From assembly GCA_947382625.1 (NCBI GenBank), contig CANDAG010000017.1, positions 1-64,000 of the forward strand: 64,000 bases of DNA, read 5' to 3'. The notes below the pieces were generated by a model. The model did not search any database. It saw only the letters and a list, made by a program, of their open reading frames with translations, and was not told the origin of the DNA. This document shows positions 1-64,000 of the stretch, piece after piece (position 1 is the stretch's first letter; every line of letters starts with the position of its first letter). Source of the stretch: an uncultured Lachnospiraceae bacterium. GTDB lineage: Bacteria > Bacillota > Clostridia > Lachnospirales > Lachnospiraceae. Position numbers and translations under genes: made by a program.

Positions 1-48
1 CGCGATAACCTGTTGTGACTGGAGTTCAGACGTGTGCTCTTCCGATCT
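1..48 (+). other. Illumina TruSeq adapter and probable index (artefact)
   Basis: Bases 15-48 match the 34-base TruSeq index-read adapter from GTGACTGGAG to CTTCCGATCT, as I know it. In the full adapter oligo an 8-base index and the end of the P7 sequence come before it. Here bases 7-14 (AACCTGTT) would be the index, and bases 1-6 (CGCGAT) differ by one base from the P7 end CGAGAT. This stretch is therefore library-derived, not genomic. It happens to translate in frame with the following gene (beginning MTGVQTCALPIS), so an automatic caller could add false residues to that protein. Confidence 0.97.
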
Positions 49-1166
49 CTTCCGGTACATCCACCAATGAACCGGCAGCTGCAGAGGAAGATGCAGCAGA
101 AGACGAGGCAGAGCCTGCCGATGCAGCAGAGGATACCACTGCAGAGGCTGAGACCGAGGCAGAGCCTGCAGCAGTAGAGGGGGATGTTTCCGTATTCTAC
201 TATACTTACGGTGATACCTATATCTCCAGCGTGCGTTCCGCTTTAGATGCAGCTCTTGATGCAGCAGGGATCGCATATCAGGATTACGACAGTAACAACA
301 GCCAGACCACTCAGACAGAGCAGGTTACCACAGCCATCGCCAAGGGAACATCCCTTCTGGTTGTAAACCTGGTAGACAGCGGCTCTGACGATGCAGCAAA
401 GAACATTATCGATCAGGCAAGCGCACAGAATATCCCGGTAATCTTCTTTAACCGTTCTGTAAGCGAAGAAGCAGTAAGCTCTTATGACAAGTGTGTATTC
501 GTAGGTACCGATTACGAAATGGCAGGTCATATGCAGGGTCAGATGATCGGCGAGTATCTGATGGAGAATTACGATGCAGTTGACTTAAACGGCGACGGAG
601 TAATTTCCTATGTAATGTTCAAGGGTCAGGAAGGTAATGCGGAAGCAATCGCACGTACCCAGTTTGGTGTGGAAGATGCAGACACGATCCTTACCGAAGG
701 CGGCAAGTCAGCTCTGAGCTTCTATGATGAGAGCAACTCCAACAAGTATCTGGTTGACCAGGACGGCGCATGGTCTGCAGCAGCAGCCAACAACTATATG
801 CAGACGATCCTGTCCCAGTACAGCGAAGCCAACAACAACATGGTTGAGCTTGTAATTGCCAACAACGATGAGATGGCTATCGGTTCTGTGACCGCACTTC
901 AGAATGCAGGCTATAACTTAGAAGACGGCAGCGCAACTGTGATCCCCGTATTCGGCGTAGATGCAACTGATGCAGCCAAGGAAGCAATCGGCAAGGGAAC
1001 CATGACCGGAACCATCAAGCAGGATGCAGAAGGTATGGCTAACACCATCGCACAGATTTCCGCCAACTTCATGACCAGCGCTGATACCTTTGCAGATGTA
1101 GAGGCAGAGAATGTGGTTGGAACATGGCGTGTAAATATTCCTTACGCAACCTACACAGGCGAATGA
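49..1166 (+). CDS. mglB: Galactose/glucose ABC transporter binding protein MglB, 5' end missing
   Basis: Extracytoplasmic sugar-binding component of an Mgl-type importer. The true start, signal peptide and lipobox are lost because the contig begins with adapter sequence; the frame is open from base 49. What remains is a 40-45 residue Ala/Glu/Asp-rich linker and then a periplasmic-binding-protein type 1 fold. Telling motifs are the calcium-loop-like DLNGDGVIS (near base 590), VIANNDEMAIG (near base 860) and PVFGVDA (near base 945), all close to what I recall of Enterobacterial MglB. A strong hairpin terminator follows, then the ATPase and permease genes. The ligand is probably galactose or glucose because the partner genes are clearly Mgl-type; this is inference. 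Confidence 0.88.
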
Positions 1167-1205
1167 TGACCGGCGGACGGAGAATAAGGAACTAAGCTTA
1201 TGATT

Positions 1206-1239
1206 ACTGCAACCGCAAAAGCTGCGGTTGCAGTTTTTT
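1206..1239 (+). terminator. Intrinsic terminator between mglB and mglA
   Basis: A perfect 12-bp stem (1206-1217 with 1223-1234), a 5-base loop and a six-T run. It lies inside the operon, so it probably limits read-through and keeps the binding protein in excess over the membrane components. Confidence 0.9.
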
Positions 1240-1266
1240 AAACAAAAATAAACAGGGGGTGGCAAT

Positions 1267-2805
1267 TTGGAAAAACAGACGACAGCACCTGCTGCGGCAG
1301 CGAAGGGCGATAGTGTCCTTTTGAAAATGGAAGGAATAAACAAATCCTTTCCCGGCGTCAAGGCGCTGGACAATGTATCCCTGACAGTGAAGGCAGGCAC
1401 GGTCCACGCTCTTATGGGTGAGAACGGTGCAGGTAAATCCACATTGATGAAGTGTCTTTTCGGGGTGTACAACAAAGACAGCGGCCATATTTACCTGGAA
1501 GGCCGGGAGGTAAACTTTAAGACATCAAAGGAAGCTCTGGAAAACGGGGTTGCCATGGTGCATCAGGAACTGAATCAGGCTCTTAAGAGGAATGTTATGG
1601 ATAATATGTGGCTGGGTCGTTTCCCCAGGATATCCAAATGGTGTCCTCTTACCAGTGAGTCCAAGATGTATGCGGCTACCAAGGAGGTTTTTGATGAGCT
1701 GGAGGTCCATGTGGATCCTAAAATGGTGATGAGCCGGATGCCCGTATCCCAGCGGCAGATGGTGGAGATTGCCAAGGCAGTTTCTTATCATTCCAAGGTG
1801 ATCGTGTTTGACGAGCCTACCTCTTCCCTCACAGAGGAGGAAGTAGAGCATTTGTTCAGGATCATCAATATGTTAAGGAGCCGGGGCTGCGGGATCATTT
1901 ATATTTCCCACAAGATGGAAGAGATCCTGCGGATATCCGATGAGGTGACTATTATGCGTGACGGACAGTGGATCGCCACCCGTCCTGCAAAGGAGCTTAC
2001 CATGAACGAGATCATCCGTCTGATGGTAGGCAGGGAGCTGACCAACCGTTATCCCGAAAAGGATAATGTGGTAGGAGAGCCCCTCCTTGAGGTCAAAGGT
2101 CTGTCGGCTGTTTATTCCCAGCTGAAGGATGTTTCTTTTACTGCCAGAAGAGGCGAGGTTTTAGGGGTAGCGGGATTAGACGGCTCGGGACGTACAGAGC
2201 TTCTGGAAAATATCTTCGGGATCGCTACCCGCAAGGAGGGTGAGATCTATCTGGATGGGAAACGGGTGATGAACCGGAGTGCAAGAGAGTCTCTTGCCAA
2301 CAAATTTGCCATGCTCACGGAGGAACGCCGTGCAACAGGTATTTTTGCCATCCGGGATATTCAGGCCAATACCACCATATCCAGTCTGCCAAGGTATAAG
2401 GTAGGCCCTTTCTTAAGTGACAAAAAGCTCAGTGAATCCACCCAGTGGGGCATTGAGGCTATGAGGACCAAAACCCCCAGCCAGAAGACACAGATCCGTT
2501 CTCTTTCGGGAGGAAATCAGCAGAAGGTGATCCTGGCCAGATGGCTTCTGACAGAGCCGGAGGTTTTGCTTTTGGATGAGCCTACACGGGGGATCGATGT
2601 GGGAGCCAAGTACGAGATCTATCAGCTGATCTTAAATCTGGCCAAAGAAGGAAAGGCGGTACTTATGGTTTCTTCAGAAATGCCGGAGCTTTTGGGAGTG
2701 TGCGACCGGATCCTGGTCATGTCAGGAGGACGGCTTGCAGGAGAGGTGGACGCAAAGACCACGACGCAGGAAGAGATCATGACTCTGGCTGCGAAATATG
2801 CATAA
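1267..2805 (+). CDS. mglA: Galactose/glucose ABC importer ATPase MglA
   Basis: Double-nucleotide-binding-domain ATPase of 512 residues that powers sugar import at the cytoplasmic face. The first domain has Walker A GENGAGKST near residue 58 and Walker B VFDEPTSSLT. The second has a degenerate Walker A (GLDGSGRTE), a signature LSGGNQQKV and a Walker B LLLDEPTRGIDVG, as usual for the second domain of CUT2-family ATPases. Long stretches (MDNMWLGR, ISHKMEEI, RDGQWIAT, SSEMPELLG) agree with the E. coli protein as I recall it. The start is a TTG with a strong AGGGGGTGG site about 6 bases before it; the next ATG at 1327 lacks one. The permease follows after 19 bases. Confidence 0.95.
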   Translation: MEKQTTAPAAAAKGDSVLLKMEGINKSFPGVKALDNVSLTVKAGTVHALMGENGAGKSTLMKCLFGVYNKDSGHIYLEGREVNFKTSKEALENGVAMVHQELNQALKRNVMDNMWLGRFPRISKWCPLTSESKMYAATKEVFDELEVHVDPKMVMSRMPVSQRQMVEIAKAVSYHSKVIVFDEPTSSLTEEEVEHLFRIINMLRSRGCGIIYISHKMEEILRISDEVTIMRDGQWIATRPAKELTMNEIIRLMVGRELTNRYPEKDNVVGEPLLEVKGLSAVYSQLKDVSFTARRGEVLGVAGLDGSGRTELLENIFGIATRKEGEIYLDGKRVMNRSARESLANKFAMLTEERRATGIFAIRDIQANTTISSLPRYKVGPFLSDKKLSESTQWGIEAMRTKTPSQKTQIRSLSGGNQQKVILARWLLTEPEVLLLDEPTRGIDVGAKYEIYQLILNLAKEGKAVLMVSSEMPELLGVCDRILVMSGGRLAGEVDAKTTTQEEIMTLAAKYA

Positions 2806-2824
2806 GGACGAGGAGGTATGAACT

Positions 2825-3886
2825 GTGGCTGAAAAGAAAATCGGAGCGAAAGCGCAGTCATTTACAGGGCTTTCAACCCAGGATAAACTGAAAAAGGTAG
2901 GAGACCTTTTACTCAACAACGCCATGTATATCATTATCATTCTGGCGGTAATCTACATATCGATCAAGGTGCCGGCCTTTTTGGGGCTGCCATCTATTGT
3001 TAACGTAATTTCCCTGACGGCAGCCAAGCTTCCCATTGCCCTTGGCATCGGCGGCTGTATCGTGCTGACAGGAACGGATATTTCCGCAGGACGTGTGGTA
3101 GGACTGACAGCGTGTATCTCCGCATCACTGCTCACCACTACGTTTAAGGTATTTCCCGATATGACCAGCGCGCCCCCTATTTTTGTAGTGCTTCTGCTGG
3201 TGCTGGGAACAGGAGCTGTTGTGGGACTTGTAAACGGCTTCAGCGTTGCAAAATTTAAGCTCCATCCCTTTATTGTAACTCTGTCCACTCAGCTGATCGT
3301 GTATGGTATCATTCTTATGTATCTGAAAAACGGTACCAACAACGGTCAGACCTTAAGCGGATTGTCTGACGGATACCGTGCTCTGGTAACAGGGACTTTG
3401 TTTAAGATCGGCAACGTAGCGGTTCCCAGATACGTACTCTATGCCATTATCCTGACGGTAGTGATGTGGATCGTATGGAATAAAACCACCTTTGGAAAGA
3501 ACATGTTTGCCGTTGGCTCCAACGAGGAAGCCGCCAATGTATCCGGTGTCAATGTTTCCCGCACCATTATCCTGGTGTTCGTACTGGCAGGCGTTATGTA
3601 TGCCATTACCGGATTTTTGGACAGTGCCCGTATCGCTTCCGCCAATGCGGCTACCGGATTCAACTACGAGTGTGACGCCATTGCGGCCTGCGTTATCGGC
3701 GGTGTTTCCTTTGTAGGTGGTATTGGACGTATCAGTGGTATTGTGGTAGGCGTTCTGCTTTTGCAGATCATCTTTGCCGGCCTGAATTTCCTTTCAGTGG
3801 ATGCAAATATGCTTTACATCATCAAGGGCCTGATCATCCTGATCGCCTGTGCCATTGATATGAGGAAATATCTGGTCCGCAAATAA
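2825..3886 (+). CDS. mglC: Galactose/glucose ABC importer permease MglC
   Basis: Polytopic membrane permease of 353 residues in the branched-chain/ribose permease family, with about ten hydrophobic segments. Motifs match MglC: TGTDISAGR near residue 80, WNKTTFGKN, VSGVNVSRT and DAIAACVIGGVSF near residue 285. The GTG start has GAGGAGG about 8 bases upstream; the overlapping ATG at 2819 is out of frame and closes after four codons. It pairs with MglA as a homodimeric pore in the usual CUT2 arrangement. Confidence 0.94.
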   Translation: MAEKKIGAKAQSFTGLSTQDKLKKVGDLLLNNAMYIIIILAVIYISIKVPAFLGLPSIVNVISLTAAKLPIALGIGGCIVLTGTDISAGRVVGLTACISASLLTTTFKVFPDMTSAPPIFVVLLLVLGTGAVVGLVNGFSVAKFKLHPFIVTLSTQLIVYGIILMYLKNGTNNGQTLSGLSDGYRALVTGTLFKIGNVAVPRYVLYAIILTVVMWIVWNKTTFGKNMFAVGSNEEAANVSGVNVSRTIILVFVLAGVMYAITGFLDSARIASANAATGFNYECDAIAACVIGGVSFVGGIGRISGIVVGVLLLQIIFAGLNFLSVDANMLYIIKGLIILIACAIDMRKYLVRK

Positions 3887-3909
3887 AAGACAGCAGAAGA
3901 GGTGTTATT

Positions 3910-4263
3910 ATGGAGGAAGAAAGATCACCCCGTCCGCTTCGGGGACTTTATGACCGTGTGAATATATCGGTGGGAACCTTGAATATCGTGATCATTGTGT
4001 TGGTGGCGGCGCTGCTTGTCTGCTTTGCCTATGGGATCGCCCACAGGGGGTACACCATCACCTTTGACAGCTTAGGCGGCACGGCAGTGGAAAGCAGGAA
4101 GCAGATGTATGGCGAACTCTTAGAGGAGCCGGAAGCGCCTGTCCGTGAAGGGTATGTCTTTGACGGATGGTATCGGGATCAAAACACTGCTTATCCCTGG
4201 AATCAGGAGGAGGATGTTATTACGGAATCCATGACTCTTTATGCAGGCTGGAAAGAGCTGTAA
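3910..4263 (+). CDS. Membrane-anchored InlB B-repeat protein
   Basis: 117 residues: a short charged N-terminus, one hydrophobic segment at about 20-42 (VGTLNIVIIVLVAALLVCFA), then one Listeria-Bacteroides (InlB B) repeat at about 50-117. That repeat has the typical pattern ITFDSLGG, EGYVFDGWYRD and TLYAGW. It would sit outside the membrane as a type II (N-in) protein. The gene follows mglC by 23 bases with its own GAGGTG site and precedes the operon terminator, so it is probably co-transcribed with the sugar transporter. Function unknown; an accessory or surface-linking role is only a guess. Confidence 0.85.
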   Translation: MEEERSPRPLRGLYDRVNISVGTLNIVIIVLVAALLVCFAYGIAHRGYTITFDSLGGTAVESRKQMYGELLEEPEAPVREGYVFDGWYRDQNTAYPWNQEEDVITESMTLYAGWKEL

Positions 4264-4318
4264 CGTGATCATAGCATTGCAGGAAGCCTGAAAAATTTAT
4301 AAATGACAGATGAAGGAC

Positions 4319-4355
4319 ACAGGACAGTGCGCGAAGCGCACTGTCCTGTATTTTA
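4319..4355 (+). terminator. Terminator of the mgl operon
   Basis: A perfect 14-bp stem (4319-4332 with 4336-4349) closed by a GAA loop and followed by ATTTTA. It lies between two convergent genes, the mgl operon and the GH127 gene. On the minus strand the U-tract is poor, so it serves mainly the plus strand. Confidence 0.85.
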
Positions 4356-4399
4356 TCGACATTACGGATGTTTCACAAACCAAGACATCCATCGTCTGT

Positions 4400-6307
4400 T
4401 TATTTTGCTTCCTCCATCCATACACGCATCTGGTTTTCTCCTCTGTTTCCCCAGGTATAGTAAGGAACGGCAACGGCGCTGCACTCCTTTTTTCCGGGAC
4501 GGACACAGGTGTAAAGGCCTTCGGTTTCTTCTGTCCTGAAGGCAGATGCGGTGAGAGGCACGATGCCCCTAAGCAGGCTTTCGTCATAGGAACCGGCCAC
4601 AGGTACAGAGTCATCCCTCAGGGAAAGAGAGAGTACATCTCCGCCATTGTCAACGCCTTCAAAGCAGTATACAAGAGGACCGCGGCAGATGGCGGTCTTG
4701 CCGGTAAGCTCGGGTACCTTAGAGGAGGCATAGACAAAATAGGGTGTTCCGTCAAGGGTAAGATTTACGGTGTCGCCGTCTGACACGGCAAGGTAAACAT
4801 ACCCCTTTTGGGGAACAGCTGAAAGCTCCGCCCCATTTACCGAAAGGCGAAAGGTTTTGCTGTAGCCTGGTATCCTTAAGGCTAGCCTGCCCCCTTTTTC
4901 CACCTGATAGGTAACGGAAAAGCCGTAAGGGTAATCAGTCTGACAGGTAAGCCTCATACCGTTGGAGAAGGAAACCCTGCCGTCTGCAAACAGGTGGCAG
5001 AAAGCCGTATCCTCATTTTCACCGTAGGCGTACAGGCCGAAGGAGGAAATGAGCCGTGCCACATTGGGCGGGCAGCAGGCGCAGGCATACCATTTGGGAC
5101 GTACTGGGAGATCATGGCGGTGCGTGGGGGAAACACCGGAGATCCCCGGGATCACCTCAAGGGGATTGACATAAAAGAATCGTTTCCCGTCTAACTGCAT
5201 TCCCGCAAGGACTGTATTATAAAAGGCCCGTTCCATTACATCGGCATATTTACCGTCTACCTCGTTTTCCAGCATTCTTGAAGCAAAAAACATCAGACCG
5301 ATGGAGGCGCAGGTTTCCGCATAAGCAGTATCGCCGGGAAGATCGTAGTCCACACTGAAGGCTTCCCCGTGTACTGTGGAGCCGATACCGCCGGTAAGAT
5401 ACATGCGCTTTTGGGTGATGCTGTCCCAGAGTCTTCTGCAGGCGGCAAGAAGGGTTTCATCTCCTGTCAGGGAAGCTAAGTCTGCCATTGCAGTGTAGAG
5501 ATAAACGGCGCGGACCGCATGGCCTACCGCATCTGTCTGCTCCCGCACAGGCTTTCCGGCCTGCATATAATCCGGATCGGCCGGGTTAGCGCCCCAGACC
5601 TTCCAGTTCCGGGCGGCGGCCTCTTTTTTATAGTAATCGGGATCACAGCCTCTGGAATTGATGAAGTGCTCTGCCAGCGCAAGGCAATGGCTGTTTCCGG
5701 TAGCCCGGTACATTTTCAGGAGTGCAAGCTCCACCTCGGGATGGCCCGGACAGCCTTCGGTTTTGCCTGTGATAAAGCGGTCATAAATATGCTCTGCATT
5801 TTTCAGCATCACCTTAAGAAGGGTGTCCTTGCCGGTGGCGTCAAAATAGGCGCAGGCCGCTTCCATCATATGGCCGGAGCAGTACAGCTCATGGCCCTCC
5901 AAAAGGTTGGTCCAGCGTTTGTCCCTGTCCTTGATGGTATAATAGGTATTTAAATATCCGTCCGTATCCTGGGCTGCGGCGATCTGGTCAATGAGCAGGT
6001 CTGCCGTCTCTTCCAATTCCCGATCGGGTGAGAGAGAAAGGGAATAAGCCACGGCTTCCAGCCACTTAGCAAGGTCGCTGTCCTGAAAAACCGTCCCGTA
6101 GAAGCCGTCTGCCGTATCCTCTCCTTTAAGGGCCTTTCCGGCGTTGATAAAATTTTGGATCACATGGCTTTTTTCCGTGTCCTGTGCCTCATCCTTAAGG
6201 ACACTGTACTGATAGGGGATCACGGTCTCACGGACAAGCCTCTGGTATTTTCCGATAAAGCCGCCGGAATGGTATGCTGTAGTTTTGATCTGATGCTGTA
6301 CTTTCAT
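4400..6307 (-). CDS. GH127 beta-L-arabinofuranosidase
   Basis: 635-residue glycoside hydrolase of family 127, expected to release beta-L-arabinofuranose from plant glycans or hydroxyproline-linked arabinosides. Residues equivalent to those known in Bifidobacterium HypBA1 can be seen: Glu315 (HGEAF, acid/base) and the zinc site Glu331, Cys333 (AETC) and Cys411/Cys412 (ACACCPPN), one Cys being the nucleophile. The spacing Glu-16-Glu-2-Cys is the same as in HypBA1. No signal peptide is seen, so it acts in the cytoplasm on imported oligosaccharides. I place the start at 6307, where AGGAG lies 5 bases upstream, rather than at the ATG at 6340. It is divergent from an AraC regulator. Confidence 0.92.
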   Translation of the reverse strand: MKVQHQIKTTAYHSGGFIGKYQRLVRETVIPYQYSVLKDEAQDTEKSHVIQNFINAGKALKGEDTADGFYGTVFQDSDLAKWLEAVAYSLSLSPDRELEETADLLIDQIAAAQDTDGYLNTYYTIKDRDKRWTNLLEGHELYCSGHMMEAACAYFDATGKDTLLKVMLKNAEHIYDRFITGKTEGCPGHPEVELALLKMYRATGNSHCLALAEHFINSRGCDPDYYKKEAAARNWKVWGANPADPDYMQAGKPVREQTDAVGHAVRAVYLYTAMADLASLTGDETLLAACRRLWDSITQKRMYLTGGIGSTVHGEAFSVDYDLPGDTAYAETCASIGLMFFASRMLENEVDGKYADVMERAFYNTVLAGMQLDGKRFFYVNPLEVIPGISGVSPTHRHDLPVRPKWYACACCPPNVARLISSFGLYAYGENEDTAFCHLFADGRVSFSNGMRLTCQTDYPYGFSVTYQVEKGGRLALRIPGYSKTFRLSVNGAELSAVPQKGYVYLAVSDGDTVNLTLDGTPYFVYASSKVPELTGKTAICRGPLVYCFEGVDNGGDVLSLSLRDDSVPVAGSYDESLLRGIVPLTASAFRTEETEGLYTCVRPGKKECSAVAVPYYTWGNRGENQMRVWMEEAK

Positions 6308-6415
6308 TCTCGCTCCTGTCTGCGCACTCTCTGAGGGCATACCGTTGGTATCCTGTTAATATCCTGCCAAATAGCTCTTTTGGGATTCCCGTCTGGAGGC
6401 GCGTGAAAATATTGA

Positions 6416-6444
6416 TTGACAAATGTCGTTATATGTATTATGTT
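6416..6444 (+). promoter_or_regulatory. Sigma-A promoter for the AraC regulator
   Basis: TTGACA (6416-6421), a 17-base spacer and TATGTT (6439-6444), 54 bases before the AraC start. It lies in the 191-base divergent region shared with the GH127 gene. No equally good promoter was found for the minus strand, which would fit a gene that needs activation. Confidence 0.7.
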
Positions 6445-6498
6445 CTGCATTAAGAGGAAAATAAATGGAGAATAAGCGGATTTATATGGAGGATCATC

Positions 6499-7344
6499 GT
6501 GAATGAGATATGGCTGGATAATACTTCCCTGCCGGTAACAGGTATCTGTGATCTGTGCGCCGCCCCGGAGGACTTCTATCATGCGGACAGGACGGTGGAT
6601 TTTCATGTGCTGATCTATGTGGTACAGGGAGTGATCTATGTGACGGAGGGGGAGACAGATTATGAGATCCATCCGGGAGAGCTGCTTTTTTTAAAAAGCG
6701 GTATCCATCACTATGGGAAAAGACGGATTGGGAGAGGAACACGGTGGTACTTTGCCCATTTTTATCTGGATGAAAAAGGAGCGCTTCCGGCTTTTGTACC
6801 GGATATTGCCGCTTCGCATCCGGAGGATCCGATCCGTTATCGTGTCGGATTACCCAAAAAGCTGACAGGGCTTACAGGGAGCGGGCTGGAACGCCAGCTG
6901 ACAGAGCTGATCGATCTTTATCATTCGGAGGATCCTATGAAGAGATGGGAGATCAATGGGCAGCTCTTTTCACTGCTTGGCAGGATCGCCTTTTGGGGGC
7001 AGAAGCCAAGGCAGCCTAAGACACTCTCCGAGAACATCTGCGATTATTTAAGCAGCCGGATGGACGAGCCCTTTTCTGCAGAAAAACTGGAAAAAGCTTT
7101 TTTCCTGAGCTATAAACATATGGAAGCCGTATTTAAGAAGGAAAAGCAGATCACATTGCAGCAGTATCACAACAAAGTGCGTATGACGGAGGCCTGCAGG
7201 CTTCTTAGAACCACCCTCCTTCCGGTAGGGGAGATCGGCAAGGGGCTGGGGTATTCTGATATGCTTTATTTCAGCCGGTGCTTTCATCAGTTTACGGGAA
7301 TGAGCCCTACCCGGTACAGGAGAGAGGCTGCATCCGTTTATTGA
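6499..7344 (+). CDS. AraC-family transcriptional regulator
   Basis: 281 residues: an N-terminal cupin-like sugar-sensing domain (about 30-110, with HPGELLFLKSGIHH) and a C-terminal AraC double helix-turn-helix (about 180-275). The second helix-turn-helix carries the conserved IGKGLGYSDMLYFSRCF and GMSPTRYRRE. The GTG start has GGAGG 6 bases upstream. It is divergent from the GH127 arabinofuranosidase and is very probably its activator, responding to an arabinose-containing sugar; that link is inferred from position. A pair of hairpins follows, separating it from the convergent gene at 7446. Confidence 0.9.
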   Translation: MNEIWLDNTSLPVTGICDLCAAPEDFYHADRTVDFHVLIYVVQGVIYVTEGETDYEIHPGELLFLKSGIHHYGKRRIGRGTRWYFAHFYLDEKGALPAFVPDIAASHPEDPIRYRVGLPKKLTGLTGSGLERQLTELIDLYHSEDPMKRWEINGQLFSLLGRIAFWGQKPRQPKTLSENICDYLSSRMDEPFSAEKLEKAFFLSYKHMEAVFKKEKQITLQQYHNKVRMTEACRLLRTTLLPVGEIGKGLGYSDMLYFSRCFHQFTGMSPTRYRREAASVY

Positions 7345-7351
7345 AACAAAC

Positions 7352-7415
7352 GCCGATCCGCTTCGCGCATCGGCTTATTGCGAAAGAACATCCCGAAAGT
7401 CGGGATGTTCTTTTT
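7352..7415. terminator. Tandem hairpins between convergent genes
   Basis: Two hairpins. The first (7352-7374) pairs GCCGAT with ATCGGC and has a C-C mismatch. The second is a perfect 14-bp stem (7383-7396 with 7400-7413) with an AAG loop and a T-run. The second also has a run of A on its other side, so it should work in both directions, ending the AraC gene and the minus-strand gene at 7446. Confidence 0.85.
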
Positions 7416-7445
7416 ATCACAGTCAATTTCTCTGCAATCTTTTGG

Positions 7446-7727
7446 TTACGTGGGATAGCAATACTCCCGTTTACTGATCAGATTGTAGTAAGGAAGCGCG
7501 CGTCTGGTATACCCGTTGGTACAAACATGGATATTCTTTTGCTGCTGCTTCTCACACATTTCGTCCAATATCTCCGGAAAGAACTTCTTCGCGGAGGAGT
7601 CGGACATATCCTGCTTGGGCTGGTGCTTCTTTTCTTCGGAGGATACCTTCCGAAGAGGCGGGATCACCGCAACCGCCTGAACTTTATAGAGCGTTTCATG
7701 TCCGTATGCTTTAGCTTTTCCCTCCAT
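7446..7727 (-). CDS. Small protein of unknown function
   Basis: 93 residues, charged and without membrane segments or a recognised domain. The C-terminal half (KNIHVCTNGYTRRALPYYNL) looks like folded protein rather than noise, and the gene ends just before a bidirectional terminator, which supports it being real. The ATG at 7727 has no clear ribosome site before it; the only GGAGG lies inside the second and third codons, so the start is uncertain. It is divergent from the TerB-like operon and shares its 155-base control region. A small regulator of that operon is possible but is only a guess. Confidence 0.55.
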   Translation of the reverse strand: MEGKAKAYGHETLYKVQAVAVIPPLRKVSSEEKKHQPKQDMSDSSAKKFFPEILDEMCEKQQQKNIHVCTNGYTRRALPYYNLISKREYCYPT

Positions 7728-7806
7728 GGATCGTATTGACTGTTGCCTGTTCTATGATATATATCGGCCAAAAAGGGATTTCTCTGTACCCTGTTTGGGG
7801 ATTTTG

Positions 7807-7815
7807 TGGTACAAT
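7807..7815 (+). promoter_or_regulatory. Extended -10 promoter for the TerB-like operon
   Basis: TGG followed by TACAAT (7810-7815), an extended -10 element 68 bases before the TerB-like start. No good -35 hexamer lies 16-18 bases upstream, which is common for promoters with an extended -10. Confidence 0.45.
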
Positions 7816-7882
7816 AGGAAGCACGCTGATGCGTGTATTGATATATATTTTCTGAAAATCTAGGTGCAGGGGTACTGCTGAT

Positions 7883-9619
7883 ATGAGCAAATATGACAGA
7901 GAATACGAGGCTTTCCAAATCTTTGAGCAGGTGCAGGACGAGAAGGAGGCAGAAGTGTCCCGGCCACGGAAGGATGAAGAGACGAAAGAGCTTTCTCCCA
8001 AAAAGAGCAGAGAATGGGAGCCTGTAGAAATGGATGACTCATTTTATGAAATAGAATACGATTCCTGTCCCCTGCCGGGAGTGGGGAAGTTTGTGTTGCG
8101 GTCTCAGAAGCTGGAAGCACCGGTAAGGGATCCGGTCAGGGAAAGATTTGACCGTATGCGGGATATTGCCCGCAAAAATCAGTATCTGTATTACGAAAAT
8201 TCCCGCTTTTATGATCAAAAGATCCGGCAGGAAAATTCCAGGATTTTTTATGAGCAGGGACGGTTTATGGAGGAGTTTGAGGATCATTACGAAAAGGAAG
8301 TCCCTTTTTCCGCCTATTTTCCCAGCTATCAGGCTATGGGCTATGACCAGCTCCGGACTTACTTCACCTGGCGGACTAAGGTGCGGCAGGGGGAGATCGA
8401 GGATACCTCCATCTCTTATATTTTTTTGTATCTTTATGAACTGCTCAACCAGATCGGGGTAAGAGATGAGGAAGAAGGGGCAGACAAGCTTCTGGAGCTT
8501 TGGCTGGTCATGAGACAAAGGCAGGGGGCTATCGGTAAGTATGTGCTCAGATGGCTGAAGGATTACCATATCTATTATGAACTGCCCTGGTCTTTCAAAG
8601 AATTTATAGACCGGAACGGTTTAGAGGCCTATTATCCGGAGCTTACGGATCCTGAGGATAATTTTGAACTGCTCTGTTCCATTTCCAAATACGATGTGCG
8701 GAAATCGGTTTTTTACAAAGAGGGGCAGGAGAAGCTGATTCGGGACTGCTTTCAATTTACGCTCCGGCGATTAAAGCAGGTCTTTGAGGATAAAGGGATC
8801 GACCTGGAGGCCATGATCTTTCAGCCGGCGAAAAATATGCCCCAGTGGACGCCTTTTAAGGAGGCTTTGTTTTGTCCGGTGAGGCGGCAAAGGGACAGAC
8901 GGGTGGTGCTTTCCGAAAAGGAAATTTATTTATGCAGCGGGAACAACTGGACTTTTAGCACAAGGCTTACCACCGAAAGCGGGAAACGGCTGGTGGGGTA
9001 TATTATGAAGCAAATGGAGTCCGTTCTCCGAAAGGCTTTACACTATAAATATAAGCTTTCTTCAGGCAGCTTAAGCGGGCCGGAGGAAGAGGTGCTTCGG
9101 CAGGCAGGCATTGACTTAGAGGCAGAGGTGAAGGCGGCAACGCTGGAATTTTACCGGGAGAGCACCAAAACCGTAGTCAGTGTTGATCCGGACAGATTAC
9201 GGCAGATCCGGCAGGAGGCTCTTCAAACACAGGAGAGACTCCTGGTGCCGGAGGAGGAAGCAGCAGGGGGATTTGAGAGGCAGCCGGAACTGAAGAAGCC
9301 CGGGGCAGAGCTCCCTCCGGAAATGCAGGAGAAGCCCGGGGAAGCGTCGGATGTGGAGACAGAACGGGAGTCTGGACTGGAGGATCCCTGGACAGAATTA
9401 AAGAACGCCCTGACGGAGGTGGAGAGGCAGGCCCTTGGGATCTTATGGAGAGGCGGATCGGATATCCGGCAGTTTGCGGACAGCCACGGGATCATGCTGG
9501 AGGTTTTGGCGGAGGGGATCAACGAAAAAGCCATGGATCATGTGGGGGACGGTCTTCTGGACGGAGAGCTTGCGGTTTATGAGGACTATGCAGAGCAGAT
9601 AGAGGAAATATTATCCTGA
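7883..9619 (+). CDS. TerB-N/TerB-C domain protein
   Basis: 578 residues. After a charged, probably disordered head (1-45) comes a TerB-N-like region at about 60-300 with VPFSAYFPSYQAMGYDQL, TYFTWR and the helical FLYLYELLNQIG pattern. A charged linker at about 445-500 leads to a TerB-C-like end (about 500-578) with ALGILWRGG, ADSHGIMLEVLAEGINEKAMD and GDGLLDGE. The central metal-binding TerB domain found in tellurite proteins is not apparent. Family knowledge: TerB-N/TerB-C proteins have been linked by genomic context to ATPases and helicases in predicted DNA-processing complexes. Here it heads exactly such an operon, 56 bases before the ATPase. It is probably an adaptor or scaffold. Confidence 0.82.
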   Translation: MSKYDREYEAFQIFEQVQDEKEAEVSRPRKDEETKELSPKKSREWEPVEMDDSFYEIEYDSCPLPGVGKFVLRSQKLEAPVRDPVRERFDRMRDIARKNQYLYYENSRFYDQKIRQENSRIFYEQGRFMEEFEDHYEKEVPFSAYFPSYQAMGYDQLRTYFTWRTKVRQGEIEDTSISYIFLYLYELLNQIGVRDEEEGADKLLELWLVMRQRQGAIGKYVLRWLKDYHIYYELPWSFKEFIDRNGLEAYYPELTDPEDNFELLCSISKYDVRKSVFYKEGQEKLIRDCFQFTLRRLKQVFEDKGIDLEAMIFQPAKNMPQWTPFKEALFCPVRRQRDRRVVLSEKEIYLCSGNNWTFSTRLTTESGKRLVGYIMKQMESVLRKALHYKYKLSSGSLSGPEEEVLRQAGIDLEAEVKAATLEFYRESTKTVVSVDPDRLRQIRQEALQTQERLLVPEEEAAGGFERQPELKKPGAELPPEMQEKPGEASDVETERESGLEDPWTELKNALTEVERQALGILWRGGSDIRQFADSHGIMLEVLAEGINEKAMDHVGDGLLDGELAVYEDYAEQIEEILS

Positions 9620-9675
9620 GGAAGAGAGAGGATCAGTCTGAGAAATTCCCCGGGATCAGCAGGAGGAATAGAAAT

Positions 9676-11004
9676 ATGAGTAACCAGGTACCGGTAAGGA
9701 TCGCGAATATTCTCATCAATGCCTTAAAGGGCGGCGTGGTGCCAAGGACAGGATTGGAATATATTACGGTGGGACGGAGTCAGGAGATCGCCGCTATTTT
9801 GCATGATATCGATATGATCGAGGAAGGAGGCGCATCCTTCCGCTTTATCGTAGGGAAATACGGCAGCGGCAAAAGCTTTCTGCTCCAGACGATCCGGAAC
9901 CATGCCACAGCCAGGGGCTTTGCGGTGGTGGATGCGGACCTTTCGCCGGAGAGACGGTTTGCCGGAACAAAGGGACAGGGGCTGGCTACCTATAAGGAGC
10001 TGATTAAGAATCTTTCCACCAAGGCAAAGCCTGATGGGGGCGCATTGCCCCTGATATTGGAAAAATGGATTTCCGGCATCCAGACGGCGGTCAAAAGCCA
10101 GAATCCGGGCCGGTTTTCCGGGGAGGATGAGGCCTTTGACGCTCTGGTGGAGCAGCAGATCTACGGGGTGGCGGGCTCCTTGGAGGGGATGGTCAACGGC
10201 TTTGAATTTGCGCGGGCGGTGGTTCTGTACTGGAAGGCCTATAAGGAGGATGACAGTGCGCTGAAATCCAACGTGCTTCGGTGGTTCCGGGGCGAGTACC
10301 CTTCCCGGAAGGAGGCGAAGGCAGATCTGGGGATCAACTTTATCGTTACAGATGAGACCTGGTATGACTTTTTAAAAATTTTTGCGGCCTTTCTGGTGGG
10401 AGCAGGCTATAAGGGTCTGCTGGTGATGATCGATGAGCTGGTGAATATTTTTAAGATCTCCAATTCCATCACCAGAGCCAACAATTATGAAAAGATCCTT
10501 ACCATGTACAACGATGTGCTTCAGGGCAAGGCGCAGCATATCGGATTTTTGATGGGCGGCACGCCCCAGTGCATAGAGGATAAATATAAGGGCGTGTTCA
10601 GCTATGAAGCCCTGCGCTCCCGGCTGGCGGAGGGGCATTTTGCATCGGAGGGGTTGAAGGATTTTTCCGCACCCATAATCCGTCTTAAGATGCTGACCCA
10701 GGAGGAAATGTATATACTTGTTGAAAAGCTTTTAAACATCCATGCCGGTCTCTACCATTACACGCCCGGGCTTACCGATGAGGATCTGGTTTATTTCCTC
10801 ACGGTGGAATATAACCGGGTGGGGGCTGCAAGCCATATTACCCCCAGGGAGATCATCCGCGACTTTATTGAACTGATCAATATTCTGTACCAGAATCCGG
10901 AGAAGACTCTTGGGGAAATTCTGGGAGACAACAGCTTCGAACTGGCAAAAAGCGGTGTGCTGGAGGAAGAGATCAGCGACGAGTTCCAGGATTTTGAAAT
11001 CTGA
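9676..11004 (+). CDS. BrxD-like (DUF2791) P-loop ATPase
   Basis: 442-residue AAA-type ATPase. Walker A is GKYGSGKS at 60-67, Walker B is GLLVMIDE at 247-254, and a sensor-like segment FLMGGTPQ follows near 290. The opening GGVVPRTGLEYITVGRSQE and the LRSRLAEGHF and PRE(I)IRDF segments fit the BrxC/BrxD (DUF2791) family as I know it; BrxD is an accessory ATPase of type 2 BREX phage defence. No BREX core genes (pglX, pglZ, brxL) occur nearby, so this is a stand-alone setting. AGGAGG lies 9 bases before the ATG. It sits between the TerB-like protein and the helicase. Confidence 0.85.
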   Translation: MSNQVPVRIANILINALKGGVVPRTGLEYITVGRSQEIAAILHDIDMIEEGGASFRFIVGKYGSGKSFLLQTIRNHATARGFAVVDADLSPERRFAGTKGQGLATYKELIKNLSTKAKPDGGALPLILEKWISGIQTAVKSQNPGRFSGEDEAFDALVEQQIYGVAGSLEGMVNGFEFARAVVLYWKAYKEDDSALKSNVLRWFRGEYPSRKEAKADLGINFIVTDETWYDFLKIFAAFLVGAGYKGLLVMIDELVNIFKISNSITRANNYEKILTMYNDVLQGKAQHIGFLMGGTPQCIEDKYKGVFSYEALRSRLAEGHFASEGLKDFSAPIIRLKMLTQEEMYILVEKLLNIHAGLYHYTPGLTDEDLVYFLTVEYNRVGAASHITPREIIRDFIELINILYQNPEKTLGEILGDNSFELAKSGVLEEEISDEFQDFEI

Positions 11005-11042
11005 CCCCGGAAAACAACGAAGGGGATAAGGGGGGATACATC

Positions 11043-13259
11043 ATGAACGCATTTGAGAGGCTGGCGCCTTTTATACAGGATTTTATTTATCAGAATAAAT
11101 GGGAGGAGCTTCATGGCAATCAGGTGGCGGCCTGTGAGGTGATCTTTGACAGTGACGATAATCTGCTGCTGTCCTCCGGCACAGCTTCCGGTAAGACGGA
11201 GGCTGCTTTTTTACCGGTGCTCACTGAGCTTTATGAACACCCCTCCGCTTCGGTGGGGGTGATGTATATTTCCCCCCTGAAGGCGCTGATCAACGACCAG
11301 TTTAAGCGGCTGGATCTTTTGCTGGAAAATTCCAATATCCCGGTGACCAAATGGCATGGGGATGCTTCCCTGACGCAGAAAAACAGGCTGATGAAGAATC
11401 CGGAAGGGGTTTTGCAGATCACGCCGGAGTCCCTGGAAAGCCTTCTGACCAACAAGCGGGGAGCCTGTATGACCATGTTTTCCGATCTGCGGTTTGTGAT
11501 CATTGACGAGGTACACAGCTTTATGCGGGACGTCCGGGGCTTACAGCTTCTGTGTGTGCTTGAGCGGCTGAAAAATCTGACCGGCGTCAATCCCAGAAGG
11601 GTGGGATTATCCGCTACCTTAGGGGATGTGTCTCTGGCGCAGAACTGGCTGAATGCAGGGACCGGAAGGGAATGTGCGGCGCCCCTTTTTGACGAAGGGA
11701 AGAAGCGGGTAAGACTTCATATTGAGCGGTTTGTGAATTATTCCGACAAAAGGGATTTCGAGGAGCGGGACGGCAGTAAGAATAAGATTGGTGACAGCTC
11801 CGGCGGGGATATCGGAGACCGGGAGCATTATGATTATCTTTTTAAGCAGACATTGGACAAAAAGACCATCATCTTTGCCAACAGCCGGGAGGAGATAGAG
11901 CTGGTGATGGCACATCTACGGGAAACTGCCCTGAAGAACAAGGCGCCGGATGTTTACCGGGTCCATCACGGAAATGTGTCTGCGCTGCTTAGGGAAAGCA
12001 CCGAGGATGAGATGAAGTCCACCGATGAAAAGATCGTCACCGGGGCTACGGTGACCTTAGAGCTCGGGATCGATATCGGTTCTCTTGACCAGGCCGTACA
12101 GATCGGAGCCCCCATGAACGTTTCCAGCTTTGCCCAGCGGCTGGGGCGATGCGGGCGCAGGGGGCAGGTTCCCCAGATCCTGTTTACCTTTGTGGAGAGC
12201 CTTAAGATCAATTCCTCAGATACTCTTGGCCCCATTAACTGGGAATTTATACGGACCATAGCCATTATAGAGCTTTATCTGCGGGAGCGCTGGATCGAGC
12301 CGATCCCGCCTTTAAAGCATGCGTATAACCTTTTATACCATCAGACCATGAGCTGTTTAAAAAGCAGCGGGGAAATGTCGCCGGCAGGACTTGCCCAGGC
12401 TGTTCTTTCCCTGTCCTGTTTCCGGGAGATTTCCAAAGAGGATTACAAAAAGCTTCTGGGATATCTGATCCATATCGATCAGCTTGAGCGCACAGAGCAC
12501 GGCGGGCTTGTGATCGGACGGGCAGGGGAAAAGGTGGTAAACAGTCACAAGTTCCTGACGGTTTTTCTTGCGCCGGAATATCTGCTGGTAAAGGATGAGA
12601 ACCGCACCATCGGTACGGTGGACAAGGTGTATCCGGTGGGAACCCGTTTTGCCCTGGCAGGGCTTTCCTGGGAGACGGTGGATGTGAACGTGAAATCCAA
12701 GGTGCTCTTTGTCAAGCGGGTGGAAGGGATCTCAGCGGTGGACTGGGATATGGATTTTGAGGTGGATCTGCACACCATCCTGGTCCGGAAGGTCCGCAGC
12801 ATCCTGAAGGGGGAGGAGGAATATCCCTATCTGAGCCAAAGGTGCCGGGAACGCTTAAACGAGATACGCTATATTTCCCGCAACAGCGGTATTCTGGAAC
12901 ATCTGGCCACGCCCCTTTCGGATAAGAAATTCGCGGTTTTTCCCTGGGTGGGGACCCGGCAGCTTACCACCCTTCATTATGCGCTGCTGCAAAGAAAAAT
13001 AAAGAGCAGGAGGCTCTGGAGCACCACTTTGTATCTGGAGGTGATCTTTGAGGGAACCGCACAGGAGCTGGAAGCTGTGATCAGGGAAATCCTGGGATCT
13101 GATCTGGATCTGTATTCGCTTCCTCTGCCGGATAAGGTGCAGCTTCGGGGGAAGTATAATGAGTTTGTTCCGGCAGAGCTTCTGCGGAAGCAGTTTATAG
13201 AGGATTATCTGGATTTTGAGGGACTTAAGGAAGGGATGGCGCTTTTGGAGGAGCCTTAA
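11043..13259 (+). CDS. Lhr-like DEVH-box helicase
   Basis: 738-residue superfamily 2 helicase with all motifs present: I SGTASGKTEAA (45-55), Ia SPLKALINDQ, II DEVH (155-158), III SAT (190-192), IV FANSREEIE, V ATVTLELGIDIG and VI QRLGRCGRRG (365-374). The Lhr-type wording of motifs V and VI and the C-terminal part (about 430-738) suggest a compact Lhr or BrxHI-like enzyme, about half the length of full Lhr. It follows the ATPase by 38 bases with a GGGGGG site. The expected role is ATP-driven unwinding or translocation on nucleic acid together with the two upstream proteins. No nuclease motif is seen. Confidence 0.9.
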   Translation: MNAFERLAPFIQDFIYQNKWEELHGNQVAACEVIFDSDDNLLLSSGTASGKTEAAFLPVLTELYEHPSASVGVMYISPLKALINDQFKRLDLLLENSNIPVTKWHGDASLTQKNRLMKNPEGVLQITPESLESLLTNKRGACMTMFSDLRFVIIDEVHSFMRDVRGLQLLCVLERLKNLTGVNPRRVGLSATLGDVSLAQNWLNAGTGRECAAPLFDEGKKRVRLHIERFVNYSDKRDFEERDGSKNKIGDSSGGDIGDREHYDYLFKQTLDKKTIIFANSREEIELVMAHLRETALKNKAPDVYRVHHGNVSALLRESTEDEMKSTDEKIVTGATVTLELGIDIGSLDQAVQIGAPMNVSSFAQRLGRCGRRGQVPQILFTFVESLKINSSDTLGPINWEFIRTIAIIELYLRERWIEPIPPLKHAYNLLYHQTMSCLKSSGEMSPAGLAQAVLSLSCFREISKEDYKKLLGYLIHIDQLERTEHGGLVIGRAGEKVVNSHKFLTVFLAPEYLLVKDENRTIGTVDKVYPVGTRFALAGLSWETVDVNVKSKVLFVKRVEGISAVDWDMDFEVDLHTILVRKVRSILKGEEEYPYLSQRCRERLNEIRYISRNSGILEHLATPLSDKKFAVFPWVGTRQLTTLHYALLQRKIKSRRLWSTTLYLEVIFEGTAQELEAVIREILGSDLDLYSLPLPDKVQLRGKYNEFVPAELLRKQFIEDYLDFEGLKEGMALLEEP

Positions 13260-13305
13260 GCAGCAAAAGAAACGATAAATAGCGATTGAAAAGAAAGGAC
13301 AGCCT

Positions 13306-14148
13306 ATGTCAAAGAAATGGTATCGGCAGGGAGAAGCCCTGCTCCAGGAAATAAAGGAAGCAATGCCGCAGCAAAACGAGCTATTATTCTGGTGTCTGGG
13401 TCAGTGCGGATTTGCCTTCAAAAAAGAAAAAACAGTGTATATTGACCCGGTGCTGAATGATATTACAGGCTCAGATGGAAGCACAAGGCGTCATTATCCT
13501 GCTCCTTTTGCACCGGAGGCCGTAGGTGCTGATTATGTGCTCTGCACCCATGGTCACTATGACCATCTTGCAGTGCCAACGGTCATGGGAATTGCCGGTG
13601 CGAATCCGGACGCCAGATTCATTGTGCCGGGAGAGTGCGCAGAGATTTTGAAAAAAGCGGGAATGGAAGAGGAATGTATCATAGAAGCCGTAGCGGGAGA
13701 GAGTATTACTCTGCCGGGGCTTAAGGTATTTCCCATTGCGGCGGCCCATCCGGAGTACCGCAAAACTGAACGGGGAGGGGATACAGCCCTTTGTTATGAG
13801 ATCACCATGGGAGACATCCGTCTTTTACACATGGGAGATACTTACTTGACAGCCCAATTGCTTACAGATCTGCAAAAACGCGAGAGCCCGGATCTGTTCT
13901 TCTCAGCCATCAACGGTACAGACTATTTCCGCACCGCCGGAGGCTGCATCGGCAACTTAAGCGCCATAGAGACCGCACGCCTTGCGGTGATGCTGAAGGC
14001 GGATATGACGATCCCCATGCATTATGATATGATGATGGGAAATACCGCAGATCCCCTGGACTTTGTGAGAGTTTTCAGGGAACTGGATGGTGCCGCAAAG
14101 TGGCACATGCCTGCACTGGGGGAGGGTGTAGTGTATCGGAAGGTGTGA
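13306..14148 (+). CDS. UlaG-like metallo-beta-lactamase-fold hydrolase
   Basis: 280 residues. The metal motif THGHYDH (near residue 84) and further ligands in HMGDTYLT and MHYDM fit the UlaG-like (L-ascorbate-6-phosphate lactonase) branch of the metallo-beta-lactamase superfamily. It starts 46 bases after the helicase with AAAGGA upstream and no terminator between, so it may be the fourth gene of the TerB-like operon. Equally it could be a metabolic lactonase that happens to follow; there are no ascorbate genes nearby. It converges on the TetR gene with a 35-base gap. Confidence 0.85.
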   Translation: MSKKWYRQGEALLQEIKEAMPQQNELLFWCLGQCGFAFKKEKTVYIDPVLNDITGSDGSTRRHYPAPFAPEAVGADYVLCTHGHYDHLAVPTVMGIAGANPDARFIVPGECAEILKKAGMEEECIIEAVAGESITLPGLKVFPIAAAHPEYRKTERGGDTALCYEITMGDIRLLHMGDTYLTAQLLTDLQKRESPDLFFSAINGTDYFRTAGGCIGNLSAIETARLAVMLKADMTIPMHYDMMMGNTADPLDFVRVFRELDGAAKWHMPALGEGVVYRKV

Positions 14149-14183
14149 TGGGACGATCTGAGCATAGAAAAACACGGGAGCAG

Positions 14184-14759
14184 CTATCTGATCCCTTCAG
14201 ATACCGCACTTTTAATACAGGATTTCAGTGTAAGGGAGAGATAGGCAGTCATCTCCTCCCTTGTGCGGACACTTCTGTCAGTGAACCAGTCCAGAAGGAT
14301 ACCGGTCAGAGCGTTAATATAAAAGTCGCATAAGAATTGCTTGTAGTTTGGATCAAGGGGTAAGGCTGTTTCCTTTTCGGCTTCTTCAATGATCATCTCC
14401 ATATATATCTTAAAGTCTGCAAAGAAAAACCGTTTCATGCCTTCTCTGCCCACAGAGTCATAGACGCAGTTGAGAATATGGCTGTTGGCATCTACATAAT
14501 CGATGACAAAGCTGATCACTTCCTCATAATCCTTCGGCATGTGAAACTGCTTTACAACCGTCAAAGCTTCCTGCTCCAGCATCCAGTGGAGCAGGTCGTA
14601 AATATCCTCAAAGTGATAGTAAAAGGTTTTGCGGTTCAGATTACAGTCAGCGCAGATCTCGCTGACTGTAATCTGGGAAAGGGGTTTTAATTCCATATGT
14701 TTTTTCAGAGAGCAGACAAAGGCCTGACGGGTGTGCAGGCTCATTTCTTCATGTGTCAT
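14184..14759 (-). CDS. TetR-family transcriptional regulator
   Basis: 191 residues: an N-terminal TetR helix-turn-helix (about 10-55, with ITVSEICADCNLNRKTFYYHFEDIYDLL) and a C-terminal ligand domain like that of the DhaS-type TetR proteins. AAGGAG lies about 8 bases before the ATG. It is the last gene of the minus-strand operon MMPL exporter, GLUG protein, TetR (31-base gap), so it most likely represses that operon. The inverted repeat at 20799-20810 next to the operon promoter is a candidate site. Confidence 0.9.
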   Translation of the reverse strand: MTHEEMSLHTRQAFVCSLKKHMELKPLSQITVSEICADCNLNRKTFYYHFEDIYDLLHWMLEQEALTVVKQFHMPKDYEEVISFVIDYVDANSHILNCVYDSVGREGMKRFFFADFKIYMEMIIEEAEKETALPLDPNYKQFLCDFYINALTGILLDWFTDRSVRTREEMTAYLSLTLKSCIKSAVSEGIR

Positions 14760-14790
14760 AAAGCAGATCTCCTTATCTGAGCTTTCAATG

Positions 14791-17700
14791 TCATTTTTGA
14801 CAGTGTTTTTTCTTCCTGTGTTTCAGCAATAATCCCATTATCAAAAGCAGAATACCTGCCAAAACAGCCGCGGAGATGATCCGTCCGGGTGTCAGGGGCG
14901 AAGGCGTGTTCGCACAGGCAAAGGTAAAGCCTGCTTTTTCGGAGGGGAAAACCAGGTAGCTCCCATCACGTTCTGATGCCACAGGCCTCCAGCTATTTTC
15001 CTCATAAAGGAACAGCTCCGGACGATCTATGGTTTCGGGTATCAGATAGCGGACCGTAAAGGGACCGGATCCGGAGTTTGTTATGGAAACTTTCCAGCAT
15101 TCAGATGCTTCCGATCCGTCCGTCAGGGTGGAAGCATCAGCGGCAGTAAGCTGTAATCCGGCTTCCGGCGAGAATTGTCCTTCCACCAGGAGAATCGGTC
15201 GTTCTCCCGCCATCTGTTCACTTTCTAAAGCGGTGATATATTCAGTATATATCGCATGGATGGTTCGGTCAAAGGTGACGGAATCATAGTCAAAGCTTTC
15301 CCAATTGCCTGTAAATCCTTCTTTTTCGGGAAGAGAAGGGAGTTGATCAGCATGGAAAGGCTCCCCATATTTTAAGGTGATCACAGAGATTGTTTCCTCA
15401 TCAGCTTCGAAGGTTAAGAAAATATTCCGGAATATTTCCGGCAGATCAGGCAGCGCCATAAATTCCTCACAGGAGAGGGGCTCTGCCAATCCGCCATAGC
15501 TGACCCCGTCTACTCCGGCAGGACAGCCTTCCATAAAGAAGTTGTTTTCCAGAGAGGAAAGGGAATCCATTTTACCGGCAATAGAGCCTCTAAAGCTGTC
15601 AAACTCAGGAATGCTTACCATACTGAGGCAGTCGGAGATTGTAGAGCCATAGCCTGCAATACCGCCGACCTGATCCTTTCCGGTAAGGGTACATTTGGCG
15701 TTGCAGGACCGGATCACGGCGTTGCTGCAGCCTGCAATCCCGCCGGTCATACTGCCTTCGCTGCTCACATTGCCGTTGCCGGTGCATTCCAGGATACTCC
15801 CCATGGTCATCTCTCCTGCGATCCCGCCGGTCTTATCCTTTTTGCCCTCTACCATTCCCGAATTTACGCACTGGCGGATCACCATCCGTTCCTTATAGCG
15901 GAAGCTTAAGGAAATACCAAGATCCACATCAAGGTCATTTTCCGGATCAAGATTATTTTCTCTGGAAAGAGACCCTGCAATGCCGCCTGTGTTCAGATCT
16001 CCCTCTATCTTTCCACGGTTCATGCAATTCATAACCTTTCCGGTAATGTCCCCGGGCTGATCCTCATCAGAGACATCATTTAACAGCTCGTCAGGGTCCG
16101 GTGCCCGGTATTCTGTGATAATATTGCTGATCACATGGATCTCGTCAATGATCGCCTGGAAGTCCTCCAGAAGAATCTGGTTTTCTTCATTCAAAAGAGA
16201 GTTCAGGAGCCGCGTATCGGAGATAATGGCGGAAAAGCTGCTGCTTAAAGAATTTTGGGCGGAGGCAAGGCGATAGCTTGCAATGGAGGCCTGTTCCTGC
16301 AGGGTATCCTGTACGCTTTGCAGCACATGGGAGGCATCCTCATAGATATTATCCTGAACCTGGTTCAAATCCTCTTCGATCTTATCCCGGTCAATGCTGT
16401 CCATCACATCGTCCAACGTGATTCCGGGAGAGGGAAGAGGCCACTGGCTGGGCCACTCTGCAGGCCAGCCTGCAGCAAAGGGATTGTCCGGTTGTTCCGG
16501 TCTTGGTGATGCTGACGGTATTTCAGAAGGCGTGTCGGGGCTGCTGTTATTGCTGCCATCATTGTTGCTGTCACTGATTTCGGCGCTGTTTCCATCACTG
16601 TTGCTGTCAAGCTGTCGGGGTTCGATGCTGTCCGTTTTTTCAGAATAGTTTACCTCAGGGACATAATTTCCCACATCCTCAGTGATACTGTCCATGTCTG
16701 ATCCGTCGGGATTTTCCGTCATGTCATCGGACGAAACGTCCGCATTTTGAGTGGGCTCCGGTGGCTGGGCAGGAACCGCAGGCTCGGGATCGGGCTCGGG
16801 AGAACCTGAAGGCTGCGGTAAAAAGGACGGCCAGGGGGAAACCGAAGGTTGCGGCAAAGAGGACGGCCAGGGGGAACCCGAAGGTAGTGGCGAAAAGGAC
16901 GGCTCGGGGGAATCCGAAGGCAACGGCGAAAAAGACGGCCTGGGTAGCCGGTCCAGAAAGTCCAGTGACAGTGGATCCGGTGACGGAAGAGTGGTCAGAT
17001 CCGTAAGGGCGGCAAAATCCTCCAGATGGCTTCCCGCATCGGAAAGGATCTGGTCAACGGCGCCCTGGGCTCCCTCTACAGAATCAAGAAGCTGATGGAT
17101 CTGTCCGGTCAGCTGCCAGGAGGCATCGGAGGCGTCGGCATCCAGCCTGGTGAGCAGATCGTGAAGCTTATCAAATTCTGCGTCCAGCTTCTGCAGCGTG
17201 TCCTCCAGGTATTCCAGCTCGCTGCTGGGCTCCATCTGTCCGGCAATGCCGCCGATATCCTTGCGCCCGTACAAATGGCCGGAATTGACACAGCCTTCTA
17301 TGTAGCCGGTCTGGCTTCCGGCGATCCCTCCGATATTGTAGCCCACATGCTGATAGCCGATGGTACCTTCGTTGGTGCAGGCTCTGATGATACCGGGATT
17401 ACTGCCGGCAATACCGCCGATATCTGTAACGGAGGCGGCGTTTTCGGTGGTGAAAAGATTGGTTATGGTGGTATCGGTTCTTAATTCGGACAGATCAACA
17501 TTGTTGTGGTCGGCCGTGGTGTTGACAAGGCTCAGGTTATTGCAGCCGGTAATTAAGCCCTCATTACAGCCTGTGATACCGCCGGTCAGATGCCTTCCTT
17601 CCACCATACCGCTTGTGTTGCAGCCGGAGATGATACCTGTAAGCTCATTGCGGCCTGCAATACCGCCCACATAGTCGCCGCCTGTGATGTTCCCAAAACT

Positions 17701-18240
17701 GTGACAGTCGGAAAGATACCCTGCATTGCAGCCAACCAGCAGGGAAAGGCCCAGGTGGGAACGTTCGGCGTTTGCAATACCCGATACGGTCAGCTGATAG
17801 ATCTGACCGCTTTCCTGAACATAGCGGAACAGTCCGATATGATTACTGCCCCCTTCCAGATCAAGTCCGCTGATGGTATGCCCCTGACCCAGAAAGCAGC
17901 CTCCGAAGGTAGGAACAGGGGAAAAGGAGGTTCCGCTCAGATCCAGATCGCTATCCAGCACAAAAACCTTATTTTGAGACCAGGTATCTAAGGTACAGTC
18001 TTCGGCAAAGGACAGAAATTCCTCTGCGTTGGTGATATGTATGGCTTCTGCATCGGATAAAAGCTCTTCCGGAATAGGTTTTGCTTCTTCGTCCGTTTCT
18101 ATTGCCGCTGTACTTTCTGTATTTCCCGGCAAAGGCTTTACCGGTGAGGCGGCAAAGGCTCTGCCGGAGAAAGCCCCGGAAAGAACCAGGGAGACTCCCA
18201 GGAAAAGGGAAAGTGTTTGATAAAATCTATTCTTCTTCAT
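14791..18240 (-). CDS. GLUG-repeat surface protein with C-terminal membrane anchor
   Basis: 1149 residues. A signal peptide ends near residue 31 (GRAFAAS). GLUG-type repeats (patterns such as IGGIAGRN, TGGITGCN, VGGIAGY) occupy about 125-330 and return at about 730-890. Between them lie a predicted coiled coil (about 340-410), a Pro/Ser-rich repeat region (about 430-480), a Ser/Asn/Asp-rich stretch, and a second coiled coil (about 610-720). A C-terminal hydrophobic segment (ISAAVLAGILLLIMGLLL) with a Lys-rich tail anchors it. The start is at 18240 with GGAGGG upstream; the longer frame to 18261 lacks a site. The start overlaps the MMPL stop by 14 bases, so translation is coupled. It may be a surface partner of the exporter. 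Confidence 0.85.
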   Translation of the reverse strand: MKKNRFYQTLSLFLGVSLVLSGAFSGRAFAASPVKPLPGNTESTAAIETDEEAKPIPEELLSDAEAIHITNAEEFLSFAEDCTLDTWSQNKVFVLDSDLDLSGTSFSPVPTFGGCFLGQGHTISGLDLEGGSNHIGLFRYVQESGQIYQLTVSGIANAERSHLGLSLLVGCNAGYLSDCHSFGNITGGDYVGGIAGRNELTGIISGCNTSGMVEGRHLTGGITGCNEGLITGCNNLSLVNTTADHNNVDLSELRTDTTITNLFTTENAASVTDIGGIAGSNPGIIRACTNEGTIGYQHVGYNIGGIAGSQTGYIEGCVNSGHLYGRKDIGGIAGQMEPSSELEYLEDTLQKLDAEFDKLHDLLTRLDADASDASWQLTGQIHQLLDSVEGAQGAVDQILSDAGSHLEDFAALTDLTTLPSPDPLSLDFLDRLPRPSFSPLPSDSPEPSFSPLPSGSPWPSSLPQPSVSPWPSFLPQPSGSPEPDPEPAVPAQPPEPTQNADVSSDDMTENPDGSDMDSITEDVGNYVPEVNYSEKTDSIEPRQLDSNSDGNSAEISDSNNDGSNNSSPDTPSEIPSASPRPEQPDNPFAAGWPAEWPSQWPLPSPGITLDDVMDSIDRDKIEEDLNQVQDNIYEDASHVLQSVQDTLQEQASIASYRLASAQNSLSSSFSAIISDTRLLNSLLNEENQILLEDFQAIIDEIHVISNIITEYRAPDPDELLNDVSDEDQPGDITGKVMNCMNRGKIEGDLNTGGIAGSLSRENNLDPENDLDVDLGISLSFRYKERMVIRQCVNSGMVEGKKDKTGGIAGEMTMGSILECTGNGNVSSEGSMTGGIAGCSNAVIRSCNAKCTLTGKDQVGGIAGYGSTISDCLSMVSIPEFDSFRGSIAGKMDSLSSLENNFFMEGCPAGVDGVSYGGLAEPLSCEEFMALPDLPEIFRNIFLTFEADEETISVITLKYGEPFHADQLPSLPEKEGFTGNWESFDYDSVTFDRTIHAIYTEYITALESEQMAGERPILLVEGQFSPEAGLQLTAADASTLTDGSEASECWKVSITNSGSGPFTVRYLIPETIDRPELFLYEENSWRPVASERDGSYLVFPSEKAGFTFACANTPSPLTPGRIISAAVLAGILLLIMGLLLKHRKKKHCQK
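16801..16944 (-). repeat. Four 36-bp tandem repeats within the GLUG gene
   Basis: Units at 16801-16836, 16837-16872, 16873-16908 and 16909-16944. Each encodes a 12-residue Pro/Ser-rich unit of the type PSFSPLPSGSPW. The units differ at several positions, so they have diverged. The 36-bp length keeps the frame, so copy number can change without breaking the gene. Confidence 0.9.
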
Positions 18241-20728
18241 GGCTGCCCTCCATCTGTTCATGATCTGTGAGCTTTTTTAAATCGGCATCCGAAAATTCAT
18301 CCTCCGGCGCTTCCATGGATACTGCTTTGCCGGAGATTACAAGGGCTTCCATTTCCCCTTTTACAATGCCGTAGAAAGTTCCTTCCACCATACCGTTTAC
18401 GGTTCCGCGTATATGCCCCTGGACCCGGGTGATACCGGAGTAGGTTTTCGGAGCCAGATTGATCTTATTGAGCTCGAAGCTGGTGCGCTCAATGATGTGA
18501 TCCCCAAGCACCAGAATCTGAGGAAGTACCCCGAGTACCAGAATAATAGAGATAATAGTACCCCGGCTTAAGCAGACACCGATGGCGGAGACGATAGGGT
18601 TGGTGGACATTTGTCCGATCAGCGCAGCGGCGGAAGCCAGGATAGAGCCGGAGGTAAAGATGGTAGGAAAGGCCTGGTTTAAGGCTTCTATGATGGCCTG
18701 CTTCGGATGCATCTTTTGCTTTAGCTCCTTATAATGGCTGGAGATAACAATGGCATAGTCGATATTGGCGCCCATCTGGATGGCATTTACAATTAAGTAG
18801 CTCAGGAAGAAAAGCGGGTCATTCTGCAGATACGGGAAGGAAAAATTGATCCAGATACTGCCCTGGATGACCACGATGAGGAGTACCGGAAGCCCTGCGG
18901 AATTAAAGGTAAACAGAAGGATAATGATAACGAACAGGGCTGAGAGGATACTGATCAGCAGATTATCCTGGCTGAAGGAGGAGGATAAGTCATAATCGCT
19001 GGTGGAGTTGCCCACAACATAAACCCTTTTATTTCCATAAAACCGCTCTGCCTCCTTGTGGATCACCTGCAGAAAGTCGAAGGTCTCCTGGCTTTCCTCG
19101 GGAAGATTTAAATAGACCACCAGGCGGGAATAACGGTCAGTCTTCAGCTGGAGCTTTGCCTTTTCAAGCTGGTCAAAAAGATCATCCAAAGTCTCCTGGA
19201 TCTCCCCTTCCAGAGTGATATTGCCTTCTTCCATTTGCTCTTTCAAAAACAGGAACATGTCGAAGAGGGGAACCTGGTAATTATTCATTCCGTTTAAAAT
19301 CTGCCCGTATTGGCTGTCGTTTACCGCATAGGCCGAATACAGAAGGCCGGCCAGCTCATATTCGATCCCGGCTAACTCAGAAAATTCCCTGGGATTTAAG
19401 GCGTCTGTCAGCACATAGCCATCCATGGCCTCGATATTGGCAAGGCCCATGGCGGATTTTACCTCCGGATAGCTCTCCAGTGCATGCAAAATAGCGCCTT
19501 CCGCTTCATAGTTGCCGGAGGGGACAATGACGGCTACCATATTTGAGGTACCGAAGGTGCTTTTGATCTTCTGGTAAGAAAGCTGACTCTCGCTTTGCCT
19601 GGCCGTGGTCAGATCAGTGGAACTATAGCAATAGGGACATTTATTGGCCCAGATACAGGTCACAACCACAACCCCTATAAAAAGAAAGGGGACGATGAAC
19701 CGGGTCATCACGTCAAATCTTCCGATCAGTGTGATGGAGGGAAGGAGCTTGCGGTGTCTGGTCTTGTCGATGAGCCTGCTGAAAAGCATCAAAAGACCGG
19801 GCATCAATGTAAAAACGGATAAAAGGCTTAACAGGATCGCCTTGATCAATACCATGGATAAGTCCATACCAATGCGGAAGTGCATAAATGCCAGGGCGGC
19901 AAGCCCGGATATGGTAGTAAGGGAGGAGGAGGAAATTTCGGGGATTGCCTTGGAAAGTGCGGCAATGCAGGCCTCCCTGGCATCCAGAGTCTCGTGCTCA
20001 TCGCTGAATCTGTGGCAGAGAATGATGGCATAGTCAATGGCAAGAGCCAGCTGAAGGACCACGGTCACAGAGTTTGAGACAAAAGAGATTGTCCCGCACA
20101 GAAAATTGGTTCCCATATTAAGCAGGGCAGCTGTTCCGAAGGTGGCGATCAGCACAGGCACCTCCGCGTAAGAGCGGGAGGTTAAGGTGAGGACCAGAAC
20201 AATAATAACGGCGGCGATCATTACCACCACCTGCATTTCCTGCTGCAGCTCAGCAGCAGTGTCGGCTCCCACTTCAGAATTTATGTAAGTATCGTAGCCC
20301 TTGAGAAGCTCTCTGATTTCCTCCATGGCTCCGGTGCTGACCGTATCGGAAGCAGTACCGTCAAAGGTAACATCGTAGAGGGCCGAGGTGTTCTTATAAT
20401 GCTCCCGGGTGCTGTCAAATTCCACGCCGGAGACCCCATCCACAGCCTCTATGGCTTCTTTCAGTTTTTCTCCTGTTTGATAGGAAATGTTAGATACCAT
20501 GACCCTGGCAGAACCGTAGGTGACAAATTCATCATTCATAAGAGTAAGTCCCTGCCGGGTTTCCGTTTCTTCCGGAAGATAAGTAGTGATATCATTTTCC
20601 ACCCGGACCCAGCCGGTGGAAAAAATACAGAAGACTAAGGCAAAAATGTAGAGAAGAAAAAACAGGTTCCTTTTATCTACAATAAAAGTGGCCAGCTTTT
20701 CCATGGGAGACGTCCCGTTTTCTTTCAT
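18227..20728 (-). CDS. RND/MMPL-family exporter
   Basis: 833-residue polytopic membrane protein with two halves. Each half has one membrane segment, a large extracytoplasmic loop and then five membrane segments, the usual MMPL/RND layout (about 12 in all). The repeated sequences ALAIDYAIILCHRFSDEHE and QMGANIDYAIVISSHYKE are the paired motifs of this family. It exports lipids, peptides or hydrophobic compounds using the proton gradient; the substrate is unknown. The start is placed at the ATG at 20728 (AAGGAT about 8 bases upstream) because the in-frame extension to 20815 reads through the promoter region. First gene of an operon with the GLUG protein and TetR. Confidence 0.9.
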   Translation of the reverse strand: MKENGTSPMEKLATFIVDKRNLFFLLYIFALVFCIFSTGWVRVENDITTYLPEETETRQGLTLMNDEFVTYGSARVMVSNISYQTGEKLKEAIEAVDGVSGVEFDSTREHYKNTSALYDVTFDGTASDTVSTGAMEEIRELLKGYDTYINSEVGADTAAELQQEMQVVVMIAAVIIVLVLTLTSRSYAEVPVLIATFGTAALLNMGTNFLCGTISFVSNSVTVVLQLALAIDYAIILCHRFSDEHETLDAREACIAALSKAIPEISSSSLTTISGLAALAFMHFRIGMDLSMVLIKAILLSLLSVFTLMPGLLMLFSRLIDKTRHRKLLPSITLIGRFDVMTRFIVPFLFIGVVVVTCIWANKCPYCYSSTDLTTARQSESQLSYQKIKSTFGTSNMVAVIVPSGNYEAEGAILHALESYPEVKSAMGLANIEAMDGYVLTDALNPREFSELAGIEYELAGLLYSAYAVNDSQYGQILNGMNNYQVPLFDMFLFLKEQMEEGNITLEGEIQETLDDLFDQLEKAKLQLKTDRYSRLVVYLNLPEESQETFDFLQVIHKEAERFYGNKRVYVVGNSTSDYDLSSSFSQDNLLISILSALFVIIILLFTFNSAGLPVLLIVVIQGSIWINFSFPYLQNDPLFFLSYLIVNAIQMGANIDYAIVISSHYKELKQKMHPKQAIIEALNQAFPTIFTSGSILASAAALIGQMSTNPIVSAIGVCLSRGTIISIILVLGVLPQILVLGDHIIERTSFELNKINLAPKTYSGITRVQGHIRGTVNGMVEGTFYGIVKGEMEALVISGKAVSMEAPEDEFSDADLKKLTDHEQMEGSHEEE

Positions 20729-20759
20729 GTAAATCAATCCTTTGTTCTTTTTTAGCAAA

Positions 20760-20787
20760 ATTATAAAATATGAAGCAGGAAAAACAA
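20760..20787 (-). promoter_or_regulatory. Promoter of the MMPL-GLUG-TetR operon
   Basis: On the minus strand TTGTTT (20787-20782), a 16-base spacer and TATAAT (20765-20760), 32 bases before the MMPL start. Confidence 0.6.
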
Positions 20788-20798
20788 TACCCAAAACA

Positions 20799-20825
20799 GG
20801 ACATTTGTCCGACATTTTATTTGTC
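20799..20825. promoter_or_regulatory. Candidate TetR operator
   Basis: An inverted repeat GGACATTTGTCC (20799-20810) followed directly by GACA-N7-TGTC (20811-20825), so the motif GACA..TGTC occurs twice. It lies just upstream of the MMPL promoter and between it and the divergent RsmF promoter, a typical place for a TetR operator. Confidence 0.45.
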
Positions 20826-20855
20826 TCATCTTATCTGCCATCCCGTCAAACTGTG

Positions 20856-20884
20856 TTGCAAATAAATATCGAAGGGGTTATAAT
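20856..20884 (+). promoter_or_regulatory. Promoter of the RsmF-like gene
   Basis: TTGCAA (20856-20861), a 17-base spacer and a perfect TATAAT (20879-20884), 52 bases before the chosen start at 20937. It argues against the longer in-frame start at 20742, which would lie upstream of the promoter. Confidence 0.75.
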
Positions 20885-20936
20885 TAAGAAGCGCATTGAT
20901 GTGTATATCAAAAGAAACATAGAAGGGAATATCAGC

Positions 20937-22289
20937 ATGTTGCCGGAGGCGTTTTTGACCAGAATGGAACAGATGCTGGGAGGAGAGTACGAGGCTTTTC
21001 TTGCAAGCTATCAAAGACCGGAAACCTTATCCCTCAGGGTGAATCTTCTCAAGGGAAGCAGCGGGGAGCTGGCGGATAAGACAGACTTTTTGTTGGAGGA
21101 GATTCCCTGGGCGGAGGGTGGATTTTATTATAAGGGAGACTCCCGTCCGGGAAAGCACCCCTATCATGAAGCGGGAGCCTACTATATCCAGGAGGCAAGC
21201 GCAATGGCGCCGGCATCGGTGCTTGGAGCCTGCCCGGGTGAGAGAGTATTGGATCTGTGTGCTGCTCCCGGGGGGAAGAGTACTCAGATCGGGGCCGCCA
21301 TGAAGGGAGAGGGGCTTTTGGTATGTAATGAGATCCATCCTGCCAGAGCCAGAATCCTTTCACAAAATATAGAGAGAATGGGGATAGGGAATGCCCTTGT
21401 GGTAAGCCATGAACCGGCAGTGCTGGCACAACGTTTTCCGGGATTTTTTGACAGGATACTGGTGGACGCCCCCTGTTCCGGGGAAGGAATGTTCCGCAAA
21501 AGCGAGGAGGCTCTGAAGGAATGGAGTCCTGAAAGGGTAAGCGGGTGTGCGGGCAGGCAGGCGGATATTTTAGACCAGGCGGCGGGGATGCTCAAAGGGG
21601 GAGGACGGATGGTTTATTCCACCTGTACCTTTTCGGCGGAAGAAAATGAAAAGACAATTGTCTCTTTTCTGGAGCGGCATCCGGAGTTTGAACCGGAGGA
21701 GGAGGCGATTCCTTCTGTACTGAGGCAGGAAGCCGGGGATCTCGGCGACGGGACAGAGGGGAGGCTGAAAGGAAGCATAAGGCTCTGGCCTCATAAGCTG
21801 AAGGGAGAAGGTCATTTCCTTGCCTGTCTGCGTAAGGCTGGAAATGAAAGGATTTCCCTCGCAGAAGAAAAGGGGATTCCCCAAAGAGAATACAGCGCCT
21901 TTGAGGAATTTGCGAAACAATATTTAAACCTTTCCCTGACAGGAGACTGTGTGAGATTCGGCGAACAGCTTTATCTGCTGCCAAAGCATGCTCCGGTCCT
22001 GAAGGGCCTGAAGGTATTGAGGCCGGGACTTCATTTGGGAGCGGTCAAAAAAGAACGGTTTGAGCCCGCACACAGTCTGGCCTTGTATCTGAAGCCGCAG
22101 CAGGCCGGGTACAGGTACGAGATTTCCTTAGAGCAGGCAGCGCGCTACCTGAAAGGCGAAACCTTCCCCGCAGAGGGAGAGAAGGGATGGTATCTGATCA
22201 CTGTGGGAGGATATAGCTTAGGCTGGGGAAAGCTTTCGGGCGGAATCATGAAAAATCATTATCCGAAAGGAATCAGAAACAACGGATGA
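20937..22289 (+). CDS. RsmF-like rRNA (cytosine-C5)-methyltransferase
   Basis: 450-residue RsmB/RsmF-family enzyme that transfers methyl from S-adenosylmethionine to a cytosine of rRNA or tRNA. Motif I is LDLCAAPGGKST, motif IV DAPCSGEGMFRK, and motif VI VYSTCTFSAEENE with the catalytic cysteine. The C-terminal region (about 330-450) with GLKVLRPGLHLG and RYLKGE fits the RsmF-type C-terminal domain. The start at 20937 gives the usual family length; an open frame back to 20742 contains the promoter and is rejected. Housekeeping gene. Confidence 0.9.
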   Translation: MLPEAFLTRMEQMLGGEYEAFLASYQRPETLSLRVNLLKGSSGELADKTDFLLEEIPWAEGGFYYKGDSRPGKHPYHEAGAYYIQEASAMAPASVLGACPGERVLDLCAAPGGKSTQIGAAMKGEGLLVCNEIHPARARILSQNIERMGIGNALVVSHEPAVLAQRFPGFFDRILVDAPCSGEGMFRKSEEALKEWSPERVSGCAGRQADILDQAAGMLKGGGRMVYSTCTFSAEENEKTIVSFLERHPEFEPEEEAIPSVLRQEAGDLGDGTEGRLKGSIRLWPHKLKGEGHFLACLRKAGNERISLAEEKGIPQREYSAFEEFAKQYLNLSLTGDCVRFGEQLYLLPKHAPVLKGLKVLRPGLHLGAVKKERFEPAHSLALYLKPQQAGYRYEISLEQAARYLKGETFPAEGEKGWYLITVGGYSLGWGKLSGGIMKNHYPKGIRNNG

Positions 22290-22342
22290 CAGGCTGCGCC
22301 AGCCACCCTTATGTTAATAAAAGTAGATAGGAGAGTTTTATC

Positions 22343-22699
22343 ATGACGGACGAGAACAAGAAAATGCTGTTGGAGGCAGGGATTGATTTTGACGGGATAG
22401 CCGCAAGGATTCCCTTAAAGGAGGATTTTCTCCTGAAAATGCTGAGGAAATATCCCGGGGAGACCTGTTTTAGTGATCTCCAAAAGGCGATGGGAGAGAA
22501 GGATTATGAGGAAGCCTTCCGGCATGCCCACAATTTAAAGGGAGTAACCGGGAATCTGGAGATGACCAGACTTCATCAGGTGACTACAGACCTTGTAGAG
22601 AAGCTCCGTGCCCACAATTACGAGGGAGTGGACGATGATTTTGCAGAGATAAAGGCAGCCCATGAGAGAGCCATCGAAGCAATAGGCAGGCTGGGTTAA
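22343..22699 (+). CDS. HPt domain phosphotransfer protein
   Basis: 118-residue four-helix histidine phosphotransfer protein. The phospho-accepting histidine is His63 in HAHNLKGVTGNL, the standard HPt motif. It has AGGAGA upstream. Such single-domain HPt proteins pass phosphate between a hybrid kinase and a response regulator; no hybrid kinase lies next to it, so the partners are elsewhere in the genome. The following TPR lipoprotein gene may be co-transcribed (64-base gap). Confidence 0.88.
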   Translation: MTDENKKMLLEAGIDFDGIAARIPLKEDFLLKMLRKYPGETCFSDLQKAMGEKDYEEAFRHAHNLKGVTGNLEMTRLHQVTTDLVEKLRAHNYEGVDDDFAEIKAAHERAIEAIGRLG

Positions 22700-22763
22700 T
22701 TTCCGGGGCAGGTCTGACGCCATGGATACCAAGTGACAGGAAACCATAGAAACGGGGAGTTGG

Positions 22764-23810
22764 ATGAAAAACAGGCTTTACGGATTCCTTTGCGGAGCGG
22801 CCGCCGTTCTTTTGCTGGGAGGCTGCGGGATGAAGGGAAAAACTGACAATATTAATGCAGGCATGGAGGCAGTGGCTGCGCTTGAATATGATAACGCCCT
22901 TTTCAGCTTTGCAGCCGCAAGGGAAGCCGGAGAGGATCTTAGGCGCATCAACCGGGGAGAAGGCATAGCCTATCTTGGGAAAACCATGTATGCCGAAGCC
23001 GCACAGGCCTTTGAGACGGCGCTTTCCTACAGTGACGGCAGAGTAAACAGTATGGATTATGACATCAATTATTACCTTGCCACAGCCTATTACAAGCTGG
23101 GGGAAACAGAGAAGGCAATTGATGTTTACAATGCGATCCTGGCGCTGAAGGACGGGGAGCGGGACGCCTATTATCTCAGGGGAGCGATCTGGGCAGAGCT
23201 GGGCAATCTGGATCAGGCCACGGCGGACTTTGACAAGGCGATTTCTTTGGATAAGACAGATTATGACAGGCTGATCGATATCTACTGTGTTCTGGCGGAG
23301 CACGGCTACAAGGACAAGGGGCTTAGCTACCTGCAGACTGCTATGGAAGCAGGGACTAAGGACATGACTAACTACGAAAAGGGACGTATCTGTTATTATC
23401 TTGAGGACTACGAAAACGCCCGGAATTATCTGGAGAAGGCCCGGGATGAAGGAGGCTATGAGGCCATACTTTTTCTGGGAAGGACCTATGAAACCCTTGG
23501 GGATAATAACTATGCCATCAGCGTATACAGTACCTTTTTAGAGAGTGAAGGGCCTAACGCCCAGGTGCTGAATCAGTTAGGGCTCTGCAGGATGCAGACA
23601 GGAGATTACCAGGGAGCCCTGACCGCCTTTCAGAGCGCCAAGAATATAGAGGACAATGGGATGATGCAGGTGCTTCGGATGAATGAGATCATTGCCTACG
23701 AGAGACTGCATGAATTTAAGGAGGCGGCGTCCTTGATGAACAGCTATTTAAGCAGCTATCCGGACGATGAGGCGGCCAAAAGAGAGTATGAGTTTTTGAA
23801 ATCAAGATAA
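22764..23810 (+). CDS. TPR-repeat lipoprotein
   Basis: 348 residues. The lipoprotein signal peptide ends with LLGGC (lipidated Cys21). The rest is a run of tetratricopeptide repeats from about 35 to 345, with the usual A/Y/L/G/A/F spacing, for example YLATAYYKLGETEKAIDVYNA-type helices near 115-135 and LGLCRMQTGDYQGALTAF near 275. It is anchored on the outer face of the membrane. TPR proteins bind other proteins; the partner is unknown. Confidence 0.88.
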   Translation: MKNRLYGFLCGAAAVLLLGGCGMKGKTDNINAGMEAVAALEYDNALFSFAAAREAGEDLRRINRGEGIAYLGKTMYAEAAQAFETALSYSDGRVNSMDYDINYYLATAYYKLGETEKAIDVYNAILALKDGERDAYYLRGAIWAELGNLDQATADFDKAISLDKTDYDRLIDIYCVLAEHGYKDKGLSYLQTAMEAGTKDMTNYEKGRICYYLEDYENARNYLEKARDEGGYEAILFLGRTYETLGDNNYAISVYSTFLESEGPNAQVLNQLGLCRMQTGDYQGALTAFQSAKNIEDNGMMQVLRMNEIIAYERLHEFKEAASLMNSYLSSYPDDEAAKREYEFLKSR

Positions 23811-23865
23811 GCGGGTCACCGGACGGCAGGGAGGATCGCTGCCGGGAGGAAACAGGAGGAAACCA

Positions 23866-24801
23866 ATGATCGATCAATTAATCGCAAAAATCAAAAAGAC
23901 AGAAGCTCCCATTGTGGTGGGATTAGACCCTATGATGAAATTTGTGCCGGAGCATATCCGGCAGATGGCCTTTGCGGAGTATGGGGAAACCCTGGAGGGA
24001 GCAGCGGAAGCCATCTGGCAGTATAATAAGGAGATCGTGGACCATATTTATGATATTGTCCCGGCAGTAAAGCCTCAGATCGCCATGTATGAGCAATTCG
24101 GGATTCTCGGGCTTTTGGCCTTCAAAAAGACTGTGGATTACTGCAAGCAAAAGGGCCTGATAGTGATCGGAGACATAAAAAGAGGTGATATCGGCTCCAC
24201 CTCAGAGGCCTATGCTGTAGGGCATTTGGGAAAGGTACAGGTAGGAAGCAAGGCCTTCTATGGCTTTGATGAAGACTTTGCCACAGTGAACCCTTATCTG
24301 GGTTCTGATGGAGTGAAGCCTTTCCTTAAGGTGTGTCAGGAGGAGAAGAAGGGGATCTTTGTTCTGGTAAAGACCTCTAATCCCAGCAGCGGGGAGCTGC
24401 AGGACCGGCTGATAGCCGATGCAGGAAACCGTCCTCTTTATGAGGTGGTAGGCGAACAGGTAAACGAATGGGCAAAGGAGTGTATGGGGGATTCCTACAG
24501 CTACGTAGGTGCAGTAGTGGGAGCTACTTATCCGGAAATGGGTAAGATACTCCGCGAGATCATGCCCAAGAGCTACATCCTTGTGCCCGGTTATGGAGCG
24601 CAGGGCGGAAAAGGAAAGGATCTGGTACACTTCTTCAATGAGGACGGGCTGGGCGCTATTGTCAATTCTTCACGGGGGATCATTGCCGCATACCAGCAGG
24701 AGAAATATGCTTCCTATGGATCGGAGGGCTTTGGGGAAGCCGCACGTGCTGCTGTAGAGGATATGAGAGAGGATATCCGGCAGGCGATTGAGAGCCGGTA
24801 A
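23866..24801 (+). CDS. pyrF: Orotidine 5'-phosphate decarboxylase
   Basis: 311-residue PyrF of the longer (subfamily 2) type, which makes UMP from OMP in pyrimidine synthesis. The catalytic Asp-x-Lys-x-x-Asp array is DIKRGDIG at 103-110, with Lys105 central. The binding motifs VVGLDPMMKF near 17 and VPGYGAQGG near 240 are present. AGGAGG lies 5-6 bases before the ATG. No other pyr genes are in the window. Confidence 0.95.
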   Translation: MIDQLIAKIKKTEAPIVVGLDPMMKFVPEHIRQMAFAEYGETLEGAAEAIWQYNKEIVDHIYDIVPAVKPQIAMYEQFGILGLLAFKKTVDYCKQKGLIVIGDIKRGDIGSTSEAYAVGHLGKVQVGSKAFYGFDEDFATVNPYLGSDGVKPFLKVCQEEKKGIFVLVKTSNPSSGELQDRLIADAGNRPLYEVVGEQVNEWAKECMGDSYSYVGAVVGATYPEMGKILREIMPKSYILVPGYGAQGGKGKDLVHFFNEDGLGAIVNSSRGIIAAYQQEKYASYGSEGFGEAARAAVEDMREDIRQAIESR

Positions 24802-24922
24802 GCGTTGAAGATGTGCTGAAGGATGGAAGCAGGATGGCTGATTAACCGGAATAAGGGCGTAGACTTTATAGTTTGCGTCCTTATTATGACTTATAAGGAT
24901 GTTAGTAAAGGAGAGGAAGAAA

Positions 24923-25837
24923 GTGACAACATGGAAAGAAAACATGCAGGATACAGATCATTGGCTTGCCGGTCTTTTAGTGCGTGAGCATCAGGAATAT
25001 CCGGTGGATCCTTATGTATTGGTTTACCCTGATGAAAAGTATAGGGGAATCTGGCATTTGTGCTTTAATGTGTATCAGGGAAGCTGCAGTACCTGGATGC
25101 ATTTGATCGAAGGAGAAGAAAAGGCCTTGCTGATCGATACCGGATACGGGATTGGTGATTTAGAGGGGCTTGTTTCAAAGCTTACAGATAAACCTCTGCT
25201 GGTGGCAAACACCCACTTTCACGGAGATCACAGCGCCGGAAACGGACAGTTTGAGGAAGTATATTGCCATGAGTATGATGTACCTTATCTGAAGGAACAG
25301 ATGGAGAAGGGAGAGGGAAGATTGTTTCCCCCGGTAGATTTTTACAGACAGGAGGATATAGTACCTTTTTCTTCTTATCAGGTGATTGGGTTAAAAAATG
25401 GGGATTTTCTGAATCTGGGAGAGGGGGATCGGATAGAGGTGATACATATGCCGGGACATACGTCCGGGGGATGTATGTTTTTAGACCACAAGACCCATTT
25501 GCTTTTTAGCGGTGATGCGGTTCTGGCAACTCCTACTCTGATCATAGAACGATTCCCAAATCCTTTTTATGCGGAATATATGACGGTTACTGCCTTCCGG
25601 GATACACTTTCGAAATTTTGCGGACGTCTCCATGAGGTGGAAGCAATTTATCCTGGCCATGGCAGGCAGGGGATTGATAATAGTTATCTGACAGACATGC
25701 TGGCATGTCTGGATGCCATTATTGATGATCCCGAAGAATTTGAAGAATATGACTATGTGGATGACCCGGGACAGAGGCAGATCAAATGTGTGGGGAAGGC
25801 AATGGTAGTGTATTCTTCTTCCAGAGTCAATCCTTAG
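24923..25837 (+). CDS. Metallo-beta-lactamase-fold hydrolase
   Basis: 304 residues. The zinc motif is NTHFHGDHSAG (HxHxDH), with later ligands in MPGHTSGG, FSGDAVL and YPGHG, the glyoxalase II-like set. The substrate cannot be told from sequence. I choose the GTG at 24923, which has AGGAGAGG about 8 bases upstream, over the ATG at 24899, which has none at a workable distance. The AEC transporter gene follows after 13 bases, so the two may act on or move the same organic acid or thioester. Confidence 0.85.
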   Translation: MTTWKENMQDTDHWLAGLLVREHQEYPVDPYVLVYPDEKYRGIWHLCFNVYQGSCSTWMHLIEGEEKALLIDTGYGIGDLEGLVSKLTDKPLLVANTHFHGDHSAGNGQFEEVYCHEYDVPYLKEQMEKGEGRLFPPVDFYRQEDIVPFSSYQVIGLKNGDFLNLGEGDRIEVIHMPGHTSGGCMFLDHKTHLLFSGDAVLATPTLIIERFPNPFYAEYMTVTAFRDTLSKFCGRLHEVEAIYPGHGRQGIDNSYLTDMLACLDAIIDDPEEFEEYDYVDDPGQRQIKCVGKAMVVYSSSRVNP

Positions 25838-25850
25838 AAAGGGAGAAGCA

Positions 25851-26792
25851 ATGGAATATTTTATTATATCTTTCGAGATTATATTTCCCATCTTATTTTT
25901 TATGGTACTGGGGATCGTGATCAGGCAGGCGAAGCTGGTCAGCGAGGATGCCTTTGGACAGATCAACAGACTGGTGTTTCGGGTATTTCTTCCGATCAAG
26001 CTGTTTTTGGAGATTTATCAGTCTGATTTTAGCAGTGTATTCCGGCCGGGGCTGATTCTGTATGGTCTTTTGTCCGTCCTGGTGATCTACCTGCTGTCAT
26101 GGGTCATAGTCGGACATTTTGTGAAGGACAGAAGAGATGCTCCTACCCTGACACAGATGATCTACCGCAGCAATTATGTGCTTTTCGGTCTGTCCATTGC
26201 AGAGAATATGTATCCTGGTGAGAACTTAAGTGTCATTTCCGTGATGGCAGCTTTTGTAGTACCGCTTTTTAATATCCTGGCAGTGATCCTTTTTGAGGTC
26301 TGCCGGGGCGGGGAGAAGCTTTCCATTCCTCATCTTTTAAAGGGGATCGCCAAAAACTCTCTGGTGATAGGAAGTGTCTTGGGACTTATGGCGAAAGCGA
26401 TCGGAATAGAGCTCCCCGCGCTTTTGCAAAAGCCGTTGACGGATTTGGGGGCAATTGCAACGCCGCTGGCAATTCTGTGTGTGGGAGCAACCCTGACCTT
26501 TGAAGCTGTCAAAAAGTACCGTAAATACCTTCTATGGGCAACGATGGGACGTTTGGTGATCGTGCCGGGAATTTTTCTGGGCTTATCGGTAGCCCTTGGA
26601 TTTCGGGGAATAGAACTGGCCGGCCTTTTTCTCATCTATGCTTCTCCGGTGGCAAGCTCCTCTTATCCTATGGCGAGAGAGCTTGACGGGAATGGAGAGC
26701 TGGCAGGGCTGGGAGTTGCAGCAAGTAATGTGGCCTGTCTGCTCACCATATTTTTGTGGATCACATTGCTGAAATATTTTGGATTGTGTTAG
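25851..26792 (+). CDS. AEC-family transporter
   Basis: 313-residue membrane protein of the auxin efflux carrier family, with about ten hydrophobic segments in two halves. Signs are ILFFMVLGIVIRQAKLVSED at the start, NRLVFRVFLPIKLF, and ASPVASSSYPMARELDGN near the end. Bacterial members move malate or other organic acids. It follows the hydrolase by 13 bases (GGGAG site) and is followed after 17 bases by a tiny Cys-rich membrane protein. Confidence 0.88.
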   Translation: MEYFIISFEIIFPILFFMVLGIVIRQAKLVSEDAFGQINRLVFRVFLPIKLFLEIYQSDFSSVFRPGLILYGLLSVLVIYLLSWVIVGHFVKDRRDAPTLTQMIYRSNYVLFGLSIAENMYPGENLSVISVMAAFVVPLFNILAVILFEVCRGGEKLSIPHLLKGIAKNSLVIGSVLGLMAKAIGIELPALLQKPLTDLGAIATPLAILCVGATLTFEAVKKYRKYLLWATMGRLVIVPGIFLGLSVALGFRGIELAGLFLIYASPVASSSYPMARELDGNGELAGLGVAASNVACLLTIFLWITLLKYFGLC

Positions 26793-26809
26793 AGCGGAAA
26801 GGAAAGGTT

Positions 26810-26956
26810 ATGGCGGTAGTTTTATTTTGGGCGGCAGTCATTGGAGGCGTATCTTTTATTATGATCTTCAGTGGGAGGAAAGAGAAGCGGGGGTGCGGCA
26901 GAGGCTGTGCTACCTGTGGAAATAGAGAGATATGCCATAGAAAGAGTAAAAAATAA
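26810..26956 (+). CDS. FeoB-associated-type Cys-rich membrane protein
   Basis: 48 residues: one membrane helix (about 3-21) and a short cytoplasmic tail with CGRGCATCGNREIC, a C-x3-C-x2-C-x5-C cluster. This fits the small Cys-rich proteins that often lie next to feoB. No feoB is near, which is unusual for the family. The ATG at 26810 has GGAAAGG upstream. The cluster probably binds iron or zinc. Too small for many gene finders but convincing by composition and by the terminator that follows. Confidence 0.7.
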   Translation: MAVVLFWAAVIGGVSFIMIFSGRKEKRGCGRGCATCGNREICHRKSKK

Positions 26957-26976
26957 AGAATGATTTGTAAACAGAC

Positions 26977-27029
26977 AGCGTCAAAATGTAAATGTGATCG
27001 ACAAAAATTTACATTTTGATGCTTTTTTT
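26977..27029 (+). terminator. Terminator or operator hairpin before the two-component genes
   Basis: A 17-bp stem (26977-26993 with 27007-27023, one G-T wobble), a 13-base loop and seven Ts. It has the form of an intrinsic terminator for the Cys-rich gene. Its arms contain AAAATGTAAA and TTTACATTTT, a motif repeated before the lipoprotein gene at 29205, so it could also be an operator of the response regulator. Confidence 0.75.
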
Positions 27030-27091
27030 CTGCTTTCTTTGTGATACCATGGGTGCATAATACGGGAAATTGCGTCTGGGGAGAGTGTGTG

Positions 27092-27781
27092 ATGAAAACA
27101 AGGATCTTGGTAGTGGAGGATGACAGTTCCATTTCGGAGCTGATCTGTATGAACTTAGAGGCGGCAGGCTATGAGCCGCTTCCTTTTATGGATGGACTTG
27201 CGGCAGAACAGTTTTTGAAACAGAAGGATCAGGACGGTAAAGAGGCGGCGGGAGGGGAAATCCCGGCCCTTGCATTGGTTGACGTGATGCTTCCGGGGAA
27301 AGACGGGTTTGAACTGATGGAGGATTTTCAGAAGGCGCAGATTCCGGTCATCTACTTAACCGCAAAGGATGATGTGCTTTCCAAGGTGCATGGCTTAAAA
27401 GCAGGGGCAGAGGATTATATCGTAAAGCCCTTTGAGGTGCTGGAGCTTTTGGTGCGGATGGAAAAGGTGCTCAAAAGAACCGGACGAAGCCGGAAACTGA
27501 TCCAGATCCGGGATGTGACCATTGACCTTACCGAGCACAGCGTGACCAGGGGTGGAGAGCGGGTGGCCTTAAAGCCTTTGGAGTATGAGCTTTTGGTTAC
27601 CCTGGCAAGCAGCAGGAATGTGGCTTTTTCAAGAGAGGAACTTTTAAACCGGATTTGGGGAGTGGATTATGTGGGAGAGACCAGGACGGTGGATGTACAT
27701 ATCGGACAGCTTCGCAAGAAACTGGGGTTTCATCAGGTGATCCGTACCATCTCCAAGACAGGATACCGGCTGGAGGATTAA
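27092..27781 (+). CDS. PhoP/OmpR-family response regulator
   Basis: 229 residues: a receiver domain (1-125) with Asp9/Asp10/Asp11, phospho-acceptor Asp64 (LVDVMLPGKDG), Thr90 and Lys112, and a winged-helix DNA-binding domain (about 135-229, with LKPLEYELLVTLA and WGVDYVGETRTVDVHI). The acceptor Asp is about ten residues later than usual because of a Lys/Gly-rich insertion at about 44-56. The start at 27092 has GGGGAG about 8 bases before it. The histidine kinase follows after 7 bases. Confidence 0.93.
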   Translation: MKTRILVVEDDSSISELICMNLEAAGYEPLPFMDGLAAEQFLKQKDQDGKEAAGGEIPALALVDVMLPGKDGFELMEDFQKAQIPVIYLTAKDDVLSKVHGLKAGAEDYIVKPFEVLELLVRMEKVLKRTGRSRKLIQIRDVTIDLTEHSVTRGGERVALKPLEYELLVTLASSRNVAFSREELLNRIWGVDYVGETRTVDVHIGQLRKKLGFHQVIRTISKTGYRLED

Positions 27782-27788
27782 TGTAAGA

Positions 27789-29192
27789 ATGAAGCTTTGG
27801 GTTAAATTAGCGTTGACGACAGTACTGGTATTGCTGGCGGCGACCCTTTCAACCGGGGCGGCGATGCTCTATCAGACGCTTTTGTACAATCAGGAAAAAA
27901 CCATGGAAAGCGGCCATCAGCAGCTTGCCTCAACTGCCTATGCCCTTGCGAGGGAGCTGGAAAACGGCCCACTTACGGGGTACAGTGAGGCAACCAAAAA
28001 TTCTTATGTCAATTATACCATGAAAAAATTCGGGGCTTCTAAGTACATTCTGATCGAAGACGGAGAGGTGCTCTGCAATATGACGCCCTTTGACCTGGCA
28101 GACTCCCGGGATGAGAGATGGCAGCAGCAGGAGGGCAGCGCGGTCATCCAAAAAAGCGGGGAACAGTATATCCTGATCGAGGGGCAGAAGGTCCCCACCT
28201 CTGGCGGCAGCTCTTATGCCCTTGTGCTGGTACAGGATATTTCGGCCCTTTATCAGGATATGAAAAGGCAGATGGTCTTTGGACTGTGGATTCTGGCAGA
28301 TGCTGCAGCGATTGCCATGCTGCTTATTTTTTTGATGACCAGACGGATCCTTAAGCCATTGCGGGAGCTGCAGAAGGCAGCGATGGATATCAGCGAGGGA
28401 ATGCTCACCCGCAGGGCGAGGGTGCGTACAAAAGATGAGATTGGCGTGGTAGCCGACGCCTTTAACCGCATGGCAGATAAGATAGAGAGCCAGGTGACAG
28501 AGCTTTCCCAGGTCTCCGAGCAGCGAAGACAGATGCTGGGAAGTCTGACCCACGAGCTGAAGACTCCCATGACCTCCATTATCGGCTACTCTGATACCCT
28601 GCTCCATGTGAATGTCAGGAAGGAGCAGCAGCAAAGAGCCCTCTGGCATATCAAGGAAGAATGCAGCCGCCTGGAGCGGCTCAGCAGTAAGCTGATGAAT
28701 CTCATGGGACTTTATGAAAATGACAGTGTTTCTATGGAGGAGATTTCCATGGAAGAGCTTTTTGCCCATGTGGCGCAGATGGAAAAATATCATTTGGAGC
28801 AGATGGGTATGAGGCTGGACTATCGTTGCTCTATGGGAAAAATACGGATGGACAGGGATTTGATGGAAAGCCTTCTTATCAACCTCATCGATAACGGTGC
28901 AAAAGCCAGCAAGGCAGGAGATGAGATTTTTCTGGAGGGGCAGGGAAACCGTATCACTGTGCGTGATAAGGGCTGCGGGATTCCCGAGGATGAGATCGGC
29001 AGGGTCACAGAGGCTTTTTATATGGTGGATAAGGCCAGAAGCCGCAAAGCAGGAGGATGTGGATTAGGACTGGCTCTTTGTGTTATGATCGCCCGCCTCC
29101 ACGGAGCAGAGCTTGAAATCCATAGTAAAGTGGGAGAAGGGACAAAGGTTTGCGTGGTATTTCCAGAGATACGTGAGGAGAGTATCTCTTAG
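27789..29192 (+). CDS. Sensor histidine kinase
   Basis: 467 residues: a membrane segment (about 5-30), an extracytoplasmic sensor region (about 31-160), a second membrane segment (about 161-184), HAMP (about 185-235), a HisKA helix with His255 in SLTHELKTPMTS, and an HATPase domain with N-box LLINLIDNGAKAS and G-box VRDKGCGIPEDE. It phosphorylates the upstream response regulator. The stop codon abuts the TTTACA repeats that I take as the regulator's binding site for the next gene. Confidence 0.95.
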   Translation: MKLWVKLALTTVLVLLAATLSTGAAMLYQTLLYNQEKTMESGHQQLASTAYALARELENGPLTGYSEATKNSYVNYTMKKFGASKYILIEDGEVLCNMTPFDLADSRDERWQQQEGSAVIQKSGEQYILIEGQKVPTSGGSSYALVLVQDISALYQDMKRQMVFGLWILADAAAIAMLLIFLMTRRILKPLRELQKAAMDISEGMLTRRARVRTKDEIGVVADAFNRMADKIESQVTELSQVSEQRRQMLGSLTHELKTPMTSIIGYSDTLLHVNVRKEQQQRALWHIKEECSRLERLSSKLMNLMGLYENDSVSMEEISMEELFAHVAQMEKYHLEQMGMRLDYRCSMGKIRMDRDLMESLLINLIDNGAKASKAGDEIFLEGQGNRITVRDKGCGIPEDEIGRVTEAFYMVDKARSRKAGGCGLGLALCVMIARLHGAELEIHSKVGEGTKVCVVFPEIREESIS

Positions 29193-29193
29193 A

Positions 29194-29210
29194 TTTACAA
29201 AAGGTTTACA
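29194..29210 (+). promoter_or_regulatory. Candidate response-regulator box (TTTACA repeats)
   Basis: TTTACA at 29194-29199 and again at 29205-29210, 11 bases apart, one helical turn, as OmpR/PhoB-type regulators prefer. A -10-like TATGCT lies at 29243-29248. The second copy extends to TTTACATTTT, which also occurs in both arms of the hairpin before the regulator gene. Confidence 0.5.
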
Positions 29211-29333
29211 TTTTACTGAATACCTTTTACAGGGGACAGGGTTATGCTTTTTTCATAAACATTTGTGTCTGTGGAAGACATGGGCACAAGTACCGCAGGA
29301 AGCGGAAATAAACATAACCGGAGGATGATGAGA

Positions 29334-30863
29334 ATGAAAAAAAGAAGAAATGTAAAAGGAGAAAACAGGGGATCATCTATCAGCAGGCTGGCGGTGGCAG
29401 GGGCGGTGATGTGCCTTTTATCTCTGGCGCTTTCGGGTTGTCAGGACAGTGCCCGGACAGAGGAAGAGATCGTGATCCCGAAGCAGGAGGAGCAGGGAGC
29501 AGAGACTTCTGCAGAGGATACCGGGACCGGAGAATCAGACGGGGAAGGACAGATGGAAGAGGGAGCCGTGGAAGGCGCCATTGCAGAGCAGGTTCAGGCA
29601 CCCGAAAGCTACAGCTGGGAGGGCAGCGATGAGGTAGTAAGCGTGAAGGTGGATGCATCCGTTATCATTCCTCAGGGGGAAGGGTTTAAGAGCTGGAAGG
29701 TCACCAGCAGAGTATTTACCCAGGAGGATTACGATAAAGTAAGCGCAGTACTTTTAAAGGGTGCAGAGCTCTGGGAAAGGGATGAGGAGCTGATGGCAGA
29801 CTCCAACGGGTTTACAGCCGGTGAGATCCGGGAAAAGATCAAGACCCTGGAGCAAAGAGAAAAGGCCTACAAGGAGCAGGGGATGGAGGGAAAGGTCATA
29901 GATGAAGGAAAGGAGATAGACTATACGGAAGCGATCGAAAAATTGAGACAGCTTGAAGAAAACGCTCCGGAGGAAATCTCTACCGTGACGGTTCCGGCGG
30001 TGGTGAATTATGTGGAGAATACCGCAAACGGAGAGGAGAATATGCTCTGGGGAACGGCAACCGTTGACGGCCAGGATTTTTGGGTCAATGTGGATAATAA
30101 TCTGACCGACAGCTGGCGCTGGATCAACTTTGAGATCAGAGATGTCGGGTCAAACAGCAACTTTATCAATGTGGCAGATGATGGGAGCGCTGCGGCGGCA
30201 GAGCTTCCGAAGGAAGAGATCAAGGGAATGGCCAGGGAAGCCATGGCAGCCATGGGCTTTACGGATTTTGCAGTAGCGGGAGAGGAATATTTCAGCTCCT
30301 TCAGCGCAGACGAGTCCTCCCTTACAGGGGAGACCCATATAGACCAGGTAGGGTACGGCATATACTTCACAAGAGAGCTTGACGGGATCCCTCTGACCTA
30401 TACCCACGCTATGGGAACTACCATAGAGGATGGGGTGGAAACCTCATGGCCTTATGAAAATATCCGGATGGTCTATACCAAAGAGGGATTTGCCAATTTT
30501 ATGTGGATCAATCCCTACCAGGTCGAGAAGGAGTCCGACGAGTATGTGTTCCTTCTTCCCTGGTCTGAGATCCAGGGGATTTTCGAGGAAATGATGATCA
30601 AAAAGTACAGTGATTTTTTCGCGGATGCAGAAGGGGTTAAGGTAGATTTTGTCCTGGATGAGGTACGGCTTGGGTATGCCCGTGTGATGGAAAAAGGCAA
30701 TTTTATGGAAGGGAAAATAGTGCCGGTGTGGGATTTCTTCGGGAGTGAGTCCATCATGTATCCGGATATGGAGGAGCCCTATACGCTTGAGGGACCTTAT
30801 GAAAGCTGGCTGACCATCAACGCCATGGACGGCACGATCATAGACCGGGAGCTGGGATATTAG
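29334..30863 (+). CDS. Large lipoprotein next to the two-component system
   Basis: 509 residues with a lipoprotein signal peptide ending LALSGC (lipidated Cys36), an acidic linker (about 40-85) and a mixed alpha/beta body. Its layout resembles the DUF6034-type lipoproteins of Lachnospiraceae as I remember them; this assignment is unsure. Three ATGs lie close together (29325, 29328, 29334); the third has the best spacing to GGAGG. It follows the sensor kinase with a candidate regulator box between, so it is probably a target of that system and may take part in envelope sensing. Confidence 0.75.
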   Translation: MKKRRNVKGENRGSSISRLAVAGAVMCLLSLALSGCQDSARTEEEIVIPKQEEQGAETSAEDTGTGESDGEGQMEEGAVEGAIAEQVQAPESYSWEGSDEVVSVKVDASVIIPQGEGFKSWKVTSRVFTQEDYDKVSAVLLKGAELWERDEELMADSNGFTAGEIREKIKTLEQREKAYKEQGMEGKVIDEGKEIDYTEAIEKLRQLEENAPEEISTVTVPAVVNYVENTANGEENMLWGTATVDGQDFWVNVDNNLTDSWRWINFEIRDVGSNSNFINVADDGSAAAAELPKEEIKGMAREAMAAMGFTDFAVAGEEYFSSFSADESSLTGETHIDQVGYGIYFTRELDGIPLTYTHAMGTTIEDGVETSWPYENIRMVYTKEGFANFMWINPYQVEKESDEYVFLLPWSEIQGIFEEMMIKKYSDFFADAEGVKVDFVLDEVRLGYARVMEKGNFMEGKIVPVWDFFGSESIMYPDMEEPYTLEGPYESWLTINAMDGTIIDRELGY

Positions 30864-30960
30864 GGAAGATCCAGGGCAGGTAAAAGTAACTGCAGGTACC
30901 AGGGCAAGGTTCGTAAGCCCTGGAATTGAAGCATAGGACAAAACACGAGGGGGAACAGTT

Positions 30961-31710
30961 GTGAACGGTAAAAAGGCGCTGTGCATTTTTGCGTCAAATT
31001 TCATAGGCGGCAGGAAAGGGGAGGCGGCCGGGCGTATCTGTAAATTGGCCGCAGGGGCCTTCCGGGAGAAGAAGATATCTGCAGAAATACTGGACCTGCA
31101 GGAAACAGCTCTGGCACCCTGTACAGGCTGCGGCAGATGTTTTGAGAGACAGTGCTGTGTGGAGGATGAGAATTTTAATCAGGTTTATACCAGGATAACC
31201 GAAGCCGATTACCTTTTCGTTGTAGCCCCCTATCATGCCCCTGTTCCAGCAAAGCTCTGCATTATTTTGGAAAAAATACTTCAGCTTGCCATTTCCTGCA
31301 GACAGCCGGAAGCCTGCAGGCAGCCGGGGCTCTTCAGACAGTCGGGGCTCTTCAGACAACCGGAGCTTTCCATACAGCCGGAGCTCTCTATGCAGCCGGG
31401 GCTTTGCGGAAAGCTGGCCGGGATCATTTCCTGCGGGGAAGGCGGAGAAAAGATGCTTATGCATTATAAGGCAATGGTGAATGACATCATTGCGGATGCA
31501 CTGAGAGCATCCCATCTCAAAGTGGTTCCGTTCAATTCCAGATGGAATACGGGAATTTCCTTTTCCGTAACGGAGGATTTTCAGAAAAAGAAAATCCGTC
31601 CCGAAAATTCTCGTGTCAGGGAATGTGAGTGGGGACAGATCGAAGAGAAGGTGGGCATGTATGTGGAGATCATGGTGCAGACCTCAAGGACGCTTTATGC
31701 CATCCTTTAG
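30961..31710 (+). CDS. Flavodoxin-fold (FMN reductase or iron-sulfur flavoprotein-like) protein
   Basis: 249 residues. The start (ALCIFASNFIGGRKGEAAGR) resembles the FMN phosphate-binding loop of NADPH-dependent FMN reductases, and APCTGCGRCFERQCCVED, DYLFVVAPYHAPVPAKL are typical of that family, with a Cys cluster as in iron-sulfur flavoproteins. Residues about 112-147 are six copies of a hexapeptide encoded by 18-bp tandem repeats, inserted between LEKILQLAI and GKLAGIISCG where the family normally has a short loop. The GTG start has a GAGGGGG site. Probably a redox enzyme; whether it works with the insert is unclear. Confidence 0.8.
   Translation: MNGKKALCIFASNFIGGRKGEAAGRICKLAAGAFREKKISAEILDLQETALAPCTGCGRCFERQCCVEDENFNQVYTRITEADYLFVVAPYHAPVPAKLCIILEKILQLAISCRQPEACRQPGLFRQSGLFRQPELSIQPELSMQPGLCGKLAGIISCGEGGEKMLMHYKAMVNDIIADALRASHLKVVPFNSRWNTGISFSVTEDFQKKKIRPENSRVRECEWGQIEEKVGMYVEIMVQTSRTLYAIL
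31294..31401 (+). repeat. Six 18-bp tandem repeats inside the flavodoxin gene
   Basis: Units start at 31294, 31312, 31330, 31348, 31366 and 31384 and encode SCRQPE, ACRQPG, LFRQSG, LFRQPE, LSIQPE and LSMQPG. The frame is kept. A palindromic CTGCAG also appears in the first units. Confidence 0.92.
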
Positions 31711-31718
31711 CCGGGTGC

Positions 31719-31747
31719 TTTACACATTTGGCGTCATTTGCTATTAT
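31719..31747 (+). promoter_or_regulatory. Promoter of the ABC-2 transporter operon
   Basis: TTTACA (31719-31724), a 17-base spacer and TATTAT (31742-31747). Transcription should begin near 31755, directly before the hairpin at 31760-31800. Confidence 0.65.
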
Positions 31748-31759
31748 ATTATAAAAATC

Positions 31760-31800
31760 CGGGGTGTAATGTCTGATAGACTTTAGGACTTTACACCCCG
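31760..31800 (+). terminator. Leader hairpin before the ABC-2 operon
   Basis: A 10-bp GC-rich stem (31760-31769 with 31791-31800) with a 21-base loop and a weak T-rich tail (TTGTTT). It may end the flavodoxin transcript, or, lying just after the predicted start site, cap the 5' end of the operon message. Confidence 0.6.
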
Positions 31801-31827
31801 TTGTTTGATAATAAGAGGAGAAAAACC

Positions 31828-32811
31828 ATGGTAATAGAAGCAAGCGGTCTGGCGAAGGATTATGTCATCCATCTGAAGGGGAAAGGCTTAATGGGCATGG
31901 CAAAGTCCCTTTTGAGATCAGAGAAAAAGGTGGTCCATGCAGTGCAGGACGTAAATCTCAACATGGAGGAAGGTGAGCTGGTGGGATATATCGGTCCTAA
32001 TGGCGCCGGCAAGTCTACCACCATCAAAATGCTTTCGGGAATCCTGACCCCCACAAAGGGCAGCGTAAGAGTATGCGGCATAGATCCTCAAAAGAAAAGG
32101 ATCCAAAATGCCATGAACGTGGGTGCGGTTTTTGGGCAGAAAACCCAGCTGTGGTGGGATCTGCCTGTGAGAGAAACCTTTGACCTGCTGCGGCGGATGT
32201 ACAACATTCCCATGGAACGATACAAAAGAAATGTAGACGAATTTATGGATTATCTGGACATAGGCGCCTTTGCAGAGCAGCCGGTTCGGCAGCTTTCCTT
32301 AGGACAGCGGATGCGGGCGGAGATCGCCGCATCACTCCTCCATGATCCGAAAGTCCTTTTTCTGGATGAGCCTACCATAGGGCTGGATGTTAATGTAAAG
32401 GTCAGTATGCGGGAATTTGTCAAAAAGATAAACAAAGAACGGAATGTCACCATCTTGTTGACGACCCATGATCTGCAGGATATTGAGGAGCTGGCAAAAC
32501 GTATCGTGGTGATCAACCATGGGCAGGTGGGCTTTGACGGTTCCATGGAGGAGCTGGCGTCGAAATATGCAGACGGAAAAAGAAGCGTCAGCTTCACGCT
32601 GCAGCAGGATGTGCCGGAGATCACTCTTCCGGAAAAAATGGCAGGGCATTATACAATAGAGCGGGAGGGACGGCAGGTGAAGATCCGGCATGACGGTCAT
32701 GTGAACGCCTCCGACCTGATCGTGGCGTTGATACAGAAGTACAGGCTGAAGGACATTGATATCAGAGGACCGCAGATTGAGGATGTGGTCATGGAGGTTT
32801 ACAGATCGTGA
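31828..32811 (+). CDS. ABC-2 type exporter ATPase
   Basis: 327-residue ATPase with Walker A GPNGAGKST near 53, signature LSLGQRMRAEIA near 153 and Walker B VLFLDEPTIGLD near 174. The C-terminal part (about 250-327) is the extra domain common in ABC-2 drug or lipid exporters. The ATG at 31828 has AGAGGAG about 8 bases upstream; the TTG at 31801 does not. The next gene overlaps by 4 bases (GTGA), so the three genes form a coupled operon. Confidence 0.92.
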   Translation: MVIEASGLAKDYVIHLKGKGLMGMAKSLLRSEKKVVHAVQDVNLNMEEGELVGYIGPNGAGKSTTIKMLSGILTPTKGSVRVCGIDPQKKRIQNAMNVGAVFGQKTQLWWDLPVRETFDLLRRMYNIPMERYKRNVDEFMDYLDIGAFAEQPVRQLSLGQRMRAEIAASLLHDPKVLFLDEPTIGLDVNVKVSMREFVKKINKERNVTILLTTHDLQDIEELAKRIVVINHGQVGFDGSMEELASKYADGKRSVSFTLQQDVPEITLPEKMAGHYTIEREGRQVKIRHDGHVNASDLIVALIQKYRLKDIDIRGPQIEDVVMEVYRS

Positions 32812-33629
32812 GGGAAACAGGGATCCAAACAATTCGGAAATATTATGCTTTTTTTTCTGCGAACCTTCAGGAGGCCATGGTTTATCGTTTTGCCTTTTTC
32901 AACAATTTTCTGGCAGAGCTGATCAAGGTTTGTGTTATGCTGGCTGTCTGGATGGCCGTGTACAGGCAGCGCAGTACCATCGCAGGCTTTGATTATCCCA
33001 TGATGATCACCTATCTGCTGGTGTCCCAGGCTGTCAATAATATCTATGGCTTCAGAAATGACGCAGAAAGACCCATCAGTAATAAGATCCGAAAGGGAAC
33101 CATAGTTTTTGACCTGCTCCGCCCGGTTAAGTTTGTGAATGCCCGTCTTGCGGAAAATCTGGGACAGACAGTTTTTCAGGTACTGTTTGCAGTGCTTATG
33201 ATGACAGGATTTCATATATTCCTTCCGGAACTGTCCGGTCCGTCCTCCGGGTTACATGGGATCCTGTTCGTGTTCAGCGTCAGCGCCGGCTTTCTCATCA
33301 TGTTTTCCGTGTCCATTATGAGCGGTCTTTTATCCTTCTGGCTGATGAATAACTGGGGGCTACGCAACGCAAAGGCAGCCATTGTGAATTTTTTCAGCGG
33401 CGCTCTGGTGCCCATCGTCATGCTGCCGGAGTGGATGCAGAAAGTAATGAATATACTGCCCTTCAAAAATATTGTGTATGTCCCGACGATGATCTATATG
33501 GGACAGTACGGGATAAGAGAGTCCCTGCTTTCTATTGGGATACAGATTTTCTGGGCGGCGGCAATGTGGCTGATGGCGAAGGGTCTGTTCAGGCTGGCGA
33601 TAAGGAGGGTGAGCGTTAATGGGGGTTAA
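32808..33629 (+). CDS. ABC-2 permease (DUF990-like), subunit 1
   Basis: 273-residue membrane protein with six hydrophobic segments, resembling the DUF990 (ABC2_membrane_6) permeases: an N-terminal amphipathic part ending AMVYRFAFFNNF, GTIVFDLLRPVKF, and a conserved NILPFKNIVYVPTMIYMGQ near the end. It begins with GTG overlapping the ATPase stop and overlaps the second permease by 11 bases. It forms a heterodimer with that subunit by inference. Confidence 0.87.
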   Translation: MRETGIQTIRKYYAFFSANLQEAMVYRFAFFNNFLAELIKVCVMLAVWMAVYRQRSTIAGFDYPMMITYLLVSQAVNNIYGFRNDAERPISNKIRKGTIVFDLLRPVKFVNARLAENLGQTVFQVLFAVLMMTGFHIFLPELSGPSSGLHGILFVFSVSAGFLIMFSVSIMSGLLSFWLMNNWGLRNAKAAIVNFFSGALVPIVMLPEWMQKVMNILPFKNIVYVPTMIYMGQYGIRESLLSIGIQIFWAAAMWLMAKGLFRLAIRRVSVNGG

Positions 33630-34422
33630 ACGTTTGTGGTTCTACCTGAAACTGTATCCCTGTCTGGTATCTAAGAGCATACAGGGGACAATGTCCTACA
33701 AGGGTGACTTTTTTCTGGGAGCAGGGGCATCCGTTCTGATGCAGTCTCTTGGGTTTGTATTTCTGTGGGCGGTTTTTCGGGAGATCCCAGAGATCAACGG
33801 ATGGAGTTTTTACCAGATGGTATTTGTATATGGAATGTCCGCGATTTCCCTTGGATTAAACGAATTTCTGTTTGCGGGCTCCTGGAATGTGGGCAGGTAT
33901 ATCAGGGAGGGGAGTCTGGACCGGCTGCTGCTGCGTCCCATAGGGACCATGTTCTCTGTTTTTGCGGATGATGTGGGGATACACGGACTCGGTTCTGTGC
34001 TGTTCGGACTGGCAGTGTGTATCACATCCTTATGCAGGCTGCAGGTAGGATTTTCTGTGGGAAAGCTCCTGTTCTGGCTTGTAGCCATGGTATGCGGCGC
34101 ACTGATCTTTTTCTCTGTCAATATGATCTGCGCTGCACTGGCCTTCTGGGTCACCGACAGCCAGAGCGCCATGATCCTGTTCCAGAACACATCGGAGTTC
34201 TGCAAGTATCCTATCACGATTTACGGAAGAGGATTGCAGATCCTTCTGACCTATATCATCCCCTTCGGCTTCTGCAGCTATTATCCTGCCGGCTTTTTGC
34301 TGGATATGAGCAGTAAGCCGATCTGCTGGCTTGGCCCTCTTGTGGCAGCAGGGACTGCGCTTACGGCGGCAAAATTATTCTGGAGATTTGCGCTGGGGAA
34401 ATATCAGAGCGGGGGAGGATGA
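33619..34422 (+). CDS. ABC-2 permease (DUF990), subunit 2
   Basis: 267-residue membrane protein with six hydrophobic segments; FLWAVFREIPEINGWSFYQM, REGSLDRLLLRPIG and PFGFCSYYPAGFLL are typical of DUF990 permeases. Same family as subunit 1. The substrate is unknown; such systems export antibiotics, lipids or peptides. The gene ends 8 bases before the MITE-like element. Confidence 0.9.
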   Translation: MGVKRLWFYLKLYPCLVSKSIQGTMSYKGDFFLGAGASVLMQSLGFVFLWAVFREIPEINGWSFYQMVFVYGMSAISLGLNEFLFAGSWNVGRYIREGSLDRLLLRPIGTMFSVFADDVGIHGLGSVLFGLAVCITSLCRLQVGFSVGKLLFWLVAMVCGALIFFSVNMICAALAFWVTDSQSAMILFQNTSEFCKYPITIYGRGLQILLTYIIPFGFCSYYPAGFLLDMSSKPICWLGPLVAAGTALTAAKLFWRFALGKYQSGGG

Positions 34423-34430
34423 GGGATTTA

Positions 34431-34624
34431 GTTACTTTTCATAGGCATGCCAGAAAACCGGCCTGGACGGAGGCAAAGTCCTTAAGGAGCCCTTTCAAAA
34501 ACGCTGGCGCTTAGCGAGGTTTTGTCGAGCTTAGCGTCCACTGCGTTTTTGTAGAGCGAGAGCGTGGCAACGTAGGACTTTGCCTCCGTCCGGGCAGCCT
34601 GCTGGCATACGTGTGAAAAGTAAC
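34431..34624. mobile_element. MITE-like element, 194 bp, with 8-bp target duplication
   Basis: Both ends carry an inverted repeat that starts GTTACTTTTCA; over the first 23 bases the two ends agree at 19. A second inverted block, GGACGGAGGCAAAGTCCT, lies at 34465-34482 and, inverted, near 34574-34591. The middle holds a further inverted repeat CAAAAACGC (34496-34504) and GCGTTTTTG (34543-34551). The direct repeat GGGATTTA flanks the element exactly at 34423-34430 and 34625-34632, as a target-site duplication would. No coding frame is inside. The transposase that would move it is not in the window. Confidence 0.75.
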
Positions 34625-34777
34625 GGGATTTATACCGGTACCTGATGGAATTCTATTTTATTTCTGGAAAAGAATACGATCCTGTGTTAAACTGTTCCAT
34701 AGAAAATTGCAGATGAAAGCTATTCCGGATCAGAACGTATGGAAGGACATTTGCGGAACCAAAATAGGAGGGACATC

Positions 34778-35029
34778 ATGTTAGAATTTAAGTATGACAC
34801 CCAATTACTGATCGAGGGAGAAGATCTGGATGAGGATGTGATTTCCGAGTACTTCACCGAGAACTTTAAGGGTGACTGCCTGCTGGCGGTAGGAGATGAG
34901 GAACTGATCAAGATCCATTTCCACACCAACGAGCCATGGAAGGTGCTGGAATATTGCTCCACCCTTGGGGAAATCTATGATATCGTGGTGGAAGATATGG
35001 ACAGACAGTCCAGAGGACTGAAAGGATAA
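34778..35029 (+). CDS. Stand-alone FakA (DAK2) middle-domain-like protein
   Basis: 83 residues. EFLLI-type start, GDCLLAVGDEELIKIHFHTNEPW and a closing VEDMDRQSRG match the segment that follows the DhaL domain in fatty acid kinase FakA (YloV), with the HFHTNEP signature. The kinase domain and the C-terminal domain are absent, and the frame has its own GGAGG site 6 bases before the ATG, so it looks like a genuine small gene rather than a remnant. Often labelled 'kinase to dihydroxyacetone kinase'. Function unknown. The M3 peptidase starts 26 bases later. Confidence 0.75.
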   Translation: MLEFKYDTQLLIEGEDLDEDVISEYFTENFKGDCLLAVGDEELIKIHFHTNEPWKVLEYCSTLGEIYDIVVEDMDRQSRGLKG

Positions 35030-35055
35030 TGACTGTAGTAAGGAGGAAACAGAAC

Positions 35056-36759
35056 ATGAAATTTTCAGAAATGCCGTACGAACGGCCCGATTTGGAAGAT
35101 TTAAAGAAGCAGATGGCAGCGCTGATCGAGGAGCTTAAAGGGGCAAAGAGCTTCGAAGCCGCCAAAGAGACCTTTATGAAGATGGAGACCTTAGAGAAGA
35201 ATATCGAAACCAGACACAGCCTTGCTCATATCAGATATGACATTGATACCCGTGATGAATTTTACGGGGGTGAGGTGAAGTTCTGGAACAGCGCTCTGCC
35301 GGAGCTGCAGGAGTATCAGCAGCAGTGGACAAAGGCCGTGCTTGAGAGTGCTTTCAGGCCGGAGTTTGAGAAGGAGTTTGGCAGCGTATTGTTCCTGAAT
35401 GCAGAGATCAGTCTGAAAACCTTCTCCCCGGACATTATCCCGGAGCTGCAGAAGGAAAATGACTTAAGCCAGGAATACACAAAGCTGATCGCTTCCGCAC
35501 AGATCCCCTTTGAGGGAAAGACCTATACGCTTTCCCAGCTCACTCCTTTTAAGACGGACAGTGACGATGCGCGCCGTCTTGCCGCCTGGAAGGCAGAGGG
35601 AGAGTGGTATAAGGAGCATCAGGACAAGCTGGATGAGATTTATGACCAGATGGTGAAGCTCCGTGACCAGATGGGACGTAAGCTGGGCTTTGACGGTTAC
35701 ACTCAGCTTGGTTATTACAGGATGCAGCGGAACTGCTACGACAAAAATGATGTGGAGAGGTTCCGGGAAAGCGTTGTTAAATACCTGGTGCCGGTAGCAA
35801 GCGAGGTTTACAAAAAGCAGGCGCAGAGACTTTCCAAAGAGTATCCCATGAGCTTTGCGGATAATGCCCTTGCATTCCGTTCCGGAAATGCCCGCCCGGC
35901 AGGGACGCCGGATGACATCCTGATGCAGGGAAGGAAGTTCTACGACGAGCTCTCTCCCGAGACCAGCGAATTCTTCCGCACCATGCTGGAGGGAGAGCTT
36001 TTGGATGTGCTTTCTACGGAGGGCAAAGCGGGAGGCGGTTACTGTACCAGCCTGCCGGACTATGAGGTTCCCTTTATCTTTGCAAACTTTAACGGAACCC
36101 AGCATGACGTGGAGGTGGTCACCCATGAGGCCGGACATGCTTTTGCTGCATGGATGAACAGAAACAGGGTGCCCTTAGAGACGGTGTGGCCTTCTCTGGA
36201 GGCCTGTGAGGTGCATTCCATGTCCATGGAATTTTTTGCATGGCCCTGGGCGGATGGATTCTTCGGGGCGGATACCCGCAAATTCCGCTATACCCATTTA
36301 TCTGATGCCCTGACCTTTATCCCCTACGGTACCATGGTAGATCATTTCCAGCATATCGTCTATGAAAAGCCGGAGATGACGCCTGCAGAGCGTCACGGTG
36401 TGTGGAAGGAGCTTCTGGGAGTTTATATGCCCTGGATGCGTCTGGACGGGGAGATCCCCTTCTATGCAGAAGGAGAAGGCTGGCAGCGGCAGCACCACAT
36501 TTATACCCGTCCTTTCTATTATATAGATTATTGTCTGGCACAGACCGTATCCCTTCAGTTCTGGGCAAGGATACAGAAGGATGCAGAAGATGCATGGAAG
36601 CATTACATGGCATATACGAAGCAGGGCGGCAGCGCCGTATTTACAGAGCTTTTGAAGAACGCGGAGCTGGATAGTCCTTTTGAGGCAACCTGCCTGAAAG
36701 AAGTGTGTGCAGCAGCGAGAGAGTGGCTGGATGCCTATGACCTGACGGGGATAGCGTAA
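35056..36759 (+). CDS. M3-family oligoendopeptidase
   Basis: 567-residue cytoplasmic zinc peptidase of the PepF/thimet family, which trims imported oligopeptides. The zinc site is HEAGH at 357-361 with the third ligand Glu385 in EACEVHSMSMEFF. NFNGTQHDVEVVTHEAGHAF and EGEGWQRQHHIYTRPFYYIDY near 480 are typical. AGGAGG lies 8 bases before the ATG. The oligopeptide importer starts 0.8 kb downstream, a sensible neighbour for a peptidase. Confidence 0.93.
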   Translation: MKFSEMPYERPDLEDLKKQMAALIEELKGAKSFEAAKETFMKMETLEKNIETRHSLAHIRYDIDTRDEFYGGEVKFWNSALPELQEYQQQWTKAVLESAFRPEFEKEFGSVLFLNAEISLKTFSPDIIPELQKENDLSQEYTKLIASAQIPFEGKTYTLSQLTPFKTDSDDARRLAAWKAEGEWYKEHQDKLDEIYDQMVKLRDQMGRKLGFDGYTQLGYYRMQRNCYDKNDVERFRESVVKYLVPVASEVYKKQAQRLSKEYPMSFADNALAFRSGNARPAGTPDDILMQGRKFYDELSPETSEFFRTMLEGELLDVLSTEGKAGGGYCTSLPDYEVPFIFANFNGTQHDVEVVTHEAGHAFAAWMNRNRVPLETVWPSLEACEVHSMSMEFFAWPWADGFFGADTRKFRYTHLSDALTFIPYGTMVDHFQHIVYEKPEMTPAERHGVWKELLGVYMPWMRLDGEIPFYAEGEGWQRQHHIYTRPFYYIDYCLAQTVSLQFWARIQKDAEDAWKHYMAYTKQGGSAVFTELLKNAELDSPFEATCLKEVCAAAREWLDAYDLTGIA

Positions 36760-36819
36760 GAAATTATGCGCGGCGGACTGTTTGGCGAACCGTCATTATG
36801 TCAAGAAATGAGGTAAAAA

Positions 36820-37356
36820 ATGGCAAGTCAGAAAAAGTGGGGCAAAAACGGTTATCTCCAGGACTTTAAGGGAAACCGTAAGGATGGTTATGTCTATACA
36901 GGAGAGAGCTGGCAGGCGAAGGAGCCGGAGAGAAAAAGATGTCTTACAAAGCTGTGGGCGCTGCAGGCACTGATGCTGTTTGCTGTGATCCTGCCGGGAC
37001 TTTTGACTACTGCAGGCCTGCAGAATACCTTTTATGTGATCCTGCCCTACGTTTTCTGGCTGATCTCAGACTTTTATCTGGCCTATGTGCTGGGAAGCCT
37101 GACCTTTGGGGGCAACCCCATGCGTAATTATGTTTATGAGCGCACCGTAGCACGGCTCGTGCCCTGCGCCGCCGCCCCCTTCGCGGGGGCGGCGCTTACG
37201 GCGCTTAGTCTGTGTGTCTTTCTGTTAAGGGGCGGCGCGGGACAGGGAGTCCTTTTATGCTTCATTTGCTCTTTTCTGCAGGGATTCTGCTTCTTCCTTA
37301 TTAAAAGGGCAGATATTGCCAGTATCTGGACAAAGCTGTCATCTTGCACCAAATAA
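36820..37356 (+). CDS. Small polytopic membrane protein, unknown
   Basis: 178 residues. A hydrophilic, basic N-terminus (1-45, with WGKNGYLQDFKGN) is followed by four hydrophobic segments (about 50-68, 73-95, 118-140, 145-165). No family recognised. GAGGT lies just before the ATG. It is 60 bases after the M3 peptidase gene and may be its operon partner; nothing in the sequence suggests a catalytic role. Confidence 0.7.
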   Translation: MASQKKWGKNGYLQDFKGNRKDGYVYTGESWQAKEPERKRCLTKLWALQALMLFAVILPGLLTTAGLQNTFYVILPYVFWLISDFYLAYVLGSLTFGGNPMRNYVYERTVARLVPCAAAPFAGAALTALSLCVFLLRGGAGQGVLLCFICSFLQGFCFFLIKRADIASIWTKLSSCTK

Positions 37357-37410
37357 TCTTTGTATTTCGATTTTTTCAGTCAAAAAATCCAGTCTGAAAT
37401 GAAAAAAGTA

Positions 37411-37440
37411 TTGACAAACCATCGTCTGAATGTATATCAT
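37411..37440 (+). promoter_or_regulatory. Promoter of the oppA-like gene
   Basis: TTGACA (37411-37416), an 18-base spacer and TATCAT (37435-37440), 108 bases before the start. The leader holds two hairpins, ATACAAC/GTTGTAT (37458-37476) and TAGCTTAC/GTAAGCTA (near 37492-37517), then AAGGAGG. Confidence 0.75.
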
Positions 37441-37547
37441 AAGGGTGTTGTGTACGCATACAACATACAGTTGTATTTCTCACGTGCATAATAGCTTACA
37501 GCCAGAGCCGTAAGCTAAGAAGTTATTAAAATTCAGAAGGAGGTTTT

Positions 37548-39893
37548 ATGAAAATGAAATCCGCAAAGAAACTTTTTGCATTGCTGCTTGCATTTGTGAT
37601 GGTTCTTTCACTGGCAGCCTGCGGCGGTTCCGACAATAGTACTACGCCGGATACCAGCGATGCAGCTACAGAAGATGCCGGCGATGACAGCAGTGCGGCT
37701 GATTCGGAAACAGCAGATTCCGAGGACGCATCCGGGGAGGAGAGCGCAGCACCTGAAAACGACACACTGGTTACCACAGTGGAGCAGGGGCTGGAAGGCA
37801 AGTTTTCCCCGTTCTTTGGCTTATCAGCCAATGACGTTACCATTTGGGAAGCTACACAGGCATATACCATCGAGGTTGACCGTGTAAGTAACCCGATCAT
37901 GACAGGTATTGAAGGCGAGACCCGCGAATACAACGGAACCGATTATACCTATTACACCGCTTCTGATATGGTGGTTACCGAGAATGAAGACGGTACAGTG
38001 TACTATGATATCACCATGCGCGATGACATCAAGTTTACCGATGGCACTACAGCAGACATCGACGACGTGATCTTCGCAATGTATGTATATCTTGATCCTA
38101 CTTATGACGGAAACTCAACTCTGTTCTCTACCGCAATTGAAGGTATTGAAGAGTACCGTTCCGGTATCGAGCCTCTTTACTCTCTGCTTATTGCAGCAGG
38201 CGAGGACAATACCGACTTTACTTACTGGGATGAAGCAACCCAGACCGCTTTCTGGACAGAGGGTCTGCCTGCAGCAGGAGATGCTTTTGCTCAGTCCATT
38301 CTTGATTACTGTGTAAACAATGGCTATGCAGCAGCTACCGATCCGGTTGAAGTGATTGCTCCTAACTGGGGCTATGAGCTGGCCGAAGGTGCTACGGTAA
38401 CAGATTTCTTTAATACCATGTTAGAAAATTTCGAAGGCGATTACAGCGCTCTGTCTGATACAGAAACAGCAAGCGGAAGCCTTTGGAGTTATATGGATCC
38501 TGCTTACCAGGTTGGTGTTGAGACCGGCGAGTCTGCACCTAACGTATCCGGTATCCAGCGTACAGGCGATTACTCCATGCGTATCGTAGCTTCTAAGGTT
38601 GACGCTACCATGATCTATCAGCTGGCTATTCCCATCACTCCTATGCATTACTATGGTGATGAGAGTCTTTATGACTATGACAACAACAGCTTCGGTTTTG
38701 TAAAGGGTGACCTTTCAGGCGTGAAGTCCAAGACAAGCGCACCTATGGGCGCAGGTCCTTACATCTTTAAGGAATACTCCAACGGTGTAGTTTACATGGA
38801 TGCCAACCCTGATTACTTCAAGGGTGCTCCCAAGATTCCTCACCTCAACTTCATGGAAGCAGCAGAGGCCGATAAGGTTACCGGTATCACTGCAGGAACC
38901 ATGGATATCACAGACCCCAGCTACTCTACAGATGTGGCTTCTCAGGTTGCTGATATCAACGGAACAGAGGATTTAGATGGTCCTACCATCACTACCAGAC
39001 TGATCGATTACCGTGGATATGGTTATGTAGGTCTTGCAGCTAACAACGTAAAGGTTGGAAACGACGGTTCTTCCGAAGAATCCCGTAACCTGCGTAAGGC
39101 TATTGCAACCGTGATTTCCGCTTACCGTGATGAAGGTATTGATTCCTATTATGGAAGTACTGCTTCTATCATCAACTATCCGATCTCCAATACCTCCTGG
39201 GCAGCGCCTCAGGTTACAGATGACGGCTATCAGGTTGCTTACTCTGTAGATGTAAACGGAGATCCCATCTATACAGACGGAATGTCTACCGAAGAAAGAT
39301 ATGCGGCAGCCCTTGAGGCAGCTCTTGGATACTTCGAGGCAGCCGGATTTACCGTAGAAGATGGTAAGGTTACCGCAGCTCCTGCCGGAGCAAAATTAGA
39401 GTATCAGGTAAACATTGGTGCAGGCGGCGCTGGCGACCATCCTACTTTCCTGATCCTTAAGAATGCCGGCGATGCACTTGCTACCATCGGTATTACTCTT
39501 ACAGTTAATGACCTTGCAAACTCCAGCGATCTGTATGCTTCTTATCAGACCGGTGTTGCAGAGATGTGGTGTGCAGCATGGCAGGCAGGTACCGATCCTG
39601 ATATGTATCAGCTTTATCATTCACAGGGTTCTACCAACTACTATCAGATTTCTGATACAGAGTTAGATGAGCTGATCGAGGCCGGACGTCTTTCCACTGA
39701 CCAGACCTACCGTAAAGGCCTTTATAAGGCTGCTATGGAGATCATCATGGATTGGGGTGTAGAGCTTCCTGTATATCAGCGTTCCGAGTGTGTTATGATC
39801 TCCTCTGAGCGTGTAAAGGCAGATACTCTTCCTTCCGATATGACTCCTTACTGGGGCTGGATGGCTGAGGTTCAGAATATCGAGCTGAAATAA
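37548..39893 (+). CDS. Oligopeptide ABC transporter binding protein (OppA-like)
   Basis: 781-residue SBP_bac_5-family lipoprotein. The signal peptide ends SLAACG (lipidated Cys25), followed by an acidic Ser/Asp/Glu linker to about residue 75. It is about 200 residues longer than common OppA proteins, with extra sequence at about 190-320. [25 protein letters not shown] and [13 protein letters not shown] are typical family segments. Codon use is strongly biased toward gca, gct, acc and aac, unlike most neighbours, which suggests very high expression. A strong terminator follows, before the permease genes. Confidence 0.92.
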
Positions 39894-39926
39894 CAGAATG
39901 TAACAGTTTTTAAGGGAATTTCATAT

Positions 39927-39962
39927 ATATCCCCTGCTCCGTGGGGGCAGGGGATATTTTTT
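39927..39962 (+). terminator. Terminator after the oppA-like gene
   Basis: An 11-bp stem (39927-39937 with 39947-39957) plus a T-run to 39962. As in the mgl operon, it separates the abundant binding protein from the permease genes. Confidence 0.9.
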
Positions 39963-40223
39963 GAGAGAAATTGTAAATTGCAACAGGAAAATGTGATAAC
40001 AACCTGTGGAATTCTGGCTAAAGCTGACCGACGGGTCAGCTTATATTACAATTAGCAATTGGCTATCCTGTGCAATTCAGCAGAGAGCTGCCTTATTTGC
40101 AAAGAGGCAGTTGTCTGGTGTGTTGCAGAGGTGATCAGAAAGATTTTCTGATTCTTTGACAGGCATCGAATAAAAAGGCATTTGTACCGGCCTTGCGCCG
40201 GACTATTAAAAGGAGGGATTTTT
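39963..40223 (+). other. Structured non-coding gap before oppB
   Basis: No gene is seen here. Three hairpins lie in series: AAGCTGACC with GGTCAGCTT (40021-40042), a 13-bp imperfect stem (40081-40117) and a perfect 8-bp stem ATCAGAAA with TTTCTGAT (40134-40152). A weak promoter, TTGTAA-N17-TGATAA, begins near 39971. It may be the leader of the permease operon. Confidence 0.5.
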
Positions 40224-41210
40224 TTGCGTAATTACATCATCAAGCGTATTTTGCTGTCCATCCTCATTCTCTTTAGTGTGACGTTCATCATTTACGCTAT
40301 TTTGCGTTGTCTGCCCGCATCCTATGTGGAGACTATGGCAATGCAGCTTGCGGCGGCACCGGGAGCGAAACCTTACGAGGAGTGGATTTCACAGCTTAAC
40401 GCATCTTATGGGTTGGATAAGGGAATTCTGGCCGGATATTTTATCTGGCTGGGTGATTTTGCAACCGGAAATTTTGGAGACAGTTGGAAATTCACAGTTC
40501 CTGTAATCGAGAAATTCAATGATGTAATCTGGCTTTCTTTTGTGATGGGGGCAATTTCTTTTGTTTTACAGTTGGTGATCGCCATTCCTCTTGGAATTAT
40601 AGCTGCTACCAAGCAATATTCCAAAGCGGATTATGTGATCACAGCCAGTGCTCTGGTGGGAATTTCACTGCCGACGTTCTTTTTTGCCACGTTGCTGAAG
40701 CTTGTTTTTGCTGTGAAGCTGCAGTGGTTTGATGTGTCGGGATTGGTAGGACGAAATTATGCACAGTTGGATTCCTGGGGACAGTTTATGGATAAAGCAA
40801 ACCATCTGGTACTGCCCATTGTAACACTGGTGATCATATCGATCGGTTCCCTGATGCGTTATACCCGTACCAATATGCTTGAGGTGTTAAATTCCGATTA
40901 CATACGGACTGCAAGGGCAAAGGGCTTAAGCGAGCACAAGGTGGTTTATAAGCATGCCTTCCGTAATACCCTGATCCCGCTTGTGACAATTGTAGGCGGT
41001 TCCCTGCCGGGCTTGTTTTCGGGAGCGCTTATTACAGAGACTATCTTTTCGATTCCGGGCATCGGCTTTACCTCTTATCAGGCTATGGTGATCGGGGATA
41101 TTCCCTTTTCCATGTTCTATATGACGTTTCTTGCCGTGTTGACTCTTGCCGGGAATCTGATATCTGATATCTTGTATGCGGTGGTTGATCCCCGTGTGCG
41201 GATTGCGTAG
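40224..41210 (+). CDS. Oligopeptide ABC transporter permease (OppB-like)
   Basis: 328-residue permease with an N-terminal membrane helix (RNYIIKRILLSILILFSVTFIIY), five more helices, and the inner-membrane-permease EAA loop RTARAKGLSEHKVVYKHAFRNTLIPL near 235-260. The TTG at 40224 has AGGAGG about 7 bases upstream and gives the usual family start; the frame back to 40182 lacks a site. First gene of the coupled permease-ATPase operon. Confidence 0.92.
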   Translation: MRNYIIKRILLSILILFSVTFIIYAILRCLPASYVETMAMQLAAAPGAKPYEEWISQLNASYGLDKGILAGYFIWLGDFATGNFGDSWKFTVPVIEKFNDVIWLSFVMGAISFVLQLVIAIPLGIIAATKQYSKADYVITASALVGISLPTFFFATLLKLVFAVKLQWFDVSGLVGRNYAQLDSWGQFMDKANHLVLPIVTLVIISIGSLMRYTRTNMLEVLNSDYIRTARAKGLSEHKVVYKHAFRNTLIPLVTIVGGSLPGLFSGALITETIFSIPGIGFTSYQAMVIGDIPFSMFYMTFLAVLTLAGNLISDILYAVVDPRVRIA

Positions 41211-41225
41211 AAAGGAGGAGTAGAA

Positions 41226-42779
41226 ATGTCTGACAAAAATAATATGTATGCTCAGAATAATGATTCGGAAGAAACTCTCTCCCTGAACGATGACCGGCGT
41301 GTCAAGACTCTTTCCCCGGGAGCGCTTGTTATGAAGCGTTTTTTCCGTAACCGTCTGGCGGTAATTGGATTGATCATGTTAGGTACAATGTTTGCATTTT
41401 CTTTTATTGGCGGAATGATCTCTCCTTACAGGCAGGATGAACAGTTTTATACCTATACTTATCTTGAAAAAGAATATGTGGCGGTAACCAAAAATAATGA
41501 TTTCCGTTATGTGGCGGCGGAGGGAAAAGAGTTTGGCTCTGCAGCCCAGGCGCAGTTTTTACTGGCGCAAATGACCGGAAAGGAAGAATTTTCTTATAAG
41601 GATGTGACTTATGGGGTAGCACAGGAAGGAACCGATTTTTATTCTCTTTCCGTAGATGGAGAACCCATCGCTATTGCCTATAAGGACATTGTAAATGCTG
41701 CGGATGGGGCAGAAGACCTTCCTTTTGCGGTAAAGTATGCGGCTTTGACAGCTTATTCCAATGAGGAGACAGGTGCTTTTTCTGCTGACGGCAAGGAATA
41801 TGAGTTGGATGACGCGGGAAATATATCTGCAGGCGGAGAGATTTTAGGTTATATCAGCCGTTTTGTGGTACAGTCCAAAGAAAATGGCGTTGTCATTACG
41901 AGAGACTTTAAGGAGCGCTTAGAGGAAGCTTTGGATGGCGATGCGGAAGAATTCGCTTACACAGGAGAGGATGGGGAGGAGCATAACTACTCCATCAGCT
42001 ATGATGCATCCGCCAAGGTGTGGTCTGTTATGCAGGAGACGGAAACCTATGTATATGACCAGTATTCCCAGCCTTCATCGACACATCCATTAGGTACTGA
42101 CACCAATGGTATGGATATGCTTACCCGTCTGATGTATGGTGGCAGGGTTTCTTTGATCATCGGATTCATCGTTGTTATCATTGAGACTGTGTTGGGTGTT
42201 ATCTTAGGCGGTATTTCCGGATATTTCGGCAAATGGGTGGATAACCTGATCATGCGTATCGTGGATATTTTCTACTGTATCCCGTCTATGCCCCTTATCA
42301 TTATCTTAGGAGCTGCTATGGACGGTATGAGAGTGGATCCTCAGATCCGTATGTTATATCTGATGTTGATCCTGGGCTTCCTTGGATGGCCTGGTATTGC
42401 CAGGCTGGTGAGAGGACAGATCTTATCTCTCAGGGAGCAGGAGTTTATGACAGCGGCAGAAGCCTGCGGTATCAGTGTTTCAAGAAGAATTTTCAAGCAC
42501 CTGATCCCTAATGTAATCCCTCAGCTTATTGTAACATGTACCATGAGCCTTGGTTCCATTATCCTTACGGAATCCACCTTATCCTTCCTGGGATTGGGCG
42601 TAAAATTCCCCTTTGCTTCCTGGGGAAATATCATCAACGATGTAAATAACGCTTATGTGCTTACAAATTACTGGTTTATCTGGATTCCTGCCGGATTTTG
42701 TATTCTGATTTCCGTTTTGGGCTTTAACTTTGTGGGTGACGGCCTCCGTGACGCCTTTGATCCCAGAATGAAGCGATGA
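41226..42779 (+). CDS. Oligopeptide ABC transporter permease (OppC-like) with large extra domain
   Basis: 517 residues against about 300 for the family. The N-terminal helix (about 42-62) and the conserved THPLGTDTNGMDML (286-299) are separated by about 210 residues (72-283) that should lie outside the membrane; family members have a few tens there. The extra part is acidic with short repeated hydrophobic strands. The core then has five helices and the EAA loop TAAEACGISVSRRIFKHLIPNV. AGGAGG lies upstream. It forms the pore with OppB. Confidence 0.9.
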   Translation: MSDKNNMYAQNNDSEETLSLNDDRRVKTLSPGALVMKRFFRNRLAVIGLIMLGTMFAFSFIGGMISPYRQDEQFYTYTYLEKEYVAVTKNNDFRYVAAEGKEFGSAAQAQFLLAQMTGKEEFSYKDVTYGVAQEGTDFYSLSVDGEPIAIAYKDIVNAADGAEDLPFAVKYAALTAYSNEETGAFSADGKEYELDDAGNISAGGEILGYISRFVVQSKENGVVITRDFKERLEEALDGDAEEFAYTGEDGEEHNYSISYDASAKVWSVMQETETYVYDQYSQPSSTHPLGTDTNGMDMLTRLMYGGRVSLIIGFIVVIIETVLGVILGGISGYFGKWVDNLIMRIVDIFYCIPSMPLIIILGAAMDGMRVDPQIRMLYLMLILGFLGWPGIARLVRGQILSLREQEFMTAAEACGISVSRRIFKHLIPNVIPQLIVTCTMSLGSIILTESTLSFLGLGVKFPFASWGNIINDVNNAYVLTNYWFIWIPAGFCILISVLGFNFVGDGLRDAFDPRMKR

Positions 42780-42796
42780 GAAAGGAGAAGTGAACA

Positions 42797-43942
42797 ATGG
42801 CTAAGAATAAACCGGAAGGTTATCTTTCTGCGAAGGAATCCCGCCGGATTTCCAAAGAAAACCGCCGCATCACCAATCAGTTTGAAAAGGAACGCAAGCG
42901 GAAAAACGTGCCGGAGTCTGAGTATACAACAACCATGCATGATTCGAACAATGCTGTGGAATTTGACAATCTGCACACCTATTTCTTTACCGATGCGGGA
43001 ACAGTAAAGTCAGTAGACGGCGTGAGCTTCGAGGTTCCCATCGGCAAGACGGTAGGCGTGGTGGGAGAGTCCGGCTGTGGTAAGTCTGTTACCAGCCTGT
43101 CCCTGATGCAGCTCATTCAGCGTCCCCAGGGACAGATTGTAGAAGGCGAGATCCGTCTGAATTTAGGAAACGAAAAGGCGTACAATATCGTTAAAACGCC
43201 TAATGATAAAATGAAAGAGCTTCGGGGAAATTATGTTTCCATGATCTTCCAGGAGCCCATGACCAGCTTAAATCCGGTATTCCGTATCGGAGAGCAGGTG
43301 GATGAGGTAATTGCCCTTCATGAGGATAAGAGCAAGGAGGAAATAAAGGCCCGGACCATTGAGCTTCTTGGAATGGTAGGGATTGCTAACAGTGAGGGTG
43401 TGTATCAGATGTATCCTCACGAGCTCTCCGGCGGTATGCGTCAGAGGGTTATGATTGCCATGGCCCTTGCCTGCAATCCGCGGATCATCATTGCAGATGA
43501 GCCCACAACGGCTCTGGACGTAACCATTCAGGCACAGATACTGGATCTTTTGCGGAATCTGAAGGATAAGATCAATTCCTCCATCATGCTGATCACCCAT
43601 GACCTGGGCGTGATCGCGGAAATGGCCGACTATGTAGTGGTTATGTATGCCGGACGTGTGGTGGAGAAGGGAACGGTAAGGGATATTTTTACCAATCCAT
43701 CCCATCCCTATACCATCGGCCTGATGGCATCTAAACCGGTAGTAGGCAAAGATGTGGACCGACTCTATTCCATTCCCGGAAAGGTGCCGAATCCGGTGAA
43801 TATGCCTGATTACTGCTATTATAAAGACCGTTGTGAAATGTGCGTGGGCGGCTGTGAGGGAAAATACCCGGAGGAGATCAGCCTTTCCGAGACTCACAAG
43901 GTCAGCTGCTATCGTTTTTATGACAGAAAGGGGGAGAAATAA
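42797..43942 (+). CDS. Oligopeptide ABC transporter ATPase (OppD-like)
   Basis: 381 residues: a basic N-terminal extension (1-50), Walker A GESGCGKSVTS near 93, signature LSGGMRQRVMIAMAL near 211, Walker B IIIADEPTTALDV near 233, and the C-terminal Cys-rich OppD/F motif (YCYYKDRCEMCVGGC) that can bind an iron-sulfur cluster. The next ATPase starts immediately after the stop codon. Confidence 0.94.
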   Translation: MAKNKPEGYLSAKESRRISKENRRITNQFEKERKRKNVPESEYTTTMHDSNNAVEFDNLHTYFFTDAGTVKSVDGVSFEVPIGKTVGVVGESGCGKSVTSLSLMQLIQRPQGQIVEGEIRLNLGNEKAYNIVKTPNDKMKELRGNYVSMIFQEPMTSLNPVFRIGEQVDEVIALHEDKSKEEIKARTIELLGMVGIANSEGVYQMYPHELSGGMRQRVMIAMALACNPRIIIADEPTTALDVTIQAQILDLLRNLKDKINSSIMLITHDLGVIAEMADYVVVMYAGRVVEKGTVRDIFTNPSHPYTIGLMASKPVVGKDVDRLYSIPGKVPNPVNMPDYCYYKDRCEMCVGGCEGKYPEEISLSETHKVSCYRFYDRKGEK

Positions 43943-44971
43943 ATGAGCGGAACCAATACCACTGCAGAGAGCAGTTTTACGCCTGTGACCTATGATCCCC
44001 AATATATTTTGATGGTCAATGACTTAAAGAAGTATTTTCCCATCAAGGGAGGTATGATGTCCCGGACAGTAGGACATGTAAAGGCCGTGGATGGGGTTAC
44101 CTTTAATCTGAAGCGCGGCTCCACCATGGGACTGGTAGGAGAATCCGGTTGTGGCAAGACCACCACCGGTCGTACGATCCTTCGTCTTTCCGGCGAAAAG
44201 ACCGGAGGGCAGGTGCTCTTTAACGGAAAAGAGGTTTATGACTTTTCCGCAAAGGAAATGCGGGATATGCGTACCAAGATGCAGATCATCTTCCAGGATC
44301 CTTTTTCCAGCTTATCTCCCCGTCTGCCGGTAGGAGAGATCATCGGGGAGGCTGTCAGGGAGCATGGTCTGGTAAGCAAGGGAGAATTTGAAGATTATAT
44401 TGACCAGGTAATGGATAACTGCGGTCTGCAGCCTTTCCACAAGGATCGTTATCCCCATGAGTTCTCCGGCGGACAGAGACAGCGTATCTGTATTGCCAGA
44501 GCATTGGCCTTAAATCCGGAATTCGTAGTCTGCGATGAACCGGTATCGGCCCTTGACGTATCCATTCAGGCACAGATCATCAACCTCCTTAAGGATCTGC
44601 AGGAGCAGTATAAACTGACTTATCTGTTTATCTCTCATGACCTCAGCGTGGTAGAGCATATTTCCGATACCGTAGGCGTTATGTATCTGGGCAATCTGGT
44701 AGAGTATGGTGAGACAAAGGATATTTTCAAAAATCCTCTGCATCCCTACACAAAGGCATTGTTCTCGGCGATCCCGATCCCTGATCCGGATGCAAAGATG
44801 AACAGGATCGTGCTGGAGGGATCGATCCCTTCACCAGCCAATCCGCCCACAGGATGTAAATTCCATACCCGTTGTGCGAACTGTATGGCCAAATGTAAGG
44901 AAGTAGCTCCTGAGCAAAAAGAAATTGAGCCTGGTCACTATGTAGTGTGCCACCTGTATGATGACAAATGA
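43943..44971 (+). CDS. Oligopeptide ABC transporter ATPase (OppF-like)
   Basis: 342 residues: Walker A GESGCGKTTTGRTI near 69, signature FSGGQRQRICIARAL near 173, Walker B FVVCDEPVSALDV near 195, and the C-terminal Cys motif GCKFHTRCANCMAKC. Pairs with OppD. Its stop overlaps the start of a small membrane-protein gene. Confidence 0.94.
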   Translation: MSGTNTTAESSFTPVTYDPQYILMVNDLKKYFPIKGGMMSRTVGHVKAVDGVTFNLKRGSTMGLVGESGCGKTTTGRTILRLSGEKTGGQVLFNGKEVYDFSAKEMRDMRTKMQIIFQDPFSSLSPRLPVGEIIGEAVREHGLVSKGEFEDYIDQVMDNCGLQPFHKDRYPHEFSGGQRQRICIARALALNPEFVVCDEPVSALDVSIQAQIINLLKDLQEQYKLTYLFISHDLSVVEHISDTVGVMYLGNLVEYGETKDIFKNPLHPYTKALFSAIPIPDPDAKMNRIVLEGSIPSPANPPTGCKFHTRCANCMAKCKEVAPEQKEIEPGHYVVCHLYDDK

Positions 44972-45258
44972 AGCGCAGGAAAGAGTTTGAGGACGATGGA
45001 CGCACCATAGCGGATATGAGCGGGCTGGATGGAAGAAGCGGTTCGGCGAAAGGCAATGAGAAAGGAAATTCTTATTCGGAAGGAAGAGGGACGGAAGGTA
45101 GCAGGCAGCGGGAAGAGCGGCCATGGGAAAATTCGTCTTTTAGCTGGAAGGAACGTTTCTATTATATAGGAGCGGCCTTAGAGGCAGCGCTTTTGATCGC
45201 GCTGGTGTTTCTCGCAGGGATCGCTCTGGTGATTTGGCTGATCACGCTTTATGGGTAA
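44968..45258 (+). CDS. Small single-pass membrane protein, last gene of the opp operon
   Basis: 96 residues: a hydrophilic Gly/Ser/Glu/Arg-rich N-terminal part (1-65) and one membrane helix at about 68-95. The ATG overlaps the OppF stop by 4 bases (ATGA), so translation is coupled. No family recognised. It may help assemble or regulate the transporter. Confidence 0.75.
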   Translation: MKRRKEFEDDGRTIADMSGLDGRSGSAKGNEKGNSYSEGRGTEGSRQREERPWENSSFSWKERFYYIGAALEAALLIALVFLAGIALVIWLITLYG

Positions 45259-45300
45259 TAATGGACAGATAAATTAAAAATAAAAAGTTTTTGATCAATA

Positions 45301-45327
45301 AAAGCCGCCCTTTGCAGAGCGGCTTTT
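45301..45327. terminator. Bidirectional terminator between opp operon and sugar-binding protein
   Basis: An 8-bp stem AAAGCCGC (45301-45308) with GCGGCTTT (45319-45326), a T-run on the plus side and A-rich sequence on the other, between convergent genes. Confidence 0.85.
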
Positions 45328-45359
45328 AAATCGCGATCATTTAAGAGAAAGATCGTTTT

Positions 45360-46922
45360 TTACCGGGTTGTCTTCCAGGCTTCATATTGATTTTGAGCCT
45401 CTGTGAGAATATCCTGATAGCCGGCTTCATCCAGTGCCTGTTGGAACTCCTGAAGGATGCTGTCTACTTCATCCTCATTGTAGCCGCCCTGCTCCAGAAC
45501 ATAACCATACTGGTTATAGACATTGGTGCAGGCTGCATTCTGGGCCTCTACGCTGGTTCCGTCAAAACGGAAACCGGATGCGCAGGAGGATTGGGATTTT
45601 TCGTTGAAGGCTTCATACAGTTCATTTCTGTTTTCAGGATCGCCTGTTTCCAGGGAGAGGGCTTTAATGGAAGTGGATTCCCATGCACTGTGGTCATAGA
45701 GTCCGCCTTTTTTCACAACATAACCGTCCTCTATATCGTAGTCAGTTCCTTCAATACCGTAGGTCCACAGATCTCCCAGTGTATTGTCGGTATAAAGCAG
45801 TCCCAGAAAATCCACACAGGCCTTTGCCTGTTCTTCGGTACAGGCGGAGGTAACGGCGTAGCAGGAGCCCAGGGTGGAGGTGGAGTGGGACCATCTGTCT
45901 GTCAGAGGAACAATGGCGCATTCCTGGCCGTAGGTGGTGGTTGCAGCACCGTTATCCGGCACATCTACCCATGCAGCAAATCCCCAGTCTTCTGTCATGA
46001 TGGCGGTGGCGGGGGTTGTTTTGGTTACTTCTTCATCGCTGATATAACCCAGTGCTCCCCAACGGCACATCAATTTGCAAAAGTCAGCATAATCATCGGT
46101 CTGGATCGTGTTGACAACAGTATCTGTTTCACGGTCTACAGCCATCAGACTGCTCTTGGAGAAAAAGTCATATTTATCAATATAAAAGCGATAGAACAGA
46201 TTCATCATCTGGGTCAGGAAGGGGTATTTCAAACCTTCGCTCTTGCAGTCCTCCAGCATGGGCTCAATATCCTTAAGCTCTTTGATAGAGGAAAGATCCC
46301 ATCCGTATGTGTCCACCAGACGCTGAGGCAATACCAGATCATAGCCTTCCGCAGATTCTTTATAGATGGGAACAAAATAAGTCCTGCCGTCGTAGGAAGC
46401 GGAATCCCAGATCGCCTCTGGCATGGAATCATACAGAAGCGTGCCCGGAAGCAGATCGGTAATGTCATAGGCAGCATTCTGGTTATAGAGGCTGTCGGGG
46501 GGAAGGGCTGCCCAGTTTGCACTCCAGAGCAGATTGATCTCACCGTTGGATAATGCCAGATTGGCTTTATCACCATATTCACCGCTGCCCACGTCTTCCA
46601 GAGTGATCTCAACATTGATCTTATCTCCAATATATTCATTGACAGCATCCTGAACCTTCTGCACCTGCGCAGAATCAGGGGAAGCAAGATTAAATGTGGC
46701 CCTGTAAACGGCGATCTTTGTCTTTTCACCACTGTCTGCGGTTTCAGCAGGGGCTGTTTCCTCTTCCTTATCGTCAGCAGAGCTTTGTGTGGATTCAGCA
46801 CTGGTGTCATTGTTATTGTCATTGCTCCCGGCAGCCTTGTCACCGCAGCCTGAGAGCGTGCCGATTGCCATAACGGCAACCAGTGACAGAGATAATAGTT
46901 TTTGTAATAGTTTCTTTTTCAT
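45360..46922 (-). CDS. Sugar ABC transporter binding lipoprotein
   Basis: 520 residues. The signal peptide ends GTLSGC (lipidated Cys26), followed by an Asn/Asp/Glu-rich linker to about 65 and then a type 2 periplasmic-binding fold. The second half resembles the DUF3502-type binding proteins that work with LplB/YtcP permeases. It is divergent from nanE and those two permeases, so it should be their ligand-binding subunit, probably for an amino sugar or a sialic-acid-related compound (inference from nanE). GGAGG lies about 10 bases before the ATG. Confidence 0.87.
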   Translation of the reverse strand: MKKKLLQKLLSLSLVAVMAIGTLSGCGDKAAGSNDNNNDTSAESTQSSADDKEEETAPAETADSGEKTKIAVYRATFNLASPDSAQVQKVQDAVNEYIGDKINVEITLEDVGSGEYGDKANLALSNGEINLLWSANWAALPPDSLYNQNAAYDITDLLPGTLLYDSMPEAIWDSASYDGRTYFVPIYKESAEGYDLVLPQRLVDTYGWDLSSIKELKDIEPMLEDCKSEGLKYPFLTQMMNLFYRFYIDKYDFFSKSSLMAVDRETDTVVNTIQTDDYADFCKLMCRWGALGYISDEEVTKTTPATAIMTEDWGFAAWVDVPDNGAATTTYGQECAIVPLTDRWSHSTSTLGSCYAVTSACTEEQAKACVDFLGLLYTDNTLGDLWTYGIEGTDYDIEDGYVVKKGGLYDHSAWESTSIKALSLETGDPENRNELYEAFNEKSQSSCASGFRFDGTSVEAQNAACTNVYNQYGYVLEQGGYNEDEVDSILQEFQQALDEAGYQDILTEAQNQYEAWKTTR

Positions 46923-46966
46923 ATACTCATTTTCCTCCTTCGAGTTTACTTTTTGGGATGTCTAAA

Positions 46967-46995
46967 ACTATAAAATAAACTTCCGACTTTTTCAA
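46967..46995 (-). promoter_or_regulatory. Promoter of the sugar-binding protein gene
   Basis: On the minus strand TTGAAA (46995-46990), a 17-base spacer and TATAGT (46972-46967), 45 bases before the start. Confidence 0.65.
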
Positions 46996-47028
46996 CAGAA
47001 TTGCATTGTTTAAAAAATGGATTCGTAA

Positions 47029-47047
47029 TTTGTACAGTTTATACAAA
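47029..47047. promoter_or_regulatory. Candidate operator between divergent amino-sugar genes
   Basis: TTTGTA, 7 bases, TACAAA: a perfect 6-bp-arm palindrome in the middle of the 270-base divergent region, between the two promoters. A plausible site for the RpiR regulator encoded at the end of the operon. Confidence 0.4.
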
Positions 47048-47124
47048 ATGAGATCGTTATAAAATGACTTTTGCTGTGAAATGCGCTGAAAGAACGAAAG
47101 TAATTTCTTGATGGCGAATCTGAA

Positions 47125-47153
47125 TTGAAAATATTTACATCAACTCTTATAAT
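47125..47153 (+). promoter_or_regulatory. Promoter of the nanE operon
   Basis: TTGAAA (47125-47130), a 17-base spacer and TATAAT (47148-47153), 40 bases before nanE. Confidence 0.75.
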
Positions 47154-47192
47154 AGGGATGCATCAAAAAATACAGAGGAATCAGGTGGCATT

Positions 47193-47891
47193 ATGTACAA
47201 CGTGCAAGGAATCAGGGGGGAATTGATCGTATCTTGTCAGGCATTGGAAGAGGAACCGCTTCATTCTTCTTTTGTTATGGCGAGGATGGCGCTTGCCGCC
47301 TATGAGGGCGGAGCGAAAGGGATCCGGGCAAATTCTGTTCCGGATATTTTGGAAATCCGGAAGGCGGTCCCGCTTCCGGTTATCGGGATCATCAAAAGGA
47401 ACTATCCGGATTCGGAAGTATATATCACGCCTACGATGAAAGAGGTGGATGAGCTGCAGAAAACAGGAGTGGAGATCATTGCAATGGATGCCACCCACAG
47501 ACCAAGGCCGGGTCAGGTTGAGCTGGATGAGTTTTATGCCGGAGTCAGGGACAAATATCCGGATCAATTGCTGATGGCGGATTGCTCCACTTATGAGGAA
47601 GCAATGAACGCCGACCGTCTGGGATTTGATTTTATTGGAACGACTCTTGTGGGTTATACGCCGCAAAGCCGGTCTTTCCATATAGAAGATCAGGATTTTG
47701 AACTGGTCCGGCGGCTCCTTTCCGAAATCCGGCATCCGCTAATTGTGGAAGGGAACATTGACACGCCGCAGAAGGCGGAAAGGGTGGTGACGCTTGGAGC
47801 CTACAGCGTTGTGGTAGGAGCGGCGATCACGAGACCTCAGGTTATTACAAAAAAATTTGTGGATTGTATCCATCAGGAGGGAAGCAGATGA
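47193..47891 (+). CDS. nanE: N-acetylmannosamine-6-phosphate 2-epimerase
   Basis: 232-residue TIM-barrel epimerase converting ManNAc-6-phosphate to GlcNAc-6-phosphate in sialic acid or ManNAc breakdown. Lys68 in [12 protein letters not shown] is the catalytic lysine of the family, and [23 protein letters not shown] and VEGNIDTP are NanE signatures. It heads an operon with ABC permeases, ROK kinase and RpiR regulator. No sialic acid lyase (nanA) or sialidase is in the window. Confidence 0.93.
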
Positions 47892-48793
47892 AAGGTTTTC
47901 TGAAGAACACTTGGAAGCACAGGGCGCATGTTGCAATGTCTCTTCCGGCCGTACTGCTGTTTTTCTTTTTCAGCTATATGCCGATGGCGGGACTGGTGCT
48001 GGCGTTTAAGGATTTTGACTATAAGCTGGGGCTGTGGCAGAGTCCATGGTGTGGGCTGGAGAATTTTCAGTTTTTGCTTGCGTCGAAGTCAACTTTTGTG
48101 AACATAACAAAAAATACGCTGCTTTACTATGTAGTTTTTACAGCAGTGGGTACGATACTGGAGGTTACCCTGGCGATCGCACTGGACCGGCTTGTATTCA
48201 AAAAGCTGGGAAAGGCCATGCAGAGCATCATGATCATCCCAATCTTCATTTCCTATACAGCAGTGCAGTTTATTGTTTATGCGTATCTGAATTCGGACAC
48301 CGGACTGATCAATAATCTGCTGGGTATACGGGTACGATGGTATATGGAGGCGAAATACTGGCCGGCGATCCTGACGGTGGTAAGAATGTGGAGCGGGGTA
48401 GGATATGGATCCGTGCTCTATATGTCGGTGCTGGCCGGAATTGATACACAGTTATATGAGGCGGCGGAAATTGACGGGGCGAGCAAGTGGCAGCAGATCC
48501 GTCATGTGACCCTTCCCTCACTGGTTCCGATGATCAGCATCATGCTGCTTTTATCGGTGGGAGGCATGATGCACTCCGACACTGGCCTGTTTTATCAGGT
48601 TACGCGTAACAGCGGTACTCTGTATCCTACGACCCAGGTGCTGGATTCCTATGTGCTGAATGCGATTTTTACCAGTTCTAACTATGGTTTTACTGCGGCG
48701 GCTACCTTTTTCCAGTCTGTGGTGGGCACAGCGTTGATCCTGCTTGCAAATGGGATCGTGCGTAAGCTTGGACCGGAGAATGCATTGTTTTGA
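47888..48793 (+). CDS. Sugar ABC permease, LplB-type
   Basis: 301-residue permease with six hydrophobic segments and the EAA loop [21 protein letters not shown] near 200. [22 protein letters not shown] at the start is typical of the LplB group. The ATG at 47888 overlaps the nanE stop (ATGA) and has AGGAGG upstream. Works with the next permease and the divergent binding protein; no ATPase is encoded here, so a shared MsmX-type ATPase elsewhere is expected. Confidence 0.92.
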
Positions 48794-48806
48794 GGAAGGA
48801 TAGAGT

Positions 48807-49721
48807 ATGAAGAGCAAAGAGCACGAAAATAAAAAGAAAAAGGCGGGGATAGGCCAATATATCCTGAGTGTTATTCTGATGGCATATACGGTATTCTGTG
48901 CATTGCCGATCCTGCTGGTATTTGTCGGGGCAGTGACAGATGAAAAAACGCTGACAACAGAAGGGTTCAGTTATTTTCCTTCAAAGCTGTCCTTAGATGG
49001 CGTCAACAGCGTTCTGCGGTATGGGAAGCAGTTGTTCGTCTCCTACGGGGTAACGATCCTTGTGACGCTTTCCGGCACGGTGCTGGGGGTCTTGGTGATG
49101 GGGATGATCGCCTATTCCCTGAGCCGTAAGGACTTCCGTCTGCGCAGCTTCCTTTCCATCTATATTATGATCCCCATGCTGTTTACCGGAGGACAGTTGT
49201 CGGCTTACATTATTTATACATCAACCTATCACATGAAGGACAACATATTGCTGCTGATATTGCCCATGTGTGTTTCGACGATGAATATCATTATCCTGCG
49301 GACCTATGTACAGTCCAGCATCCCGGATGAACTGGTGGATTCGGCCAGGATCGACGGAGCAGGAGAATACAGAACCTTTTTCCAGATCGTATTTCCCCTG
49401 ATGAAACCGGCCATCGCAGCTGTGGGCTTTATGATGGCAACCGGATTCTGGAATGACTGGCAGAATGCACTGTTGTTTATTACAAGTGACAGCAAGAAGC
49501 CGCTGCAGCTGCTTCTGATCAATATCCAGAAGAGCATTGAGGTTTTATTAAATACCAGAAATATCCCCTCGGGAGTGCTGGCGAAGATGCAGGGGAATAT
49601 TCCCCAGAACTCTGCAACCATGGCAACGGTGATCGTGGTGATCGGGCCTATTATGATAGCCTATCCGTTTTTCCAGAAATATTTTATCAAGGGTCTTACA
49701 GTAGGCTCTGTGAAAGGATGA
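48807..49721 (+). CDS. Sugar ABC permease, YtcP/LplC-type
   Basis: 304-residue permease with six hydrophobic segments and the EAA loop VDSARIDGAGEYRTFFQIVFPLMKP (in short pieces) near 190. PQNSATMATVIVVIGPIMIAYPFFQKYF at the end is a hallmark of this group. GGAAGGA lies upstream. Partner of the LplB-type permease 13 bases before it. Confidence 0.92.
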   Translation: MKSKEHENKKKKAGIGQYILSVILMAYTVFCALPILLVFVGAVTDEKTLTTEGFSYFPSKLSLDGVNSVLRYGKQLFVSYGVTILVTLSGTVLGVLVMGMIAYSLSRKDFRLRSFLSIYIMIPMLFTGGQLSAYIIYTSTYHMKDNILLLILPMCVSTMNIIILRTYVQSSIPDELVDSARIDGAGEYRTFFQIVFPLMKPAIAAVGFMMATGFWNDWQNALLFITSDSKKPLQLLLINIQKSIEVLLNTRNIPSGVLAKMQGNIPQNSATMATVIVVIGPIMIAYPFFQKYFIKGLTVGSVKG

Positions 49722-49731
49722 AAAGAGTGTT

Positions 49732-50643
49732 ATGTGCTGGTTTATTTGTATTGATATCGGCGGGACGGCGGTAAAGCATGGCGTGATGGATGAGGGGCTT
49801 GGCTTTCAGCAGTCCGGAGCCGATGAAACGCCAAAGGGAGGAGATGCTATCCTGGAACTGATCTGTACAAGGATCTCGGGATATCTGTCTTTGGGAAAGG
49901 AAATTAAGGCGGTATGTGTTTCCTGCGCCGGGATCATCGATTCGGATGCGGGGATGGTACTGGAGGCTAATGAAGATCTGATGCCGGATTTTACAGGAAC
50001 CAGGATTGCCGCCAGGGTGAAAGAAAAATTTGGATTGCCCTGCTTTGTAGAAAACGATGTAAACTGTGCCGCCATGGCAGAATATTTTGCCGGATCCGCA
50101 AAAGGATACAGGTCTTGTCTGATGCTGACGGTAGGGACAGGGATCGGTGGAGCCTTTCTTGCAGATGGGAAGCTCTGGAAGGGACACACCTACAGCGCCT
50201 GTGAGGTAGGATATCTCCATATGGAGGGCGGCTCCTTTGAAGAACTGGCGGCAACCTCGGCGCTGACAGTCAGAACGGCGAAGCGTCTGCCTGTGGATCC
50301 GGCCTCCATTTCCGGAAAGTGGATCTTTGAGCAGGCACAGAAGGGAAACCGGATCTGTATCGAAGAGATTGACCGGATGTGTGATATTCTGGCAAAAGGG
50401 ATTTCCAATCTGTGTTATGTATTGAATCCGGAGGTGATAGTGATCGGCGGCGGTATTTCTGCGCAGAAGGAATGGCTGGAGCCCCGTCTGGAAGCCGGGC
50501 TGGACCGTTACCTGATCCCGGCGATCCGTAAAAACACCCGGCTCGCCTTCGCAGGATTCTTAAACTATGCAGGGATGATCGGAGCCTGCTATGCCTCCGG
50601 TATGTTGGAGAGTCAGGCTCATACAAAGAGGGCGGACCTATGA
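49732..50643 (+). CDS. ROK-family sugar kinase, probable ManNAc kinase
   Basis: 303 residues. ATP-binding IDIGGTAVKHG at 7-17 and the second phosphate motif VGTGIGGAFL near 137 define the ROK fold; ENDVNCAA carries the catalytic Asp. The usual ROK zinc motif (CxCGxxGCxE) is missing: the region reads CEVGYLHMEGGSFEE. By context with nanE it should phosphorylate ManNAc; specificity is inferred. Its stop overlaps the RpiR start by 4 bases. Confidence 0.85.
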   Translation: MCWFICIDIGGTAVKHGVMDEGLGFQQSGADETPKGGDAILELICTRISGYLSLGKEIKAVCVSCAGIIDSDAGMVLEANEDLMPDFTGTRIAARVKEKFGLPCFVENDVNCAAMAEYFAGSAKGYRSCLMLTVGTGIGGAFLADGKLWKGHTYSACEVGYLHMEGGSFEELAATSALTVRTAKRLPVDPASISGKWIFEQAQKGNRICIEEIDRMCDILAKGISNLCYVLNPEVIVIGGGISAQKEWLEPRLEAGLDRYLIPAIRKNTRLAFAGFLNYAGMIGACYASGMLESQAHTKRADL

Positions 50644-51473
50644 ACAGCGAAAAGGAAAGGATCATCAATAACATCAAAGGTGTCTACGGCAGTCTGACTA
50701 ATATTGAGAGGAGCATTGCGGATTTTTTTCTGAAAGGGCCGGACATTAAAGATTTATCTGCCCAGAATGTAGCGGCGCATCTGTTTATTTCCTCTGCTTC
50801 TCTGACCAGGTTTGCCCAGAAATGCGGCTATACCGGATACAGGCAGTTTGTTTTTGATTATCAGCAGAACCGGGTCTGGAAGGAGAAGCCTGTTCTGGAG
50901 GAAAACGGCGGTTACATTTTCCAGATGCTGTCTGTCTATCAGAATTTATTGGATGAAACCCTGCATTTGTTTGACGAGGAGAAGATCAAGCATCTTTGTT
51001 CCCTGTTCGCCTCATGCAGCAGGGTCTTTGTTTATGGGATCGGCAGCTCGGGCCTTGCAGCAAACGAGATCCAGATGCGGCTGATGCGGCTCGGACTGAA
51101 TATTTACAGTATTACAGACGGGCATCTGATGGAAATGAATTCTGTGATCGTGGACGAAAACTGCCTCGTGATGGGACTTAGCTTAAGCGGCAGGACCGGA
51201 GAATTACTCAAATCCCTGAAGGCCGCCAAAACGGCAGGAGCAGCTACCGTTCTGGTTACGGCGCTTAAGTCAGGCAAGTTTGACAGCTTCTGTGATGAGG
51301 TGGTGGAGGTGGCGGCAACAGAAAATCTCTCCGGCGGGAAGATCATATCGCCTCAGTTTCCGCTGCTTTTGTTTTCGGATATCCTTTATGCTTATTATCT
51401 GTCTGTGGAGACCGTGCACAAAGAACTGCTGCATAAGTATACCTTGGATATTCTGGACTTTTCCCCAAAATAA
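50640..51473 (+). CDS. RpiR-family transcriptional regulator
   Basis: 277 residues: an N-terminal HTH_6 domain (1-75, with NIERSIADFFLKGPDIKDLSAQNVAAHLFISSASLTRFAQKCGY in pieces) and a C-terminal SIS sugar-phosphate-binding domain (about 115-250, with FVYGIGSSGLAANEI and GLSLSGRTGELL). It probably senses a phosphorylated amino sugar and controls both divergent transcripts. Coupled to the ROK gene through ATGA. Confidence 0.92.
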   Translation: MNSEKERIINNIKGVYGSLTNIERSIADFFLKGPDIKDLSAQNVAAHLFISSASLTRFAQKCGYTGYRQFVFDYQQNRVWKEKPVLEENGGYIFQMLSVYQNLLDETLHLFDEEKIKHLCSLFASCSRVFVYGIGSSGLAANEIQMRLMRLGLNIYSITDGHLMEMNSVIVDENCLVMGLSLSGRTGELLKSLKAAKTAGAATVLVTALKSGKFDSFCDEVVEVAATENLSGGKIISPQFPLLLFSDILYAYYLSVETVHKELLHKYTLDILDFSPK

Positions 51474-51478
51474 AGATC

Positions 51479-51522
51479 CGGCGGCGTTGTCCTCTTTCGG
51501 ATGCAATAAGACAGCGCCGCCG
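51479..51522. terminator. Terminator between RpiR and DUF4127 genes
   Basis: A 13-bp GC-rich stem (51479-51491 with 51510-51522, one T-G wobble). The minus-strand side is followed by TCTTTATTTT, so it serves the DUF4127 gene best. Confidence 0.75.
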
Positions 51523-51540
51523 CAGAGTTTGTACCTGTGC

Positions 51541-53088
51541 CTATAAGACCTCTGCGTCAATAGCGAAATAGTAAGCTCCATTCCAGTTAAAACGTATCTC
51601 TTTAAGGAAGGCCTCCCGGCCTTTAATTTTTTTGTCCATTTTTTCTTCAAGAAGGGTATTGAGCCGTTCCAGAAACCAAAGGCGGGTTTCTTCCTCCCTT
51701 TCTTTCAGAAATCCGGGATCGATCCCATGTGCCGGAGCATAATCCTCCAGAAACTGCAAAAGAGCGTTGGACTGGCACAGCCAGTCTGCGATCAGAGAAC
51801 GTAGCAGGAAAGCGTCCGCGTTTTTTTTCAGGTCGGGACGGGTGATCCAGCTGTCATAATAGGAGGCCAGGATCAGGGCTGCGATCACGGTGCCGTTGGT
51901 ATTCTCTGCCGTGTTCCATCCCCCAAAGGTCTGGATCTGATCAATGGTCTGATGAGAGCGCATCCGCTCCATGAAGGCATTGTCACAGCCGTTTGCCATT
52001 GTTACGTCACAGATGCCTACAGGTCTTTTATAGCGCTCTGCATAATAGGAGACATAGCACAGAAGCTCTTCCGGATTCGTACAGTTATCGGAAGAAAGGT
52101 CGCGCCCCTTTGCCTGCTGTGCAGCCTCGATCTGGCGTTTGCCGGGGGCATTGACGGCAAGCATGCAGGTGGAATCTGCAGGAGATTCCGTGTAGATGCC
52201 GCCGGCAGAAAAGATCTGCCATTTGATACTCTCACCCAGAGGACGGTCTTCATAAAGCGGCACAACGCTGCTGCCGGAAAGGGAGGAGTATCGGACATAG
52301 ATCACGGGCTGATAGTTCATGATCCGGCAGAAGAGCCGGGCAAAGATCACACAGCCTGCCTCATCTGCTCCCGGATAGCAGTAAACCCGGTGGGTCACCT
52401 GTTCTTCTGCCGCTTTCTGGCTGATGGCCAGCTGGTCTGAAGCGGCGTAGCCGTATTCCGCCGTATCATCCTTTGGAACCGTCAGAATATCAAAGATACC
52501 TTCTTTTACAAGCTCTACGGAGGTCAGGTTTACGAAGCGGTCAGCTTCACGGCGTGTCAGAAAATCCTGCAGGATCTCTGCCGGGATCCGGGATTTTAGC
52601 ATGGCAAGCTCGGCATTTTCCTCTTCAGAGATACCGTCCCGTGACTGCTTGTCCAAAAGCCAGGTGCAGCGCCAGATATCGTATCCATGATCCTGCCAGT
52701 AGTCGGGATCCTCATGGCTGTCGTTGTAGGCGGCAACCCGGGCAGCCAGGTTGAAGGCGTGGATCTGAAGCTTCGGATTCTTTTCTTTGAGCAGGCGGAA
52801 ACGGTCCATGGCCTGCCCGCATGCTTCCAGGCTGTCGTGGTGGATCCGGGAACCGATGATATTGCCGTAGACGAGAGTGTCAACGGAGAGGATCGCGTAT
52901 TCACATTGCGGGGCCTGTTCAAACAGCCAGCTCCAGATCCGTTCCCGGTCTGCCGGTTTTTTTAGAAAGCCCATCCATTCATAGGGAGGGCGGAGTAATT
53001 CGATGTCTTCAGTCATCCGGGAAAGCAGCCAGGGAAACTGGTAATTGCAATCCCGGTCATCCAGTGGAACATATAAAATCTTTGTCAT
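51541..53088 (-). CDS. DUF4127 family protein
   Basis: 515 residues, cytoplasmic. The start KILYVPLDDRDCNYQFP is the conserved opening of DUF4127 proteins, and DTLVYGNIIGSR, NLAARVAAYNDS and CDVTMANGCDNAF are further conserved pieces as I recall. The function is not known to me. The ATG at 53088 has AAAGGAACC upstream; the open frame to 53154 crosses the promoter. It converges on the amino-sugar operon, and members of this family often lie near sugar genes, so a carbohydrate role is possible. Confidence 0.88.
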   Translation of the reverse strand: MTKILYVPLDDRDCNYQFPWLLSRMTEDIELLRPPYEWMGFLKKPADRERIWSWLFEQAPQCEYAILSVDTLVYGNIIGSRIHHDSLEACGQAMDRFRLLKEKNPKLQIHAFNLAARVAAYNDSHEDPDYWQDHGYDIWRCTWLLDKQSRDGISEEENAELAMLKSRIPAEILQDFLTRREADRFVNLTSVELVKEGIFDILTVPKDDTAEYGYAASDQLAISQKAAEEQVTHRVYCYPGADEAGCVIFARLFCRIMNYQPVIYVRYSSLSGSSVVPLYEDRPLGESIKWQIFSAGGIYTESPADSTCMLAVNAPGKRQIEAAQQAKGRDLSSDNCTNPEELLCYVSYYAERYKRPVGICDVTMANGCDNAFMERMRSHQTIDQIQTFGGWNTAENTNGTVIAALILASYYDSWITRPDLKKNADAFLLRSLIADWLCQSNALLQFLEDYAPAHGIDPGFLKEREEETRLWFLERLNTLLEEKMDKKIKGREAFLKEIRFNWNGAYYFAIDAEVL

Positions 53089-53124
53089 AAAAGGTTCCTT
53101 TCCGTGCTCAAATGCTTTTCTTTT

Positions 53125-53154
53125 ATTATAAGTGTTTCCCGGGAGAAAGAGCAA
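53125..53154 (-). promoter_or_regulatory. Promoter of the DUF4127 gene
   Basis: On the minus strand TTGCTC (53154-53149), an 18-base spacer and TATAAT (53130-53125), 36 bases before the start. Confidence 0.65.
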
Positions 53155-53189
53155 GAGAGCACGGTTATTTAGAAAATAGATTCAGAATA

Positions 53190-54410
53190 TTACTTAAGCG
53201 CAACTTCTACGATGGTACGTCCGCTATCACTTTTTGCCCGCTCAAGTGTTTCGTAATAGTTTTCCTGATCGGTAAGGCAGAAATCTGTAAGCGCGCAGTC
53301 CGTACCGCGCAGAGAGAGGCGATAGGCGCTTCCGTCCTCTCTGAAAAAATACAGCCAGAAGAGCTTGCCGGGGGTTACGCCATCCTTCAGATAATAAAAG
53401 CAGTGTACCTCCTGATAGTCCTCATGGATATCCAGTTTTTCCTCCAGAAAGCTTTTGGCGGCAGTGAAAGCATTTTCAGCCTGTTCCCCGGCGTTTTCCT
53501 TCGATATAGTGGTTTCATCGTCAAGCCACTTGGCCAGGCTGACAGATACCTGCATAAGGCTGCCATCAAGGCTGTTGACATAGAAATAATAGTAGCAGTT
53601 GCTCTGGATGCTGAAGGTGATACAGTAGACAGGAACTTCAAAATAGGAATCTTCCAGGTAGCAGTTTTGCTCCATTCCCTCAGTGGACAGGGAAAAGAAG
53701 GAGTCCATCCATCCCCTGACAGCCTCGATGGCTTCCGTTTCCTCAATGCCATCGCTTTCACTGATCTGGTGTTCAAGCTGTTTCTGTTCTTTTTCCTGCT
53801 CGGCATGCACTTCCATAGCCTCCGGTGACTGCTCTAAAGCATAGTCTCTTTTGTAATTAAAATCGATGATCTGCAAAAGCTCCTCATCGGTTAATTCTCT
53901 GTCAGGAAGATAAAACAGAGAGTTTGTTTCATTGTAACAGAGCATATCCTGTGCTCTTTGCGCTTCATCTGTGATCCTCAGAAGCTCTCTCTCCGGGAAA
54001 GTACCATTCTGGTAAGCCTTAAAGAGCTCTGCCTTCCGGGAAAGCTCATCCTGGGTGTAGCTTCTGGAGAATTTATCGGCGTCACCCTCGCTCATATCCT
54101 GAGCAGGCAGCATTTCGGATATCGCGCTGATCTCTTCTTCCGGCAGACTTTCCATCCGCTCCCGGATCAGGTGACGGATCCCGGCCTGTACCGGAACGCT
54201 GATAATTCCTATTACCAATAGGGCTGCGGCGGCCATAGATAATATTTTTCCGGTTTTTATATTTAATGATTTTTTATGTGTAGTCTGAGAATGTCCGGAA
54301 GTAATTCCTTCCGTAGATAATGAGGTACGGTTACGGAGATTTTTCAGAATGTCAGTCTGCATTTCCTCCGTAATATTGATATGTTCTATGGCTTTTTTTA
54401 TTTTATTCAT
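53190..54410 (-). CDS. Membrane protein coupled to ECF sigma factor, probable anti-sigma
   Basis: 406 residues: a cytoplasmic N-terminus (1-45, with ITEEMQTDILKNL), one membrane helix (about 50-70) and a large Glu-rich extracytoplasmic part. The closing third (about 250-400) contains mixed alpha/beta sequence with repeated FYYxxDG-like turns. No zinc-finger (HxxxCxxC) anti-sigma motif is seen. The ATG shares a base with the sigma factor stop (TGATG), so translation is coupled, which is typical of sigma/anti-sigma pairs. The role is inferred from this position. Confidence 0.75.
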   Translation of the reverse strand: MNKIKKAIEHINITEEMQTDILKNLRNRTSLSTEGITSGHSQTTHKKSLNIKTGKILSMAAAALLVIGIISVPVQAGIRHLIRERMESLPEEEISAISEMLPAQDMSEGDADKFSRSYTQDELSRKAELFKAYQNGTFPERELLRITDEAQRAQDMLCYNETNSLFYLPDRELTDEELLQIIDFNYKRDYALEQSPEAMEVHAEQEKEQKQLEHQISESDGIEETEAIEAVRGWMDSFFSLSTEGMEQNCYLEDSYFEVPVYCITFSIQSNCYYYFYVNSLDGSLMQVSVSLAKWLDDETTISKENAGEQAENAFTAAKSFLEEKLDIHEDYQEVHCFYYLKDGVTPGKLFWLYFFREDGSAYRLSLRGTDCALTDFCLTDQENYYETLERAKSDSGRTIVEVALK

Positions 54411-54871
54411 CAGGCCTGTGCCTCCTTCCATGATAATCTTAACTGTTCTCTGCCTCTCTGCAGCCTTTTTTTGACAGCATGCTCCGATATTTTCAGCATA
54501 AGGGCAATTTCTCTGACATGATAACCCTCCACATAATGAAGATAAATGACAGCTTTATGTTTGGGGGAGAGCTCTAAAAGCTCCCGGATGGTATCCAGCT
54601 CCTGCGGCGCTGCAAGGCTGTCCGTAAATTCGTCAATGGAAACCTTCGGGTGGCGGCTGCGAAAACGCAGCATATCCCGGCAGACATTGGCGGCAACTGA
54701 AATGAGCCAGGCCTTTTCGTGTTCGCCGTCCGAAAAGTCAGGTCTTTTTTCCAGATAGCGGCAGAAAGTATCCTGAATGGCATCCTGCGCATCCTGTTCA
54801 TTGCAGAGCATGACAATGCAGATCCTGTAAAGCATATTGCTGTAGTTCATCACTGCTTCTTCTATGGACAT
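54410..54871 (-). CDS. ECF-type RNA polymerase sigma factor
   Basis: 153 residues with sigma region 2 (about 5-70, with DAQDAIQDTFCRYLEK) and region 4 (about 95-150, with LELSPKHKAVIYLHYVEGYHVREIALML). AAGGAGG lies about 8 bases before the ATG. It directs polymerase to a small regulon in response to an envelope signal sensed by its partner. Its promoter overlaps that of the divergent ComB-like gene. Confidence 0.93.
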   Translation of the reverse strand: MSIEEAVMNYSNMLYRICIVMLCNEQDAQDAIQDTFCRYLEKRPDFSDGEHEKAWLISVAANVCRDMLRFRSRHPKVSIDEFTDSLAAPQELDTIRELLELSPKHKAVIYLHYVEGYHVREIALMLKISEHAVKKRLQRGREQLRLSWKEAQA

Positions 54872-54932
54872 GATTTTTACCTCCTTATACCTTTAACACG
54901 TCTGAAGGATGGAAAAGGTGACTCATTCTTTG

Positions 54933-54961
54933 ATATTATTTGCATTTCAGGGGATTTTCAA
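54933..54961 (-). promoter_or_regulatory. Promoter of the ECF sigma operon
   Basis: On the minus strand TTGAAA (54961-54956), a 17-base spacer and TAATAT (54938-54933). It overlaps the divergent promoter at 54940-54968 almost completely. Confidence 0.5.
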
Positions 54962-54968
54962 GTACAAT
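54940..54968 (+). promoter_or_regulatory. Promoter of the ComB-like gene
   Basis: TTGCAT (54940-54945), a 17-base spacer and TACAAT (54963-54968), 49 bases before the start at 55017. Confidence 0.7.
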
Positions 54969-55016
54969 AGAGGAAATTTCGGAGCAGCAGAGCAAATTTA
55001 TGAAAAGGACAAAATA

Positions 55017-55712
55017 ATGGACAAAGTAAATATCCTCCATCTGATCGAGGGCGCAAAGCAGGCAGAGGGACTTACAGTGATTATTGATGTTTTCAGGGCG
55101 TTTTCACTGGAGTGTTATCTGTATGACATGGGAGTAAAGGAGATACGTCCTGTGGGCACGATTGAAGAAGCTTTTTCTCTAAGGAGCAGGATTCCCAATA
55201 GTGTTCTTGTGGGCGAAAGACAGGGAAAGAAGTGCGAAGGGTTTGATTATGGCAATTCGCCTTCGGTGATCCCGGCAGAGGATGTGCGTGGAAAGACAGT
55301 GATCCACACCACCAGCGCGGGGACACAGGGCATTGTCAGTGCAGCTTTTGCAAGTGAGATCATTACAGGAAGTCTTGTGAATGCAAGGGCTGTGGCAGAT
55401 TATATTCTGGCCGTGAAGCCGGAGAGGGTTTCTCTTGTATGTATGGGAAACGGCGGTGTACGGCCTGCGGCGGAGGATGAATTGTGTGCGGAATATATAA
55501 AAAGCCTTCTGGAAGGAAAAGAAATTCCGGATCTGGCGCAGAGGCTCACCGACCTAGAGCACCATGGTGGGGAGCATTTCTTTGATCCGGCCGGGCAGGA
55601 TGTTTTTCCGGAGGCAGATTTTTGGATGTGCATCAACTATGACAGGTTTCCCTTTGTGCTTAGGGTAGAGAGGGATGAAATAAGCTATGTGACAAGGCTT
55701 CACAGACAATAG
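55017..55712 (+). CDS. 2-phosphosulfolactate phosphatase family protein (ComB-like)
   Basis: 231-residue ComB-family magnesium-dependent acid phosphatase. IIDVFRAFSLECYL near 20, GERQGKKCEGFDYGNSP near 65 and IHTTSAGTQG near 98 are the family motifs. In methanogens ComB makes sulfolactate for coenzyme M; clostridia carry homologues whose true substrate is not settled. The start at 55017 (AAGGA upstream) lies after the promoter; the frame back to 54909 would include it. The lactonase gene follows after 19 bases. Confidence 0.85.
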   Translation: MDKVNILHLIEGAKQAEGLTVIIDVFRAFSLECYLYDMGVKEIRPVGTIEEAFSLRSRIPNSVLVGERQGKKCEGFDYGNSPSVIPAEDVRGKTVIHTTSAGTQGIVSAAFASEIITGSLVNARAVADYILAVKPERVSLVCMGNGGVRPAAEDELCAEYIKSLLEGKEIPDLAQRLTDLEHHGGEHFFDPAGQDVFPEADFWMCINYDRFPFVLRVERDEISYVTRLHRQ

Positions 55713-55731
55713 GAAGGGGAAGGATGATCGT

Positions 55732-56796
55732 ATGTTATATCAGGTGCATGCAGGCTCCTATACAAGTAATGAAGATATGGATGGCATTTATCAGATTGAA
55801 CTGGACACAGAAAAAGAAAAGCTGCGGCTGATCCGTACTTACAGGGAATGTGACAATCCCTCTTTTCTTGCAGTGACCCCGAATTATCTGTATGCAGTCA
55901 GTGAAAGAGACAGGGATGGCATGATCAGCGCTTATAGGAGAAACCCTGGTGACGGAGTATTATCTTTTCTTAATTCGGTACCCACCGGAGGGGACGCTAT
56001 GTGCCATTTAAATGTGTGGCCCGGGCAAAAAATCTATTCGGCGGCAAACTATATGAGCGGCAGTGTTTTTACAGGAAAAATCCGGGAGGATGGTTCCTTG
56101 GGAGAGCTTTGTGCTTTTTGCCAGCATTCGGGGGCAGGCTATTATCATACCGGCCGGCAGGAAGGGCCTCATGTACATTGTACCGTGTTATCTGCAGACG
56201 GAAAGCGGCTTTATGTGTCAGACCTTGGGCTTGACCAGGTGTTCTGCTATGAGGTGGAAAGAGATGCTTTCCTGACACTTGCCGATGAAAATGCGCAGAT
56301 CAGGCTTCCAAAGGGGGAAGGCCCCCGGCATTTTCTGTTTCAAAACAAGGGAAGATTTATGTATCTGACGGCAGAGTTAGGGAATAAGGTTTTCGTCTAT
56401 GAAACAAAGGATGGCGGCATGACCTATGAGGAAATACAGAGGATCAGCACCCTGCCGGAGGACTATGCCGGGGAGAACACGGCGGCGGATCTGCACTTTT
56501 CCGGGGATGGCAGATTCCTTTATGCTTCTAACCGGGGAATGGATTCTCTGGCATTGTATGAGGCAGATGGGATCACGGGACGTTTGACCGCAAAGGGGCA
56601 TTACGAAGCTTATGGTCAGTGTCCCAGGAATTTTTGTATCACGCCGGATGATCGGTATCTGCTGATCGCCAATCAGGGAAGTGGGAATATTGTATTATGC
56701 AGACGGAATAAAGAGACAGGGGCGCTTTGCGGAAAGGCCGATGAGCTTTCAGTTCCCCAGGCTTCTTTTGTCACAGCCTCTTTGGTCACAGCATAG
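55732..56796 (+). CDS. Beta-propeller lactonase (6-phosphogluconolactonase-like)
   Basis: 354-residue seven-bladed beta-propeller of the YbhE/PF10282 lactonase family. Repeated blade motifs are visible, such as PHVHCTVLSADGKRLYVSDLG, GEGPRHFLFQNKGRFMYLTAELG and PRNFCITPDDRYLLIANQGSGNI (each shown in part). It hydrolyses a sugar lactone, perhaps 6-phosphogluconolactone. Likely an operon with the ComB-like gene. Confidence 0.9.
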   Translation: MLYQVHAGSYTSNEDMDGIYQIELDTEKEKLRLIRTYRECDNPSFLAVTPNYLYAVSERDRDGMISAYRRNPGDGVLSFLNSVPTGGDAMCHLNVWPGQKIYSAANYMSGSVFTGKIREDGSLGELCAFCQHSGAGYYHTGRQEGPHVHCTVLSADGKRLYVSDLGLDQVFCYEVERDAFLTLADENAQIRLPKGEGPRHFLFQNKGRFMYLTAELGNKVFVYETKDGGMTYEEIQRISTLPEDYAGENTAADLHFSGDGRFLYASNRGMDSLALYEADGITGRLTAKGHYEAYGQCPRNFCITPDDRYLLIANQGSGNIVLCRRNKETGALCGKADELSVPQASFVTASLVTA

Positions 56797-56921
56797 GAGC
56801 ATGAGGGCGTTTGATTCCACTGTAAGCAGTTTTCATGGCATTTCCCATAAGATTTTTTTTAAAACACCGATAATATAAGTGAGAAACAGAGAAATTACTG
56901 AGAAATCGGAGGTGGATCACT

Positions 56922-57497
56922 TTGAATATCAATTTAATGGGAAATGGCGGATTCCTTTTTGGCGGCAGCTCCATGCTGCAGGCCGGCGGCCTGAAAAGCG
57001 CCGCTAAGAGGCAGGAGCGGAAGGCTGGGAGCCAGCGGGAGATCACTTTTTTGGAGAAACAGAAGGAGAATCTGAAAAATAAAGAGTGCAGTACACTCGA
57101 TGAGATCAGGCAGAAGCTGGAAATGTATCATACCTATGAGGATGAGATCGCGGCTGTGAAGGCTTCCTATAATAAGGAAGAGATGTTCCATATTCTGGAT
57201 GAGGCCAAGGAGCAGGGAGAGAAAACCGCCGAAGCCATCAAGAAGCAGGAGCCCAAGACACCGGAGGAGAGGAAGAGGGAGCTTGCGGAAGAGGCTCTTG
57301 GACTGGACGAGGAGAAGGGCGTTCTCACAGAGACCATGGAAGAGCTTACGGAAAGCGTGGAGGAAGCAGTGGAAAATGCGGAAAAAACGCTGGAAGCCGC
57401 GGAAAAAACTCTGGAAGCTACGGAAAAAACTCTGGAAGCTACGGAAAAAACTCTGGAAGCGGCTCCGGAAGAGGTTCTCATGGAGAAAGGAAGATAA
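56922..57497 (+). CDS. Coiled-coil protein with C-terminal heptapeptide repeats
   Basis: 191 residues. A Gly-rich start (about 6-24) is followed by charged helical sequence to the end. Residues about 153-180 are four copies of a seven-residue unit (AEKTLEA or TEKTLEA) encoded by 21-bp repeats, ideal for coiled-coil extension. The start is TTG at 56922 with GGAGG upstream; the ATG at 56937 is too far from it. Function unknown. A TTCG-loop terminator follows. Confidence 0.7.
   Translation: MNINLMGNGGFLFGGSSMLQAGGLKSAAKRQERKAGSQREITFLEKQKENLKNKECSTLDEIRQKLEMYHTYEDEIAAVKASYNKEEMFHILDEAKEQGEKTAEAIKKQEPKTPEERKRELAEEALGLDEEKGVLTETMEELTESVEEAVENAEKTLEAAEKTLEATEKTLEATEKTLEAAPEEVLMEKGR
57378..57461 (+). 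repeat. Four 21-bp tandem repeats
   Basis: Units at 57378-57398, 57399-57419, 57420-57440 and 57441-57461. Neighbouring units differ at only one to three bases, so the expansion is recent. Frame is kept. Confidence 0.95.
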
Positions 57498-57502
57498 TGT
57501 GC

Positions 57503-57528
57503 AAGGCTGCGCTTCGGCGCAGCCTTTT
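57503..57528 (+). terminator. Terminator with TTCG tetraloop
   Basis: A perfect 10-bp stem AAGGCTGCGC (57503-57512) with GCGCAGCCTT (57517-57526) closed by TTCG, then TTTTCC. Confidence 0.88.
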
Positions 57529-57560
57529 CCTAAGATTTTATAAATCCCGTTTCCCCTATC

Positions 57561-57589
57561 TTGACGAATCAAGGCCCCTATTGTAACAT
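57561..57589 (+). promoter_or_regulatory. Promoter of the GntR-ABC operon
   Basis: TTGACG (57561-57566), a 17-base spacer and TAACAT (57584-57589). The start site falls inside the operator at 57593-57613. Confidence 0.7.
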
Positions 57590-57592
57590 AAC

Positions 57593-57613
57593 TGTATTAA
57601 CACTATTAGTACA
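57593..57613. promoter_or_regulatory. Candidate GntR/YtrA operator
   Basis: TGTATTAA, CACTA, TTAGTACA: arms match at 7 of 8 positions. It sits at the predicted transcription start of the GntR operon, the position expected for autorepression. Confidence 0.55.
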
Positions 57614-57654
57614 CTTAGCAAAGCTATTTATAAGCGTGCAGAAAGGAGCCGCAT

Positions 57655-58020
57655 ATGATCTTCATAGATTATCGGGATACCAGACCGATCTATGAGCAGG
57701 TAACGGAACGGTTTAAAATGCTTATTCTGCGGGGCGTACTGTGTCCGGATGAAAAGATTCCTTCCGTCCGCAATCTGGCAGTGGATCTGTCCATCAATCC
57801 TAATACCATCCAGCGGGCTTATTCCGAGCTGGAGCGGCAGGGATATATCTATACGGTGAAGGGCAAGGGAAACTTCGTCTCAGGTGATAAAGAGCTTTTC
57901 CGCAAATACAGGGAGGAGATCTTTGCCGGACTGAGGAGCATCTGTAAAGCAGCCTTTGAGGCGGGGATCACGGAGGAAGAGATCATTCAAAGTATTAAGG
58001 GGGAAAATGCCAATGATTGA
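57655..58020 (+). CDS. GntR-family regulator, YtrA type
   Basis: 121 residues: a winged helix-turn-helix (about 10-78, with RPIYEQVTERFK, PSVRNLAVDLSINPNTIQRAYSELERQGYIYTVKGKGNFV in pieces) and a short C-terminal helical tail, the YtrA layout without a ligand domain. It overlaps the ABC ATPase start by 8 bases and very probably represses its own operon. Such systems respond to cell-wall-active compounds in other Bacillota. Confidence 0.93.
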   Translation: MIFIDYRDTRPIYEQVTERFKMLILRGVLCPDEKIPSVRNLAVDLSINPNTIQRAYSELERQGYIYTVKGKGNFVSGDKELFRKYREEIFAGLRSICKAAFEAGITEEEIIQSIKGENAND

Positions 58021-58918
58021 GATAAAGAATGTGACCAAATCATACGACCGTATCAAGGCAGTGGATGATGTGAGTGTGACCATCAGAGAAAATACAGTGT
58101 TTGGCCTGATCGGAACCAACGGGGCAGGGAAAAGCACGGTACTGCGGATGGTGGCAGGAGTACTGAAGCAGGAATCCGGGGAGATCACTGTTGACGGCAA
58201 ACCGGTTTTTGACAATATAGAGGTTAAGAGGAATATTTATTTTATTGCTGACGAGCCTTATTTTTTTGCCAACAGCAATGCAATGGATATGCAGAAGTAT
58301 TTAAGCTCTGTGTATCCGGATTTTGCAGTGACAGATTTTTACAACTATCTGATGAATTTTGGACTGGACAAAAAGCGGAAGATCAATACTTATTCCAAAG
58401 GAATGAAAAAGCAGCTGGCCCTGATCTGCGGGGTGTGCAGCGGCACCAAATATCTGCTCTGCGATGAGACCTTTGACGGTCTTGATCCGGTAATGCGTCA
58501 GGGGATCAAGAGCATTTTTGCCAGTGAGATGGAGCGGAGAGGCATGACGCCTGTGATCGCCTCCCACAATCTGCGGGAGCTTGAGGATATCTGCGACCAT
58601 GTGGGGCTGCTCCATAAAGGCGGCGTGCTTCTTTCCAGGGATTTAGAGGACATGAAGTGCAATATCCAGAAGGTACAGTGTGTCTTTAAGGCTACAGAGG
58701 ATGAGAGTAAGGCAATCTCTGCACTGGACATTATGAAAAATGAAAAGAGAGGCTCCTTAAATGTTCTTACGGTACGGGGGAGCAAGGCGGAGATCATGGC
58801 AATCTTTGCCACGGTAAATACCATATTTTTTGAGGCGCTGCCTCTTTCCCTTGAGGAGATATTTATCAGCGAAACGGAGGTAGTGGGTTATGACATCAAA
58901 AAGCTCATTCTTGGTTAA
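58013..58918 (+). CDS. ABC transporter ATPase
   Basis: 301 residues: Walker A GTNGAGKST near 37, signature YSKGMKKQLALI near 129 and Walker B LLCDETFDGLDP near 150. The usual signature Ser-Gly-Gly is SKG and the Walker B Glu is followed by TFD, as in many ABC-2 multidrug-type ATPases. The start at 58013 has AGGGGG about 9 bases upstream and overlaps the GntR stop. The permease starts 29 bases before this gene ends. Confidence 0.92.
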   Translation: MIEIKNVTKSYDRIKAVDDVSVTIRENTVFGLIGTNGAGKSTVLRMVAGVLKQESGEITVDGKPVFDNIEVKRNIYFIADEPYFFANSNAMDMQKYLSSVYPDFAVTDFYNYLMNFGLDKKRKINTYSKGMKKQLALICGVCSGTKYLLCDETFDGLDPVMRQGIKSIFASEMERRGMTPVIASHNLRELEDICDHVGLLHKGGVLLSRDLEDMKCNIQKVQCVFKATEDESKAISALDIMKNEKRGSLNVLTVRGSKAEIMAIFATVNTIFFEALPLSLEEIFISETEVVGYDIKKLILG

Positions 58919-61157
58919 TCTGAAAGAAAACAGCAAAAGACGGCTGTGGGTATGGGTCATATCAGCCCTTGTATTTATGCTGGTATTTCCTGTGATGACT
59001 GCCATTGTGATCAGCCAGATCAATAACAGCGCTCCCTATTTAAGTACGGCGTATACCGGGGAGGCGCTTGAGAGGTTCCTTCACGGAAAGCTTATTGCCG
59101 CTATGCGGGAGCAGCTGGGCTTTTTCTCCGCCAGGATCATAGCAGTACTGGGAATTGCCGTGATCAGCGCCGTACAGGGCTTTTCTTATCTGTACAGCCG
59201 CAAAAAGATGGATTTTTATATGGGAATGCCGGTTAAAAGGAAAAAGCGTTTCCTGGTCATATGGCTGAATGGTATTTTGATCTATGTGCTGCCCGCACTT
59301 ATTGGTATTTTGATCGAAATCCTTATCGCTGCCGGAAACGGGGCTATGGACAGATCGGTCCTTGGCTGTGCCGCCTTTGCCTTTTTGGCAGATTTCTGGC
59401 TCTATCTGGGGGTTTATCATTTGGCGCTCCTTGCAGTGATGATGACAGGAAATGTGATCATCACCGGGTTTGGCATTGTGGTGTTTTTTCTGTATGAGTA
59501 TGTGGTGAGATGGACGTTGAACGGCTATAAATCCTTCTTTTTCCGCTATTTTAATTATTATAATGTAAGGACGGAGCCGGTATTATCTCCTGTATCTCTC
59601 TTCAGCAATATTACCAGCGCCTTTATGGGAGAGAAGGTGACAGATTTTAAAAGTCTGGCCATGTTGATCCTGTTCAGTGTAATAACGGGCGCTATTGTAT
59701 ATGTATGCTACGTCCGGCGTCCTGCAGAGGCTGCCGGAAGAGCCATGGCTTTTGATATGACCAAACCGGCGATCAAGGTACTTCTGGCAGTTCCGGCTTC
59801 TCTTTTGGCGGGACTTGTGATCGCGGAAATGGTAGGTTATGATCCAATGAGTTCCTCCGATGGTATGGGATATATGATATTTGTTATTCTGGCGGTGGTG
59901 GTGATCGGAAGCGCTCTGATTCAGGTCATCTATGAATTTGATCTGAAGGGGGCATTGCACAAAAAGCGGGAGATCATCATAAGCGGTATGATCGCCGCCC
60001 TGGTTTTTGTGATCTTTCAGTTTGATCTTCTGGGCTTTGACGCTTATGTGCCGGAGCCGGAGCAGGTGGAGAGTATTGCCTTTATTCCCCAGAATTATGA
60101 ACAGAACACAGCCTATTTTGACGAGGAAGGGAATTATCTTTCGGAAGAGGAGTTTGCAGACAGATATATGTATCTTCATAATGTAGAGGAGGTCTGTGAA
60201 CTGGCCAGGCACTCGATAGAAGGCTATGATCAGATCGGCTTCGACTTCCAAAGAAGCTATGATGAGGAGAAAGAGGGAAGATGGTCGGAGAGCACCGTGC
60301 TTTACCGGTTGAAAAACGGAAGAACGGTCTGTCGGAGACTGTTGGTAAACGTGGATGATGAACAGACCATAGGGCTTCTGGACCGGATCATTGGTTCCAG
60401 GGAGTTTAAAGAAGGCTATATGACCGGAGTATCGGCACAGCTGCAGAATTTGATAGGCGAGGATGAACACTATAAGATCAAGGCAAATTACGGCAACACG
60501 GTTTACAGGAAAGAGATGAGCAGGACAGAGGCGGCAGAGTTTTTGGAAATTTACAGGGAAGAGGTCTCGAAAGCGAATTTCACCAATATCAGGGAAAATA
60601 TGCCGGAGGGAGCGTTGCATATTCAGATATCCGAGGAGATTCCCGGAAGCGTGGGCGATTATGAGAAGCTTACCAGAAGCTGGTATGTCAACATAAATAT
60701 TTATTCCTTTTATGAGGAATGCCTGGATTATCTGAGGACCCGGGGGTATTATATGGATTATCAGCTGAATCCGGAGGATGTGGCGTATATCCAGATCATG
60801 AACCGCAATAATGAAATTTATCAGAAGCTGACACAGGAGGCTTCCGATATGCCGGCAGGTGCAGAGGCGGCGGCCGTGATAGACAGGGATTATGAGAGTG
60901 ACCTCGATACCCGTGTCTATGCGGAATATACAGGAAAAGAGGAGATTGAACAGATTGCAGCCTGCTGTTATCCGGAGGAGATGATAGGATACTATGATTG
61001 GGACAAAGGCCTGGAAGCAGAGAATGATTATTGGATCTATGTATATTTCAATACGGACAGTCCTTTAACCAAGAGCTACGGAATCAGCGCCAGCTATCGA
61101 TTCCTGAAAGGTCAGGTTCCGGCATTCGTGGCAGAGGATACACGATACCAGGAGTAA
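58890..61157 (+). CDS. ABC-2 permease with large C-terminal extracytoplasmic domain
   Basis: 755 residues. About nine or ten hydrophobic segments lie between residues 15 and 385, including SRKKMDFYMGMPVKRKKRF, a typical ABC-2 cytoplasmic loop. The remaining 370 residues are soluble and acidic, and resemble the DUF6449-type permeases as I recall them. The gene overlaps the ATPase by 29 bases, so the pair is coupled. Probable exporter or cell-envelope stress transporter controlled by the GntR protein. Confidence 0.85.
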   Translation: MTSKSSFLVNLKENSKRRLWVWVISALVFMLVFPVMTAIVISQINNSAPYLSTAYTGEALERFLHGKLIAAMREQLGFFSARIIAVLGIAVISAVQGFSYLYSRKKMDFYMGMPVKRKKRFLVIWLNGILIYVLPALIGILIEILIAAGNGAMDRSVLGCAAFAFLADFWLYLGVYHLALLAVMMTGNVIITGFGIVVFFLYEYVVRWTLNGYKSFFFRYFNYYNVRTEPVLSPVSLFSNITSAFMGEKVTDFKSLAMLILFSVITGAIVYVCYVRRPAEAAGRAMAFDMTKPAIKVLLAVPASLLAGLVIAEMVGYDPMSSSDGMGYMIFVILAVVVIGSALIQVIYEFDLKGALHKKREIIISGMIAALVFVIFQFDLLGFDAYVPEPEQVESIAFIPQNYEQNTAYFDEEGNYLSEEEFADRYMYLHNVEEVCELARHSIEGYDQIGFDFQRSYDEEKEGRWSESTVLYRLKNGRTVCRRLLVNVDDEQTIGLLDRIIGSREFKEGYMTGVSAQLQNLIGEDEHYKIKANYGNTVYRKEMSRTEAAEFLEIYREEVSKANFTNIRENMPEGALHIQISEEIPGSVGDYEKLTRSWYVNINIYSFYEECLDYLRTRGYYMDYQLNPEDVAYIQIMNRNNEIYQKLTQEASDMPAGAEAAAVIDRDYESDLDTRVYAEYTGKEEIEQIAACCYPEEMIGYYDWDKGLEAENDYWIYVYFNTDSPLTKSYGISASYRFLKGQVPAFVAEDTRYQE

Positions 61158-61184
61158 AGGATCATATATTGATTACCGAAGACG

Positions 61185-61213
61185 GCAGGCAGAGCGTTTT
61201 GTGCTCTGCCTGC
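61185..61213 (+). terminator. Terminator after the ABC permease
   Basis: An 11-bp stem GCAGGCAGAGC (61185-61195) with GCTCTGCCTGC (61203-61213) and a 7-base loop; the T-run after it is weak (TGTTGAT). Confidence 0.65.
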
Positions 61214-61360
61214 TGTTGATATAAGGACGTATCATTCATGGTTTTTGGTGGAACTTTCCTGAGGTGTATGGTAAACTATACAGGAAGAAAAGGGGAACGG
61301 TGAAGCCGAAGGCTGAACTGTTAAAAGCGCGGAGAGAACCATGCGCAGATGGGAGCGGAA

Positions 61361-62581
61361 ATGGAAGAGAGGATCATAGACAGGATTATGCTCCGAAAGG
61401 TGAGGCTCGGAAAGATAAAGCTGCAGACGGTGGATCTTGCATTTGTTGCATGTCTGTTTGTTTTTGCCTTTTTGATCAGATGGAAGCTGATGCCGGTGGA
61501 GTCGGCAGATTACTGGGGATTTTTAAAAGGCTGGATGGAGCAGATCCGCAGTGAAGGCGGATTCCCCTCCCTCAGCCATCAGATATCCAACTATACATCC
61601 CCCTATATGTATCTTATGTGCCTGATCTCCTATATTACGGACAACGATCTGTATGGGCTGAAGCTTTTGTCAGTTGCCTTTGACTATCTTGGCAGCATTG
61701 CCATATTTCTGATCCTGTATCAGCTTAGCGGCAATCCCAGAAAATCAATCCTTGGAATGGCAGCCCTTCTTTTGTCGCCTACGGTGATATTAGACAGCGC
61801 TTACTGGTGTCAGTGCGATATGATCTATACAGCGTTTCTTCTGTTTGCACTGTATTTCCTTTTAAAAAATAACAGCTGCTATTGTCTTTTGCTTGTGGGT
61901 ATTTCCTTTGCATTTAAGCTGCAGGCAATATTTTTTGTTCCCTTTCTGCTGATCATGTGGCTGAAAAAAAGAACCGTCAGGCTTATAGATTTTTTGTGGA
62001 TACCTTCTATCTATGTTTTGAGCGCTTTGCCGGCCTGGGCTGCCGGACGGGATCTGAAGGAGCTTTTGCTGATCTATTTTGATCAGACGGAGACCTATCC
62101 ATGGGGGACGTTGGAGTATCCTAATGTTTATGCGCTTTTGGGAGAGGCCATGCCGGATATGCGCCATGCCGGGGAGGTGAGCGGGGCCGGAACCTTTATG
62201 GCGATCATACTTCTTGGCTGCCTGGCCTATTATCTTTATACCAAAAAAATAGAAATAACAGGCGATCTGATACTGACACTGGCATTGTTTACAGTGGCTC
62301 TTACCGTATATTCTCTGCCTCATATGCATGACAGGTACGGTTTTTTGATCGATCTGCTTGCCATTCCTTATGGGATCATGCGGGTCAGGAGACTGCCGGT
62401 GACCTGCGGCTTTATGCTGATATCGATCCTGACCTTTATGCCCTATCTGATCGCGGTACATATAGTGCCTCTGCAGTATCTGGCAATCGCACAGCTTCTG
62501 CTGATCGTCTATGTGGGCTATGATCTGTACAGGATGGTCCAAAAGCATACACTCCAGAATACAGAGGAAATAAGGCCATGA
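61361..62581 (+). CDS. GT-C-like polytopic glycosyltransferase
   Basis: 406 residues with about ten hydrophobic segments. The first extracytoplasmic loop carries VESADYWGFLKGW, with the acidic pair expected of GT-C enzymes, and DSAYWCQCDMIYTAFLLFALY (in part) is a feature of mannosyl- and dolichyl-type transferases. It probably moves a sugar from a lipid-phosphate donor outside the membrane. I prefer the ATG at 61361 (GGGAG 5 bases upstream) over the one at 61349. Its stop overlaps the next gene (ATGA). Confidence 0.8.
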   Translation: MEERIIDRIMLRKVRLGKIKLQTVDLAFVACLFVFAFLIRWKLMPVESADYWGFLKGWMEQIRSEGGFPSLSHQISNYTSPYMYLMCLISYITDNDLYGLKLLSVAFDYLGSIAIFLILYQLSGNPRKSILGMAALLLSPTVILDSAYWCQCDMIYTAFLLFALYFLLKNNSCYCLLLVGISFAFKLQAIFFVPFLLIMWLKKRTVRLIDFLWIPSIYVLSALPAWAAGRDLKELLLIYFDQTETYPWGTLEYPNVYALLGEAMPDMRHAGEVSGAGTFMAIILLGCLAYYLYTKKIEITGDLILTLALFTVALTVYSLPHMHDRYGFLIDLLAIPYGIMRVRRLPVTCGFMLISILTFMPYLIAVHIVPLQYLAIAQLLLIVYVGYDLYRMVQKHTLQNTEEIRP

Positions 62582-64000
62582 AGAGGAAAGGAGACTTAGC
62601 AGTATTTTGCAGATGTCTGCTGATATTCACAGCAGCTCTTCTGACGGAGCTCTTTGTGTTTAATTACAGGCACTGGGAGTCTCTGGGAAACAGGGAGATA
62701 CCTGCAGAGGCCCTTGAGGGGCAGATCCGGTTCGGGAGTGCATACCATCAGATGGAGGATCATACCTATTTGGTGACAGACGGCGGCCTGGAGATTGAAC
62801 TGGAGGGGATCTGCGAGAGCCTGAAGACAGCCTGCATTAAAATACAGGTGTTAAATTCCGAAGAGAAGGATTCTCCGGTCATCCTGCATCAGTCTGTGAC
62901 GGATGAATCTCACCGGCTCTATTATGATCTGCCGGAGCGGGAGCTGTGGGCGGCAGAGGACAGAAGCGCTTATATGACCTATCATCTCTATGGCAAATGT
63001 TCAAACCTGAAAATTGTCCCGGAGCTTTCTGCAGGTGAGCAGATTTCCTTCTTCATTTCACTGAATCCGGTGATCCCTTTGTTCTTTTCCTGGGAACGGG
63101 TGTTTTTTCTTCTTTTCTTTACAGGTCTGATCTGTCTTTTGAAGCCTTCCTCCAGACTGCACAGGATTCTTTATCTTAAGATCAGTGGAAAGAAAAGAAG
63201 TATACTGCTTTTTTCAATTTTCTTAATCCATGGGGTTTTGTTTTTCTGGCTTACGAACGTGAACCCTTATTTCCGGCAGGAGATAGGAGAAAATCAAAAG
63301 CAGTACCAGAAGCTGGCCGAAAGCCTGGCCTCCGGGAAGCTGTTTATCATGGAGGAGCCTTCGGAAACCCTCAAAAATATGGAAAATCCTTATGATTATG
63401 CCTGGCGGAATCAATTAATGACAGAGGCCGGGGAATGGTATCAGTGGGATTATGCCTATTACGAAGGAAAATACTATGTGTATTTCGGCGTGGTTCCGGC
63501 GGCGCTATTTTATCTGCCCTTCTATTTACTGACGGGGAAGCATCTGTCCAATCACACAGTGATCTTCCTGCTGTCGCTGTGCTTCCTTTCGGGCGTACTA
63601 GGGGTGATCCACGAGCTGATAAGGAAGTGGTTTCCCAGAGTCTCTCTGGGAGCCTGGTTTCTCGTTACAGAGCTTTTTCTTTTGGGAAGTAATGTTATTT
63701 ATATGACCAGGCGGCCGGATCTTTATACTGTTCCCATCCTTGCGGGGCTGTCCCTGGGAATGCTGGGGCTTTGGTGTTTTTTGCGGGGGATAAGAGGGAT
63801 GGGATTTTCCTGTGGTTATATAGCTGCAGGCTCCCTTTTGACGGCCGGGATCGCCGGCTGCAGGCCTCAGCTTTTGATCATCATTTTTCCGGTCATGATA
63901 CTTCTGGCAGAACATATGCTATTTAATTCTTCGGACAGGGGATTACATCATGCAAAAGGAGCTATAATTTCCTTTGCGCTTCCTGTGATTTCAGTGGCGC
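62578..64000 (+). CDS. Polytopic membrane protein, truncated by window end
   Basis: The frame from the ATG at 62578 is open to the window end (474 codons, no stop). An N-terminal membrane helix (about 8-22), a soluble region (about 25-150), then several hydrophobic segments from about 155. DYAYYEGKYYVYFGVVPAALFYLPFY (in part, near 290) is a pattern I associate with large bacterial membrane glycosyltransferase-like proteins. It begins inside the stop of the preceding gene, so the two are translationally coupled and likely act together on a cell-surface glycan. Confidence 0.8.
   Translation, partial: MKRKGDLAVFCRCLLIFTAALLTELFVFNYRHWESLGNREIPAEALEGQIRFGSAYHQMEDHTYLVTDGGLEIELEGICESLKTACIKIQVLNSEEKDSPVILHQSVTDESHRLYYDLPERELWAAEDRSAYMTYHLYGKCSNLKIVPELSAGEQISFFISLNPVIPLFFSWERVFFLLFFTGLICLLKPSSRLHRILYLKISGKKRSILLFSIFLIHGVLFFWLTNVNPYFRQEIGENQKQYQKLAESLASGKLFIMEEPSETLKNMENPYDYAWRNQLMTEAGEWYQWDYAYYEGKYYVYFGVVPAALFYLPFYLLTGKHLSNHTVIFLLSLCFLSGVLGVIHELIRKWFPRVSLGAWFLVTELFLLGSNVIYMTRRPDLYTVPILAGLSLGMLGLWCFLRGIRGMGFSCGYIAAGSLLTAGIAGCRPQLLIIIFPVMILLAEHMLFNSSDRGLHHAKGAIISFALPVISVA

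Follow-up and report, generated by a model that had tools for sequence, protein, structure and literature searches.

A probable complete Shango anti-phage operon, gained or lost as a unit, in an uncultured Lachnospiraceae bacterium

The window, by which we mean the whole 64,000-nucleotide stretch of DNA analysed, contains a run of three tightly spaced genes (Table 1). All three are intact open reading frames with ATG starts, and the intergenic gaps are 56 and 38 bp. The preliminary description, made from the sequence alone, read the products as a TerB_N/TerB_C protein, a BrxC/D-family ATPase and an SF2 helicase, and the ORFs and Pfam domains confirm this. Each product matches a PADLOC Shango model: SngA with residues 87-577 on model positions 69-527 of 528 (E 5.4e-69), SngB with residues 2-440 on positions 3-437 of 439 (E 9.2e-180) and SngC with residues 2-730 on positions 2-715 of 720 (E 5.7e-221). 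The matches follow the order SngA, SngB, SngC along the operon.

Table 1. Coordinates of the three genes and of the block in which they lie
Feature	Position	Strand	Description
sngA	7883..9619	+	TerB_N/TerB_C protein, 578 aa; PADLOC SngA and Pfam PF13208, PF15615
sngB	9676..11004	+	BrxC/D-family AAA+ ATPase, 442 aa; PADLOC SngB and PF10923
sngC	11043..13259	+	Lhr/BrxHI-like SF2 helicase, 738 aa; PADLOC SngC and DEAD, Helicase_C
Block	7345..14183		Flanked by convergent AraC / TetR genes; missing from congener G021

The Pfam families named in the preliminary description were all matched over their cut-offs: TerB_N at residues 110-273 (E 2e-29) and TerB_C at 425-574 (E 1.3e-14) of SngA, and BrxC_BrxD at 7-417 of SngB (E 2.6e-158). 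The Walker A motif of SngB (GKYGSGKS, residues 60-67), the end of its Walker B motif (D253-E254) and the DEVH of SngC (motif II, residues 155-158) lie where first described and are conserved in alignments. Residues G60, G63, G65, K66, S67, D253 and E254 are invariant among 10 SngB sequences, and motif I GKT, the D, E and H of motif II, SAT and motif VI QR-GR-GRR are each at least 90% conserved in an 80-row SngC alignment (window included, some rows cut at contig ends, gaps ignored). Rows L027, L033 and L039 were excluded from the SngB and SngC sets as duplicates or broken. SngC matches DEAD (E 4e-27) and Helicase_C (E 2.4e-15), and shares this helicase core with Lhr helicases, but at 738 aa it has WH_Lhr below the Pfam cut-off (21.6 vs 27 bits). 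Its best PDB matches, over residues 35-378, are 5v9x and 7lhl, both Lhr helicases, which the structure file labels simply as ATP-dependent DNA helicases. The same search found nothing for SngA at E<=0.1 and just an ABC ATPase stretch for SngB (E 0.005).

Judged by these matches the trio is Shango, an already published anti-phage operon, and is a new example rather than a new system. The proposal of an undescribed minimal system was therefore wrong, since Shango had been named and tested before (PMC10250203, available in part); the accompanying guess at a defence function is supported. An SngA-profile match is present at 74 of 80 SngB loci, and the order sngA-sngB-sngC on a common strand within 500 bp is found at 63 of the 80. 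The Shango operons of Pseudomonas aeruginosa PA14 and Escherichia coli likewise comprise a TerB-family protein, an ATPase and a DEAD/DEAH helicase, listed in that order for PA14 in the text available. The PA14 operon, with the same gene content, protects PAO1: EOP changes 10-100-fold for many phages, and protection in liquid is strong (PMC10250203, in part). Overall, the accessible text credits Shango operons from outside the window with protection that is moderate and extends to several but not all phages. Sulfitobacter faviae carries a Shango labelled as such in the literature (PMC10221251, in part). All three of its proteins match the same PADLOC models, and identity to the present proteins is 43% over 408 aa for SngB and 32% over 654 aa for SngC, with a weak match for SngA (31% over 100 aa, E 0.001). 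For clostridial or rumen Shango, the literature searched holds, in the portions available, software detection only, and a search for a published link between Shango and Lachnospiraceae returned mostly unrelated work.

The locus is very likely a complete Shango operon that is gained or lost as a unit. Matches to SngA and strong matches to SngB (E<1e-100) and SngC (E<1e-120) fall together in one set of 10 among the 60 relatives, SngA being missing from the other 50, and the full trio is found in 4/36 genomes of the genus. In congener G021 (locus L031) the AraC and TetR genes are directly adjacent and the trio is absent, which gives an empty site; the trio is present in 3 of 19 informative flank copies. 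It is not, then, universal and syntenic, a possibility that the preliminary description had raised against its own reading. Genome G050, one of the 10 with the trio, has a short and low-scoring SngA match (33.8 bits). Within the genus SngB and SngC are 84-93% identical, which is also what vertical upkeep would give, and GC content bears no sign of recent foreign origin. Among 72,556 plasmid records, 692 have SngB matches (E<=1e-5), and 542 of the 692 are predicted to be conjugative; none of 50,697 phage records has such a match. A Shango copy on a Klebsiella plasmid adjoins Gabija genes, with one IS transposase in between. The SngB of a Coriobacterial isolate clusters with two Bacillota rows inside a quick tree (SH-aLRT 92).

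Two other readings were weighed. The first is a Shango-related module on clostridial chromosomes that serves DNA repair or genome maintenance and has no main anti-phage role. SngB and SngC are under strong purifying selection (dN/dS about 0.05-0.11), most neighbour families of relatives, among the matches listed, have metabolic or regulatory roles, and a radical SAM domain, which resembles DNA-repair lyases, is fused to SngA in two relatives. Against this, the trio is patchy in the genus and among the relatives, SngB relatives are common on predicted conjugative plasmids, and whole-trio homologues are anti-phage according to the published text available; we consider such a module improbable. 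The second is a system more anti-plasmid or anti-transformation than anti-phage. Any DNA entering the cell could be a substrate for a helicase and AAA+ module, but plasmids themselves commonly carry SngB relatives and the published effect, in the text available, concerns phages, which makes this reading very improbable.

Type 2 BREX has the same ATPase and helicase families, with the two genes closely paired (PMC12839542, in part), but it also has PglX, PglZ and PglW, whereas here a TerB_N/TerB_C protein stands in front. The window has 48 further non-overlapping ORFs of at least 100 aa, and a PADLOC scan of 47 of them showed no PglX, PglZ or PglW match, in agreement with the preliminary description; when the genome to which the window belongs was searched for PglZ, a single hit, marginal and partial, appeared on another contig (25.2 bits vs a cut-off of 25). 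The kinship with BrxD and BrxHI first pointed out is supported (E 3.8e-45 for SngB, 5.1e-116 for SngC), yet the Shango models score higher (596 vs 153 bits and 734 vs 387 bits, respectively). A remnant or minimal type 2 BREX, that is BrxD and BrxHI without the rest, is hardly credible: PF10923 does cover BrxC/BrxD and both proteins match their BREX counterparts, but the Shango scores are far higher, SngB falls below the NCBIfam BREX_BrxD (NF033438) cut-off (156.6 vs 350 bits), the BREX partners are absent from the 47 proteins and SngA accompanies SngB at most loci. What stands of the first interpretation is this kinship and the defence guess; the undescribed system falls, and the idea of a TerB-like protein replacing the BREX partners has no specific support, SngB and SngC fitting the Shango models far better.

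At E<=1e-10 the 47 window ORFs gave five PADLOC family matches (mad3, mad8, mad2 and AriA, the last twice), which are probably ABC ATPase cross-matches, and no further defence gene was recognised among them. Around the best SngB relatives, 113 of 249 flanking ORFs (110-900 aa, up to two per side) were scanned; these were the immediate neighbours, no longer than about 620 aa, on the sides for which sngA or sngC had been located. No defence enrichment was seen, with no PADLOC family above 2/113 among the matches listed (25 of 73 families), a result for the 113 ORFs taken by themselves. The neighbour matches to DpdF, PsyrT and PDC-S01 resemble RecQ-type helicases (Pfam HRDC, DEAD and Helicase_C in two members) and DUF4143 ATPases. 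The nearby defence genes that had been expected were thus found neither here nor in the window. A metal-dependent hydrolase gene (13306-14148) inside the AraC-TetR block does not look like a part of Shango; it is found in 2/37 genus genomes (E<=1e-40), and no match above 80 bits lies beside the other Shango loci read. The upstream region 7440-7780, initially taken as a leader RNA or regulator, is conserved beside Shango in two genomes (G012 and G020). Two results led to its rejection as a component of Shango: Rfam had no match up to E 1, and 12 of the 15 genus genomes (out of 37) with matching DNA have no adjoining Shango. Promoter matches across 7200-14300 were at chance level (5 found vs 6.1 expected).

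SngA differs from Shango proteins elsewhere. The TerB domain PF05099 is listed for SngA (PMC10952713, in part), and is present in the 769 aa Klebsiella and 847 aa Sulfitobacter proteins, whereas the 578 aa SngA of the window has no detectable PF05099. Among 79 near-relative SngA, window included, none matched at E<=0.01, although a highly diverged domain could escape detection and some sequences are cut by contig ends. These comprise 62 from alignment A2 (profile score >350, 480-700 aa, long forms left out) and, to offset that omission, a further seven and ten scanned separately, several of the cut sequences being among the ten. PF05099 was present in 5/5 sampled SngA from other phyla, one slightly under the cut-off. 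In a profile comparison of these five with the 62, the TerB_N part alone aligned (117 columns, probability 77.6%). We keep the protein within Shango, since it remains covered by the named SngA model, and take the absence of a detectable TerB domain as a probable lineage feature, not as ground for exclusion. The dN of SngA is 4.2-5.3 times that of SngB, but dS is near saturation, so the high value may reflect weak constraint, not an arms race.

Some Bacillota-lineage members retain just a short SngA-like protein. One reading, which we regard as rather unlikely, is that Shango of Bacillota and its transfers form a separate TerB-domain-free lineage, with SngA as a fast-evolving exchangeable adaptor that would set where SngB-loaded SngC acts. 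On that reading, with the rare radical SAM fusions and the short SngA-like forms in view, what the adaptor senses may be phage DNA that is damaged or modified.

No mechanism for Shango was found in the literature searched. In the scheme that we tentatively favour, at somewhat less than even confidence, SngB, an ORC/Cdc6-like AAA+ ATPase, would load SngC onto phage DNA or regulate this helicase there, while the fast-evolving subunit, SngA, would recognise the triggering phage DNA structure or protein, as target or partner. SngC might then unwind or remodel phage DNA, so that replication is blocked or the DNA is passed to host nucleases. Pfam showed no nuclease domain in the trio, so DNA destruction by Shango alone is not expected. 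BrxD has been proposed as a possible loader of BrxHI (PMC12839542, in part), and SngC, BrxHI, DruE and DpdJ are placed in a potentially distinct helicase clade (PMC12278908, in part). Hachiman (HamAB) is likewise built on a defence helicase, one that senses DNA state (same source), but it has two subunits including an effector nuclease, and its best HamB model reaches just 55 bits here.

Taken together, the data settle the candidate as Shango and add a clostridial example that can be compared with an empty site. The contrast in dN marks SngA as the likely recognition subunit. Additionally, the TerB-less SngA suggests that a domain often used to label Shango may be dispensable.

The three genes of the trio are intact, are separated by 56 and 38 bp, and lie where the preliminary description placed them, and its motifs (Walker A GKYGSGKS at residues 60-67 and Walker B D253-E254 in SngB; DEVH at 155-158 in SngC) are conserved among relatives. 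Their GC content (0.504-0.524) is near that of the flanks (0.503). All three products match the PADLOC models of Shango: SngA with E 5.4e-69 (model positions 69-527 of 528), SngB with 9.2e-180 (3-437 of 439) and SngC with 5.7e-221 (2-715 of 720). The trio is therefore a new copy of an already known system; the three-gene observation stands, but the proposal that the system was undescribed does not. The likeness to type 2 BREX is the lesser one: SngB scores 152.8 bits on the PADLOC BrxD model in comparison with 596.4 on the SngB model, and falls under the NCBIfam BREX_BrxD cut-off, and SngC scores 386.6 bits on BrxHI in comparison with 734.1 on its own model.

According to one report, the Shango operon of PA14 has three genes, for a TerB-like protein, an ATPase and a DEAD/DEAH helicase. 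Carried by PAO1, it altered plating efficiency 10-100-fold for many phages and gave protection in liquid culture, although not all phages were affected; the report also mentions an E. coli occurrence (PMC10250203). Of the other sources, one cites Millman et al. 2022 and Johnson et al. 2022 for Shango and lists PF05099 TerB for it (PMC10952713), and two give software detections in rumen genomes and Clostridium perfringens (PMC13356809, PMC13251782). A Sulfitobacter faviae plasmid locus labelled Shango in the literature (PMC10221251) has the same coordinates as our locus L137; the window proteins share 43% (SngB) and 32% (SngC) identity with it, and SngA matches weakly (31% over 100 aa).

Features of the window and of relatives' loci (L-handles); domains are from Pfam
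Locus	Feature	Coordinates	Strand	Domains or remarks
Window	sngA	7883-9619	+	TerB_N, TerB_C
Window	sngB	9676-11004	+	BrxC_BrxD
Window	sngC	11043-13259	+	DEAD, Helicase_C
Window	metal-dependent hydrolase gene	13306-14148		Lactamase_B_2; behind sngC
Window	conserved reading frame	7449-7727	-	about 85-93 codons
L044	different SF2 helicase	5982-10193		about 1400 aa
L053	different SF2 helicase	6113-10408		about 1400 aa
L102	radical SAM domain, SngA fused behind	5332-8001		PF04055
L099	radical SAM domain, SngA fused behind	2084-4609		PF04055
L035	short SngA-like protein	6823-7422		199 aa
L036	short SngA-like protein	6869-7366		165 aa
L137	nuclease gene, then UvrD-helicase gene	6015-8697		PD-(D/E)XK; starts 2 bp behind sngC

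The trio is not universal among the genomes compared; universal presence would have spoken against the preliminary description. Among 60 genomes (its own, 35 of the genus and 24 of the order), SngA, SngB (E<1e-100) and SngC (E<1e-120) were each found in the same 10, and within the genus the trio is present in 4 of 36 genomes. The SngA match in one of the 10 (G050) is short and weak (33.8 bits). At E<=0.001 SngB reaches 13 genomes, the extra three (G021, G025 and G029) having weak split matches of 50 bits or less, and SngC reaches 58 because other SF2 helicases also match. In G043 sngB and sngC are each split over two frames, owing either to decay of this copy or to misassembly.

The window and two relatives (G012 and G020) share a setting in which the trio is close to a TetR gene, behind which come genes for a large exported protein and an MMPL transporter. 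Between trio and TetR, G012 has a bile-salt-hydrolase-like gene and the window has the hydrolase gene; the latter occurs in 2 of 37 genus genomes (E<=1e-40) and was not found beside the other Shango loci read. The left flank is AraC/GH127 in the window versus carAB in G012 and G020. The MMPL gene (identity >=75%) is found in 21 of the 37 genomes; 20 flanks were read (G023 ends at a contig edge), and in one (L054) the sequence past TetR is not long enough to judge. The trio is present in three of the 19 informative copies, read about 5 to 11 kb past the flank; of the 16 that lack it, three (L051, L053 and L055) also gave no TetR match. The AraC and TetR genes bounding the trio and hydrolase gene in the window are directly adjacent in G021, and in G002 the trio is at another site (L026). 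The trio is thus acquired, lost or relocated as one block. Near the same flank, L044 and L053 carry a different helicase (26-31% identity to SngC), and long open frames of this kind that match SngC are common in the genus. The minus-strand frame in the window, compared in seven relatives' loci, has no clear shared start and encodes either a whole unannotated small protein or a piece of one; 15 of 37 genus genomes contain matching DNA, in most cases not beside Shango.

Scanning one genome per species confirmed at least 585 SngB relatives, of which the best 80 were kept, so this sample leans to near relatives. SngA matches at 74 of these loci, SngC at 73 and all three at 69, with the genes in the order sngA-sngB-sngC on one strand within 500 bp at 63. 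At 49 of these 69 loci there is overlap between the sngA and sngB frames, often by 4 bp, which suggests translational coupling, although starts were picked mechanically and overlaps may be overstated. One or two partners are missing at 11 loci, some of them at contig ends. Two related Oscillospiraceae MAGs have SngB with neither partner nearby (L083, about 3 kb covered each side; L084, 1.1 kb upstream, ending at the contig edge). SngB matches (E<=1e-5) occur on 692 of 72,556 plasmid records, 542 of them predicted conjugative, all below 60% identity and with a weak tail that may include BrxD; 50,697 phage records gave no match. A quick tree built from 83 SngB places the isolate Raoultibacter timonensis (Actinomycetota) with two Bacillota rows (SH-aLRT 92), a grouping that points to transfer. 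A Klebsiella plasmid copy adjoins Gabija genes, with one IS transposase in between, and a Cetobacterium copy adjoins a type I restriction system. No defence enrichment was seen beside the 80 loci (no PADLOC family exceeded two of 113 nearest neighbours), the commonest Pfam families there being metabolic or regulatory.

The literature searched, partly in excerpt, yielded no published mechanism for Shango. BrxD is classed as an ORC-Cdc6 AAA+ ATPase that may, in the manner of replicative helicase loaders, load BrxHI or activate it (PMC12839542); SngB and SngC correspond to this pair. By analogy, SngB would be the loader, SngC the motor acting on phage DNA and SngA the adaptor deciding when or where. 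Because Pfam found no nuclease domain in the trio proteins, either phage replication would be blocked or the DNA would be passed on to host nucleases. We offer this scheme tentatively, at slightly under an even chance. The nuclease and UvrD-helicase genes behind sngC in Sulfitobacter, apparently in the same operon, fit hand-over to nucleases, as a single case.

SngA of the window and of 61 near relatives aligned with it (480-700 aa) contains TerB_N and TerB_C, but PF05099 TerB (E<=0.01) was found in none of these 62, in none of seven longer or more distant copies (L034, L038, L099, L102, L111, L114 and L121) and in none of a further ten, of which several are truncated by contig ends: none of 79 in total. 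Most of this set is Bacillota; a few records are from Actinomycetota, Planctomycetota and Calditrichota. Two Paenibacillus copies lack it too. All five other SngA examined (Sulfitobacter, Klebsiella, Cetobacterium, Mesorhizobium and the archaeon Halocatena) have it, Halocatena at 24.3 bits, just below the 24.4 cut-off; in contrast with those of Klebsiella and Sulfitobacter, the window SngA is also about 190-270 aa shorter. The L102 and L099 fusions have SngB that are sisters in the quick tree (SH-aLRT 93), and no others were found among 90 loci searched with the L102 domain, which we take to resemble DNA-repair lyase-like radical SAM proteins. The short proteins of L035 and L036 (weak, 33-36 bits to an SngA profile, no Pfam match) precede divergent sngB genes (SngB identity 42% and 38%) and are possible reduced Shango variants.

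Between the four genus copies, dN is 4.2-5.3 times as high for SngA as for SngB, and in all three comparable pairs SngA also exceeds the adjacent TetR gene in dN. Conservation is highest in TerB_N (64-81%) and lowest in the linker at 455-510 (26-39%). As dS is near saturation (0.87 to 2.4), we claim fast evolution of SngA and not positive selection. The chief interest of this Shango copy is its fast-evolving SngA without a TerB domain.
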